From Neoarius graeffei (lineage: Eukaryota; Chordata; Actinopteri; Siluriformes; Ariidae): a DNA stretch of 64,000 bases. This document shows, one piece after another, positions 1-64,000 of this stretch (within the stretch, counting starts at the first letter, position 1; each line of letters starts with the position of its first letter). The notes under the pieces were generated by a model, which did not search any database, was not told the DNA's origin, and saw nothing but the letters and a program-made list of their open reading frames with translations. The position numbers and the translations under genes were made by a program. Location of the stretch: positions 38,665,835 to 38,729,834 of the forward strand of contig NC_083589.1 in the NCBI RefSeq assembly GCF_027579695.1, given 5' to 3'.

Positions 1-436
1 CTGAGGCACTGATGAATAAGTTTGGCATTTTGATTGGTTGTGTTTGAAATAGGAAATCAAGTTACTTCCTGTTACAACCCCGATTCCAAAAAAGTTGGGA
101 CAAAGTACAAATTGTAAATAAAAATGGAATACAATAATTTACAAATCTCAAAAACTGATATTGTATTCACAATAGAACATAGACAACATATCAAATGTCG
201 AAAGTGAGACATTTTGAAATTTCATGCCAAATATTGGCTCATTTGAAATTTCATGACAGCAACACATCTCAAAAAAGTTGGGACAGGAGCAATAAGAGGC
301 TGGAAAAGTTAAAGGTACAAAAAAGGAACAGCTGGAGGACCAAATTGCAACTCATTAGGTCAATTGGCAATAGGTCATTAACATGACTGGGTATAAAAAG
401 AGCATCTTGGAGTGGCAGCGGCTCTCAGGAGTAAAG

Positions 437-1097
437 ATGGGAAGAGGATCATCAATCCCCCTAATTCTGCGCCGACAAATAGTGGAGCAATATCAGAAAG
501 GAGTTCGACAGTGTAAAATTGCAAAGAGTTTGAACATATCATCATCTACAGTGCATAATATCATCAAAAGATTCAGAGAACCTGGAAGAATCTCTGTGCG
601 TAAGGGTCAAGGCCGGAAAACCATACTGGGTGCCCGTGATCTTCGGGCCCTTAGACGGCACTGCATCACATACAGGTATGCTTCTGTATTGGAAATCACA
701 AAATGGGCTCAGGAATATTTCCAGAGAACATTATCTGTGAACACAATTCACCGTGCCATCCGCCGTTGCCAGCTAAAACTCTATAGTTCAAAGAAGAAGC
801 CGTATCTAAACATGATCCAGAAGCACAGACGTCTTCTCTGGGCCAAGGCTCATTTAAAATGGACTGTGGCAAAGTGGAAAACTGTTCTGTGGTCAGACGA
901 ATCAAAATTTGAAGTTCTTTATGGAAATCAGGGACGCCGTGTCATTCGGACTAAAGAGGAGAAGGACGACCCAAGTTGTTATCAGCGCTCAGTTCAGAAG
1001 CCTGCATCTCTGATGGTATGGAGTTGCATTAGTGCGTGTGGCATGGGCAGCTTACACATCTGGAAAGACACCATCAATGCTGAAAGGTATATCCAGG
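437..1097 (+). pseudogene. Truncated Tc1-like transposase (element A)
   Basis: About 220 codons from MGRGSS through the DNA-binding HTH region ([20 protein letters not shown]) and the first DDE aspartate (SDESKFE), ending near NAERYIQ. The remaining ~120 residues, with the second Asp and the Glu, are missing because of the internal deletion. The frame is otherwise open, including CGA at Arg24, where the sister copy has TGA. Confidence 0.85.
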
Positions 1098-1125
1098 TAT
1101 ATCCATTACATTCCATTTTTATTTA

Positions 1126-2729
1126 CAACCCCGATTCCAAAAAAGTTGGGACAAAGTACAAATTGTAAATAAAAACGGAATGCAATGATGTGGAAGTTTC
1201 AAAATTCCATATTTTATTCAGAATAGAACATAGATGACATATCAAATGTTTAAACTGAGAAAATGTATCATTTAAAGAGAAAAATTAGGTGATTTTAAAT
1301 TTCATGACAACAACACATCTCAAAAAAGTTGGGACAAGGCCATGTTTATCACTGTGAGACATCCCCTTTTCTCTTTACAACAGTCTGTAAACGTCTGGGG
1401 ACTGAGGAGACAAGTTGCTCAAATTTAGGGATAGGAATGTTAACCCATTCTTGTCTAATGTAGGATTCTAGTTGCTCAACTGTCTTAGGTCTTTTTTGTC
1501 GTATCTTCCGTTTTATGATGCGCCAAATGTTTTCTATGGGTGAAAGATCTGGACTGCAGGCTGGCCAGTTCAGTACCTGGACCCTTCTTCTACACAGCCA
1601 TGATGCTGTAATTGATGCAGTATGTGGTTTGGCATTGTCATGTTGGAAAATGCAAGGTCTTCCCTGAAAGAGACGTCGTCTGGACGGGAGCATATGTTGC
1701 TCTAGAACCTGGATATACCTTTCAGCATTGATGGGGTCTGTCCAGATGTGTAAGCTGCCCATGCCACACGCACTAATGCAACTCCATACCATCAGAGATG
1801 CAGGCTTCTGAACTGAGCGCTGATAACAACTCGGGTCGTCCTTCTCCTCTTTAGTCCGAATGACACGGCGTCCCTGATTTCCATAAAGAACTTCAAATTT
1901 TGATTCGTCTGACCACAGAACAGTTTTCCACTTTGCCACAGTCCATTTTAAATGAGCCTTGGCCCAGAGAAGACGTCTGCGCTTCTGGATCATGTTTAGA
2001 TACGGCTTCTTCTTTGAACTATAGAGTTTTAGCTGGCAACGGCGGATGGCACGGTGAATTGTGTTCACAGACAATGTTCTCTGGAAATATTCCTGAGCCC
2101 ATTTTGTGATTTCCAATACAGAAGCATGCCTGTATGTGATGCAGTGCCGTCTAAGGGCCCGAAGATCACGGGCACCCAGTATGGTTTTCCAGCCTTGACC
2201 CTTACGCACAGAGATTCTTCCAGATTCTCTGAATCTTTTGATGATATTATGCACTGTAGATGATGATATGTTCAAACTCTTTGCAATTTTACACTGTCAA
2301 ACTCCTTTCTGATATTGCTCCACTATTTGTCGGCGCAGAATTAGGGGGATTGGTGATCCTCTTCCCATCTTTACTTCTGAGAGCCGCTGCCACTCCAAGA
2401 TGCTCTTTTTATACCCAGTCATGTTAATGACCTATTGCCAACTGACCTAATGAATTGCAATTTGGTCCTCCAGCTGTTCCTTTTTTGTACCTTTAACTTT
2501 TCCAGCCTCTTATTGCCCCGTCCCAACTTTTTTGAGATGTGTTGCTGTCATGAAATTTCAAATGAGCCAATATTTGGCATGAAATTTCAAAATGTCTCAC
2601 TTTCGACATTTGATATGTTGTCTATGTTCTATTGTGAATACAATATCAGTTTTTGAGATTTGTAAATTATTGCATTCCATTTTTATTTATAATTTGTACT
2701 TTGTCCCAACTTTTTTGGAATTGGGGTTG
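1126..2729 (-). mobile_element. Full-length Tc1-like element B (1604 bp)
   Basis: Complete element flanked by TA (1124-1125 and 2730-2731). Its terminal inverted repeats are long (~210 bp), and each contains the motif AAAAAAGTTGGGAC twice, once at the outer end and once ~190 bp inward. That is the IR/DR arrangement known from Sleeping Beauty-type fish elements. It sits inside the right end of element A, so it is younger than A. Confidence 0.9.
1349..2368 (-). pseudogene. Tc1-like transposase of element B, one nonsense codon
   Basis: Reads from ATG 2368 to a stop at 1349, 339 residues, the usual Tc1 length. The N-terminal HTH is followed by the DD34E catalytic set: Asp in [10 protein letters not shown], Asp in FQHDNAKPH and Glu in [12 protein letters not shown] single in-frame TGA (complement of 2297-2299) replaces the CGA Arg codon found in element A, consistent with CpG decay. 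Without that codon the frame is open throughout. It encodes a DNA cut-and-paste transposase acting on the TIRs; this copy is predicted inactive. Confidence 0.88.
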
Positions 2730-2971
2730 TACAATTTGTACTTTGTCCCAACTTTTTGGGAATCAGGGTTGTAGATTTTCGTCTGTTAGGTAGAGAATTG
2801 TGTGTATTGATTTGCAGAAAGTGAATAGCTAAATTGAAAACTGTGTCAAGGCTGAGAATTAGTTTATGGTTTTGCTGATTTGAGGTGGAGTTGTGAAGTT
2901 TGAGTGACAGAGTTTAGAAATAGTGTAATATATAAAGGTTTTGTGTGTAAGCAATTGAAAAAAATTGTAAT

Positions 2972-3138
2972 TGCATGTCTTTGGGGGAAACCAGGGCACC
3001 TGGAGGAAACCAACACAGACATGAGGAGAAGATGCAAACTCCACACAGAAAGGGCCCTGTCAGCCACTGGGCTTGAACCCAAAACCCTCTTGCTGTGAGG
3101 TGACAGTGCTAACCACTACACCACCATGCCACCTAGCA
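2972..3138 (-). repeat. Old tRNA-headed SINE fragment
   Basis: Head half of the SINE family that recurs through the window, reverse orientation and diverged. The tRNA-like promoter region is at 3070-3130 and the body is truncated near 2972. No target duplication is visible. Confidence 0.7.
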
Positions 3139-3631
3139 TCTCATCAGTCAAGTTTAGTATTATTAGTCAAGTTTGAAACAGTTCTGCTGAGAGGAGAAAT
3201 ATTAGTATTTTCTAGAGTGTACCATATGCATACCAATAGTGCCATACTATTTCAACAAACTCAGTGCAGTGATTTGGAATGTACATCCTAAAACAAATAG
3301 ATGAAAAAAAATCTATGATATGTTTTTGGTGTAATCTGTGGCGTTGTGTTGCTTGGATTTGCCTTTTTTTTTTGCGTGAAGTCTTCTAAGATGGCTGTGC
3401 CAATGAAGTAGGAAATCGCTTTGTTACTTCTCACATTTATTGGATAATTTCATGCTGAATTATGAATAATTTCAATAAAATAATCTAAAAAAATAAAGTA
3501 ATCTATAAAATAAAATAATCTGTCATGAAAGAACATGGTTAAATGCACTTTAAATAGAAAGGGATATGTAGCATTTTGGGGGAGAATGCCGTGGCGTGGA
3601 TATGTAGCAACTTGACAAAAAAATTATTACT
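3139..3631. other. AT-rich stretch, nothing recognised
   Basis: No ORF with coding character, RNA gene or named repeat was recognised between the old SINE fragment and the next SINE. It contains poly-A and poly-T runs only. Confidence 0.5.
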
Positions 3632-3643
3632 TGGTTCAGTTAA

Positions 3644-3986
3644 GGGTGGCACGGTGGTGTAGTGGTTAGCACTGTCGCATCACAGCAAGAAGGTCCGAGT
3701 TCGATCCCCGTGGCCGGCGAGGGCCTTTCTGTGTGGAGTTTGCATGTTCTCCCCATGGGTTTCCTCCGGGTGCTCCGGTTTCCTCCATAGTCCAAAGACA
3801 TGTAGGTTAACTGGTGACTCTAAATTGACCGTGAGTGTGAATGGTTGTCTGTGTCTATGTGTCAGCCCTGTGATGACCTGGCAACTTGTCCAGGGTGTAC
3901 CCCGCCTTTCGCCTGTAGTCAGCTGGGATAGGCTCCAGCTTGCCTGCAACCCTGTAGAAGGATAAAGAGGCTAGAGATAATGGGAA
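3644..3986 (+). repeat. tRNA-headed SINE, + orientation
   Basis: Head-to-tail copy with A-box (TGGTGTAGTGG) and B-box (GTTCGATCC-type) near the left end. It is flanked by the 12 bp target duplication TGGTTCAGTTAA (3632-3643 and 3987-3998). Confidence 0.9.
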
Positions 3987-4482
3987 TGGTTCAGTTAAAA
4001 GATGTTAATTAGTCCTGGATTTCATTTTTGAAGTTTATTATCATTAAGGAGTTAGTCAATACATTTTAAAACAGGATACAGTGGTTTTCCTTTTATCACT
4101 TCCCGTAATCAGAAAAAGTGATTTTTCTCAAAACAATGGAATTGGATACCGTATATAGCGTTTTGGAACCAAACTCTTCATTTGCAGATCTATATCTCAT
4201 TCAACATCTTTGTTGCACAACCCATGAGAATACACACAAATAAGAGTTAGAAATGAGATGAGGGTGTGTGGGAAGGAATTTAAACAGATTGGAAGAAGCT
4301 CTAAGCAGACATAATATGTTGGCTGGTACCAATTATTATTCCTCTGTACTGTTGTCCATTATCTTTGTCCTGCATTATAACTGTTCAAATTAATTGAAGT
4401 TGAGTTTCTTTACATTATTTAATGCAGGTGCACAAGGAAGTGATACAGCCACTGAAACTGCTGCTGAGGTTAGTTAGCTGTA

Positions 4483-4670
4483 CAGCTGAGTGCTAAAGTT
4501 TGCATGCCTTAGGAGAAAATAAGGAAGCAAAAGCTTTGCAAGTTATTTGCCTTTTGGGATACACCTACATTTCATTTTTGAAGTTACAGTAAAGTGTAAA
4601 GATAACCTGTTGCATTTTCCTTTTATTCATCCAGACATCATAGGGGATTGCAAACCTTTGCACTCAGCTG
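4483..4670. mobile_element. Tc1/mariner-type MITE (188 bp)
   Basis: Short non-coding element with TIRs CAGCTGAGTGCTAAAGTTTG and its near-complement at 4650-4670, flanked by TA on both sides (4481-4482, 4671-4672). No transposase, so it depended on one encoded elsewhere. Confidence 0.8.
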
Positions 4671-5520
4671 TATTAAAGATGGACTGACATATGCAAGCAT
4701 TTGTACGGGCAAATCAGTATTACTGTATAATAATATATTTTTAACAAAGAGAAACTATTTGATAAAACACAGCAAGCGTCATATTACCAGGATTTCTGTC
4801 ACATCATCTTAAAATAAGTATTTCTTGATGAGGGATCTGTGTCTCTGAACAAATTTATTTCAGTTAAAGGTTGGATTTTCTCATTTTTTCAATGCAAGAT
4901 GAATCTTCTTCACCAAAAAGTGGATTTTTTTTTTCTAACCCTTTTTACTAATCTTTACAAGTGGGGACAATAATCATGGACAGCATGAGATACCCACATG
5001 AGATTTAAATCACTGATGCTTACTGGCAAAGCCAAAAGTACCAGCTACCACCTATCTGAAGATGCTTATCAGTCTTCCTCTGCAAAACACTTTTTACAAC
5101 CTCTATCATGTTTTAACTCGACTCACAAGTTCCTCAAGATACAAGGAAGACCTACACCAAGACTGTTCTCTATCATGTCCCCCAGATGATGAAATAAACT
5201 TCTGAGCCACAGGCTGTCTTCCAGTGATGACTGAAGACCTCTTTACCAATTGTTTAAATAAGCTCTAATTTAAACAAAATATTTAAAAAAGACAGACTGT
5301 TTTTGTGTCTGTCCCAACTCATTGTACTAACCCCTCTCTCTTTTTGAAACATGTTACAAGAATCTGGGGAAAGGGAAGTTCGGGCTTCCATGCTCAGACT
5401 GCTGCCTCCGCGCCCCGGCCCTGGATAAACGGATGAAGACGAGACGAGACATTACAAGAATCAAAATTGTAATGTTTTTATTTTGAAAAAAAAAACAATA
5501 AATTAATGAGATCAAATAAT
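4671..5520. other. Non-coding stretch with a repeat tail fragment
   Basis: Mostly featureless. Around 5355-5452 a GC-rich fragment ends in GGATAAACGGATGAAGACG, resembling the 3' tail of fish SINE/LINE repeats. No gene seen. Confidence 0.4.
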
Positions 5521-5528
5521 GTGCTGCT

Positions 5529-6894
5529 TAGGGTGGTCCCCAAATTTTTTTTTTAGGATTTTGTTACGACCACCTTACCTTTTTTTTACATTGCCTAAAA
5601 GAAGTTATTGTGCAAAATTTGGTTAAGATTGAACAATGTTTAGAGGTGCCACAAAGCCATTAAAGTTTTCACTCAAGACACAATATAAAATAATGTGGCT
5701 TATTAACTGTTTCATATTAATACAAACAATACAGTAATATAACTTCCTGTGTTCAAAGTAACAATAGCTATTACTTGTCTGTGATTTTCTAAACCCTTCG
5801 GTGTTATGGTATCTTGTGGAGATAAAAGAACACACTAAGGACTTCCCTAGCAGAAAGAAGCTTTCTCCCAGACAGTTCCTTGGAAGTGGTGTAATGGAAA
5901 TTTCTAATAAACACTTCAGAATGCTTAGCAGTCGTCTTTTCAGTTATTTATTATAGTAGATCATATAAACAGATATATAAAATAGGAAAGGAAAGAGAAG
6001 AATAGAAGAAGACACCACTTCTGATGATGCCGAGAGTACGCGCACTCTGAGTTGTGTTTTAGGAATGTTATCTATTATACTCTGAAAGCATTCGTTCACT
6101 TCTTGTGTCTTCACGTGATTGGCTCAAGATTTTCTATGAAGCTTTGTTAAAGCGTGCACCTGGCGTGCTCTGGTATGTGCAGGCGGATGCGAGTTAGGGA
6201 GAGCTCAAGCTCCCTGCTTATCACCACCGAGGTAAGGAAAGGTGGTTACATCATGAGAAGATGCGTAGTTAGGACGAACTCAAGCACCCTGCTCATTACC
6301 ACCAAGGCCACAGAAAAGCGATTACAACATTGGAAAAAACATCTTTCTCAGTATATTAAGCCACTTGAGCTCAACACACAGAAACACAGCGAATAGGAAT
6401 GTTCATCCACTAAATTTCCCTCACAGTGAGACCAATTAACCAAACATAATTGTCCTTTCTGGTTTTGTGCTTTGCACCACTGGTACTACTTGTATTACTG
6501 TTGCTAGCCATCTGAAAAACATAGAAAGAAAAACATTCACAACTTCATCAGCATATTACGATCAGTGCTCATTGTTTAAGAACCCCTTAGTGCATGAAAG
6601 TTAACCTTCTATCATTCTATAAACTCTTCCTGCCTCTTCTTTTTCATAGAAGTGGCATATTCCCTCTAGAACTGTGACTTTTTGGGGGTTTGAGATCTTC
6701 TCTGCAACAGTCTACGCACCAACTAATGTTAATGGCTTAACCCGATTTGCAACCTCGTGTGGCACCTCTAAATATTAACCAATTTTTCTGAAATTTTGCT
6801 TGTTGCCTTCTTTTAGCCTATGTTAAAAAAAATGGTAGGGTGGTCGGAATGTTTTGGTAAAAAAAATTTTCCCATACATTTCGGGACCACCCTA
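5529..6894. mobile_element. Non-autonomous hAT-like element (1366 bp)
   Basis: TIR TAGGGTGGTCCC at 5529 and its complement ending at 6894, with perfect 8 bp target duplications GTGCTGCT (5521-5528, 6895-6902), which is diagnostic for hAT. The end regions match for over 100 bp as inverted repeats. The interior has no transposase. The middle (about 5815-6430) has a different texture and may be a further insertion, possibly a solo LTR, but its ends could not be proven. Confidence 0.85.
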
Positions 6895-6902
6895 GTGCTG
6901 CT

Positions 6903-7313
6903 GTGTTGTTTTGAGTACAATACTGTTGAAAGATTATCTACAAATTATTGTTTTCTGTTTTAATTTCAATTTCAATACACCATCCCAATTTTTTTTTTTT
7001 TTTTTGGGGGGGTTGTACTTTTTCCACCAATAATTTCAGTGTATCATCTAAAAACAAATTGCCATTGTTTCTTTAATGTGTTTGAGTCATGTAGCTCTGA
7101 GCTTATGGGAAATTGATACGGTACTTATATCCAACTCAGATGACTGTGCATCACAGATACACCACAGAGAAATGAGTCATTAATGTTGCTGTACAAATTT
7201 CTGTTCTGCTTTAGCTAACAATGTACTAATCGGAAATTAATAAGATCTTTTACAGAATTATGTAATTGTACATTTGTGTTCGTGTTTGTAATTGTAACAA
7301 ATGTAAATGTACA
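6903..7313. other. Non-coding, poly-T tract
   Basis: AT-rich DNA with a T-run followed by a G-run near 6987-7012. No gene or recognisable repeat. Confidence 0.4.
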
Positions 7314-7325
7314 ACTATTATAATA

Positions 7326-7689
7326 TCTCATCTCATTATCTCTAGCCGCTTTATCCTGTTCTACAGGGTCGCAGGCAAGCTGGAGCCTATCCCAGCTGAC
7401 TACGGGCGAAAGGCGGGGTACACCCTGGACAAGTCGCCAGGTCATCACAGGGCTGACACATAGACACAGACAACCATTCACACTCACATTCACACCTACG
7501 GTCAATTTAGAGTCACCAGTTAACCTAACCTGCATGTCTTTGGACTGTGGGGGAAACCGGAGCACCCGGAGGAAACCCACGCGGACAACATGCAAACTCC
7601 GCACAGAAAGGCCCTCGCCGTCCACGGGGCTCGAACCCGGACCTTCTTGCTGTGAGGCGACAGCTCTAACCACTACACCACCGTGCCGC
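7326..7689 (-). repeat. tRNA-headed SINE, - orientation
   Basis: Tail repeat (ATCTC)n at the left, tRNA-like head at the right. Flanked by ACTATTATAATA-type duplications at 7314-7325 and from 7690. Confidence 0.92.
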
Positions 7690-7865
7690 ACTATTATAAT
7701 ATAATACATAAATATTCTAATAAAATATTTTTTTAAAAACTATATGTTGAGACGGTTTTCACCTGTTTTCTGATCAGTGACAAGATCTAATGCTAGTTAT
7801 TAGAAATATTAATAGCTGATACTTTAATACAAATGTAACGTGAACAGTATCTAGAATTTGTTGCA

Positions 7866-8192
7866 TTCATTCATTCATTTATCTTCAGTAAACACTTTAT
7901 CCTAATCACAGTTGTGGTGGATCCAGAGCCTATTCCAGGAATACTGGGAGTAAGGATGAGGTGCCAATCCATCACAGAACCCCATGTACACATACACATT
8001 CATTCACTCATAAGGGCCATTTAGAGTAGGCAATCCACCTACCAGCATGTTTTTGGGAGATGGGAAGAAACCTGAGATCCTGGAAGAAACCCATGCAGAC
8101 GTGAGGAGAAATTGTGAAACTACATATACACAGTAACCCAAGCTCAGGATTGAACCGAGTACCCTAGAGCCATGAGGTTCTATAGATTGTTG
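7866..8192 (-). repeat. Ancient SINE relative, - orientation
   Basis: Diverged copy with the same layout: CATTCATT tail, TTATCCT block, 'CATGTTTTTGGGA' block, and head with GGATTGAACCGAG in the B-box position. The divergence indicates an older wave than the other copies. Confidence 0.6.
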
Positions 8193-9619
8193 CCTTGTTT
8201 TCTAATATTAACCAGCACAAACATAACATTTGAGACGTTATATAGTATATTAGCCTCCTTATTACTGAAAAAAAAACACACACACACATTTTTATTGCTC
8301 AGTGCTTGAATAATCGGTCATTAAATTGATCAGTTGATTGATCATTTGGATAATTTTGTATAAAACTGGCACTTTTGCTTGTTATTTATCAACTGAGTTG
8401 TCTGGATAATTCAGTGCAGGAAAGAAATGCAAACTATATGCACATACAGTAAATATTTTCTCACCCTGTATGACTCAGTATGTACTGAAAATTCATTTAA
8501 AGTGCAAAGGTCACTCATAAATTAGGAACATTGGACTGGAAAAAGGAAATGCGTCTCTGTTCCTCAAATAATGTTTTCTTTAGATCCCTTTTTTAAAATC
8601 AAAGGTCACAGAGACTCAGTGCAAAATGTCATTAAACATAGTCTCAGTGAATGCTGACGCAATCATTAAACATTTCTCAATTAAGCAGAAAGGTTATGAA
8701 ATATAAACTATCAAAAGATGTAGAGATGACAGGAATTTATGACCTATCCTGTTTTATGTACTCATGAGCATTTTAGACAAAGATGTCAATGGGTGTAACC
8801 AATATAATATTGAATTACAGTACAGTACAGTACAGTGGAATACTTTGGTTTCTAAACAGTGATGTGATTCTGAAACTTCAGCATGACATGCATGACTAAG
8901 CACTGCCACCATTAACTTTACAGTGTTTGGTTTCAGCAGAAATAAGCCACTTGGGTTGTTCTGTAAACTTCCACATTGACCATATATAGATTATTGCCAG
9001 TCTTAATGCTTTGCTGTTTAGTAACTAATAAACTACTAATTCAGTGTAGAAATAGATGATAAATTGGTATATATCTGAGTAATGTTCACTGCTTGTAAAA
9101 AGTTGCAAAAACAAGAAGAAGAAGAAGAAGAAAATTAATTCCTTTACTGTAAATAACTTGTGTAATGATGAGTCATGTCTAGCACTGGGTGAAACAGAGA
9201 AATACTGAGGAAGGTTAGTTTTCCCAGGAAATGTACAGAGTGGGTGCACACTTTTAGGCTGTGTCGATGAGATTTCCATACAGCATCCAAAATCTAACTG
9301 AGTCACTGGATTTTATTTACCAAGGGACCTTTTTTTCCCAATATTCCCGCAGCTACTAGGAAAAAGCCAAATTAATGTAATTAGTGCTCCATTGTGCCAC
9401 TTTGACAAAACCACTTAAGAAAATAGTGTAAAGATAATGACAGTAGTATACAAAGCATCATCAAGAAGAATCTAAAATATGAAACACATTGTTTAACACT
9501 TTTTTGTTTACCACATAATTCCATATATGTTCCATCTGTTATTTCATAGTGTCAATGACTTCAGTATTGTTCTGCAGTGGAGAAAATAGTCAAATGTAAG
9601 TATAAATTTATCTTAAAAT
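8193..9619. other. Unique-looking stretch with microsatellites
   Basis: Contains (CA)n at ~8277-8288, CAGTA repeats at 8819-8836 and a GAA run at 9113-9132. The segment 9480-9600 resembles the terminal region of the Tdr1-like Tc1 at 52.9 kb and is probably a fossil end. No gene seen. Confidence 0.4.
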
Positions 9620-9634
9620 ATGGTCTGATTGGGG

Positions 9635-10008
9635 CGGCACGGTGGTGTAGTGGTTAGCGCTGTCGCCTCACAGCAAGAAGTTCCTGGGTTCGAGCCCCGG
9701 GGCCGGCGAGGGCCTTTCTGTGTGGAGTTTGCATGTTCTCCCCGTGTCTGTGTGGGTTTCCTCTGGGTGCTCCAGTTTCCCCCACAGTCCAAAGACATGC
9801 AGGTTAGGTTAACTGGTGACTCTAAATTGACCGTAGGTGTGAATGTGAGTGTGAATGGTTGTCTGTGTCTATGTGTCAGCCCTGTGATGACCTGGCGACT
9901 TGTCCAGGGTGTACCCCGCCTTTCGCCCGTAGTCAGCTGGGATAGGCTCCAGCTTGCCTGCGACCCTGTAGAAGGATAAAGCGGCTAGAGATAATGAGAT
10001 GAGATGAG
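9635..10008 (+). repeat. tRNA-headed SINE, + orientation (reference copy)
   Basis: Near-full-length 374 bp copy. RNA polymerase III A-box TGGTGTAGTGG (9643-9653) and B-box GGTTCGAGCCC (9687-9697), then a tRNA-unrelated body and a (GAGAT)n tail. Flanked by the 15 bp duplication ATGGTCTGATTGGGG (9620-9634 and 10009-10023). Mobilised in trans by a LINE; no protein is encoded. Confidence 0.95.
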
Positions 10009-10275
10009 ATGGTCTGATTGGGGCAGCACAATGATGCAGTGGCTTTTATCCTTACCCTGTATTTACATTTGTTGTATCATACATTGTACACTTTGACTGT
10101 CTTTTTTCAAATTTTCCATTGCTTACAGTATCATTTTGGGATGTAATCAGAAGCTTTAGTTAGACTGGTGAAACATAAATATTTGCTGATCACTGGTAAA
10201 GGACTCCACCTACTGGATGTGATATATTAAAATATTGCTGACTTGTTCCAAAATAAATCAAACCAAATAAACATA

Positions 10276-11885
10276 CAGTTGTGCTTGAAAGTTTGTGAAC
10301 CCTTTAGAATTTTCCATATTTCTGCATAAATATGACCTAAAACATCATCAGATTTTCACACAAGTCCTAAAAGTAGATAAAGAGAACCCAGTTAAACAAA
10401 TCAGACAAAAATATTATACTTGGTCGTTTATTTATTGAGGAAAATGATCCAATATTACATATCTGTGAGTGGCAAAAGTATGTGAACCTCTAGGATTAGC
10501 AGTTAATTTGAAGGTGAAATTAGAGTCAGGTGTTTTCAATCAATGGGATGACAATCAGGTGTGAGTGGGCACCCTGTTTTATTTAAAGAACAGGGATCGA
10601 TCAAAGTCTGATCTTCACAGCACATGTTTGTGGAAGTGTATCATGGCACAAACAAAGGAGATTTCTGAGGACCTCAGAAAAAGCGTTGTTGATGCTCATC
10701 AGGCTGGAAAAGATTACAAAACCATCTCTAAAGAGTTTGGACTCCACCAATCCACAGTCAGACAGATTGTGTACAAATGGAGGAAATTGAAGACCATTGT
10801 TACCCTCCCCAGGAGTGGTCGACCAACAAAGATCACTCCAAGAGCAAGGCGTGTAATAGTCGGCGAGGTCACAAAGGAACCCAGAGTAACTTCTAAGCAA
10901 CTGAAGGCTTCTCTCACATTGGCTAATGTTAATGTTCATGAGTCTACCATCAGGAGAACACTGAACAACAATGATGTGCATGGCAGGGTTGTAAGGAGAA
11001 AGCCACTGCTCTCCAAAAAGAACATTGCTGCTCATCTGCAGTTTGCTAAAGATCACGTGGACAAGCCAGAAGGCTATTGGAAAAATGTTTTGTGGACGGA
11101 TGAGACCAAAATAGAACTTTTTGGTTTAAATGAGAAGCGTTATGTTTGGAGAAAGGAAAACACTGCATTCCAGCATAAGAAACTTATCCCATCTGTGAAA
11201 CATGGTGGTGGTAGTATCATGGTTTGAGCCTGTTTTGCTGTATCTGAGCCAGGACGGCTTGGCATCATTGATGGAACAATGAATTCTGAATTATACCAGT
11301 GAATTCTAAAGGAAAATGTCAAGACATCTGTCCATGAACTGAATCTCAAGAGAAGGTGGGTCATGCAGCAAGACAACAACCCTAAGCACACAAGTCGTTC
11401 TACCAAATAATGGTTAAAGAAGAATAAAGTGAATGTTTTGGAATGGCCAAGTCAAAGTCCTGACCTTAATCCAATCGAAATGTTGTGGAAGGACCTGAAG
11501 CGAGCAGTTCATGTGAGGAAACCCACCAACATCCCAGAGTTGAAGCTGTTCTGTATGGAGGAATGGGCTAAAATTCCTCCAAGCCAGTGTGCAGGACTGA
11601 TCAACAGTTACCGGAAATGTTTAGTTGCAGTTATTGCTGCACAAGGGGGTCACACCAGATACTGAAAGCAAAGGTTCACATACTTTTGCCACTCACAGAT
11701 ATGTAATATTGGATCATTTTCCTCAATAAATAAATGACCAAATATAATATTTTTGTCTGAATTGTTTAACTGGGTTCTCTTTATCTACTTTTAGGACTTG
11801 TGTGAAAATCTGATGATGTTTTCAGTCATATTTATGCAAAAATATAGAAAATTCTAAAGGGTTCACAAACTTTCAAGCACCACTG
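10276..11885 (+). mobile_element. Tc1 family 2, copy 1 (1610 bp)
   Basis: TIR CAGTTGTGCTTGAAAGTTTG at 10276 with its inverse ending at 11885, flanked by TA (10274-10275, 11886-11887). The TIRs run about 220 bp and contain the inner repeat 'GTGGCAAAAGTATGTGAACC'. It differs in TIR and transposase from the family at 75-2771. Confidence 0.93.
10643..11665 (+). pseudogene. Tc1 family 2 transposase, three nonsense codons
   Basis: Begins MAQTKEISEDLRKSVVDAH at 10643 and ends GGHTRY at 11665, 340 residues, in one frame without indels. HTH region (TISKEFGLHQSTVRQIVYKW), then first catalytic Asp in VLWTDETKIE, second in QQDNNPKHT and Glu in SPDLNPIEMLW. Three in-frame stops break it: TGG to TGA at 11225-11227, CGA to TGA near 11300 and GAA to TAA near 11407. 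The last two are also in copy 2. Confidence 0.9.
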
Positions 11886-11887
11886 TA

Positions 11888-12000
11888 ACACATTAAACTC
11901 CTGTTTTTTTGGCTGGTTGGTTTTGTTGTTTTTTGCCTTATATTGTGTCATTCTGTGTCACTGACTATATTAATTAACTGCATAATTAGCTGTTTGGGTT
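11888..12000. other. Short unique spacer
   Basis: T-rich spacer between a Tc1 right end and a SINE. Nothing recognised. Confidence 0.4.
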
Positions 12001-12012
12001 GTGTTGCTACAT

Positions 12013-12377
12013 CTCATCTCATCTCATTATCTCTAGCCGCTTTATCCTGTTCTACAGGGTCGCAGGCAAGCTGGAGCCTATCCCAGCTGACTACGGGCAA
12101 AAGGCGGAGTACACCCTGGACAAGTCGCCAGGTCATCACAGGGCTGACACATAGACAAAGACAACCATTCACACTCACATACACACCTATGGTCAATTTA
12201 GAGTCACCAGTTAACCTAACCTGCATGTCTTTGGGGGGAAACCGGAGCACCCGGAGGAAACCCGGGCAGAGAACATGCAAACTCCGCACAGAAAGGCCCT
12301 CGCCGGCCACGGGGCTCGAACCCAGACCTTCTTGCTGTGAGGCGACAGCGCTAACCACTACACCACCGTGCCGCCCC
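12013..12377 (-). repeat. tRNA-headed SINE, - orientation
   Basis: Full-length copy with the 14 bp target duplication TTGTGTTGCTACAT on both sides (11999-12012, 12378-12391). Confidence 0.93.
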
Positions 12378-12480
12378 TTGTGTTGCTACATATGTAAAGT
12401 AAATCTCTTACCAATTGGAATGCATACCTTCAAGCAAGGCAGGGATTATGATCTATAACTGTTTCATTGATTGCTAAGTA

Positions 12481-14046
12481 CAACCCCAATTCGAAAAATG
12501 TTGGGGCGCTGTGTAAACTGTAAATAAAGACAGAATGCGATCATTTGCAAATCATGGAAACTCTATATTTAATTGAAAATAGTACAAAGATCAAATGTTG
12601 AAACTGAGAAATTTTATTGTTTTTTGAAAAATATATGCTCATTCTGAATTTGATGTTAGCAACACATTTCAAAAAAGTTGGGACAGGGGCATGTTTACCA
12701 CTGTGTTGCATCACCTCTACTTTTAACAACACTCTGTAAACATTTGGGAACTGAGGAGACCAATTACTGTAGTTCTGAAAGAGAAATGTTGTCCCATTCT
12801 TGCCTGATATATAATTTCAGTTGTTTAACAGTTCGGGGTCTCCTTTGTTGTATTTTGCGCTTCATAATGTGCCAAATGTTTTAAATGGGAGACAGGTCTG
12901 GACTGAAGACAGGCCAGTTTAGCACCTGGACTCTTTTACTATGGAGCCATGCAGTTTTAATATGTGCAGAAAGTAGTTTGGCATTGTCTTGCTGAAAGAA
13001 GGAAGACCTTCCCTGAAAAAGATTTTGTCTGGATGGCAGCATATTACTCTGAAACGTGCATATATCATTCAGCATTAATGATGCCTTCCCAGATGTACAA
13101 GCTACCCATGTCATTTCCACTAATGCACCCTCATATGATCACAGATGCTGGTTTTTGAACTGTGCACTGATAACAAGCCGGATGGTCCCTCTCCTCTTTA
13201 GCCTGGAGCATGTGGTGTCCATGATTTCTAAAAAGAATTTCTACTTTTGATTCATCAGACCTTTTTCAAAATCCAGACAATTATCCATTTCGCCTCAGTC
13301 CATCGTAAAAGAGCTTGGGTCCAAAGAAGGTGGCAGTGTTTCTGGATATTGTTTATATCTGGTTTAAATTTGCATTTGTGGATGCAGTAATTAACTGTTT
13401 TCACAGACTATTGTTTTCTGAAGTGTTCCTGAGCCCATACAGTGATTTCCACTACAGACACGTGTCTGCTTTTAATGCAGTGTCGCCTGAGGACCTGAAG
13501 ATCACAGGCATCCATTGTCTGTTTTTAGCCTGGTCTCATGCATACAGGGATTTCTCCAGATTCTCTGAGTCTTTTAATGATATTATGATGATGTGATCCA
13601 CAAATTCTTTGCAATTTTACATTAAGGAATGTTATTCTTAAATTCTTGCACTGTTTGCCCACACAGTCTTTCATAGAGCAGTGAACCCATCCCCATCTTT
13701 ACTCCTGAGAGACTCCACCTCTCTGGGATGCTCTTTTTATACCCAGTCATGTTACTGACCTGTTGCCAATTAACCAAATTAGTTTGGGGTTTTTTTTTTA
13801 GTATTACACAATTTTTTCAGTCTTTTGTTGCCCTTGTCCCAACTTTTCTGAAACGTGTTGCTGATATCAAATTCAAAATGGGCATATATTTTTCAAAAAA
13901 CTATAAAATTTCTCAGTTTCGACAATTGATATGTTATCCTTGTACTATTTTCAACGAAATATAGGGTTTCCGTGATTTGCAAATCTTCACATTCTGGTTT
14001 TATTTATGTTTGACACAGCATCCCAACTTCTTTGGAAGTGGGGTTG
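12481..14046 (-). mobile_element. Degenerate Tc1-like element related to the 75-2771 family
   Basis: Ends CAACCCCAATTC at 12481 and GAAGTGGGGTTG ending at 14046, flanked by TA (12479-12480, 14047-14048). Inner AAAAAAGTTGGGACAGG at ~12670 and its inverse near 13830 preserve the IR/DR layout. It carries minus-strand transposase remnants, for example MLPSRQNLFQGRSSFFQQDN then VLNWPVFSPDLSPI near 12890-13050, which still contain the second Asp and the SPDLSPI block, but the frame is broken many times. Confidence 0.85.
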
Positions 14047-14048
14047 TA

Positions 14049-15202
14049 TTGGAGCAACTTATTTATAGCTAATTATTGTTCCAAAAATTAGGACTATTCC
14101 TTGATGCTATTAAATTTGCATAAGGACAGACTAGCTTATATGTTATATCCAGAAGAGAGCATAAGCCCCCAAAATCAAGGGATTTCAACTGAGTATTGAG
14201 TAAATTTGGAGAGCACATGCACAAAATCAGCTGGGAAAACCCAGGGGTTTTGAAGAACAATGTACAGTCCAGACGTTAAAAATGTAGTTTATTAATACTA
14301 TTTACTTTAAATGTATTTTGGCTCACTAGGAAATTTTGGATCGCTAACCCAAGTGTACAAATATGATTCACCAGACACAAGGTCCTCAAACCATGTTAGC
14401 AGCACATATTATTCGTTAATTTAGTAGTTATTGCTGCTGTGTGAGAATTATAATAATTATGAAAAAAATCACAGAAGTAGCTACACTGAGTGCATCATAC
14501 TGAAAAATATGCACTGTCTCATTCATTTACTACATCAGTTACTGTAACTACAGTGGTTGAACTGGAATTCCTAGGCCAGTTGAGAATAGTAAAGAGTAAA
14601 AGGCCAGCCACTGGGCAGTGTGTTACTCAGTCTTACTTACTCACACTGAATATTATTAGGACTGTTAAGCTAATTTGATATTAAATAAAGGCAAACAGAG
14701 AGTGACTGTGATTCTTGACAATTTGTTTTCACATTGTGATAAGAATTTTACATGAATACTGAACCATTCTTTTGCTGTCAAGGCCAAGAACAGGGGGGTG
14801 GCTCTCTGCTAAAAAAAATCCAGATTAGTCTGACCAGCTACCAGTTTCCTAAACACAGGTTGAGCTTGTTGAACTGGTAGACTATTTTTAATGGCTGGTA
14901 GAAAGGAAACAGTGTCTGTGTTACTTTTGGTAATGGTACGGTACAACCTAGACATGCTATTTAAAGACAAGAATACAACTGTAAGTCAACGAGGAAATAT
15001 CAAGTATTTATTAATCAGTTTGATCAAGTAATGAGGAAGCTGGAAAATGATTTACCAGCTGGGAAACATGACCTACTAGTTTGACAAGCTTGGCCTGTGA
15101 TTTGGCTTTTATCTAGTCAGGCCAAACTGGGTTTTTCAGGAGGAATGCAAGGATTACATGAAGAATGTCTTTTTCTGTACCTACTTTTGTGAAAATAACA
15201 CG
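14049..15202. other. No recognisable gene or repeat
   Basis: About 1.15 kb of AT-rich sequence with only short chance ORFs. No splice-bounded exon, RNA gene or family repeat was seen. Confidence 0.4.
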
Positions 15203-15213
15203 ACATGAAAACT

Positions 15214-15572
15214 CATCTCATCTCATTATCTCTAGCCGCTTTATCCTTCTACAGGGTCGCAGGCAAGCTGGAGCCTATCCCAGCTGACTACAGGCGAAAG
15301 GCGGGGTACACCCTGGACAAGTCGCCAGGTCATCACAGGGCTGACACATAGACACAGACAACCATTCACACCTACGGTCAATTTAGAGTCACCAGTTAAC
15401 ATGCATGTCTTTGGACTGTGGGGGAAACCGGAGCACCCGGAGGAAACCCACGCGGACACGGGGAGAACATGCAAACTCCACACAGAAAGGCCCTCGCCGG
15501 CCCCGGGGCTCGAACCCAGGACCTTCTTGCTGTGAGGCGACAGCGCTAACCAGTACACCACCGTGCCGCCTA
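15214..15572 (-). repeat. tRNA-headed SINE, - orientation
   Basis: Flanked by ACATGAAAACT (15203-15213, 15573-15583). Body carries a small internal deletion around 15360-15400 relative to other copies. Confidence 0.92.
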
Positions 15573-15800
15573 ACATGAAAACTGTAAAAAAAAAAAAAAA
15601 AAGCCTGCTTGTTGGCTCACAAGCATGCTCTTTAAAATAATGGCATGGGGCTGACAAAGTATGGTTTCTATCGAAGTCAACAAAACAGTCAACAAAACAA
15701 CATTAAATATCCGTCTTCATTAAGCATTTCATATTGTAGCATATACAGTCAAAGTCAAAATCAAAGCTTTTTATTTTCATGTTGACAGAAGGTACAATTA

Positions 15801-17410
15801 CAGTGGTGCTTGAAAGTTTGTGAACCCTTTAGAATTTTCTATATTTCTGCATAAATATGACCTAAAACATCATCAGATTTTCGCACAAGTCCTAAAAGTA
15901 GATAAAGAGAACCCAGTTAAACAAATGAGACAAAAATATTATACTTGGTCATTTATTTATTGAGGAAAATGATCCAATATTACATATCTGTAAGTGGCAA
16001 AAGTATGTGAACCTCTAGGATTAGCAGTTAATTTGAAGGTGAAATTAGAGTCAGGTGTTTTCAATCAATGGGATGACAATCAGGTGTGAGTGGGCACCCT
16101 GTTTTATTTAAAGAACAGGGATCTATCAAAGTCTGATCATCACAGCACATGTTTGTGGAAGTGTATCATAGCATGAACAAAGGAGATTTCTGAGGACCTC
16201 AGAAAAAGCGTTGTTGATGCTCATCAGGCTGGAAAAGGTTACAAAACCATCTCTAAAGAGTTTGGACTCCACCAATCCACAGTCAGACAGATTGTGTACA
16301 AATGGAGGAAATTCAAGACCATTGTTACTCTCCCCAGGAGTGGTCAACCAACAAAGATCACTCCAAGAGCAAGGCGTGTAATAGTCAGCAAGGTCACAAA
16401 GGACCGCGGGGTAACTTCTAAACAACTGAAGGCCTCTCTCCACTGGCTAATGTTAATGTTCATGAGTCCACCATCAGGAGAACACTGAACAATAATGATG
16501 TGCATGGCAGGGTTGCAAGGAGAAAGTCACTGCTCTCCAAAAACAACATTTCTGCTCGTCTGCAGTTTGCTAAAGATCACGTGGACAAGCCAGAAGGCTA
16601 TTAGAAAAATGTTTTGTGGACGGATGAGACCAAAATAGAACTTTCTGGTTTAAATGAGAAGTGTTATGTGTGGAGAAAGGAAAACACTGCATTCCAGCAT
16701 AAGAACCTTATCCCATCTGTGAAACATGGTGGTGGTAGTATCATGGTTTGGGCCTGTTTTGCTGCATCTGAGCCAGGACAGCTTGCCATCATTGATGGAA
16801 CAATGAATTCTAAATTATACCAGTGAATTCTAAAGGAAAATGTCAGGACATCTGTCCATGAACTGAATCTCAAGAGAAGGTGGGTCATGCAGCAAGACAA
16901 CGACCCTAAGCACACAAGTCGTTCTACCAAATAATGGTTAAAGAAGAATAAAGTTAATGTTTTGGAATGGCCAAGTCAAAGTCCTGACCTTAATCCAATC
17001 GAAATGTTGTGGAAGGACCTGAAGCGAGCAGTTCATGTGAGGAAACCCACCAACATCCCAGAGTTGAAGCTGTTCTGTACGGAGGAATGGGCTAAAATTC
17101 CTCCAAGCCGGTGTGCAGGGCTGATCAACAGTTACCAGAAACGTTTAGTTGCAGTTATTGCTGCACAAGGGGGTCACACCAGATACTGAAAGCCAAGGTT
17201 CACATACTTTTGCCACTCACAGATATGTAATATTGGATCATTTTCCTCAATAAATAAATGACCAAATATAATATTTTGTCTCATTTGTTTAACTGAGTTC
17301 TCTTTATCTACTTTTAGGACTTGTGTGAAAATCTGATGTTTTAGGTCATACAGTATTTATGCAGAAAAATAGAAAATTCTAAAGGGTTCACAAACTTTCA
17401 AGCACCACTG
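15801..17410 (+). mobile_element. Tc1 family 2, copy 2 (1610 bp)
   Basis: TIR CAGTGGTGCTTGAAAGTTTG at 15801 and its inverse ending at 17410, flanked by TA (15799-15800, 17411-17412). Same length as copy 1, 5.5 kb away in the same orientation. Confidence 0.93.
16168..17189 (+). pseudogene. Tc1 family 2 transposase, dead copy
   Basis: The start codon is changed to ATA (16168). A one-base deletion near 16438 shifts the frame, TGG to TAG occurs near 16600, and the CGA to TGA and GAA to TAA changes seen in copy 1 are also present (near 16824 and 16933). DDE blocks WTDETKIE and SPDLNPIEMLW remain readable in pieces. Confidence 0.88.
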
Positions 17411-17598
17411 TATATTCTTACTTGTGTGCTGTTCCTCAAGACACATAACAATGCAGACATATTCACACCCCATACACAATGCAACACTCATACAACATTC
17501 CATCACAGCATTACACTGTTCAATAGAACAAACAAAGAGGACATACTGTTGTTGTCTGCAAACACTGCTCACCACTGGTGGAGTTTATAATTATTAAG

Positions 17599-19992
17599 TG
17601 CCGGCCATTCTATCTGCCAAGGGAATTTACAGCCATATTGCTGGTAGTAATATACATCCCTCCCGGCTCCAATAACAGCAGGAGTGAAGCACTGAATTAA
17701 CTCTATCAGCACATCAGTGAGCAGCAGAAAGCCCACCCAGATGCTTTTCTCATCCTGGCTGGGGATTTCAACCATGCAAACCCCAAGAGTGTGTTTCCAA
17801 AACTCTATGGACATATCAACTTTCCCACACGTGGAAACAATACTCTGGACAATGTTTACTCCATGCATAAAGGCACCTACAAAGCCCTCCCCCTCCCCCA
17901 CCTTGGGGCCTCAGATCACTCCACCATTATGCTAATGCCAGCATACAGGCCGCTGGTTAAAGTCACCAAACCAGCTACAAAGCAAATATGTGTGTGGCCA
18001 GAGGCGTCCTCAGAGGCACTCCAGGACTGTTTTTCCACCACTGACTGGAGCATGTTCAGACAGGCGGCCACCTACAACAACTCCACAGATTTCCAAGAGT
18101 ACATGGAGACTGTCACTGCCTACATGAGGAAGTGCATGGACGATGTTACGGTCACCAGAACCATCTCCATTCGGGCCAATCAGAAACCATGGCTGACAGG
18201 GGAAGTCCACAGGCTCCTAGGACTTGGAACGCTGCCTTCAGAGCTGGGGACGAGGTGGGCCTGAGGACAGCTAGGGCCAACCTGTCACGAGGCATCAGGG
18301 TGGCCAAGAGGCAGTATTCCAGGAACATTGCTGACTATTTCAACGACAGCAGAGACACCAGGAACCTGTGGCAGGAGATTCAGACCATCACAGACTATAA
18401 GCCCTCGCTGCAGACCTGTGACAACTCCACGTCTCTGCTGAATCAGTTGAACAACTTCTTTGCTCGCTTTGAGGCAGACAACAGCACCACGGCACAGAAG
18501 ACCCCACCACCTCCCGGCGACCAGGTGTTGATGCTGTCCCCAGACAGCGTGAGGAGAGCTCTCAGGATGACAAATGCATGGAAAGCCCCGGGTCCTGATA
18601 ACATTTCTGGTCGTGTCCTGAGAGACTGTGCCGAGGAGCTCACAGATGTCTTTACAGTCATCTTCAACATCTTGTTGAGCCAGGCTGTTGTCCCCACGTG
18701 CCTCAAAGCCACCACCATCATCCCGGTCCCGAAGAAGCCGTCTCCCTCCTGCTTCAATGACTACCGCCTTGTCGCACTCACTCCCATCCTTATGAAGTAC
18801 TTCGAGCGGCTAGTCATGCGGCATATCAAGTCTGCCCTCCCCCCCTCCCTGGACCCTTTCCAGTTTGCATATCAGTCCAACCGTTCAACCGATGACGCCA
18901 TCTCCACTGCCCTCCACTCAGCCCTCACCCACCTGGAGACAAAAGACTCGTATGTCAGAATGCTGTTCATAGACTTTAGCTCAGCATTCAACACAATCAT
19001 TCCTCAGCAGCTCATTCATAAACTGGACCAGCTGGGATTCAACACCTCCCTGTGCAACTGGCTGCTGGACTTCCTGACGGGGAGACCACAGGCTGTACGG
19101 GTCGGCAGCAACTCCTCCAGCACCATCACATTGAACACGGAGGCCCCCCCAAGGATGTGTGCTGAGCCCCCTCCTCTTCACTCTGCTGACCCATGACTGC
19201 ACACCAACATCCAGCTCTAATCTCTTCATTAAGTTTGCGGATGACACGACTGTGGTGGGTCTCATCAACAGTGGCGATGAGACAATCTACAGGAGTGAGG
19301 TAAGCCGCTTGGCCATGTGGTGCAAGGACAACAGTCTCCACCTGAACGTGGAGAAGGCGAAGGAGATTGTTGTGGACTTCAGGAGAGCGCACACCCAGCA
19401 TGCTCCACTATCTATCGACGGTGCTGCAGTGGAGAGGGTGAGCAGCACCAAGTTTCTGGGTGTGCACATCTCTGAAGACCTGTCCTGGAGCAACAACACC
19501 GCATCACTGGCCAAAAAAGGCCAACAGTGTCTGTACTTCCTCCTCAAACTGAGGAGAGCAAGAGTCCCGGCTCCCATCATGCACACATTCTACAGAGGCA
19601 CCATTGAGAACATCCTGACCAGTTGCATCACCGTGTGGTACGGCGCCTGCACCGTGTCCTGCTGCAAGACTCTGCAGCGCATCATGAGAGCAGCTGAGAG
19701 AATCATTGGTGTCTCTCTCCCTTCTCTAATGGATATCTATAACTCCCGCCTCACCCGCAAAGCCATCAGGATTGCAGGTGACCCCACCCACCCATCTCAC
19801 AGCTTCTTCAGCCTGCTGCTGTCGGGGAGGAGACTGCGGAGTGTCCGGGCCAAAACCAGCAGGCTCAAGGACAGTTTCTTTTACCAGGCGGTCAGGAGGC
19901 TCAACTCCCTCCCTGTTCTGCCCCTCCTCCCCCCTCTGCCCCCTGCCATAGATTCTGCTCACACACACCCCTGCCCCCCCTTCAGCATCTGA
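17599..19992 (+). pseudogene. LINE ORF2: endonuclease-reverse transcriptase, broken
   Basis: Endonuclease part (17599-18220): YIPPG, the catalytic-core block LILAGDFNHAN and the C-terminal GASDHSTI. A TAA at 17698-17700 interrupts it, and the frame shifts near 18222. Reverse transcriptase (about 18225-19600): [47 protein letters not shown] and the catalytic FADDTTV near 19235. A one-base insertion around 19145-19155 shifts the frame again, just before the CVLSPLLFT block. The C-terminal part with FLGVHI..DLSW and HPSHSFF..LPSGRR-like blocks runs to 19992. Three lesions make it non-functional. Confidence 0.87.
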
Positions 19993-20012
19993 CATGTCAC
20001 CCTCACAGTTCT

Positions 20013-20014
<2 letters not shown>

Positions 20015-20067
<53 letters not shown>
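20015..20067. repeat. (TG)n microsatellite
   Basis: About 26 uninterrupted TG units in the LINE 3' UTR. Confidence 0.95.
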
Positions 20068-20069
<2 letters not shown>

Positions 20070-20319
20070 AGTCTATGTCTAGTTCTTATCTAGAGTGTTT
20101 ATACTGTTTATATTGTTTATTTCAATTATTCTATTTTTATTTATTGCATTGCCTGTTTGCACCGTGGGTCAGAGAGGACTGAAATTTCATCTGTGCTGTA
20201 TGTCGAGCATGTATAGCATATTTGACAATAAAGTTGACTTGACTGTACATTCTAAACTGCAAAGTTAGTTATGGCCAGGTTCTTGCCCAAAATGATAATC
20301 ACTTCATCAGTTTTTCCTC

Positions 20320-20480
20320 TGACTAATCAGACACAAGGTACACCACCACCCATGCCAAAGCAGTTGGGGGTTAGGTACCTTGCTCAAGGGCACTTGAGCC
20401 AGTTCTGCTGGTTCAGGGAATCAAACCAGCGACCTTTTATTTCCAAAAATGTTTCTCTAACCATTTGGCCATGGCATCTC
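20320..20480 (-). repeat. Fragment of the alternative-tail SINE
   Basis: The block with 'ACCTTGCTCAAGGGCACTT' matches the tail body of the SINEs at 53.8 and 50.8 kb and is followed by a degenerate tRNA-like head. No target duplication found. Confidence 0.45.
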
Positions 20481-20539
20481 CTACTACAAAGTAGGGTAGT
20501 ATGTAATGTAGAATGTGGCAAATGCTATTTGCAATATTA

Positions 20540-23500
20540 TGAAATTGGTATGTGTACTTTTAGGGCGGCATCTGCAATGTTTAAAGGGCAGTGTTAAATG
20601 AGTATGTGCAATGTGCAGCGTTCAGAAAATGGCATACACAATGTTGCATGTTAAGAAAGTGTCATGAACTATGTACAATATTGAGGAAGTGGCATCTGCA
20701 ATATGCAATGTGAATGTGACATGAAATGTACTGTACAATTGCAGAGTGGCATTTGCAAAAGGGGCATGTACAATGCTAGAGTGGCATGTGCAATGTGCAA
20801 TGTCAAGAAGGTTGTGTGTGTTAATGTGGCATCTGCAAAAGTGGCATGTGCAATGCTGGAGTGGCATGTACAATGCTAGAGTGGCATGTGCAATGTGCAA
20901 TGTCAAGAAGGTTGTGTGTGTTAATGTGGCATCTGCAAAAGTGGCATGTGCAATGCTGGAGTGGCATGTACAATGCTAGAGTGGAATGTGCAATGTGCAA
21001 TGTCAAGAAAGTCGTGTGTGTTAAAGTGGCATCTGCAAAAGTGGCATGTACAATGCTAGAGTGGCATGTGCATAGTGCAATGTCAAGGAGGTCGTGTGTG
21101 TTAAAGTGGCATCTGCAAAAGTGGCATGTACAATGCTAGAGTGGCATGTGCAATGTGCAATGTCAAGGAGGTCATGTGTGTTAAAGTGGCATCTGCAAAA
21201 GTGGCATGTACAATGCTAGAGTGGCATGTGCATAGTGCAATGTCAAGGAGGTCGTGTGTGTTAAAGTGGCATCTGCAAAAGTGGCATGTACAATGCTAGA
21301 GTGGCATGTGCATAGTGCAATGTCAAGGAGGTCGTGTGTGTTAAAGTGGCATCTGCAAAAGTGGCATGTACAATGCTAGAGTGGCATGTGCAATGTGCAA
21401 TGTCAAGAAGGTTGTGTGTGTTAAAGTGGCATCTGCAAAAGTGGCATGTGCAATGCAAGAGTGGCATGTGCAATGTGCGATATTAAGAAAGCATTTGTAT
21501 TTTTGAGTGGCATCTTCAAAAGTGGCATGTACAATGCTGGAATGGCATGTGCAATGTGCAATATTAAGAAAGCATGTGTATTTTTGAGTGGCATCTTCAA
21601 AAGTGGCATGCACAATGCTGGAATGGCATGTGCAATGTCAAGAAGGTCGTGTGTGTTAAAGTGGCATCTGCAAAAGTGGCATGTGCAATGTGCAATGTTA
21701 AGAAAGTCACATGTCTGTTAGAGTGGCATCTGCAGAAGGGGCATGTACAATGCTAGAGTGGCATCTGCAAAAGTGGCATGTACAATGCTAGAGTGACATG
21801 TGCAGTGTGGAATGTTAAGAAAGTCACGTGTCTGTTAGAGTGGCATTTGAAAAAGTAGCACATGCAATGCTAGAGTGACATTTGCAGTGTGCAATATTAA
21901 GAAAGCATGTGTCTGTTAGAGTGGCATCTGAAGAAGGGGCATGTACAATGCTAGAGTGGCATGTGCAATGTCAAGAAGGTTGTCTGTGTTAAAGTGGCAT
22001 CTGCAAAAGTGGCGTGTACAATGCTAGAGTGGCATGTGCAATGTCAAGAAGGTCATGTGTGTTAATGTGGCATCTGCAAAAATGGCATGTGCAATGCTGG
22101 AGTGGCATGTGCAATGTGCAATATTAAGAAAGCATGTGTAATTTTGAGTGGCATCTGCAAAAGTGGCATGTACAATGCTAGAGCGGCATGTGCAATGTCA
22201 AGAAGGTCGTCTGTGTTAAAGTGTCATCTGCAAAAGTGGCATGTGCAATGTCAAGAAAGTTGTGTGTGTTAAAGTGGCATCTGCAAAAGTGGCATGTACA
22301 ATGCTAGAGTGGCATGTGCAATGTGCAATGTCAAGGAGGTCGTTTGTGTTAAAGTGGCATGTGCAAAAGTGGCATGTGCAATGTGCAATATTAAGAAAGC
22401 ACGTGTATTTTCGAGTGGCATCTGCAAAAGTGGCATGTGCAATGCTGGAATGGCATGTGCAATGTCAAGAAGGTCATGTGTGTTAATGTGGCATCTGCAA
22501 AAATGGCATGTGCAATGCTGGAGTGGCATGTGCAATGTGCAATATTAAGAAAGCATGTGTAATTTTGAGTGGCATCTGCAAAAGTGGCATGTACAATGCT
22601 AGAGTGGCATGTGCAATGTGCAATGTCAAGGAGGTCGTTTGTGTTAAAGTGGCATGTGCAAAAGTGGCATGTGCAATATTAAGAAAGCACGTGTATTTTC
22701 GAGTGGCATCTGCAAAAGTGGCATGTGCAATGCTGGAATGGCATGTGCAATGTCAAGAAAGTCGTGTGTGTTAAAGTGGCATCTGCAAAAGTGGCATGTA
22801 CAATGCTCGAGCGGCATATGCAATGTGCAATATTAAGAAAGCACGTGTATTTTCGAGTGGCATCTGCAAAAGTGGCATGTGCAATGCTGGAATGGCATGT
22901 GCAATGTCAAGAAAGTCGTGTGTGTTAAAGTGGCATCTGCAAAAGTGGCATGTACAATGCTTGAGTGGCATGTGCATAGTGCAATGTCAAGGAGTTCGTG
23001 TGTGTTAAAGTGGCATCTGCAAAAGTGGCATGTACAATGCTAGAGTGGCATGTGCAATGTGCAATGTCAAGGAGGTCGTGTGTGTTAAAGTGGCATCTGC
23101 AAAAGTGGCATGTACAATGCTAGAGTGGCATGTGCAATGTGTAATATTAAGAAAGCACGTGTATTTTCGAGTGGCACCTGCAACAGTGGCATGTACAATG
23201 CTAGAGTGGAATGTGCAATGTACAATGTCAAGGAGGTCGTGTGTGTTAAAGTGGCATCTGCAAAAGTGGCATGTACAATGCTAGAGTGGCATGTGCAATG
23301 TGCAATGTCAAGGAGGTCGTTTGTGTTAAAGTGGCATGTGCAAAAGTGGCATGTGCAATATTAAGAAAGCACGTGTATTTTCGAGTGGCATCTGCAAAAG
23401 TGCCATGTGCAATGCTGGAATGGCATGTGCAATGTCAAGAAAGTCGTGTGTGTTAAAGTGGCATCTGCAAAAGTGGCATGTACAATGCTCGAGCGGCATA

Positions 23501-24605
23501 TGCAATGTGCAATATTAAGAAAGCACGTGTATTTTCGAGTGGCATCTGCAAAAGTGGCATGTGCAATGCTGGAATGGCATGTGCAATGTCAAGAAAGTCG
23601 TGTGTGTTAAAGTGGCATCTGCAAAAGTGGCATGTACAATGCTTGAGTGGCATGTGCATAGTGCAATATCAAGGAGTTCGTGTGTGTTAAAGTGGCATCT
23701 GCAAAAGTGGCATGTACAATGCTAGAGTGGCATGTGCAATGTGCAATGTCAAGGAGGTCGTGTGTGTTAAAGTGGCATCTGCAAAAGTGGCATGTACAAT
23801 GCTAGAGTGGCATGTGCAATGTGTAATATTAAGAAAGCACGTGTATTTTCGAGTGACACCTGCAACAGTGGCATGTACAATGCTAGAGTGGAATGTGCAA
23901 TGTACAATGTCAAGGAGGTCGTGTGTGTTAAAGTGGCATCTGCAAAAGTGGCATGTACAATGCTAGAGTGGCATGCACAATGTGTAATATTAAGAAAGCA
24001 CGTGTATTTTCAAGTGGCACCTGCAACAGTGGCATGTACAATGCTAGAGTGGAATGTGCAATGTGCAATGTCAAGGAGGTCGTGTGTGTTAAAGTGGCAT
24101 CTGCAAAAGTGGCATGTACAATGCTAGAGTGGCATGTGCAATATTAAGAAAGCACATGTATTTTCGAGTGGCATCTGCAACAGTGGCATGTACAATGCTA
24201 GAGTGGCATGTGCAATGTGTAATATTAAGAAAGCACGTGTATTTTCGAGTGGCATCTGCAACAGTGGCATGTACAATGCTAGAGTGGAATGTGCAATGTC
24301 AAGGAGGTCGTGTGTGTTAAAGTGGCATCTGCAAAAGTGGCATGTACAATGCTAGAGTGGCATGTGCAATGTGTAATATTAAGAAAGCACGTGTATTTTC
24401 GAGTGGCATCTGCAACAGTGGCATGTACAATGCTGGAATGGCATGTACAATGTGCAATGTCCAGAAAGCCGCATGTCTGTTAGAGTGGCATTTGCAAAAA
24501 TAACATGTGCAATGCCGGAATGGCACGTGCAATGTCAAGAAGGTCGTGTGTGTTAAAGTGGCATCTGCAAAAGCGGCATGTGCAATGCGCAATGTTAAGA
24601 AAGTG
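20540..24605. repeat. ~80 bp minisatellite array with higher-order structure
   Basis: Roughly 50 tandem units of about 80 bp built from the sub-motif GTGGCATSTGCAAAA plus ATGCTAGAGTGGCATGTG and either TGTCAAGGAGGTCGTGTG or TATTAAGAAAGCACGTG. Units are degenerate at the left edge (20540-20750) and right edge (24480-24605) and most alike in the middle. Two larger duplications are visible: a 421 bp period (22087 against 22508) and a 682 bp period (about 22570-23290 against 23252-23972). The array ends about 330 bp before the ppm1h ATG. Reading frames across it are by-products of the repeat. Confidence 0.93.
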
Positions 24606-24649
24606 GCGTCTACGCTGTGAAATGTTCTCATCTTCTTCAATATTAATAA

Positions 24650-24936
24650 ACTGACATGTGCATTGACCAATCAGAGCGCGCTAGATTATTCCTTGGGCGT
24701 GGTTTTGGACTCGAGCTGATGCGCAATGGCTGGTGAGCCCTTGTCCAGCTCGCTCTCAGTCACGTGACAGGTAATCCAGAGCGGCAGTTCCGTGTTTACT
24801 GCGACAGACAGAGTGACAGGCTGGATGGATCCGTGAAGTGGCGTGTGCGTTTATGGTTTTGCTGGATCGTTTCCTGTGTGATCGCTCTGGGGCGGCCCTC
24901 GGGGAGAAGCGGAGTGGCGCGGGGAGCTCCAGCACC
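24650..24936 (+). promoter_or_regulatory. ppm1h: ppm1h proximal promoter and 5' leader
   Basis: GC- and CpG-richer stretch between the minisatellite and the start codon. A textbook NF-Y site (GACCAATCAG, CCAAT at 24667-24671) is followed by a GC-box/KLF-like GGGCGTGG (24695-24702) and a palindromic E-box TCACGTGA (24760-24767) of the USF/MITF/TFEB type. No TATA box is evident, so a TATA-less start region is inferred. An in-frame upstream ATG at 24853 lacks a purine at -3 and would add 28 residues before the conserved Met at 24937. Transcription start sites cannot be placed from sequence. Confidence 0.6.
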
Positions 24937-25172
24937 ATGTTGAGCAGGGTCAGATCGGCCGTGGCCAGTCTGGTGGGCGGCTTTATGCCTGGCTCAGCCA
25001 GCAGCGCAGAGCGAGCGAGCGGCCCGGATTTGCCGCTGAAGTTCCCGTACGTGAGGCCGGAGTTCCTGGGACTGTCCCCGGATGAGGTGGAATGCTCGGC
25101 GGATCACGTGGCGCGACCCATCCTCATCCTCAAAGAGACCAAGAGGTTGCCATGGGCGACGGGCTACGCAGA
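24937..25172 (+). CDS. ppm1h: ppm1h exon 1 (protein phosphatase 1H, N-terminus)
   Basis: First coding exon of a PP2C-family (metal-dependent) Ser/Thr phosphatase. It encodes 78 codons plus two bases of a split Glu codon. The start MLSRVRSAVASLVGGFM, then LPLKFPYVRPEFLGL, DEVECSADH and PILILKETKRLPWATGYA, are recognisable PPM1H sequence. The ATG at 24937 has A at -3 and matches the family start. The donor GTAAGT begins at 25173, and the reading phase (2) fits exon 2. Known of the family: PPM1H dephosphorylates Rab GTPases such as Rab8A and Rab10, opposing LRRK2, and its N-terminal amphipathic helix targets Golgi membranes. Here that helix is the first ~17 residues, with basic residues at 4 and 6 and a hydrophobic face. 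The catalytic metal-binding motifs are in later exons outside the window. PPM1J and PPM1M are paralogues, but the N-terminal match favours PPM1H. Confidence 0.93.
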
Positions 25173-25594
25173 GTAAGTCTCCACTGAGCAGCTCTAATGA
25201 GTCTTCATTAACCTCCATGATTACGCCTGTTGAGTTTCACTGGGTTCAGACTGCAGAAGTTGTGGATGCAGAGGCTGGGTTTCTTGCAACATGTTGAGTT
25301 TCATATGTGCAGTTGGGTCACATGAGGAAGATGCTGCTGCCAGTATCAGAGGTGGATCAGTTATATGCCACATGTCCTTCCTCTGGCAGTCTAGTGGTTA
25401 GGACTTTCCCCTCACAGCAAGAAGGTTCTGGGTTCGAGCCCAGCAGCCGGCGAGGGCCTTTCTGTGTGGAGTTTGCATGTTCTCTCTGTGTCTGCATGGG
25501 CTTCCTCCACAGTCCAAAGACATGCAGGTTAGGTTAAAGTACATGTTCTGGACCAATTTTGCGTTTTTTTTTTTTTTTAATATGAAAGTATGTC

Positions 25595-25965
25595 GGGGTG
25601 GCACGGTGGTGTAGTGGTTAGCGCTGTCGCCTCACAGCAAGAAGGTCCGGGTTCGAGCCCCGTGGCCAGTGAGGGCCTTTCTGTGTAGAGTTTGCATGAT
25701 GTCTGCGTGGGTTTCCTCCGGGTGCTCCGGTTTCCCCCACAGTCCAAAGACATGCAGGTTAGGTTAACTGGTGGCTCTAAATTGACCGTAGGTGTGAATG
25801 TGAGTGTGAATGGTTGTCTGTGTCTATGTGTCAGCCCTGTGATGACCTGGCGACTTGTCCAGGGTGTACCCCGCCTTTCGCCCGTAATCAGCTGGGATAG
25901 GCTCCAGCTTGCCTGCGACCCTGTAGAACAGGATAAAGCAGCTACAGATAATGAGATGAGATGAG
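25595..25965 (+). repeat. tRNA-headed SINE nested in the TTAA element
   Basis: Full-length copy with the 13 bp target duplication ATGAAAGTATGTC (25582-25594, 25966-25978). It is the youngest layer of this three-level nest. Confidence 0.95.
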
Positions 25966-26095
25966 ATGAAAGTATGTCCCTTTACACACTCATCCAGAAG
26001 GGTAATTTTGCTGAAGGCCATCTGTTTACAGCAGAAAAAAATAACAAAACGCATCTGGAAAAATCCCAAGGGAGTCTGGAGCCAGATTCGTGACG

Positions 26096-26269
26096 TCACC
26101 TGCGGAAGCGCCAGCAGGCTGCGCGAGCTTTGCACGGTTTCAGTGCACAGCCTGTGTAGACCAAGCGCTCCCATTTCTCTCTCATTATCCGGTCTTTTGG
26201 AAAGCGATGAGTACTAATCCCATCAAGATTGGTGTTGCTACACCCTCCTACGATACATCTGTTAACCAT
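26096..26269 (-). pseudogene. THAP zinc-finger exon (copy 1)
   Basis: Minus-strand frame beginning MVNRCIVGGCSNT, with the C-x4-C pair, then ISTHRFPKD and MREKWERLV. This is the THAP layout (C2CH zinc finger, conserved FP and W), a DNA-binding domain found at the N-terminus of several transposases. It is followed by a Cys/Arg-rich run and no further domain in frame. Confidence 0.65.
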
Positions 26270-26874
26270 TTTAATAATTGCTTGATAACGTGGAAGAAAT
26301 TTGCAGAAAACCACCAGTTCATTTTCTCATAAACAAACCAGCACTGACGTAGGATTCAGAGGGAGGCGTCCCGCATGCAACGTCACGAAAATCAGTGTTT
26401 CCCAGGAAATCCAAATGGCAAGTTTTTTTCAGAGGCGGACCAATTCACCTCAAATGGCTTGATTTCAACTGAATTTTTCTGGTATTGCGCAAAGTAAAAA
26501 AATTGCAGAGAATGCAGAATGTTCCAGATATTTGACCAAAGTTTAATATAAAATCGGAGAATTACATTGATCTTGCTCCTGAATTTACCTGTGATATGCA
26601 CTTTAATTGGTGGCTCTAAACTGACTGTAGGTGTGAATGTGAGTGTGAACAGTTGTTTGTCTCTGTGTCAGTCCTATGATGACCTGGCGACTTGTCCAGG
26701 GTGTACCCCGCCTCTCACCCATAGTCAGCTGGGATAGGCTCTAGTTTGCCTGTGACCCTGTAGAACAGGATAAGCGGCTACTGATGATGGATGGATGTTC
26801 TTCCTCTTTTTTTTGTACTGTCTTTTTGGCATGCTGTGCCTAGAACACTTATTGTCCTGTTTGTCATTTTAGTA

Positions 26875-26876
<2 letters not shown>

Positions 26877-26916
<40 letters not shown>
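26877..26916. repeat. (GT)n microsatellite
   Basis: Twenty uninterrupted GT units. Confidence 0.95.
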
Positions 26917-26920
<4 letters not shown>

Positions 26921-27895
26921 GATCTGTGTTCCCTAAAAGACTACGCATGATGAATCAGTATTGATCTTTATTAAACTATAACTTGCCTTTACAATCTTGG
27001 GCTTACTCAAGTCCCAACCAAACCTCCTGATTGGAAATCCATGCCACAAATGGATTCAAAATGCAACCCTCAAGCCATTTAATGAGCACTTAAGTGTTTG
27101 CTGAAGGCATTATGTCATACTGAGAGTGTGCGTTGAGAGTTTGTTTAGTGTGATTGCTTTATTTCATGTTTGCTGATCTGCCTAATTTGTATCAGCATAC
27201 ACAGGTGCCGTTGCTTCAGTGGCCAAATCCCATATCTGACTAAAAATGGTCTCTGTTTTTCGAATCCCCACTTCTTACTGTATGTTCAAATGATGCGTTC
27301 ACCCGATATTAATCAGGAATACGCATTTGACAGTTTGCTTGCATTTTCCACATGTAAAAACCCCCAGTAAAGAATAAAAGCCAGCCACTCTACTGTGGAT
27401 TACTGCATCTTACTACCACATAGTGACTTTTAGGAGAATTGAAAATTAAATACGGAGAAAAACTGAATGAGTGGGAGTGAGTTCATTCAGAACGTCTGAT
27501 AGTGATATGGCAACATGTTGTGTTTGGCTGTATTTGTGCAAACTGTGGTAGGTACAGAAAGCCTGCGAGTTAAAAACCCGAGAACATCCAGAAAGCCACT
27601 TTGCATAATTATTCTGCCAAAATATGTAACTGCCAAGCACAGAGGGAGTAGAGTGATAATAAACTCCTATTTTTAATATGAAGGTATTGGAATAAAAACC
27701 TCCGTTAATTTATAGAGTTACCACTCTCACCAGGTCACTAAACAGTGATATAACTTGGTGTTACTCATTATCAGGGTATGGGTTATACAAGCTATGACGC
27801 ATCCTCAGATACTTTAATGTACAGGAAATGCATCAGATCTGCAGTGTGTGCTAGTAGACACTTGGGTTCATTCAACCAGATTACTTGCTATTTGT
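26917..27895. other. Intron DNA, nothing recognised
   Basis: AT-rich intronic sequence without recognisable exon or repeat family. Confidence 0.4.
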
Positions 27896-27903
27896 CAGAA
27901 CAT

Positions 27904-28280
27904 CATCCATCCATCCATCCATCAATCCATTCATTATCTGTCCTGTTTATTTGTTAGTGTTGCAAGGAAGCTGGAGCCAATCCCAGCTGACATCAGGCAA
28001 GAAGTGGGGTACACCCTGGGTCGGTCGCCAGTCTGTTACAGGGCCAACACAGAGAACAACCATCATTCCATACTCACATTCATACCAGTTGGCAATTTAG
28101 AGCAACCAGTTGACCTAATCTGCATGTCTTTGGACTGTGGGAGGAAACCGGAGCACCCATATAGGCACAGGGAGAACATGCAAACTTCGTACTGAAAGGT
28201 CCCAGTCAGCTGCCAGGTTTGAACTCAGAACCTTCTTGCTGTGAGGTGACTGTGCCAACCACTGCTCCACCATGCTACCC
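27904..28280 (-). repeat. Diverged tRNA-headed SINE, - orientation
   Basis: Tail of CATC repeats at 27904-27925, then body and head with GAACTCAG in the B-box place. Older relative of the main family. Confidence 0.75.
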
Positions 28281-28309
28281 TTGTCAGGACATGTTTCACT
28301 ACTAATATT

Positions 28310-28620
28310 TTCATAATTATTAGCTCATCCAGCCAACAGCCGATGAGCTTATGCCATCACGTGTTGTTCATCATCCGTCCGGTAGCGTCCACGTTTCACG
28401 AAAATCGTTTCTTCTCTCAATTCTTCACTGATTTTTATTCTTTTTGGCATGAAGGTAGGGGTACCTGAATGCATATAACTTCTACCCAGATTTGCATAAT
28501 TAGTTATTAATGAAGTTATGGAGTAATTAAGCCTTAAAATCGCTTCTTCTCAGTCAGTTTTTTGCTGTTTTGGATTCTTTCTGGCAAACAGGTAGGTATT
28601 CAGAGGGTGTATATAGTTTG
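28310..28620. repeat. Interspersed repeat fragment (RTE-like end)
   Basis: Segment starting TTAGCTCATCCAGCC with GCCGATGAGCTTATGCCATC, resembling a common fish interspersed repeat whose start forms a small inverted repeat (AGCTCATC / GATGAGCT). The class is inferred only. Confidence 0.4.
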
Positions 28621-28829
28621 TATATAGCTTGCAACATTTATTGTGCAAGGTGGCCCACTTTAGATTGTTCCTTCTGGACGAGATGGGGCTGGAGTGAGCT
28701 ACACCGTCGTTGACAGTCTTGTTACATATTTGAAGGCAAAAATTCCACACTTTGTATGAGTAAGATCCAGTGGTATACTTTGAGAGCACAGTGTATTCTG
28801 TTGCTAGGAACTCTGGTTACATTACGGTA

Positions 28830-29080
28830 TGTGTATGGGAGTTTCCTCCAGGTTCTTAGGTTTCCTCTCAAAAACATGCCAGTAGGTGGATTGGCTACGG
28901 CAATTGTCACAGGTGCGTGCGTGCGTGCGGGTGAGACCCTAAAATGGACTGTTATCCATTGTGTATTCCTGTTTCATTCCTGCTGTTCCCATGATGGGCT
29001 ACAGACCCTTTATCCTGGCCAGGATAACGTGACTACTGAAGATGCATGCATACATGAATGAACAAAAAAAATTAATGAAC
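28830..29080 (+). repeat. Old SINE-body fragment
   Basis: Blocks GTTTCCTCCAGG, AAAACATGCCAGTAGGTGGATTGG and a 'GGGCTACAGACCC' end echo the body of the ancient SINE relative at 7.9 kb, in the opposite orientation. Confidence 0.4.
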
Positions 29081-30546
29081 GGATGAATAAGCGGTAAATT
29101 TAGTCATTTAAAAAAATCTATGGAAGTATATTTACTCAGCCATTTGGCTTAATTACCCATGTGCCATAATATTTTAAGAGTTGCTTACAGTGGTGCTTGA
29201 AAGTTTGTGAACCCTTTATAATTTTCTATATTTCTGCATAAATATGACCTAAAACATCATCAGATTTTCACACAAATCCTAAAAGTAGATAAAGAGAACC
29301 CAGGTAAATAAATGAGACAAAAATATTATGCTTGGTCATTTATTTATTGAGGAAAATGATCCAATATTACATATCTGTGAGTGGCAAAAGTATGTGAACC
29401 TTTGCTTTCAGTATCTGGTGTGACCCCCTTGTGCAGCAATAACTGCAACTAAACGTTTCCGGTAACTGTTGATCAGTCCTGCACACTGGCTTGGAGGAGT
29501 TTTAGCCCATTCCTCCGTACAGAACAGCTTCAACTCTGGGTTGTCGGTGGGTTTCCTCACATGAACTGCTCGCTTCAGGTCCTTCCACAACATTTGGATT
29601 GGATTAAGGTCAGGACTTTGACTTGGCCATTCCAAAACATTCACTTTATTCTTCTTTAACCATTCTTTGGTAGAACGACTTGTGTGCTTAGGGTTGTTGT
29701 CTTGCTGCATGACCCACCTTCTCTTGAGATTCAGTTCATGGACAGATGTCCTGACATTTTCCTTTAGAATTCGCTGGTATAATTCAGAATTCATTGTTCC
29801 ATCAATGATGGCAAGCCGTCCTGGCCCAGATGCAGCAACACGGGCCCAAACCATGATGATACCACCACGATGTTTCACAGATGGGATAAGGTTCTTATGC
29901 CGGAATGCAGTTTTTTCCTTTCTCCAAACATAACGCTTCATTTAAACCAAAAAGTTCTATTTTGGTCTCATCCGTCCACAAAACATTTTTCCAATAGCCT
30001 TCTGGCTTGTCCACATGATCTTTAGCAAACTGCAGATGAGCAGCAATGTTCTTTTTGGAGAGCAGTGGCTTTCTCCTTACAACCCTGCCATGCACACCAT
30101 TGTTGTTCAGTGTTCTCCTGATGGTGAACTCACAAACATTAAAGTGCATATCACGGGTAAATTCAGGAGCAAGATCAATGTAATTCTCCTATTTTATATT
30201 AAACTTTGGACAAATATCTGTCACGTTTTGCATTTTGTGCAATTTTTTTTAGCTTGCGCAATACCAGAAAAATTCAGTTGAAATCAAGCCATTTGAGGCG
30301 AATTGGTCCGCCTCTGAAAAAAACTTGGCATTTGGATTTCCCGGCAAACATTGATTTTCTGCAAATTTCTTCAACGTTAGGCCACACCAATTCGATTAGT
30401 TGGTTCTCGGAATCGCCGCTTGAAGAAAATGCAAAATGGAAAAAAAAAAAATCAAAATCGACTGCAGGTTGAGGTCACATGACGTTGAAAACCAATCAAA
30501 TCGCCCCTTTCACTTTAGATAAAGATTTGTGGAAGAAACATGCCTG

Positions 30547-30723
30547 TGGAGGGGAATCCTGCAAAGCCTGTTTGTGATTGTTAGGATATTCAGCGAACAG
30601 AAGTGTAAAATCTTTGACAGGTGTGCTGAAATTCAAGAGGGGGAAAACTTTGCAAAGTTGTGCTCAAGATGCCGTGAGCTTGTTACCCTGCGATGTGCCA
30701 ACTTGGACTACAACTCTGTGGAG
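30547..30723 (+). pseudogene. Possible Cys-rich exon fragment in the TTA element
   Basis: Open frame with GESCKACL-like and KCKIFDRCAEI, then LCSRCRELVTLRC, ending before GTGGGTTTG, a plausible donor at 30724. Family not recognised. It could be a remnant of the element's own protein or a captured host exon. Confidence 0.3.
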
Positions 30724-30793
30724 GTGGGTTTGATTTATACATTTCATTGATTGATGTGAGGGGCAAACAAAAAATCATTCGAAGTATTTAGCC

Positions 30794-31164
30794 GGGCGGC
30801 ACAGTGGTGTAGTGGTTAGCGCTGTCGCCTCACAGCAAGAAGGTCCAGGTTCGAGCCCCGTGGCCGGCGAGGGCCTTTCTGTGCGGAGTTTGCATGTTCT
30901 CCCCGTGTCCCCGTGGGTTTCCTCCGGGTGCTCCGGTTTCCCCCACAGTCCAAAGACATGCAGGTTAGGTTAACTGGTGACTCTAAATTGACCATAGGTG
31001 TGAGTGTGAATGGTTGTCTGTGTCTATGTGTCAGCCCTGTGATGACCTGGTGACTTGTCCAGGGTGTACCCCGCCTTTCGCCCGTAGTCAGCTGGGATAG
31101 GCTCCGGCTTGCCTGCGACCCTGTAGAACAGGATAAAGCGGCTAGAGATAATGAGATGAGATGA
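30794..31164 (+). repeat. tRNA-headed SINE, innermost layer
   Basis: Full-length copy inside the TTA element. Target duplication imperfect (AAGTA-type match only). Confidence 0.9.
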
Positions 31165-31524
31165 GAAGTAGCATACTCCTGGTCAAATCTTTTTTTCTGT
31201 GCATTGTAGATGTTCAATTGACTGTAATTCAATCGTTTATTTAGCCTATCTGTTTACTGGTTTGCCTGATAAAAGACGTGCAGCCAGAGCTAGCCCTTAA
31301 TGCATATGGGTGGAAATAAGCTATTAAAAGAATATGAAATGTGTAACAATAATGTATTGTCTTTGTTTTGTTTCTCTATTCTGAAAGCCCTCTATTTCCA
31401 CTGCTAATTTTACCATCAGAGCATTTTTTTAATTTTTATTTCACGCGCTCGCTTCATATTTTTCCTGAAAAAATCCAAGAACCAACTAATTAAATTGGTG
31501 TGGCCTTATCACGTAATTATTAAA

Positions 31525-31700
31525 ATGGTTAATAGATGTATCATAGGAGGGTGTAGCAACACCAGTCCTGATGGGATTAGTACTCATCGTTTCCCAAAAG
31601 ACCGGACAATGAGAGAGAAATGGGAGCGCTTGGTCTACACAGGCTGTGCACTGAAACTGTGCAAGCTCTCGCAGCCTGCTGGCGCTTCCACAGGTAACGT
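31525..31700 (+). pseudogene. THAP zinc-finger exon (copy 2)
   Basis: MVNRCIIGGCSNTSPDG then ISTHRFPKD and MREKWERLVYTGCA, nearly the same as copy 1. CGCTTCCACAGGTAACG around 31684 offers a possible donor at 31694, so the THAP segment may be a first exon of the family's transposase gene. Confidence 0.68.
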
Positions 31701-32354
31701 CACGAATCTGGCTCCAGACTCCCTTGGGATTTTTCCCTTACGTGTTTTTATTTTTTTCTGCTGTAAACAGATGGCCTTGTGCAAAATTACCCTTCTGAAT
31801 GAGTGTGTAAAGGGACATACTTTCATATAAAAAAAAAACAAACAGAAAAAAACAAAACTGGTCCAGAATATGCACTTTAACATTAGCCAATGTGAGAGAG
31901 GCCTTCAGTTGCTTAGAAGTTACCCTGGGGTCTTTTGTGACCTCGCCGGCTATTACACGCCTTGCTCTTGGAGTGATCTTTGTTGGTCGACCACTCCTGG
32001 GGAGGGTAACAATGGTCTTGAATTTCCTCCATTTGTACACAATCTGTCTGACTGTGGATTGGTGGAGTCCAAACTCTTTAGAGATGGTTCTGTAACCTTT
32101 TCCAGCCTGATGAGCATCAACAACGCTTTTTCTGAGGTCCTCAGAAATCTCCTTTGTTCGTGCCATGATACACTTCCACAAACATGTGTTGTGAAGATCA
32201 GACTTTGACAGATCCCTGTTCTTGAAATAAAACAGGGTGCCCACTCACACCTGATTGTCATCCCATTGATTGAAAACACCTGACTCTAATTTCACCTTCA
32301 AATTAACAGCTAATCCTAGAGGTTAGCATACTTTTGCCACTCACAGATATGTAA

Positions 32355-32731
32355 TCCATCCATCCATTATCTGTAGCCACTTATCCTGTTCTACAGGGTC
32401 GCAAGCTGGAGCCTGTCCCAGCTGACTATGGGCAAGAGGCGGGGTACACCCTGGACAAGTCACCAGGCCATTGCAGGGCTGACACAGAGAGAAACAAACA
32501 TTCACACCTACGTTTTTTAGAGCCACCAATTTAGAGCCACCAATTAGCCTAACCTGCATGTCTTTGGACTGTGGGAGGAAATCGGAGCACCTGGAGGAAA
32601 CCCACACAGACACGGGGAGAACATGCAAACTCCACACAGAAAGGCCCTCGCCGGCCACTGGGCTCGAACCCAGGACCTTTTTGCTGTGAGGTGACAGCGC
32701 TAACCACTACACCACCGTGCTGCCCCCAGGT
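32355..32731 (-). repeat. SINE inserted in the Tc1 TIR
   Basis: Older subfamily with a CCATCCATCC tail, splitting the Tc1 motif ATATGTAAT/TATTGG. Short ATGTAAT / AAGTAAT flanks are the likely target duplication. Confidence 0.85.
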
Positions 32732-32918
32732 AAGTAATATTGGATCATTTTCCTCAATAACTAAATGACCAAGTATAATATTTTTGTCTCATTTGTTTAA
32801 CTGGGTTCTCTTTATCTACTTTTATGACTTGTGTGAAAATCTGATGATGTTTTAGGTCATGTTTATGCAGAAATATAGAAAATTCTAAAGGGTTCACAAA
32901 CTTTCAAGCACCACTGTA

Positions 32919-34050
32919 GATGTTTTATGAATGCCCATGTACATCCAATGTGCATCACTGGTGTAGCTTACAATTTTTTTTTTTTAATATTGCTGCTGCT
33001 TAAATTGGGAGTTTTTATGCCTTCACTTTTTCATAAAGTTACAAGCTTCTGTTAGTGCCAGACTTCATTTCTTTCTTACCGATTAATAAAGTATCTTGAG
33101 TAAATACTATTTTAGTAAAGCATTTCCTTTAATGTGTTTCTGTCAAATAAGCTTGAAAATTCCCCTCCAAAATTTTTGGATTCTGAACAGAGAATGTAAT
33201 ACTTATAAAATCAAAAAGCCTTTTATGTATTTCTGTCTTAAATACAAAGGGACCTCTGAATCCTTATAAAATTTGCAGTGGTCAATCAAATAAACCAAAA
33301 CACTTTTTGTAGTGTGTGTTCGTGTGTGCACAAGCCTTGATGCGTCACCCCGAAGGCCAAAGTGAACTCTTTTAATAGTAGTTACACTGTTGCTCCACTG
33401 CATTTCAATTTATTGGGCTCAGTTGAGAGACATGAATCAGCTTTACTAAAAGTACTCATTCATCCTGCATCCGTTTGGGTTTTTTTTTTTTCTTGCTGTC
33501 GGGGGGGTTGAAGAGGCGTCTCGGCATTAGTTTAATCAACTGGGAGTTAAATTGAGAAGAAAATGAACTCCATCATAAACACCCACACACCTATTTCTGG
33601 AAATATAGTACTTTACTCTGGGAGTCTGAGACAAAGGGAAACCACAAAATAGTCATATCATGTTTTTTATTAGAAATAGCTTGAACCAGTTTGTACTTTC
33701 CACAGATGACGTATTTTCCTTGTCACATTTCAACCTCAACTGCTGAACATGGACTTTGTCCATGTGTAGTAAATAAAAGCCATATCTTCTATCAGCCCGG
33801 GTACAAGCTGTGCTGTGTTGCTAAAAATTCTTTGTGCCTGAGGTGCTGGTGTATGTTTTCAGCTTATCTTCTAAACTGATCTCATGTAAAACTCCATCAT
33901 TCATTCATTTATCTCCTCAAAGCTATCTCAAATGTACAGTCATGATGATAAAAAGAACACTTGCTTCAGTTCTGTGGTTTTATCTATCAGGCCCTGAATA
34001 ACAATTGTGTGGCCCTCACCAACGTCTGTAAACAAATAACCTCAGGTGAT
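32919..34050. other. Intron DNA, nothing recognised
   Basis: No recognised exon or repeat. Contains a poly-T/G stretch at 33480-33510 and a T-run at 34060. Confidence 0.4.
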
Positions 34051-34064
34051 GGCAAAAAAAAAAT

Positions 34065-35262
34065 TTTTTTTTTTCTAAAAAAGTAAACCAACATTCAGAA
34101 ACTAGGTGGGGAAAAATAAATACACTGTATAATTTCAGTATGATGTAGAACCACCTTTAGCAACAATAATCTGAAGTATGTTGTAAATGTTTACTGTAGG
34201 AATTTATCAGTCACTTTTTGGACATATTTTGGCCCACTCTCTTCTTTACAGCATTGTTTCAGTTCTTTCATGTTGAAGGGCATTCGCTTATGCACAACTC
34301 CTTAAAAATCCAGCTACAGTATCTAAATGGGGTTGAGGTCTGGACTTTGACTTGGCCATTCCAACACCTTTTTTTTTTTTCTTCTTCTTTAGCCATTCAG
34401 ATATCAATTTGCTGGTGTGCTTGGGATCATTGTCCTGTTACATGACTCAATTTCAGCTAGATTAAGCTGCTGGAGAGATGGCCTTCCATTTATCTCGAGA
34501 ATATTCTAGTATAAAGTTAAGTTCATTGTTGTTTTCAATGAACACAATTTTCCCAGATCCTGTGGCTGCAAAATAAGCCCAAATAATTAACCCTCCACCA
34601 CCATGCTTGACAGTTGGTTTGAGGTGATAGAGCTGTGCATGATGACCAGACATCTCCAGTTTGGTCTTATCAGTCCAAAGGATATTGTTCCAGAACTTTT
34701 GTGGTTTGTTCCAATGCAATTTTGCAAACCTAAGTCTAATGCTTAGGTATCCGGGAACCTAATGCTGCCGTATTGTTTGTGGAGAGAAAGGTCTTTTTTT
34801 TTTTTTTCCCTTAAGTCACCCTTCCCTGAAAGTCATAATTGTTCAGTCTTTGTATGATTGTGCTTTCATGAACACTAATGTGCTTCCAGAGAACTGTAGG
34901 TCACATGATGTAACACTTGTTTTTTTTTTTTTAATTATTATTATTTTTTATATATCTCCTGAGCATTAAACGGTTTAACCTTAGACTGAATTTGCTGGGA
35001 TGCCTGTTCCTGGAAAGATTGGCAACTTTACTGAAGGCTCTTCATTTGTAATAAACAGTCTTTCACACTGTAGATTGGTAAATTTTCAAATTGTTTGGTG
35101 ATGGCCTTATAACCCTCTGTAGATTGATGAGCAGGAACAATTGGTTCTCTGAGGTCATAGCTAGTGTCCTTTCTTTTTAGCATGATGTAGATACCAAAAT
35201 CCCAAAAGTACCCCCCCGTGGTTTCTGAACATTCGTTTACTTTTAGGGAAATACATGACTAT
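34065..35262 (-). mobile_element. Ancient Tc1-like element
   Basis: TIR-like AAAGTAAACCAACATTCAGA at ~34080 and its inverse near 35215-35250. The minus strand between 34462 and 34719 reads FWNNILWTDKTKLEMSGHHA and VKHGGGGLIIWAYFAATGSG, a Tc1 transposase catalytic segment with the first Asp. Many lesions. A third Tc1 family in the window. Confidence 0.72.
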
Positions 35263-35411
35263 GTATTGAAATGTGTTGTACAGTTGTTACTTAGGCCCTG
35301 ATTTAAAAAAAAAAAAGGCATAGATTTATAGTAAGGTGTACTTTTTTCCCCATTACTGTAATTTAAGACTGATTCCTGAAATTAATAAAATTAAATTTAA
35401 TCTTTCCAAAC

Positions 35412-35671
35412 GGTGGTGTAGTGGTTAGGACTGTCGCCTCACAGCAAAAAGGTCCTGGGTTCAAGCCCAGTGGCCAGTGAGGGCCTTTCTGTGCGGAGTT
35501 TGCATGTTCTCCCCGTGTCCGTGTGGGTTTCCTCCGGGTGCTCCGGTTTCCCCCACAGTCCAAAGACATGCGGTTAGGTTAACTGGTGACTCTAAATTGA
35601 TTGTAGGTGTGAATGTGAGTGTGAATGGTTGCTTGTTTCTATGTGTCAGTGAGCCCTGTGATAACCTGGCG
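35412..35671 (+). repeat. Left half of a SINE cut by a transposon and an inversion
   Basis: SINE head and body ending at GATAACCTGGCG where element E starts. The missing right half lies inverted at 40965-41082. The SINE's own target duplication TTTCCAAAC is at 35403-35411 here and inverted at 40956-40964. Confidence 0.9.
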
Positions 35672-36332
35672 CAGGGTTTCCCATACATAGACCATTGTGT
35701 GGCGCAGCGCCACACAATCAGACTCGCGATTTTGGAAAAAAAAAAATCCGTTGCGCTAATTAAAAATAACGCAGCCTTCCCGATTCGCCTTCCGACCCCT
35801 TATTTTAAAAAGGTAGCCTACGTTGTGCTCGTGATGAGCTTTATCATAGCCTTCTTGGCTTACAGGAAAGGGACATCCCTGAGTCAGGCTACAAACCAAT
35901 TTTGATGCATACAGTAGCAGCTTGACGCGAGGAACCGGCCTTATTGCATTATCCCGTTTATCCCGCTTCAGCAATCACTTCCCTTATGATAGGGCACTGG
36001 AGTTTTGTTTTTTTTGTTTTTTTCAGGAAGCCACGCAGAATTAAATGTTCTGATAGGGCATGCAGGCTTTGCACCAATTAGGGTAATGCTTTTTCATTAT
36101 TGTTAGTTGCCTTGGTGTTACCTTAAGTGGTTTCTTACATCTAATTATGATATTTTATTATTTTGTTGTTACATTATACTATTTATTTCATTTTAGTATT
36201 GGTTGAGGCAAGTGTTGAGTTCAATATTAAAATAAAAACCTCCAGCTTGTTTTTTGCAATTTATTCCTTGAATGTCAACTAAAGAATGATTGAAAGATTG
36301 CCACCAAAAAGGCAAAAAACTAAGGTAAAAAC

Positions 36333-37423
36333 CAGAGATGCACCGATTGACCGGCTGCTGATCGGAATTGGCCGATTTTCACGTGATCGGCCATGACCGG
36401 CGACCGGCCGGTCAAAATTAAAATATGCCGATTTTCTGCCGATCAGAACGTGTGTATCACATAGAGATGAAAGTGGAAATACTCGTAATTCGCAACTAAA
36501 AAGACTGCAGCTACACTGGCAGCTTGAACATGCTTTCTAGTGCGATTGTGTTGCACTCATGCAGAACAGTGTCAGTCCTGAGCACCTAACGAGCTCCGGC
36601 GCGCGCGCCGTTAACAAAAAAAAAAAAAAATCACTATATTTGGATATCCAGCTTATCCAAAGCTATTGATGTTTGGATATCCAAATATAGTGATTTTTTT
36701 TTTTTTTTTTGTGCCAGATCTTGGATGTGAAAAGAAGAAAACATTTGTGGTTGTGTGAATTTCCCATTACAAGAATTAATACGTTAGCCTATTACCAAAC
36801 ATCTAGTTAGATTTGTACAAAGAGAGAGAGAGAAAAATGTCTTTGTTTGTTTTACAACCTTGGTTGCACTTGATTCCATTGGAAATTACTCTATAAATAC
36901 ACATTTGACAAAGCTGATAGAATGGCTATGGTACAAGTATGACTGGAAATTATTTTTGTATTTTGATACTGAATGAAGAAATTGGTTGTTCTATAAGGCA
37001 TAAGTTTTCAGATCTAAATAGGCTTATGAAAGTGTGTTCCATAGCAGTAGGCAAATAATATATGGGGGGGGGGGGGGGAGTTGTTTTTGTGCCAGATATT
37101 GGATGGGAAAAGAAAAAATGTTTGTGTGAATTTCCTAATTCAGGAATTATGTTAATACCAAACATGAAGAAAGATTTTACAAAGAACAATGTCTTTTTTT
37201 TTTTTTTGTTTTCAACCTTTGAGGTGTTTTTATTACTGAATTTATATACTGAATTTATTACTGAAAATCTGGCAGAATGTTCTATTAAAGAAAAGATAAA
37301 AAGAAAATAGTCTTTGTGTGTGCTGTGAAGTGGTTTGAAAAAATGAAATCAAAATCGGTATCGGCAGGTCACACTCCATGGAAATTGGAATCGGCCCAAA
37401 AAATTGCAATCGGTGCATCTCTA
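36333..37423. mobile_element. hAT-like element inside E
   Basis: TIR CAGAGATGCACCGATTG with inverse CAATCGGTGCATCTCTA, perfect 8 bp duplications GTAAAAAC (36325-36332, 37424-37431). Non-coding. The same insertion is present in copy 2, so it preceded spread of E. Confidence 0.9.
36614..36710. repeat. Perfect hairpin palindrome
   Basis: Arms AATCACTATATTTGGATATC (36629-36650) and the exact inverse (36674-36695), extended by A/T runs, with a 23 bp loop. Repeated in reverse at 42212-42294. Confidence 0.9.
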
Positions 37424-37877
37424 GTAAAAACTAAACTTTAACTTCAATTTTGATGAGTAATTTACATAAATTTAAAAGACAGGTTTTCCACCAACATCAA
37501 GCCCAGCAAACTAATGGCCTGCCCTGTAATGTAAAGTTGGGTCGAGGAATGAAACCAGGCAGGGTTCTGGGAAAAATTGTTTTAGCTGTCTTCTCTTAAA
37601 GAACTTAAAAGAATTTAGATTGAACTGAATAATCTCAAATGCTTCTTGTAGCTTTAAAATAGTCCCAGCAGGTGACTCTGAAGAAAAATACTGTGTGTTT
37701 GAACACCGCCCGCTGTAAACACTTTGCATACACCCCAATGACCGACTCCACTGACTGCCACAACACCACTGTGCACGATTCCCTCATCGGCACAGTGGAG
37801 CACTACAAATTGCTACCTGGTCTGTGGGAAACACTGCAATAGCTACGTTAATTGTTTATATTCATTATGATGATAAT

Positions 37878-38251
37878 GGGGCAGCACGGTGGTGTAGTGG
37901 TTAGCGCTATCGCCTCACAGCAAGAAGGTCTGGGTTCGAGCCCCGTGGCCAGCGAGGGCCTCTCTGTGTGGAGTTTGCATGTTCTCCCCGTGTCCGCGTG
38001 GGTTTCCTCCGGGTGCTCCGGTTTCCCCCACAGTCTAAAGACATGCAGGTTAGGCTAATTGGTGACTCTAAATTGACCGTAGGTGTGAATGTGAGTGTAA
38101 TTGGTTGTCTGTGTCTATGTGTCAGCCCTGTGATGACCTGGCGACTTGTCCAGGGTGTGCCCCGCCTTTCGCCCGTAGTCAGCTGGGATAGGCTCCAGCT
38201 TGCCTGCGACCCTGTAGAACAGGATAAAGCAGCTAGAGATAATGAGATGAG
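37878..38251 (+). repeat. tRNA-headed SINE, + orientation
   Basis: Full-length copy with CATTATG on both sides (37863 and 38252) as probable target duplication. Confidence 0.88.
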
Positions 38252-38270
38252 CATTATGCTAATGTTAGGC

Positions 38271-39450
38271 GGTGTTTCTCGACCAGCGCCATCTCGTGGG
38301 CTGTGAATCCCCCCAGTTGAAGCTAATTTTTACTCGTAGTAGGGTACAATTGCCGGGTTGCACATCACATCACATCCGCCTCATTAAGCTACAGTCACAG
38401 TACAGCTTGCGATGCTTTGCAATGGGTTATCTAGGAAAATGAGGCATTTTGGTGGTGATGCATAGCGATATACACATGAGCTAAAAGTTATGGTCACACA
38501 GTAGGTGAACACTTGACTGTCACGCCTTCATGCGCTTGAGTCTGGCGCAGTTCAAGTGGCTGTGCTTGTTCACGGAGTGCGTTGTGCACGTGCTTGGGAC
38601 CCAGTTGTTATGGGGGAAACACGTGATACTGATTTGAGTGCAGTCAGTACGTGCAGATACAGAAGCTGTTTTCAGAGAGGCTTTGCGAAGCATCCTCACG
38701 GTCACATTTGTTTCTAACCATGTTTATGACTCTGTTTAAATACTCTGCTTTATGATTCTGCTTTTTGTTTTGCAATAAACACTCTTACTGTACTTAGAGC
38801 CATCTACCGCCGTCTAGCTTGTAGTGTCCTGATCCCCAGATCTTTAACCCAGCCACATATAAAAAGTTGTACTCCTTCATGCTCTTCCAGGTTTTCATCT
38901 GTTTTTCTGTAGAGAACGATGTCTACAGCACCAGGTAGTTTGAGATGTCGGGGAACTCAGCGGATGGATAATTTTTCCACTCATAGGAAAAATCCTTTTT
39001 TGTTAGCATGTAAGGATCTATCCCATTGAGTGGTTTCTATATCCACTTCTTTTGAGTGTACTTCTTGGTTTTAATAATTTGCTTGTTTGCTGTCCACAAA
39101 TATGGCAATAAGTTCTTGTGTTAATGGACCAGACTCCACTTTTGGATCATTAATCCCTTTTGGCTGAGAATGCCCTGCATGCATGGTTTTATGTTGGCTT
39201 CTGGCACATCCATACACTTAAATACAATACCTACAAATAAAAAGCTTGCTTTCACTGCATTTATTTAATTCCTGGGCTCCCATCTGTAACAGGGAGTGAT
39301 GTTGCATTCCATTACTATACTTTACAATAGATTATCAGATTCTAATAGAATAGATGAGCCAAAATAATTGGGGATCTTTTTTAATGGGCCCCGACTCATT
39401 ACAAGTATGAATAGGTGGGCCTTAAACTAGAAAAAGTTGAGAACTCCTGA
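38271..39450. mobile_element. hAT-like element (approximate ends)
   Basis: Ends GGTGTTTCTCGACC and GTTGAGAACTCCTGA are inverted relatives. Flanks TGTTAGGC (38263-38270) and TATTAGGC (39451-39458) agree at 7 of 8 positions. The interior 38390-38830 is shared, inverted, with 46790-47150. No ORF recognised. Confidence 0.6.
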
Positions 39451-39691
39451 TATTAGGCATTTTCGTATATGTGAATGAGGCATGAGGTAATTGGATATGA
39501 CAATAACATGCTACGCTCCTCCCCCGATGCGCTGTCTCATGGACTCGTCCTCCAGCAGTAATCAGGCAGTGTGCGTTCATGCGTTTTGAAGGCATGGCTT
39601 TGGAGCGAGGGCGGGATTTTTCGGTTGGACACTTTCAAAATCTAGCTTACTCTTTCTGGTTTCGCCAAAATGGATCTCCTAGGCTCCATTG

Positions 39692-40126
39692 GAGTGCTGT
39701 GGTCATGTGGTTTGAGATGGGTAAACAAACACCTACACCCCTCATGTGTTTGTATGGATTACCTGTATTCATGAACTACAAAGTCTGAGATGTAGCTCAA
39801 AATGGTATGTTATTGCACAGCTTATGGCTGCAATAACAATTCAACTGATAGTAGTCCATCATTTCATTCTTTTCCGAGTGATAAAAGACATCAGGAGGTA
39901 AGAAATTATTAAATTTACAAACGAATTCACATTGTTTAGTAGTTGTGTGTGCTGTAGCATTGAAACCTTCGGTGCTCACACTTTGAAAGATGATTTGCAA
40001 TAGTAATCGTGGACAGGTCATTTTATCGAGTTTCTTTGTCCAAATTGTATCACTGAATGCACTAGTAGAGCTATTAGCGACCGCCATTTTGGATTTGTGT
40101 TTACCCATTTCAGATCACGTGACCTT
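39692..40126 (+). mobile_element. Inverted-repeat element with a THAP exon
   Basis: GGTCATGTGGTTTGAGATGG at 39694 mirrors CCATTTCAGATCACGTGACC ending at 40124, enclosing a THAP-type exon. Target duplication not resolved. Confidence 0.5.
39802..39897 (+). pseudogene. THAP-domain first exon (second type)
   Basis: 32 codons beginning MVCYCTAYGCNNNST, then FHSFPSDKRHQE, ending exactly at a GTAAGA donor (39898). C-x4-C spacing and the HxFP motif match the N-terminal half of a THAP zinc finger. The second half (CxxH) would be on a later exon, not found. It differs from the Kolobok-like THAP copies, so it comes from another transposon or a THAP gene remnant. Confidence 0.6.
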
Positions 40127-40199
40127 GAGGTCTATTTCCTGCCTTGCCTTGAAGGCAGTGCAGGAAGCTGTCCGAGTGTAAGAATCAATACAGAATTTT

Positions 40200-40955
40200 G
40201 TTTATCAAACAAATGATATTACAGCAATGTGGTAAGCTGCACAGGTCAAAATCGGGTCTTGCACATGCACTCCTAAATCCAAACTCAACCAGTATTTTTA
40301 CAAAAATAAAGAGCAAAAGTGAGCAAAGCACTCACACTGTATAGAACCCTGAAAGACACAACCTTTTTGAAAGAGAAATGCTATACTCTTATGATGTTCT
40401 GTGTTAAGCTCGAGTGTGATGTAGGTCGTATCTGACCTGGTGTTTAAAAACTTCTGCCAATTCAAGCCCAACAGCTCTGACTGTGAATTATTATTACACG
40501 ACTGCCAGGGTGACTCACAGCAGTTCATGAATATCATGTTTTAGAGAACCATTTTTAACAAACCAATTCTACACACTACAGCTTTATTTTTGCTTAGGCA
40601 AAATACCATCCACATGACGTTGGGGGTTTGTTCAAATGTCAAACACTGGCGCTCTGACAGTGGTAGGATTTGAACTCCCATCCTTTCAGTCACTATAACT
40701 CCAAACATCTGCTTTCTGGCTTGCTCACCACTTTGAATAATTTCACAACATTATCAGAGATTTTTACAGGGGTACTAATGTTGGAAAGCCAGGTTAAACT
40801 CTAGATATACTGTACTACATACAGCATTTGGGAATTTAAATGATGTCATGAAAATTGATCAACCAATGTAAAGAACAAAATGGTACAGAATGGAATAATG
40901 CATAAGGAAGTTTGTAAAAAGATTCTAACTTTTTTTTTTTTTTTTTTTTTTTTTA
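40200..40955. other. Intron DNA with poly-T run
   Basis: No gene seen. A T-run (40931-40953) abuts the inverted SINE half and is where that SINE originally inserted. Confidence 0.4.
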
Positions 40956-40964
40956 GTTTGGAAA

Positions 40965-41082
40965 AATTCCATCCATCCATTATCTGTAGCTGCTTATCCT
41001 GTTCTACAGGGTCGCAGGCAAGCTGGAGCTTATCCCAGCTGACTACGGTCAAGAGGTGGGGTACACCCTGGACAAGTCGCCA
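40965..41082 (-). repeat. Right half of the split SINE, inverted
   Basis: Tail and body end, starting (reverse complement) at TGGCGACTTGTCC, which is the exact continuation of the half ending at 35671. Confidence 0.9.
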
Positions 41083-41495
41083 CAGTGTTTCCCACAGACC
41101 AGGTAGCAATTTGTGATGCTCCACTGTGCCAATGAGGGAATCGTGCGCGGTGGTGTTGTGGCGGTCGGTGGAGTCGGTTATTGGGGTGTATGCCAAGTGT
41201 TTACAGCGGGCGGTGTTCAAACACACAGTATTTTTCTTCAGAGTCACCTGCTGGGACTATTTTAAAGCTATAAGAAGCATTTGAGATTATTCAGTTCAAT
41301 CTAAATTCTTTTAAGTTCTTTAAGAGAAGACAGCTAAAACAATTTTTCCCAGAACCCTGCCTGGTTTCATTCCTCGACCCAACTTTACATTACAGGGCAG
41401 GCCATTAGTTTGCTGGGCTTGATGTTGGTGGAAAACCTGTCTTTTAAATTTATGAAAATTACTCACCAAAATTGAAGTTAAAGTTTAGTTTTTAC

Positions 41496-43785
41496 TAGAG
41501 ATGCACCGATTGCAATTTTTTGGGCCGATTCCGATTTTCCATGGAGTGTGACCTGCCGATACCGATTTTGGCCGATTCCGATTTCATTTTTTCAAACCAC
41601 TTCACAGCACACACAAAGACTATTTTCTTTTTATCTTTTCTTTAATAGAACATTCTGCCAGATTTTCAGTAATAAATTCAGTATATAATTCAGTAATAAA
41701 AACACCTCAAAGGTTGAAAACAAACAAAAAGACATTGTTCTTTGTAAAATCTTTCTTCATGTTTGGTATTAACATAATTCCTGAAATAGGAAATTCACAC
41801 AAACATTTTTTCTTTTCCCATCCAATATCTGGCACAAAAACAACTCCCCCCCCCCCCCATATATTATTTGCCTACTGCTATGGAACACACTTTCATAAGC
41901 CTATTTAGATCTGAAAACTTATGCCTTATAGAACAACCCATTTCTTCATTCAGTATCAAAATACAAAAATAATTTCCAGTCGTACTTGTACCATAGCCAT
42001 TCTATCAGCTTTGTCAAATGTGTATTTATAGAGTAATTTCCAATGGAATCAAGTGCAACCAAGGTTGTAAAACAAACAAAGACATTTTTCTCTCTCTCTC
42101 TTTGTACAAATCTAACTAGATGTTTGGTAATAGGCTAACGTATTAATTCCTGTAATGGGAAATTCACACAACCACAAACGTTTTCTTCTTTTCACATCCA
42201 AGATCTGGCACAAAAAAAAATCACTATATTTGGATATCCAAACATCAATAGCTTTGGATAAGCTGGATATCCAAATATAGTGATTTTTTTTTTTGTTGTT
42301 GTTGTTAATGGCGCGCGCGCGCCGGAGCTCGTTAGGCTGGGCATACACTGTGCGATTTTTGGCCCGATTTTGACACGATTTTCACTCGTGCGACTATTTT
42401 GGAGATCGGGCCGATTTTTGGCTCAATCGTGCGTCTCGGGTCGTGTAATATACATGGGGTAACGACAAGCGATTAACACCTCACGACCTCTTCCCGCTCG
42501 ATCGGATGAAAATCAAACATGTTTGAAATCCTGGTCGCCCCTCGTGAGGCTATCGCACTGTTGAAGCAGTGTCACGAGCCGATTTACCTCAACCTGTCAC
42601 ACTACACATGCGCGAACACAGATACGGAAGAGAAAACAAACCCTGAGCAGCACTTCCGGTCTCCTCTTCTTCACGTAGATGGGATTTATGGCTCTTTGAT
42701 GGGATCTGCATCTTTGTGATCCGTTCTTTGAAAAGAGCCGTTCAAAAGACTGGCTCGTTTGGCTCTTTTTTAAAAATATTTATTCAGTTTTAAGAAGACA
42801 GCGTCTAAAGAAGCCGGATCCCTCTGCTTAGACAGTGACATCAATATTTCTGGACATACCTTTTATATAAAGCAACCTAGACTTACATTATTGTAACCCC
42901 TAAACGCTCATAAATAACCATTAAAAAACAATGAGGGCTTCAATGAATGTCCATGCAGAACGGCTTTTCTGTAAAAAAAAAAAAAAAAGAACCCACTCAA
43001 GAACATAGTTATCAGAACGCAAGAATATTTTATAGAAAAACACTTGTTTTACAAAACTATTTAAGTCTGAGATACAAAACAGATAAATAAAATACACAAA
43101 AATGGAACAAACAAAATGACGATAGAATAAATTAAATGAACGTCCGTGCAAAGTAGTTTTCCCACAATATTATCATTAATATCACACAACATTATAAACT
43201 ATCTGAAACACAGTACAGAAAAAGAACGACAGAAAGAACGGCTCCCCCAGCTCGAGACTCGGTTCTCATCGTTCATGCCTAGGAGCCGTTCAAAAGAATC
43301 GGTTCGTTCGCGAACGTCACAACACTATATCACGTTGCAGTTCCGGATACAAGAATCTGGAAGTATGGAAGTACAGTGTGAGCAGTCAGATCGCATCCGA
43401 GCATCGGATCGTATAGTGTGAGAACAGGAATCATAATCTGCGTGCTGTTTACCCCTGCGATTCACTCGTACAGTGTGAGCAGCAGCTAAATACCGCGATT
43501 GAAAAAATCGCACAGTGTCTGCCCAGCCTTAGGCGTGCAGGACTGACACTGTTCTGCGCAAGCGCAACACAATCGCACTAGAAAGCATGTTGAAGCTGCC
43601 AGTGTAGCTGCAGTCTTTTCAGTTGCGAATTACGAGTATTTCCACTTTCATCTCTATGTGATACACACGTTCTGATCGGCAGAAAATCGGCATATTTTAA
43701 TTTTGACCGGCCGGTCGCCGGTCATGGCCAATCACGTGAAAATCGGCCGATTCCGATCAGCAGCCGGTCAATCGGTGCATCTCTG
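41496..43785. mobile_element. hAT-like element inside E copy 2
   Basis: Same hAT insertion as at 36333-37423, flanked by GTTTTTAC (41488-41495, 43786-43793), the complement of GTAAAAAC. Enlarged by the nested TTA element. Confidence 0.9.
42335..43528. mobile_element. PIF/Harbinger-like MITE (1194 bp)
   Basis: TIR GGCTGGGCATACACTGTGCG with inverse CGCACAGTGTCTGCCCAGCC, target duplication TTA (42332-42334, 43529-43531). The empty site GCTCGTTAGG is preserved in E copy 1, confirming the boundaries. Subterminal CAGTGTGAGCAG repeats near 43374 and 43470. No transposase. Confidence 0.9.
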
Positions 43786-43930
43786 GTTTTTACCTTAGTT
43801 TTTTGCCTTTTTGGTGGCAATCTTTCAATCATTCTTTAATTGACATTCAAGGAATAAATTGCAAAAAACAAGCTGGAGGTTTTTATTTTAAATATTGAAC
43901 TCAACACTTGCCTCAACCAATACTAAAATG

Positions 43931-44128
43931 AAACTAGACAGGGACACTCTAACGAGTGCAAACCCCGCCTTTTCCCTATTAAAATACATTGGGCGAAAAT
44001 TTCGAAGTTCTGCCATGACCTTGACCTTTGACCTCCAAAATTTAATGGTTTCCTTCCTGGGTGATTGGCAACACGTACAAAATTTGGTCCAAATCGATCC
44101 ATTGGTTCTTGAGATATCTTGCAGACAC

Positions 44129-44161
<33 letters not shown>

Positions 44162-44228
44162 TACACACACACACACACAGACTGACGCAGGTGAAAATAA
44201 TAACCCCTCCGACTACTGTCGGCGGGGT
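43931..44228. repeat. Retroelement 3' fragment with GACA microsatellite
   Basis: Absent from the matching place in E copy 1. Contains TGACCTTGACCTTTGACCTC and a GACA run (44129-44160) followed by CA repeats. It resembles RTE-type fish repeats; class inferred. Confidence 0.55.
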
Positions 44229-44964
44229 TAATAAATAGTATAATGTAACAACAAAATAATAAAATATCATAATTAGATGTAAGAAACCACTTAAGGTAAC
44301 ACCAAGGCAACTAACAATAATGAAAAAGCATTACCCTAATTGGTGCAAAGCCTGCATGCCCTATCAGAACATTTAATTCTGCGTGGCTTCCTGAAAAAAA
44401 ACTCCAGTGCCCTATCGTAAGGGAAGTGATTGCTGAAGCGGGATAAACGGGATAATGCAATAAGGCCGGTTCCTCGCGTCAAGCTGCTACTGTACTGTAT
44501 GCATCAAAATTGGTTTATAGCCTGATTCAGGGATGTCCGTTTCATGTAAGCCAAGAAGGCTATGATAAAGCTCATCACGAGCATGACGTAGGCTACCTTT
44601 TTAAAATAAGGGGTCGGAAGGCGAATCGGGAAGGCTGCGTTATTTTTAATTAGCGCAACGGATTTTTTTTTTTCCAAAATCGCGAGTCTGATTGTGTGGC
44701 GCTGTACCACACAATGGTCTATGTATGGGAAACCCTGTATTGTTAGTACTCACAGCTGTACTAGCTCACTAGCTTTAGCAGTATATCTGCAATATATTTG
44801 AAGACTCTGGTTATGTGCAATGAGTGCACTGGCAGAATGTGTGCAGGCAGGCAGGCTGTCCAATCATTTCATTCAGACTGAGTACTGCTGCCACAGGTGT
44901 CTTTATTTTATTTTTTTGCTTTTTAATATTGGGTTATTTGACTTGTTGATTGCTCTCAGAATAT

Positions 44965-45335
44965 CTCATCTCATCGTCTCTAGCCGCTTTATCCTGTTCT
45001 ACAGGGTCGCAGGCAAGCTGGAGCCTATCCCAGCTGACTACGGGCGAAAGGCGGGGTACACCCTGGACAAGTCACCAGGTCATCACAGGGCTGACACATA
45101 GACACAGACAACCATTCACACACATTCACACCTACGGTCAGTTTAGAGTCACCAGTTAACCTAACCTGCATGTCTTTGGACTGTGGGGGAAACCGGAGCA
45201 CCCGGAGGAAACCCACGTGGACACGGGGAGAACATGCAAACTCCACACAGAAAGGCCCTCGCTGGCCACGGGGCTCGAACCCGGACCTTCTTGCTGTGAG
45301 GCGACAGCGTTAACCACTACACCACCGTGCCGCCC
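44965..45335 (-). repeat. tRNA-headed SINE, - orientation
   Basis: Target duplication CTCTCAGAATAT at 44953-44964 and 45336-45347. Confidence 0.93.
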
Positions 45336-45347
45336 CTCTCAGAATAT

Positions 45348-45880
45348 AAAGAGAATTTTTCAAGAAATATAACAAAAATGCTTCTGAAAAAATGACCTGC
45401 CTTGCCTTTCATGGATGAAATGTCTGAATTCTGTATACACTCAGCACAGTGTTTCATTCTATGGGTGAAAAAATTACTTCTGTCTCACACCATGTACTAA
45501 TATCACTTCTGTAGCAGCCAAGATTGTTTTGCCAAAGTTATTACTGCAGCATTGTTCAAAGCTGAGAAGATGCGAGGGAGGAGGCCATTTGAGGGGGTTC
45601 GTTTTGAATTGATATTTTTACTTTTGCTGAAGAGTGCAAATAATTCTGGAGATGATTGTGCATGATATACCTTCTGATACATTGCAACACATAAAGCAAA
45701 AGTAGGGATATTGAGGGGAAATTGGTGTGACCAGTTGGTTGTTTTCCAATAGCGAAATACGACACTCTTCAACGGCAGCTTGAAAAGTTACCAACAGTGG
45801 TTCTAAAAGATTCAGCTTCATAACTTGGTTTTGAGTACACTTCTAATGTATTTTTTTTTTTTTTACTGGATGTGTTTTTC
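45348..45880. other. Intron 1 end
   Basis: Intronic sequence up to the exon 2 acceptor, ending in a T-rich polypyrimidine region. Minus-strand ORFs here show no family similarity I can name. Confidence 0.5.
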
Positions 45881-45882
45881 AG

Positions 45883-46042
45883 GGTGATAAATGCTGGGAA
45901 AAGTGCTGTGAATGAGGACCAGGCCTGCTGTGAAGTCATGGTGGTGAAGAAGAGGCCCACCGGATCCTCCACACCCTGCAAACCGTCCAAGAGGAGATCC
46001 TCACTGCCTAATGGAGAGGGTCTCAGCCTTGCTGAGAGTTCA
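45883..46042 (+). CDS. ppm1h: ppm1h exon 2
   Basis: Second coding exon, 160 bases, entered in phase 2 after a T-rich tract and an AG acceptor at 45881-45882. It is left at a GTGAGT donor starting at 46043. With exon 1 it encodes E-VINAGKSAVNEDQACCEVM, then a basic Ser-rich stretch (KPSKRRSSLPNGEGLSLAESS). VINAGKS.NEDQA is the start of the PP2C fold. The Ser/Arg stretch is the family-specific low-complexity insert before the first DGH metal-binding motif, which is not found in this window. The reading frame is intact and both splice sites are canonical. No further exon was found to 64000, so intron 2 exceeds 17.9 kb. Confidence 0.93.
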
Positions 46043-46229
46043 GTGAGTGTTGTGCTTTTTGTCTTTTTTTTATTTTTTATTTAACCCTCAGAGAGCATTC
46101 TTACAGGATACACAGTTTGACTGTCCCCTTGATCCAACATTCATCTAGTTTTACAGCAACTTTCTCATTTTGATCAGCTTATTTGCTTCTTTTGTGCTGA
46201 ATTGTTGACTTTAGTGATGCAGATTTTCT

Positions 46230-47160
46230 GATCTTTGTTGCTGCAGCAAACTATATAAGACCCTGGTCACACTATAGCTCATAATGGGTTTGCGAATACT
46301 TGATGAAAAATTGGTAGCATGGCCACCAATCATGATGCACGGTGAACGTTCTCTGAGCTTCACAAGTTGTTTTTTGGCGTGTCTCCGCATCATGTGTGGC
46401 CAAAAACATTGCAAAAAATTTTTAATGCATGCATTGAAAGTTGATGGCGATGATTTTCATCAGCAAACTAAGCAGCGAATACTCATAGATGGGTTTGGGA
46501 ATATTTCCCGAAGCTCGGGGAACTTTTGTTGAGCTTCTTGAGATGTATTTGTCTCAAATCCATATCCCAGATGGTTGTAAGAGCGTCAACACCACAGCAG
46601 CTCGGCATGGCCCAACCCAGCCTTTGCCAAGACTTAAAAAGTGCATTTACATTCAGGGATCCTTCGGCGTGCATTGTGCGTATGCCTGCAACCCAGCAGT
46701 TATGGGAAACACCTGATGCTGATTTGAGTGCAATCAGCATGTGCATATAAGGACGCTGTTTTCAGAGACTTTGCAAATATTCTGTCAGGTATGCGGTGGT
46801 AGATGGCTCTAAGTACAGGAAGAGTGTTTATTAGCAGGTGTGATGTATTTGCAAAACCAAAAGCCAAACAGAAAGCAGTGTTATAAAGCAGAGTATTTAA
46901 CCAGAGCCATGAACATGGCTAGAAACAAACATAACCATGATGATGATAATACTTTGCAAAGTCTGGTGTTTCCCATAACAACTGGGTCCTGTGAGTGAGC
47001 GTGGCTACTTGCGCATGCAAAGGCATGGCAGTCAACTGTCCGCCTGCTGCGTGTCCAACTTTTAGCTCACTTGTATATCACTATGCATCGTCACTAAAAT
47101 GCCTCATTTTCATCAATAACCCATCGCAAAGCATCACGAGATGTAGTGTGACCTGTAACT
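46230..47160. repeat. Head-to-head repeat block
   Basis: The part 46790-47150 is an inverted relative of 38390-38830, while 46680-46785 matches the same family in direct orientation (the TTATGGGAAACAC and CTGTTTTCAGAGA blocks). They meet head to head near 46790. No ORF. It could be a hAT derivative or an LTR; unresolved. Confidence 0.5.
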
Positions 47161-47862
47161 TTAAATATTCTGCAGATGCTAATGCAGTTACTTTATATCT
47201 GAAATTAAAATATAGAAAAAATGGACAGTTATTGTGGCATGTGCAAAAGTTTGGACACCCTACTAAGTCAGTACTTAGTAATACCACCTTTTATAGATAT
47301 CACAGCTTATAAACACGTATGTGTGAGAGATGTGTGTGTATATATATATTTTTTTTAAATAAATAACCAGCTAGGAGATTTTCTATTCTTGTTTTAGGAA
47401 ATTCTCAACCACTATTTCTTGCCAGATGGTTCTAGTTTTAAACTGGTCTTGGGTCATCTGGTGTGCATAGCATGTTTAAGACATACCTACAGATTTTCAA
47501 GGACATTCAAGTCAGAGGACTATGAGAGAGATTCTTGAAGTAATTCATGGTGGATTTTGAGATTTTGGATCATTGTACTGTTGTAAAAGCCAGTCTTTTA
47601 TCAGCTTCAGTGTCTTGACTGACTGTGTCACATTTGCTACCAGAACTTGCTAATATTTACTATAATCTATTCTTCCGTCTACCTTTTACACATTTTCAAC
47701 CACAAAACGTAAAAGATCCACCCCCAAACTTAACGGCAAGGTGTTTGTCATCAAGTGCTGCTCCCTTTTTTTTTTTTTTCCTCCTTAAAACACAGTTTTG
47801 TTCATTGTGGCCAAAGAGTTCCATTTTTACTTAAAGGTGCTGACTGCAAAGTCATCTGAAAT

Positions 47863-48238
47863 CTCATCTCATCTCATTATCTCTAGCCGCTTTATCCTTC
47901 TACAGGGTCACAGGCAAGCTGGAGCCTATCCCAGCTGACTACGGGCGAAAGGCGGGGTACACCCTGGACAAGTCGCCAGGTCATCACAGGGCTGACACAT
48001 AGACACAGACAACCATTCACACTCACATTCACACCTACGGTCAATTTAGAGTCACCAGTTAACCTAACCTGCATGTCTTTGGACTGTGGGGGAAACCGGA
48101 GCACCCGGAGGAAACCCACGCGGACACGGGGAGAACATGCAAACTCCGCACAGAAAGGCCCTCGCCGGCCCCGGGGCTCGAACCCAGGACCTTCTTGCTG
48201 TGAGGCGACAGCGCTAACCACTACACCACCGTGCCGCC
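47863..48238 (-). repeat. tRNA-headed SINE, - orientation
   Basis: Target duplication GTCATCTGAAAT at 47851-47862 and 48239-48250. Confidence 0.95.
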
Positions 48239-48456
48239 GTCATCTGAAATAATAAATAAATAATTGTGCTTGGCATTTTTGTATGTCTCACAAGAAAAAT
48301 ATAATGCGGACAAGTTGCGATCATTTTGATGTCCTGAGGGTCGCGTTTCTCCACTTCGGGACCGATTTCCTGCCTCCTTGAGGTAAATAGTATGGCCCTA
48401 CAGAAACAGCCAAATGTGAGGAGCTTTAAGTAATTAGCATAATTATGGAACTGGGT

Positions 48457-48832
48457 AGGCGGCACGGTGGTGTAGTGGTTAGCGCTGTCGCCTCACAGCA
48501 AGAAGGTTCTGGGTTCGAGCCCCGTGGCCGGCGAGGGCCTTTCTGTGTAGAGTTTGCATGTTCTCCCCATGTCCGTGTGGGTTTCCTCCGGGTGCTCCGG
48601 TTTCCCCCACAGTCCAAAGACATGCAGGTTAGGTTAACTGGTGACTCTAAACTGACCGTAGATGTGAATGTGAGTGTGAATGGTTGTCTGTGTCTATGTG
48701 TCAGCCCTGTGATGACCTGGCGACTTGTCCAGGGTGTACCCCGCCTTTCGCCCGTAGTCAGCTGGGATAGGCTCCAGCTTGCCTGCGACCCTGTAGACCA
48801 GGATAAAGCAGCTACAGATAATGAGATGAGAG
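48457..48832 (+). repeat. tRNA-headed SINE, + orientation
   Basis: Target duplication ATGGAACTGGGT at 48445-48456 and 48833-48844. Forms a potential hairpin with the inverted copy 220 bp upstream. Confidence 0.95.
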
Positions 48833-48853
48833 ATGGAACTGGGTCACACCAAG

Positions 48854-48913
48854 ATGGCGACGCGCGGAAAACATCGTGACACTGCATCGATCTCGGAGAG
48901 TTTTGAGTTGCAG
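48854..48913 (+). pseudogene. Exon-like ORF in the TTAA element
   Basis: Starts AAGATGGCG (purine at -3, G at +4), reads MATRGKHRDTASISESFELQ and stops at a GTATGT donor. 20 codons, unknown family. Possibly the first exon of this element's ancestral transposase gene, otherwise chance. Confidence 0.3.
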
Positions 48914-49353
48914 GTATGTAATTTGTGGTTGACATTCGTGAATAGATCCATGAAACAAAAGACAAATATATCTTTTCTCTGTTACTGCTTTTGTGTTCTT
49001 GTTTCTTTTTCTGCAAGATCAAAACATTAGGTGTAGAACTCCATACTCGCTACCGTGGAGTCGAGTCCAAGCATTCTTAGGATAAGATGCCGTAGCTAAG
49101 CACTAGCTAGAATGATTTAGTTATCTCTCCAGAAAAATGATGTCATCTAACCTTTCCCTATCTTGCAGTTGCACTCACTAGGCAGGATTTCCTTTTCTTT
49201 TCCGCTGGCTTTTAGCTGGCGGGAGAGCCAAGTCCACCATGTTTGCCCATGCTGACTTGTTTTGATTAAAAGTAGGTCAATCACACCCCACGGTGGTCAC
49301 GTGATATTGTTGCTCACTTGCTTCGGTAATCTCCGGAATTGTAAAATGTGGTA

Positions 49354-49384
<31 letters not shown>

Positions 49385-50170
49385 CATCTCGCCAAAACAT
49401 TTACATATAGGATACACAGTGTGCAGCAGCGAAACATCTTGAAACTCCAACAGCAATAGAAATAGAACATTTTGCCAAGAATTCAACTTTGCAATCTGAA
49501 CCTTTAATCAGTCCACATTACTTGTTTCCAATATGGCTCTGTCTTATCTCGATTTTGTTTTACATATCCCACACATTTGTGATGAGGTTTCCTCTGATGA
49601 CTCTTCCATGCAGATCATGATTGTGCAAACGGCACAGCACAGTAAAATGTTGCATTACCACTCCTTTGACAGCTAAACCTTTCTGCAGGTCCGTTGCCAC
49701 CATGTCAGATTTTTTCTTGTCTTTCCGATCTTGCCTTCATTCCCCTTATCTGCCATTTCTCAGTCAACTGCATAGAGAAGCTCCTGGTGTTTAAATGTTA
49801 AGGTTTGAAGCATCCGAGAAGTTATTACACTGTGGAACTGTCATCAGCCGATGAGTCAGTTAAGGCTTAAATTAATTAAATTCTGAAACTTAATTGAACA
49901 TGACACAATTAGTAATTTTTTCTGATTTATGTCCATCAAATATAACATAACCGTGCATTAACAATTGCAGAGAAATTTTATATTTAAGAATGCTTTACTT
50001 CAGAGGTTTTGTTGTTTTTTTTTTTTTTTTTTTTGCTTCAAAAATAATTAAATTATGTAATTTGGCCAGGGGTGCTCATACATTTGCATACAACTGTACC
50101 AGTGTAGATTACATCGAGGGTAAATGCCTTATTTCTAGGTTCCTTGTAGGTGCCAGTGAATCCCTTTATC

Positions 50171-50544
50171 TCATCTCATTATCTCTAGCTGCTTTATCCT
50201 GTTCTGCAGGGTTGCAGGCAAGCTGGAGCCTATCCCAGCTGACTACGGGCGAAAGGCGGGGTACACTCTGGACAAGTCGCCAGGTCATCACAGGGCCGAC
50301 ACATAGACACAGACAACCATTCACACTCACATTCACACCTACGGTCAATTTAGAGTCACCAGTTAACCTAACCTGCATGTCTTTGGACTGTGGGGGAAAC
50401 CGGAGCACCCGGAGGAAACCCACGTGGACACGGGGAGAACATGCAAACTCCGCACAGAAAGGCCCTCGTCGGCCACGGGGCTCGAACCCGGACCTTCTTG
50501 CTGTGAGGTGACAGCGCTAACCACTACACCACCATGCCGCCCAC
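50171..50544 (-). repeat. tRNA-headed SINE, - orientation
   Basis: Target duplication GAATCCCTTTATC at 50158-50170 and 50545-50557. Confidence 0.95.
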
Positions 50545-50767
50545 GAATCCCTTTATCATAAAACTAAAACAATAGCCAGTCTTTTAAAGAGCAAACATTG
50601 TAAAGGTGGGGATTGAAACCAGTTTTACTTATCAAATGGTCACATTTTGAAATGCTTGGTATTTAAATATCTCCGCAAGCAATTCAGTTAGCAACAAGCA
50701 TGTAATGATCATTACCAAGGACCTTGCCTTTCCATTTTAAGTTCATATTGATGTTTGCAGCCAAGAA

Positions 50768-51166
50768 GCCTTTATTTGTTACACATACACTCAAGCACAG
50801 ATATAAGCACGCAGTGAAATTTAACTTCTGCATTTAACCCATCTGAAGCAGTGAACACATAAGTGAGCAATGAGCACACACACATACCCAGAGCAGTGGG
50901 CAGCTAAGCTACAATGCCTGGGGAGCAGTTGTAGGTTAAGTGCCCTTGCTCAAGGGCACTTCAGCCCAGCCTTCAGGCCATGACTGCCCCATGTTAACCT
51001 AACCTGCATGTCTTTGAACTGTGGGGGGGAAACCGGAGCACCTGGAGGAAACCCGCAGAGAACATGCAAACTCCATACAGAAAGGCCCCCGTCAGCCGCT
51101 GGGCTCGAACCCAGAACCTTCTTGCTGAAAGGCGACAGTGCTAACCACTGCACCACCGTGCCACCC
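50768..51166 (-). repeat. SINE with alternative tail, - orientation
   Basis: The head (right side, ~50990-51166) is that of the common SINE, but the body left of 'CCCCATGTTAACC' is a different module with CTTGCTCAAGGGCACTTCAG and AACCCATCTGAAGCAGTGAA. Same architecture as 53833-54195. Confidence 0.85.
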
Positions 51167-51169
51167 GTC

Positions 51170-52440
51170 TTTTGCCTTTAAAGCCACCATAGGCCAAGTT
51201 GCTTAACAACTTAAAATAAAATTAGATAATGTAGTCTTGTCTTCCATCATATCACTAAACTTTAGAACGAATAATAAGCACGCCTACATGTTTAGACATG
51301 TGGTGACTCCAGAGACCATTAAAAGTCAGTTCTTACTGAACAAAAAAGGTTGATGGCCATTCAAAACCTGTCCAATGGTGAATTAAACCAGCCCAAATTC
51401 TGTATCAAACTCCAAAATCATGACTACGATTTATGAAATCTACTGTAATTTCCAAAAGGAACACTCTTTTGACTTTGTAAACCATTGATGCACAGTAATT
51501 AATATAATGTATGCAAGATGTTCAACCCAAGTCTGCAGAAAAAATAAACTATCCCATGGCAGCAAGTCAAAAGTAGTCCAATTCTGTGGGGGGAAAAAAA
51601 GAACCTCAGACCTGGCAACTCTGTTTACTGGGACGGAAATAGCTGATCGAGTATTTCCATATTCAGCTTCACACAAATTATAATTTTTTTTTCCCATGAT
51701 GGGGAAACTCAATATCAGCTGCTTGTTTTTCGACATTCTGGTTCTTCATCACATGCTTAGGCAAAAATAGTATCCAAAATGATACATGATTCATTTATAT
51801 GTGATTATCTAAATATTTGAATAATCATGTGTATCCCTAAAATATGACAGGAAAAATAAGAGAAAAATAGTTTTACTTTGTTTTGATAAACTGCTGATGG
51901 CTAAGCCATCCTTTTAAAAATAATCTATCTTGGCAATTTTCCTTCCAAGTAACTGAATCGATGCACTCCTTTAGTCTTCTATTTAATGTCATCCTCTTTG
52001 AATTGAAGTTGTAATTCAATACTATGACATTCCAGTTAATTTTTGACTTCATCAGTATCATGATCTGTCTATGACTGTGTCTGTGTATTCTTGTTTCCTT
52101 TATTTCACCGACACCTCCAGCTACATTCAGGCGCTTGTGCTCGTCTGTCTGTATTTGAGCTTCCCAGAGTCTCTGCAGTCATATCGCACTGCAGTCACTA
52201 TTACATCCCTGGACCTGTCCAGTTCCCATGCTTGCTCTTGGATCACATGAGTCATGATGTGTTTCTTCCCCACACACATACTGCCCGGGTACATAAACTA
52301 TCTGAACAGTTTCAGGGTTTTGGAAATTCACACAAACAGTAGGGTTTAGCATCTTGCATTTACACAGAATGGTGTGAAAGACAAAAACAGCCAATAACTG
52401 GATGGGAGTTCTGGTCACTTGGTTGTTTTGCAATCTTTAA
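51170..52440. other. Intron 2 DNA, nothing recognised
   Basis: 1.3 kb without recognised exon, RNA or repeat. The ORF at 52091-52342 shows no splice or domain support. Confidence 0.4.
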
Positions 52441-52654
52441 CTGTCCAGTTTCAGTGAGCCTGTGTTCACTGCAGCCTCACATTCCTGTTCTTGCCTGATT
52501 ATGGAACCCAGTGTGATGATCTGCCGTTGTAGCCCATCCACCTCAAGGTTTGATGTGTTGTGCATTCTGAGATACTTCTCTGCTTATCGTGGTTGTAGAG
52601 AGTGGTTATTTGAGCTACTATAGACTTCCTGTCAGCACTTCTACCTTCAGAACT

Positions 52655-52656
<2 letters not shown>

Positions 52657-52721
<65 letters not shown>
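52657..52721. repeat. (TG)n microsatellite
   Basis: About 32 uninterrupted units inside an older interspersed repeat spanning roughly 52440-52945, which has 'GTACATGAAAATCCCAGGAG' and GCATGATTTTATGCA. Confidence 0.93.
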
Positions 52722-52724
<3 letters not shown>

Positions 52725-53014
52725 CTTTTTTTTTTCCTTCCTTGCACCATTCTTTATAAACTCTAGAAACTGTTGTACATGAAAATCCCAGGAGATCAGA
52801 AGTTTGTAACCCTTTCTATCTGGCACCAGCAACCATGCGATGGTCAAAGCCATTCTTGATCTGTGTCTGCATGATTTTATGCATAGCTGTAACATAATTT
52901 TATGGATAAGTAGGTGCACATGTGGCTGGTGAATGAATATAGTTGCAGTGCCAGTCAAAACTTTGGGCACCCCTACTCATTCATAGGTTTTTCTGTATTT
53001 TGACTATTTTCTAC

Positions 53015-53387
53015 GGGGCAGCACGGTGGTGTAGTGGTTAGCGCTGTCGCCTCACAGCAAGAAGGTCTGGGTTCGAGCCCCGGGGCCGGCGAGGGCCTTT
53101 CTGTGCGGAGTTTGCATGTTCTCCCCGTGTCCGCGTGGGTTTCCTCCGGGTGCTCTGGTTTCCCCCACAGTCCAAAGACATGCAGGTTAGGTTAACTGTG
53201 ACTCTAAATTGACCGTAGGTGTGAATGCGAGTGTGAATGGTTGTCTGTGTCTGTGTCAGCCCTGTGATGACCTGGCCACTTGTCCGGGGTGTACCCCGCC
53301 TTTCGCCCGTAGTCAGCTGGGATAGGCTCCAGCTTGCCTGCGACCCTGTAGAAGGATAAAGCGGCTAGAGATAATGAGATGAGATGA
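53015..53387 (+). repeat. tRNA-headed SINE, + orientation
   Basis: Target duplication GACTATTTTCTAC at 53002-53014 and 53388-53400. Confidence 0.95.
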
Positions 53388-53549
53388 GACTATTTTCTAC
53401 ATTGTAGAACAATACTGAAGACATCAAAACTATGAAATAACATATATGGAATGATATGGTAAACGAAAGTGTTAAAAACAAAATGTTTCATATTTTAGAT
53501 TCTTCAAAATAGCCACCGTTTACCTTGGCACTTAGCACACTATTGGCAT

Positions 53550-54709
53550 AGGGAGGGAAAGTAATCTCATCGCCCCCTACTGGATGTGTTCCAACCTCTA
53601 TGGCAAATGAATGGGAATATCTTTTCAAAAAATTACATTTCGGGTTACACTTCAAAGTTAAGACAATGGCTTCCATATGTTGTGCATGTCGGGCAGCTCT
53701 ATCGATCCTGGTGATCATACTTTATTTTTTCCACCGATTTGAATTGTTTTGAATGTTTTTTAATAAGCTGCTCAAAGACTACACGGACCCGACGTTGCGT
53801 ATGTGACGTCACCGCAAGTCTAGCACCTTTCCGGCACGGTGGTGTAGTAGCACGGTCGCCTCACAGCAAGAAGGTTCTGGGTTCGAACCCAGCGGCCGGT
53901 GAGGGCCTTTCTGTGTGGAGTTTGCATGTTCTCCCCGTGTCTGTGTGGGTTTCCTCCGGGTGCTCCAGTTTCCCCCACAATCCAAAGATACGCAGTTAGG
54001 TTAACATGGGGCAGCCTTGGGCTGAGGTGCCCTTGAGCAAGGTACCGAACCCCTGACTGCTCCCCGGGCGCGCTGGTGTGGCTGCCCACTGCTCTGAGTG
54101 TGTGCGTGTGTTCACTGCTTCAGATGGGTTAAATGCAGAGGATGAATTTCACTGTGCTTGAAGTGTGCATGTGACAAATAAAGGTTTCTTCTTCTTCTTT
54201 CCAAATCTGTAGCAGGTAGCGGCCGGCGAGTAGCCTACATCAACATGCCGATTTGTATAGCGTGGTTGGCGGAGTATTTCTGTACCAATAAGAAATGCAT
54301 CCCTCGTGGGGATAACCATTACAGATCAGGGCATGTAGTCAACTGCCGGTGGTTGCAGTCTGGCGTAAAACATAGCATCATCAAAATGCACAGATCTTCC
54401 TGGTCGTGGGATAGCTAAGCCTACTGCTGATGTAATATGAGCGACTCTGACTAGACAGTTTGGTTGTAGTCCGTTTCTGACAGGTTAGGCACAATTTCGA
54501 TCTTTTAAAAGACAGCGAAATTTCACCTGATACTTTCACAGTTAGTAGATAATCCCAACATGTACAACATATTCTTGGGGGGTGTACAAGTTCCACGTCA
54601 TAACTTCGTGGGATTTTTTTTAAAAATCGGGTCTATAAGATTTTCAACAGTATGGCTCTCGGCTTAGGAATGCTACCACTAGGATCGCTGTGTTTCACTT
54701 TCCCTCCCT
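53550..54709. mobile_element. AT-flanked DNA element (ISL2EU-like?)
   Basis: TIR AGGGAGGGAAAGT with perfect inverse ACTTTCCCTCCCT. The surrounding Tc1 sequence is restored if a 2 bp AT is duplicated (53548-53549, 54710-54711). AT duplications are reported for ISL2EU elements. No recognised protein; contains a SINE. Confidence 0.6.
53833..54195 (+). repeat. SINE with alternative tail, + orientation
   Basis: Common head up to ~54005, then GGGCAGCCTTGGGCTGAGGT, then an AGATGGGTTAAATGCAGAGG body and a (TTC)n tail. CTTTCC on both sides is the likely target duplication. Confidence 0.85.
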
Positions 54710-54811
54710 ATTATCTTAACCGGCTTCATGAGGTAGTCACCTGGAACGCTTTTCAGTTAACAGACGCCTCGTCAAAAGTTAATTAGTGCAATTTCTTGCC
54801 ACCTTAATGCG

Positions 54812-55757
54812 TTCTTTTAATACAATACACCCACACATCTTGGCTGAAAGACTGAGACAAGACTTCTGTTTTGATTTTAAATTAATTGCATGGATTTTGG
54901 GCTTTTTACAGGGCAGAGCACAGCAGGTGAAGGTAGGAAACATCTTGTCAGATGTGCATTTTACATCTATTGGCACTCCACAAGGGAGTGTCTTATCACC
55001 CTTACTTTTTATTTTATATACAAACAGCTGTCGTAGTAGCTATTCTGATCGTCATATAATTAAATATGCCGATGATACTGCCCTGGTTAGCTTACTGAAT
55101 CATGATGAAGTCAAACATGGTCCAGTGTTGGATGAATTTGTTGATTGGTGTAAAGTCTCTAACCTGCACCTCAACATATCCAAGACGAAAGAGATGGTTT
55201 TTGATTTCAGGCAAAAATCCTTGCCAGCTCCCCCCTCACTTATTGGAGGAGAGGAGATTGAAGTGGTGACAGAATATAAATATCTTGGCCTTATTATAGA
55301 TAACAAATTATCGTGGGATAGATTTGTAGATGCGATTTTTAAAAAGGGCCAACAACGTTTATATTTCCTCAGGAAGATGAAATTGTTTAATGTAGATAAC
55401 ACAATTATGACTTTGTTTTATAAGTCTTTTATTGAAAGTATTCTTTGTTATGGCATTGTATGCTGGTATGGACATTCTAAGGTGACCCATAAAAGTAAGC
55501 TGGGAAAAATTGTTAAAACAAGTGGGAAAATAATTGGGTGTCAGCAGACTGATCTTTATCATGTCTACCTGTCCAGGCTGACCCAGAAAGCAGACAAAAT
55601 TTGTACGGACATTACCCACCCACTCTCAGTGAAGTTCCAGACACTTCCTTCTGGTCGCAGATATAGATACCCCAACATCAGAACTAATAGAGCAAAGAAT
55701 TCATTCATTCCTATGGCAATTACACAATTGAATAAGATGTGGGAAACACACACCTAA
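54812..55757 (+). pseudogene. Reverse transcriptase C-terminal half, open frame
   Basis: Contiguous frame of about 315 codons, without stop or frameshift: SFNTIHPH, GTPQGSVLSPLLF, catalytic YADDTALVSLL (Tyr-Ala-Asp-Asp near 55065-55076), WCKVSNLHLNISKTKEM, YLGLIIDNKLSWD and a C-terminus ending LPSGRRYRYPNI..MAITQLNKMWETHT. The fingers and first catalytic Asp block are cut off by 5' truncation, so it is inactive despite the clean frame, which suggests a fairly recent insertion. Confidence 0.87.
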
Positions 55758-55978
55758 CATTACAAGATAACTGTCACATCTTTTATTGTATAAATTATTT
55801 TATTTATTACTGGGTTTGTTTGTTTTTTTTAAACTGGTGCAATGGACGTGTTTTTTTTTGTGTGTTTTATGTGTGTTTGTGTTGGGATGTTTGATATGAT
55901 GGTGGCTGGTGTCTCGTCTGGTGTTGTGCTGTAAGGCAAATTGCCTTTTTAAGGACATTAAAGTTTCTAAGTAAGTAA
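54812..55978 (+). mobile_element. 5'-truncated LINE with (TAAG)n tail
   Basis: Starts within the reverse transcriptase domain and ends with TCTAAGTAAGTAAG. Inserted in the ancient Tc1 at TTAATGCG / TTTGAGATCAG. A different family from the LINE at 17.6 kb. Confidence 0.85.
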
Positions 55979-56184
55979 GTTTGAGATCAGACAGTAAATG
56001 ATAAAAATGCATTAAACAGCCCTATCGCATAACTGTAGTCATCATATGTCAAGAACCGCTCAACTAAGTAAAGAGGAACAGCATTCATCGTTACTTTAAA
56101 ACATGAAGTGACTTTTTAATTCATAAAAATAAAAGGAAAAACATTGAATTAGAAAGTGCGTCCAAACTTTTGACTGGTACTATG

Positions 56185-56728
56185 TACATATATACAGTCA
56201 TTCCAGAGCATTTTCTAATCACTTTTGTGAAAATGGAAAGACTAAACACTGTTTCCTGAATGCAAATAATCCCTGGCTTTGGAACCAGTTATACCCAAAG
56301 CAAACGCTTTAGATCAGATATAGAGTTAATTAGGGTCTCCTGAGGGTTCGTCTTGATCGTGGTGTCTAAAGATATTGTTCCACATATGAAGGTTTACTGA
56401 TTGTGTCATCAAATCTGTCTTTAGTGGTGTTTTTAGTTGGTAAATATGTTAAAGAATAAACGGGCTGTTTTACATTGAGAGTTTTAACTTTAGGATTCTA
56501 TGGCAACAGCAAGTTGTGGGTGTTTTTTTTTGTTTGTTTGTTTGCTCTGGTGAAAAACAAACATTCATTATAACTCGTATCATGGGGTCAGTAAGAGTAA
56601 ACTCATTCACTTGAAGACTGTTATCCTGTAATTTCTATTATGGATTCATTAACTACAGTGAAACTCTTCTGAAAGTGTGTAGACCTGCCAGAGCTTCATT
56701 TGGGGTTAATTTTAGTCCATAATGCACC
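56185..56728. other. Intron 2 DNA, nothing recognised
   Basis: Unique-looking intronic sequence with a short TG/TTTG run at 56520-56545. Confidence 0.4.
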
Positions 56729-56741
56729 CTGTTTGATTGAT

Positions 56742-57111
56742 CTCATCTCATCTCGTTATCTCTAGCCGCTTTATCCTGTTCTACAGGGTCGCAGGCAAGC
56801 TGGAGCCTATCCCAGCTGACTACGGGCGAAAGGCGGGGTACACCCTGGACAAGTCGCCAGGTCATCACAGGGCTGACACATAGACACAGACAACCATTCA
56901 CATTCACACCTACGGTCAATTTAGAGTCACCAGTTAACCTAACCTGCATGTCTTTGGACTGTGGGGGAAACCGGAGCACCCGGAGGAAACCCACACGGAC
57001 ACGGGGAGAACATGCAAACTCCACACAGAAAGGCCCTCGCCGGCCACGGGGCTCGAACCCGGACCTTCTTGCTGTGAGGCGACAGCGCTAACCACTACAC
57101 CACCGTGCCGC
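56742..57111 (-). repeat. tRNA-headed SINE, - orientation
   Basis: Target duplication CTGTTTGATTGAT at 56729-56741 and 57112-57124. Confidence 0.95.
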
Positions 57112-57124
57112 CTGTTTGATTGAT

Positions 57125-58768
57125 TAATAGATCAATTATTAGTGTTTATTAGAGTGACACAGTATCTCATCTGGTAATTGTTATTACCGTATTTACTAAT
57201 GCAAATCCTACATCACTGAAACCTATAAAAATAGGATTGTTTTTGACCTGTCTGAAGTTCCAGGTTTCGGTGGGTGTGTTTGGGCAGTGTGCCACTCACC
57301 TGATTCAAAGAGACGACAAAATGTCTAATGAAAGGAGGTCAATCTTTAACTGTGACTCATCACCTGTTCACAGTTAATATGTTGCACATACAATCACAGT
57401 GTGCTATTTATGTCTCCAGCCTGTTAATGCTAAACTCCTTTTAACTCCTCACTCATCCTTGACTTACATAACCTTCTGCTCAGCTCACGCCTCCCCTGCT
57501 CTTTGTGTTTTCTTAGCTTTTTGAAGTGGGTGAATAAAGATCTCAAAAGCATAATAGTTTAAAGTGCATCCTTCATATCAAGCTAATGATGTGGTATTAT
57601 GATCGGATTATCATACTTGTTGTTACCCACTTGTTTATATAGAAGGACTCATGTGAATTGCTGACTTTCTGTTGCCTGTGTGTGCAGACAAATCCTCTTA
57701 TGTCTTGAGTCTAGCTTTGAAGATTGGTACAGTTGAATGAAAAACTTTGCACACCCTCTCGATAAAAAAGATAAAATAATGTAGTTTACAGCAACAAGAT
57801 ATTTAGATACCTGCAAAGATCAAGGTGATTCAATTATGTATCCAAAACGTTCATGTGTTGCGCAGGATTGACAAAGAATTACCTGTGCAAAGTTGTGGCA
57901 AATCAGTATGTAAACAAAGTTTTTGTATGCGTTATGGTCTTGAGAGCCATGGCAATCTCTTGGACACAAAATAGGCAAGCTGAAGCTAAACCTTGTTCAC
58001 TTGTGCATAATTCTGCACCTGGTATAATGCCAAGGCTGTGAGATTTGCAGAAAGTATGTTCAATATACAGTATGGATGCAAAATAAGTGTTTGGTTTTTT
58101 TTTGCATAAGGTACTTGTAAATAAATTTTTTTCGAAGGTTCTGTTTAAATTTTGTTGGAATTGGAGGTGCGAACGTGTGGTAAATATCTATCTAATGTGA
58201 AACTTTGCTGGAGTTACTGGTATATCATGTGATCATTTTAAGAAACTTTTTGGTCATTCAGCAAGGATCTCCACAAGCACTGGCCACTGGTGGTTTTCTC
58301 CACCTACACAGATGGTCTGCACCAGTTACTCGATCCCAGAAGAAAAAAAATCAAAAGTTGGCTTTCAGTGTTCAAGTAATTTGTATAATCTCCACTGCCT
58401 ATAATTTGCTGCAAATCCAAATATTCCACCATAAAATTGTCTTCGAGTCTGGTCTATCCTGACTGGAAGCGATGCCATATTTGATGATTGATTCTCGGGC
58501 TCTAATTGGCTGAGCCGGACCACGTGACCACGCCGTAGTGTATGTAGTTATGTTACAGAGCCAGGCAGTATACTACAGAGTGTAACTGAGAAAGCCGAGC
58601 ACACAAACATCTGGAGGGAAATTTCTGACATTTTGCAAGTATTTTACAGGGAAATGATTAGTAATTTATTAGCTGAGAATGCACCAGAAGGCATGTAAAT
58701 TTCAAAATTTTCTCAGGGGGCATGCCCCCCTCGCATTAGTACGCCTTTGGCTTTGCCTCCGCAAATCA
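57125..58768. other. Intron 2 DNA, only weak repeat traces
   Basis: 57725-58040 looks like worn DNA-transposon sequence ('AAAAACTTTGCACACCCTCT'). 58490-58760 holds a common-repeat-like segment with CAGGGGGCATGCCCCCCTCG. No gene. Confidence 0.4.
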
Positions 58769-58776
58769 CTAACCCA

Positions 58777-59148
58777 TCTCATCTCATTATTTCTAGCCGC
58801 TTTATCCTGTTCTACAGGGTCGCAGGCAAGCTGGAGCCTATCCCAGCTGACTACGGGCGAAAGGCGGGGTACACCCTGGACAAGTCGCCAGGTCATCACA
58901 GGGCTGACACAGGCACAGACAACCATTCACACTCACATTCACACCTATGGTCAATTTAGAGTCACCAGTTAACCTAACCTGCATGTCTTTGGACTGTGGG
59001 GGAAACCGGAGCACCCGGAGGAAACCCACGCGGACACGGGGAGAACATGCAAACTCCACACAGAAAGGCCCTTGCCGGCCACGGGGCTCGAACCTGGACC
59101 TTCTTGCTGTGAGGTGACAGCGCTAACCACTACACCACCGTGCCACCC
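58777..59148 (-). repeat. tRNA-headed SINE, - orientation
   Basis: Target duplication CTAACCCA at 58769-58776 and 59149-59156. Confidence 0.92.
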
Positions 59149-59407
59149 CTAACCCACCTACTACTTTTTTTTTTTTTCCTGGCTAAATAAGATTTTCTGG
59201 AAAACCCAGTTTAGATTATTTGTAAAAGCAAGTGAATGTTTATTTTTCCCTCAACTGATGGAATGCTCCTGCAAATATAATACCAGTGTCAGATATACAA
59301 GTGACGGATGTAAAAGCTGAAAGAGTTTATTCAAGCAAACTGGCAGATAAATCCAAATCGTAAGGCAGAAATCAGAATCAACAAGAAGACAGTCATCTAT
59401 ATCCCCC

Positions 59408-59410
<3 letters not shown>

Positions 59411-59477
<67 letters not shown>
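59411..59477. repeat. (AT)n microsatellite
   Basis: About 33 uninterrupted AT units. Confidence 0.95.
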
Positions 59478-59481
<4 letters not shown>

Positions 59482-59657
59482 TTCAAGATATTGTCACATT
59501 TTTCAAGCTCTGCTGCAGGAAACCAACCCTACCTCTTTACGCTGACCTCAGCAGCCCATTGCATAAGCCCACTGGACCTTTGGTCCAGGTGAGCTAAAAA
59601 TTAAAATTTCTCACATTTCTTAGTATCAAAAGGCACATGTACATTAATCAACACATA

Positions 59658-61255
59658 CAGTGGTGCTTGAAAGTTTGTGAACCCTTTAGAATTTTCTATA
59701 TTTCTGCATAAATATGACCTAAAACATCAGGTTTTCACACAAGTCCTAAAGAGAACCCAGTTAAACAAATGAGGCAAAAATATTATACTTGGTAATTTAT
59801 ATTTATTGAGGAAAATGATTCGATATTACATATCTGTGAGTGGCAAAAGTGTGTGAACCTCTAGGATTAGCAGTTAATTTGAAATTAGAGTCAGGTGTTT
59901 TCAATCAATGGGATGACAATCAGGTGTGAGTGGGCACCCTGTTTTATTTAAAGAACAGGGATCTATCAAAGTCTGATCTTCATAACATGTTTGTGGAAGT
60001 ATATCATGGCACAAACAAAGGAGATTTCTGAGGACCTCAGAAAAAGCGTTGTTGATGCTCATCAGGTTGGAAGGTTACAAAACCATTTCTAAAGAGTTTG
60101 GACTCCACCAATCCACAGTCACAGATTGTGTACAAATGGAGGAAATTCAAGACCATTGTTACCCTCCCCAGGAGTGGTCGACCAACAAAGATCACTCCAA
60201 GAGCAAGGTGTGTAATAGTCGGCGAGGTCACAAAGGACCCCGGGGTAACTTCTAAGCAACTGAAGGCCTCTCTCACACTGGCTAATGTTAATGTTCACGA
60301 GTCTACCATCAGGAGAACACTGAAAAACAGTGGTGTGCATGACAGGGTTGCAAGGAGAAAGCCACTGCTCTCCAAAAAGAGCATTGCTGCTTGTCTGCAG
60401 TTTGCTAAAGATCACGTGGACAAGCCAGAAGTCTATCGGAAAAATGTTTTGTGTACGGATGAGATCAAAATAGAACTTTTTGATTTAAATGAGAAATGTT
60501 ATGTTTTGAGAAAGGAAAACACTGCATTCCAGCATGAGAACCTTATCCCATCTGTGAAACATGGTGGTGGTAGTATCATGGTTTGGGCCTGTTTTGCTGC
60601 ATCTGGGCCAGGACGGCTTGCCATCATTGATGGAACAATGAATTCTGAATTATACCAGCGAATTCGAAAGGAAAATGTCAGGACATCTGTCCATGAACTG
60701 AATCCCAAGAGAAGGTGGGTCATGCAGCAAGACAACGACCCTAAGCACACAAGTCATTGTACCAAAGAATGGTTAAAGAAGAATAAAGTTAATGTTTTGG
60801 AATGGCCAAGTAGTCCTGACCTTAATCCAATCAAAATGTGGAAGGACCTGAAGCGAGCAGTTCATGTGAGGAAACCCACCAACATCTCGAGTTGAAGCTG
60901 TTCTGTATGGAGGAATGGGCTAAAATTCCTCTAAGCCGGTGTGCAGGACTGATAAACAGTTACCGGAAACGTTTAGTTACAGTTATTGCTGCACAAGGGG
61001 GTCACACCAGGTACTGAAAGCAAAGGTTCACATACTTTTGCCGTTCACATACTTTTGCCACTCACAGATCTGTAACATTTGGATCATTTTCCTCAATAAA
61101 TAAATGCCCAAGTATAATATTTTGTCTCATTTGTTTAACTGGGTTCTCTTTATCTACTTTTAGGACTTGTGTGAAAATCTGATGATATTTTAGGTAATAT
61201 TTTATGCAGAAATATAGAAAATTCTAAAGGGTTCACAAACTTTCAAGCACCACTG
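59658..61255 (+). mobile_element. Tc1 family 2, copy 4 (1598 bp)
   Basis: TIR CAGTGGTGCTTGAAAGTTTG at 59658 and its inverse ending at 61255, flanked by TA (59656-59657, 61256-61257). Confidence 0.93.
60006..61017 (+). pseudogene. Tc1 family 2 transposase with small deletions
   Basis: Starts MAQTKEISEDLRKSV at 60006. Two 2 bp deletions (near 60070 and 60118) shift the frame. The next 250 codons are open, with FDLNEKC, QQDNDPKHT and SPDLNPIKM, where Lys replaces the catalytic Glu. Further 3 bp losses and a frameshift near 60886 follow. It lacks the stop codons shared by copies 1 and 2. Confidence 0.88.
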
Positions 61256-61334
61256 TATACCAACTTTCAAGACCATACCACTCATAGTTTTCAAGTTCTC
61301 CTCTGGAAACAAAACCTACCCCTAATACCCTGTC

Positions 61335-62437
61335 CACACTAGGGATTTTGTACCGATACGAAACTACTTTTGTACTGCAACACCTGTCCACACTAGCAAC
61401 TATACCGGTACTGTAGCGGTATAACTGTATCGGTACGAAACCCACAAATGTATGGGTTTCGTATCGGTACTGTAGCGCTTCGCTGTAGTGTGGACAGATG
61501 AAGCGGCTCTGTATCGATACAAATATAATGTGCATGCGCAAAGTCACACACCTCAATCGATGTCTTCGCTGAATAAAATAGTGAAGAACGGAGATTCGTT
61601 TGTTTCTTTCTCAACTGCCTCGCGCGTTTTATACGATTCGACTGAATAAGTGACCACCAGAAATACAGACTGTACACTGACAACAAAAAGCACACACACG
61701 TTGTTTCATCTGTATGGAAGCCGAGAGAGGCCCTTCATATAATCCTTTTTTTTATTCACCTTGTTATCCCGAGATAACGACATAATTAATTCAGGATCTC
61801 GAGAAAACAACACAACTAATTCGAGATCTCGAGAAAACAAAACCGTTATTTCGAGATCTCGAGAAAACAAAACAATTATTCTGTGATCTCGAGTAAACAG
61901 CTGAGAAATGGTTCATTCAGGTGCGCCAAGAGACTTGTGACATGCTGACTTTGGGGCTATTTCTCATTCTGTATAGCCGCAACTTTGGTCATTAGAATGT
62001 CTGGAATAATCGATCACCTAATAAGGCAATATTTTGATCAGAGGTTGACACAGGGAGAGATTGCATTAAGTCTTTTTAATAAGGGATCATTTCAAAATTA
62101 GTCCGCGGCACCTCCGCAGAAGACTGGCCCGGCTTCGTCTCTACCGACGGAGATACAGTGATCCAGCTGAGATCATGAAATAATTGTTTTGTTTTCTTGA
62201 GATCACGGAATAAGTGTTTTGTTTTCTCGAGATCTCGAAATAACGGATGCCATATATTCTCAGAAGGAAGTTACTCGGTAACCACGGAAACATTTCGCGC
62301 ACACACATTTCAACTACCGTGAAAGAAAACCGCAAACATTTTCTCGCTAGTGTGGACAGATGCACTAAACTGTACCGGTATACTTTGTATCGATACAGTT
62401 ATACCACTTTCGTACCGGTATAAGTGTGAACACAGCA
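61335..62437. mobile_element. Palindromic element with XhoI-like repeats
   Basis: Outer ends CCTGTCCACACTA and GTGTGAACACAGCAT are loosely inverted, with 'TACCGGTA/TATCGATAC' motifs repeated at both sides. Inside, TCGAGATCTCGAGAAAAC occurs as tandem ~34 bp units at 61795-61895 and inverted at 62195-62240, bracketing a coding fragment. Target duplication not resolved. Confidence 0.6.
61997..62183 (+). pseudogene. Integrase-core-type protein N-terminal fragment
   Basis: Reads MSGIIDHLIRQYFDQRLTQG, continuing EIALSLFNKG. After a frame change near 62095 it reads ISPRHLRRRLARLRLYRRR, then YSDPAEIMK and a stop at 62181. The helix-turn-helix pattern with LRRRL.RL.LYRR resembles the N-terminus of integrase-core (rve) domain proteins of fish genomes. 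Catalytic residues are absent. Family assignment is from memory of the pattern and is moderate at best. Confidence 0.42.
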
Positions 62438-62918
62438 TAAGACTAACCTGAGAGACTAAGTCTGAAATTGTTTCTATGGAAACATGAAAAATTAAAATTT
62501 CTCAAATTTCTTCATATGAAAAGGCACATCTACATCACCTTATTAACATGGATACCAAGTTTCAAATCCGTATCATGAATAGTTTTGGATATATGCTCTG
62601 GAAATGAACATTGCTCCTTAGAAACTGTCAAAATTTATTTTCTATGTAAAAATTTGAATTTTTTTTTTTTTTCAAAAATCCAAAATAGCAAAAGGCACCA
62701 GTTCACATGTTGCTTGATATGTATACAAAGTTTTTCATGAAGATATCTTCAGTAGTTTTAAAGATATGGCCCGGAAATGAAAATGTGACCGGACGGCCGG
62801 CCAGCCAGCCAGATGGACAGAACCCATTTCTGTATCCCCTGCCAAACTTTGTTTGGGTGGGGGATAAAAACGGGTAATAGTTAGGCGAGGCACAAACAGG
62901 AAATCGAAGGCAATATCA

Positions 62919-63241
62919 TCTCATCTCATTATCTCTAGCCGCTTTATCCTGTTCTACAGGGTCGCAGGCAAGCTGGAGCCTATCCCAGCTGACTACGGGC
63001 GAAAGGCGGGGTACACCCTGGACAAGTCGCCAGGTCATCACAGGGCTGACACATAGACACAGACAACCATTCACACTCTCATTCACACCTACGGTCAATT
63101 TAGAGTCACCAGTTAACCTAACCTGCATGTCTTTGGACTGTGGGGGAAACCGGAGCACCCGGAGGAAACCCACGCGGACACGGGGAGAACATGCAAACTC
63201 CGCACAGAAAGGCCCTTGTCGGCCACGGGGCTCGAACCCGG
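62919..63241 (-). repeat. 5'-truncated tRNA-headed SINE
   Basis: Ends within the head at the B-box (CTCGAACCCGG), lacking the A-box. Still flanked by GGCAATATCA (62909-62918, 63242-63251), so it was truncated at integration rather than later. Confidence 0.92.
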
Positions 63242-63366
63242 GGCAATATCAAAAAGGCAAAATACAAAATGAAGTCAAACCAGAAAAGCAGGGTAATATT
63301 CAAAAGGCTTTGTAAGGTCAGACACACAGAATTGAGCATATACGTCATAATGAACTGAGAGAACTT

Positions 63367-63736
63367 CATCTCATTATCTCTAGCCGCTTTATCCTGTTCT
63401 ACAGGGTCGCAGGCAAGCTGGAGCCTATCCCAGCTGACTACGGGTGAAAGGCGGGGTACACCCTGGACAAGTCGCCAGGTCATCACAGGGCTGACACATA
63501 GACACAGACAACCATTCACACTCACATTCACACCTACGGTCAATTTAGAGTCACCAGTTAACCTAACCTGCATGTCTTTGGACTGTGGAGGAAACCGGAG
63601 CACCCGGAGGAAACCCACGCGGACACGGGGAGAACATGCAAACTCCGCACAGAAAGGCCCTCGCCGGCCACGGGGCTCGAACCCGGACCTTCTTGCTGTG
63701 AGGCGACAGCGCTAACCACTACACCACCGTGCCCTA
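63367..63736 (-). repeat. tRNA-headed SINE, - orientation
   Basis: Target duplication AGAGAACTT at 63358-63366 and 63737-63745. Only 125 bp from the previous copy, same orientation. Confidence 0.92.
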
Positions 63737-63745
63737 AGAGAACTT

Positions 63746-64000
63746 AAGTCCTTAAATAGTGTGCTGTTGTAATTGTGAACAGGTGCGTGTGAGCAGTAAT
63801 GGGGGCAAGCTGTGAGCTGTGGAGTGCAGGATGGGTGGAAGGCCACTGTGAATTCTGGGAAGTAGAGACTTGAGTGTAAGCAGGCTTAGATGTGACAACC
63901 TGCTTTTTGGTCAAACTAATTTGCTCATGCAGTCATTGTTCTGGACGGGACATTCAGATTTAGTAAATCAAATTGTGGGTGCAAAAATGATACATTTGCA
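63746..64000. other. Intron 2 DNA at window end
   Basis: No feature recognised. Confidence 0.4.

Follow-up and report, generated by a model that had tools for sequence, protein, structure and literature searches.

A 3.2 kb inversion flanked by two inverted transposon copies in ppm1h intron 1 of Neoarius graeffei, with swapped target duplications and a split SINE

Inversions with swapped target duplications between inverted transposon copies are already known in Drosophila, according to the sections of PMC2775673 that are drawn on here. For the Galileo inversions, those sections set a choice between ectopic recombination, which leads to chimeric copies, and insertion of a hybrid element formed across sister chromatids, which leads to identical ones. 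Both models leave exchanged duplications, and it was a chimera test which settled the Galileo case in Drosophila (same sections of PMC2775673). Swapped target duplications are not in themselves proof of recombination. A fish-directed literature search gave no fish case by title among the papers listed, which is no proof of its absence in print. The locus presented here lies in a 64 kb window of contig NC_083589.1 (the whole stretch analysed, to which all coordinates refer unless a position in E is named) and is a known kind of event, well preserved.

Structure of the locus and its flanks

The first-pass annotation of the window had placed the structure in ppm1h intron 1, and the flanking exons bear this out. 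Exon 1, which matches solved PPM1H chains (E 1.8e-24), ends at about 25172, with its GTAAGT donor beginning at about 25173, while the match to exon 2 (E 3.4e-12) has its acceptor ending at about 45882 and the exon starting at about 45883. The whole structure is contained in this intron of 20.7 kb, and neither flanking exon is touched. Rfam gave no match in 34801-45600, nor did a tRNA scan of the window run with the bacterial code. Elsewhere in the window, two long open frames (374-1165 on the plus strand and 1352-2296 on the minus strand) lie inverted, 186 bases apart, and encode similar proteins which we take to be transposase-like, of the Tc1 kind. The features of the locus are as follows.

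35403-35411, plus strand: left target duplication of the SINE, TTTCCAAAC, its only plus-strand occurrence in the window
35412-35671, plus strand: left part of the split SINE, ending in TGGCG; aligns to the window's other SINE copies and abuts E exactly
35672-37836, plus strand: transposon copy E (CAGGGTTTCCC...GGGAAACACTG), 2165 bp, from self-comparison and global alignment; holds a nested element of ~1.1 kb
37837-41082, unstranded: inverted segment, 3246 bp; starts with CAATA (reverse of TATTG) and ends with CGCCA (reverse of TGGCG)
40956-40964, minus strand: right target duplication of the SINE, inverted, GTTTGGAAA, sole occurrence in the window
40965-41082, minus strand (read from 41082 down to 40965): right part of the split SINE, inverted, beginning with TGGCGACTTG; from self-comparison and re-inversion
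41083-44737, minus strand: transposon copy E', inverted relative to E, 3655 bp, with two private inserts
42332-43531, unstranded: private insert of E' including its TTA flanks, ends GGCTGGGC...GCCCAGCC, ~1.2 kb; a 1197-base gap in E
43934-44231, unstranded: private insert of E', 298 bases, missing from E, where it is a gap
44738-44742, plus strand: TATTG, partner of CAATA at 37837-37841

Self-comparison of the region resolves E and E' into inverted copies made up of three main blocks, as had been claimed, and their global alignment gives 98.0% identity, with 42 substitutions (32 of them transitions) in 2136 shared columns. The end of E' had been put at 44736, which is one base short; with the actual end at 44737, TATTG falls at 44738-44742. 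The ends of the TTA-flanked insert of E' presumably resemble those of PIF/Harbinger elements, and this insert may itself contain another one. The nested element (36325-37431 in E) has the 8 bp GTAAAAAC at both sides. It is present in E, E' and many relatives, and missing in some relatives (L060, L062, L065 and L066, about 1.1 kb): a composite which seems to have spread as one unit. Both copies also contain an inverted repeat with a 23-base loop, located at 36616-36708 in E (arms of 35 bases, 100% identical) and at 42209-42295 in E' (32 bases, 97%), which could form a hairpin and break. A run of G measures 15 bases in E (37064-37078) and 13 in E' (41846-41858), and is shorter and interrupted in most of the 15 aligned relatives.

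The two copies do not have matching flanks of their own: E lies between TGGCG and CAATA, and E' between CGCCA and TATTG, so that all five bases differ in each case. When the flanks are paired between the copies, TGGCG matches TGGCG and TATTG matches TATTG, in line with the first-pass annotation; of the lengths from 4 to 8, only exactly 5 bp gives a match. For random site pairs in the window, 5-mers match at a rate of 0.00135, or ~2e-6 for both pairs. The SINE is marked in the same way. Within the 64 kb, TTTCCAAAC is confined to 35403 and its reverse complement to 40956, just as reported for this 9 bp duplication. The in silico re-inversion of 37837-41082 that the annotation had proposed brings TGGCGACTTG directly after E and restores the 9-bp duplication, with the two SINE parts meeting through TGGCG. 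When these parts are rejoined with one TGGCG, alignments of the SINE that span the junction are obtained at 20 other places in the window, where 14 of the 17 nearly full SINEs carry their own duplication of at least 8 bp.

These observations had been counted as three independent marks. All of them are present, but they are not fully independent and mark only two sites: because TGGCG sits inside the SINE, the TGGCG match, the continuity of the SINE and the SINE duplication form the mark of one site. TATTG is a separate mark, for the E' site. There is strong support for a flip of the 3.2 kb with respect to these two insertion sites.

E and E' within their transposon family

A family for comparison was obtained by searching the first 529 bases of E against the 2.34 Gb host genome (38 contigs). 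It comprises at least 38 other copies among the 40 of 1336 candidates that were scored. The 46 copies which were retrieved consist of the 26 listed over the whole 529-base query, and of 20 of the 87 places sharing the left-end form. In 38 of the 46, both ends lie within the retrieved stretch, the matching right end being taken where several were possible. Their own exact duplication is found in 33 of these 38 (5 bp in 32, 6 bp in one), while three differ by one base and two (L030 and L047, with 2 and 3 mismatches) have none, the latter being possible further rearranged copies. Members of the family thus create duplications of 5 bp and retain them in most cases, and E and E' depart from this at all five bases. 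An 8-bp target duplication is typical of the hAT superfamily, in which a group with 5 bp also exists; the duplication lengths given above differ from the 8-bp form. No hAT transposase or other Pfam family was found at E 0.1 in 5 open frames of the region.

Over the same columns, none of the 46 copies is as close to E or to E' as these two are to each other, and this also holds in 8 of 10 further short stretches, with 2 ties. Compared with 15 two-ended relatives (three with large inserts were left out), E has 22 private substitutions and E' has 15, and a further 11 are common to both copies, each of the 11 occurring in at most one relative. Distances were calculated for a set of 21 copies, made up of E, E', 14 of the 15 two-ended relatives, L081 and 4 of the 20 copies with the left-end form (L009 and L010 were dropped as partial). 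Of the 210 pairs, E/E' is the closest, at 2.0% vs 2.4% for the next one, or 1.05% vs 1.7% when CpG columns are removed; the 171 pairs among the other 19 copies average 3.0%. This closeness varies along the element. None of the 171 pairs is as close as E/E' in the first 660 bases or in the next 760, whereas the number is 15 for 1420-1752 and 64 for the last 413 bp, where E and E' are no closer than unrelated copies. In a tree of 17 sequences, E and E' group with a support of 99 overall and 97 for the middle part, while the smallest group holding both also includes L010 for the left part (support 51) and L018 for the right part (71).

The grouping is accompanied by a substitution that is specific to the two copies. 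The 34-base stretch around E position 1049 has 323 places in the genome within one mismatch, and its C form is exact at E and E'; the one-mismatch places listed, which are part of 321, all carry A. In a 20-base context, 1049C is present in E and E' alone in 2.34 Gb, and it is the sole exclusive sister mark that was confirmed. The combination 775G+779G, in a 29-base context, is likewise exact in these two copies alone, and is found with one further change at one other place, L081, which is a copy 3.8 to 4.5% away. The sister marks are all inside the nested element (E positions 662-1752), and no exclusive mark was found in the E core. Several candidates were discarded on the way. Taken singly, 775G and 779G each occur elsewhere (7/10 places), 1223T is found at four places, and 2091A is not exclusive either. 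A common absence of 21 bases near the left end has a form present at 87 places within two mismatches; in the same surroundings, among 23 aligned sequences, L009 alone shares it with E and E'.

By these comparisons, E and E' are sister copies: they have a history in common that sets them apart from the other copies, at least in the left and nested parts, which make up most of their length. Either one copy came from the other, or conversion made them alike. This sister relation is what is new here, and it argues against two unrelated insertions.

Origin of the inversion

The reading which we favour, with a probability that we judge to be roughly 0.58, is that a local hop (or conversion) followed by a crossover between the inverted copies made the inversion. 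A SINE would have been resident in ppm1h intron 1, and the insertion of E into this SINE would have duplicated TGGCG. A daughter copy, E', would then have landed 3.2 kb off at TATTG in the opposite orientation, either by a local hop of E or as a second insertion later homogenised by gene conversion. A crossover between E and E' would have flipped the intervening 3246 bp and exchanged the inner flanks, leaving each copy with half of each duplication. The order of these steps, and homologous crossover as the cause of the flip, are what we infer from the arrangement. The copies are long (2.1 kb) compared with the 3.2 kb spacer, and both duplications are exact. For human inversions, the ratio of repeat length to inversion length goes with inversion frequency, according to the part of PMC6748972 used here. 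The last 413 bp hold 12 of the 42 differences between E and E', a larger share than in any of the 171 other pairs (binomial P 0.034; 7 of 21 without CpG columns, P 0.049), with the regions having been picked after earlier distance tables were seen. This excess is a weak hint in the alignment, as if the right end might have escaped a conversion tract shared by the rest. No clear tract was detected between the copies, the longest stretch free of differences being 210 bases (simulated mean 181, P 0.21). Nor is chimerism visible in E or E', whose parents would be near-identical sisters and for which no third parent tells the halves apart.

Recombination between inverted copies, as proposed by the first-pass annotation, is upheld in part: the flip stands, while crossover is the favoured but not the sole reading, because a hybrid element derived from one element would on insertion leave the flanks seen here, with the duplications swapped likewise. 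In this model, transposase would act after replication, joining the left end of E from one chromatid to its right end from the sister and inserting the pair at TATTG, 3.2 kb away; a second copy, the inversion and the two swapped duplications would all arise in this single event. It accounts for the sister relation and the nearness of the copies without a separate hop, which counts against the crossover, and it needs one event, not two. The model described in the available sections of PMC2775673 yields exactly the observed flanks, with the ends derived by hand: if the right end goes to the target's spacer side, the result is A-TGGCG-E-TATTG(rev)-spacer inverted-TGGCG(rev)-E'-TATTG-D, the order observed. 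Exchanged duplications without deletion, as expected of same-site ends, are found at both sites. A single source element is also predicted, in agreement with E/E' being the closest pair of the 21 copies, with the shared 1049C and with 775G+779G, but a local hop or conversion gives the sister relation equally well. The last 413 bp are without sister signal, and an uneven divergence, with 64 of 171 other pairs as close or closer there, is not predicted by a hybrid insertion. The family is also without a demonstrated transposase source, and ordinary hops are considered far more frequent than such insertions. In favour of an event of this sort, the hAT elements Ac/Ds provide documented cases of alternative transposition (PMC8225341, in the part consulted). 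We consider a hybrid insertion to be a doubtful explanation, though one with an appreciable minority probability. Only tentatively could the locus then be read as a naturally occurring one-step inversion in a vertebrate, due to hybrid insertion of a cut-and-paste transposon between sister chromatids. If this were true, it would be recognisable by its exclusive sister copies together with the swapped duplications.

Two further explanations carry little weight compared with the local hop and crossover. Independent insertions of unrelated family members, followed by a crossover without homogenisation, are made possible by the size of the family (at least 38 other copies among 40 of 1336 candidates scored), and the last 413 bp are indeed as far apart as in unrelated copies. 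The exclusive substitution and the absence of any equally close pair among 171 in the first 660 and next 760 bases speak against this course, which is disfavoured and very improbable. An assembler crossing between the inverted repeats, and so flipping the spacer, would leave the same swapped flanks, but the window is free of N, the assembly consists of 38 contigs of which those checked span 57 to 131 Mb, and the 1.5 kb of private inserts in E' plus its 42 substitutions relative to E are enough to anchor long reads. In addition, the spacer piece 40200-40940 is matched in full at one place in the genome (of the 40 matches scored, the remaining 39 do not exceed 135 bases, at 72 to 87%), and the assembly showed no second copy of this piece in uninverted form. 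An assembly error is thus unlikely.

Comparison with known systems

The locus is a compact record of a transposon-linked inversion, in which the two insertion targets are preserved together with an older repeat that was split, and a large family is at hand for comparison. The check for exclusive sister copies adds a test which can be run on an assembly. Compared with human inversions between inverted repeats, as presented in the part of PMC6748972 used here, the repeats are similarly long relative to the inverted stretch, whereas the human cases are genotyped polymorphisms and ours is seen in a single assembly. As in the alternative transposition of maize Ac/Ds (PMC8225341, same part), an inversion has element copies at both ends and junction duplications that match. 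In the reversed-ends form described there, the stretch between the elements is lost and one new duplication is made; here there are two duplications, and no spacer loss is seen between the two sites. Reversed-ends transposition therefore fits badly, since the stretch between the elements would be lost. The closest likeness is to the Galileo inversions of Drosophila buzzatii (such as 2z3), which, in the sections of PMC2775673 drawn on, also have inverted copies of one transposon at both breakpoints, exchanged target duplications and later insertions nested in the copies. The present case differs from them in its scale (3.2 kb inside a single intron, as against a cytological inversion), in its duplications (5-bp instead of 7-bp), in the two copies being sisters without visible chimerism, and in the split SINE, which provides an extra mark.
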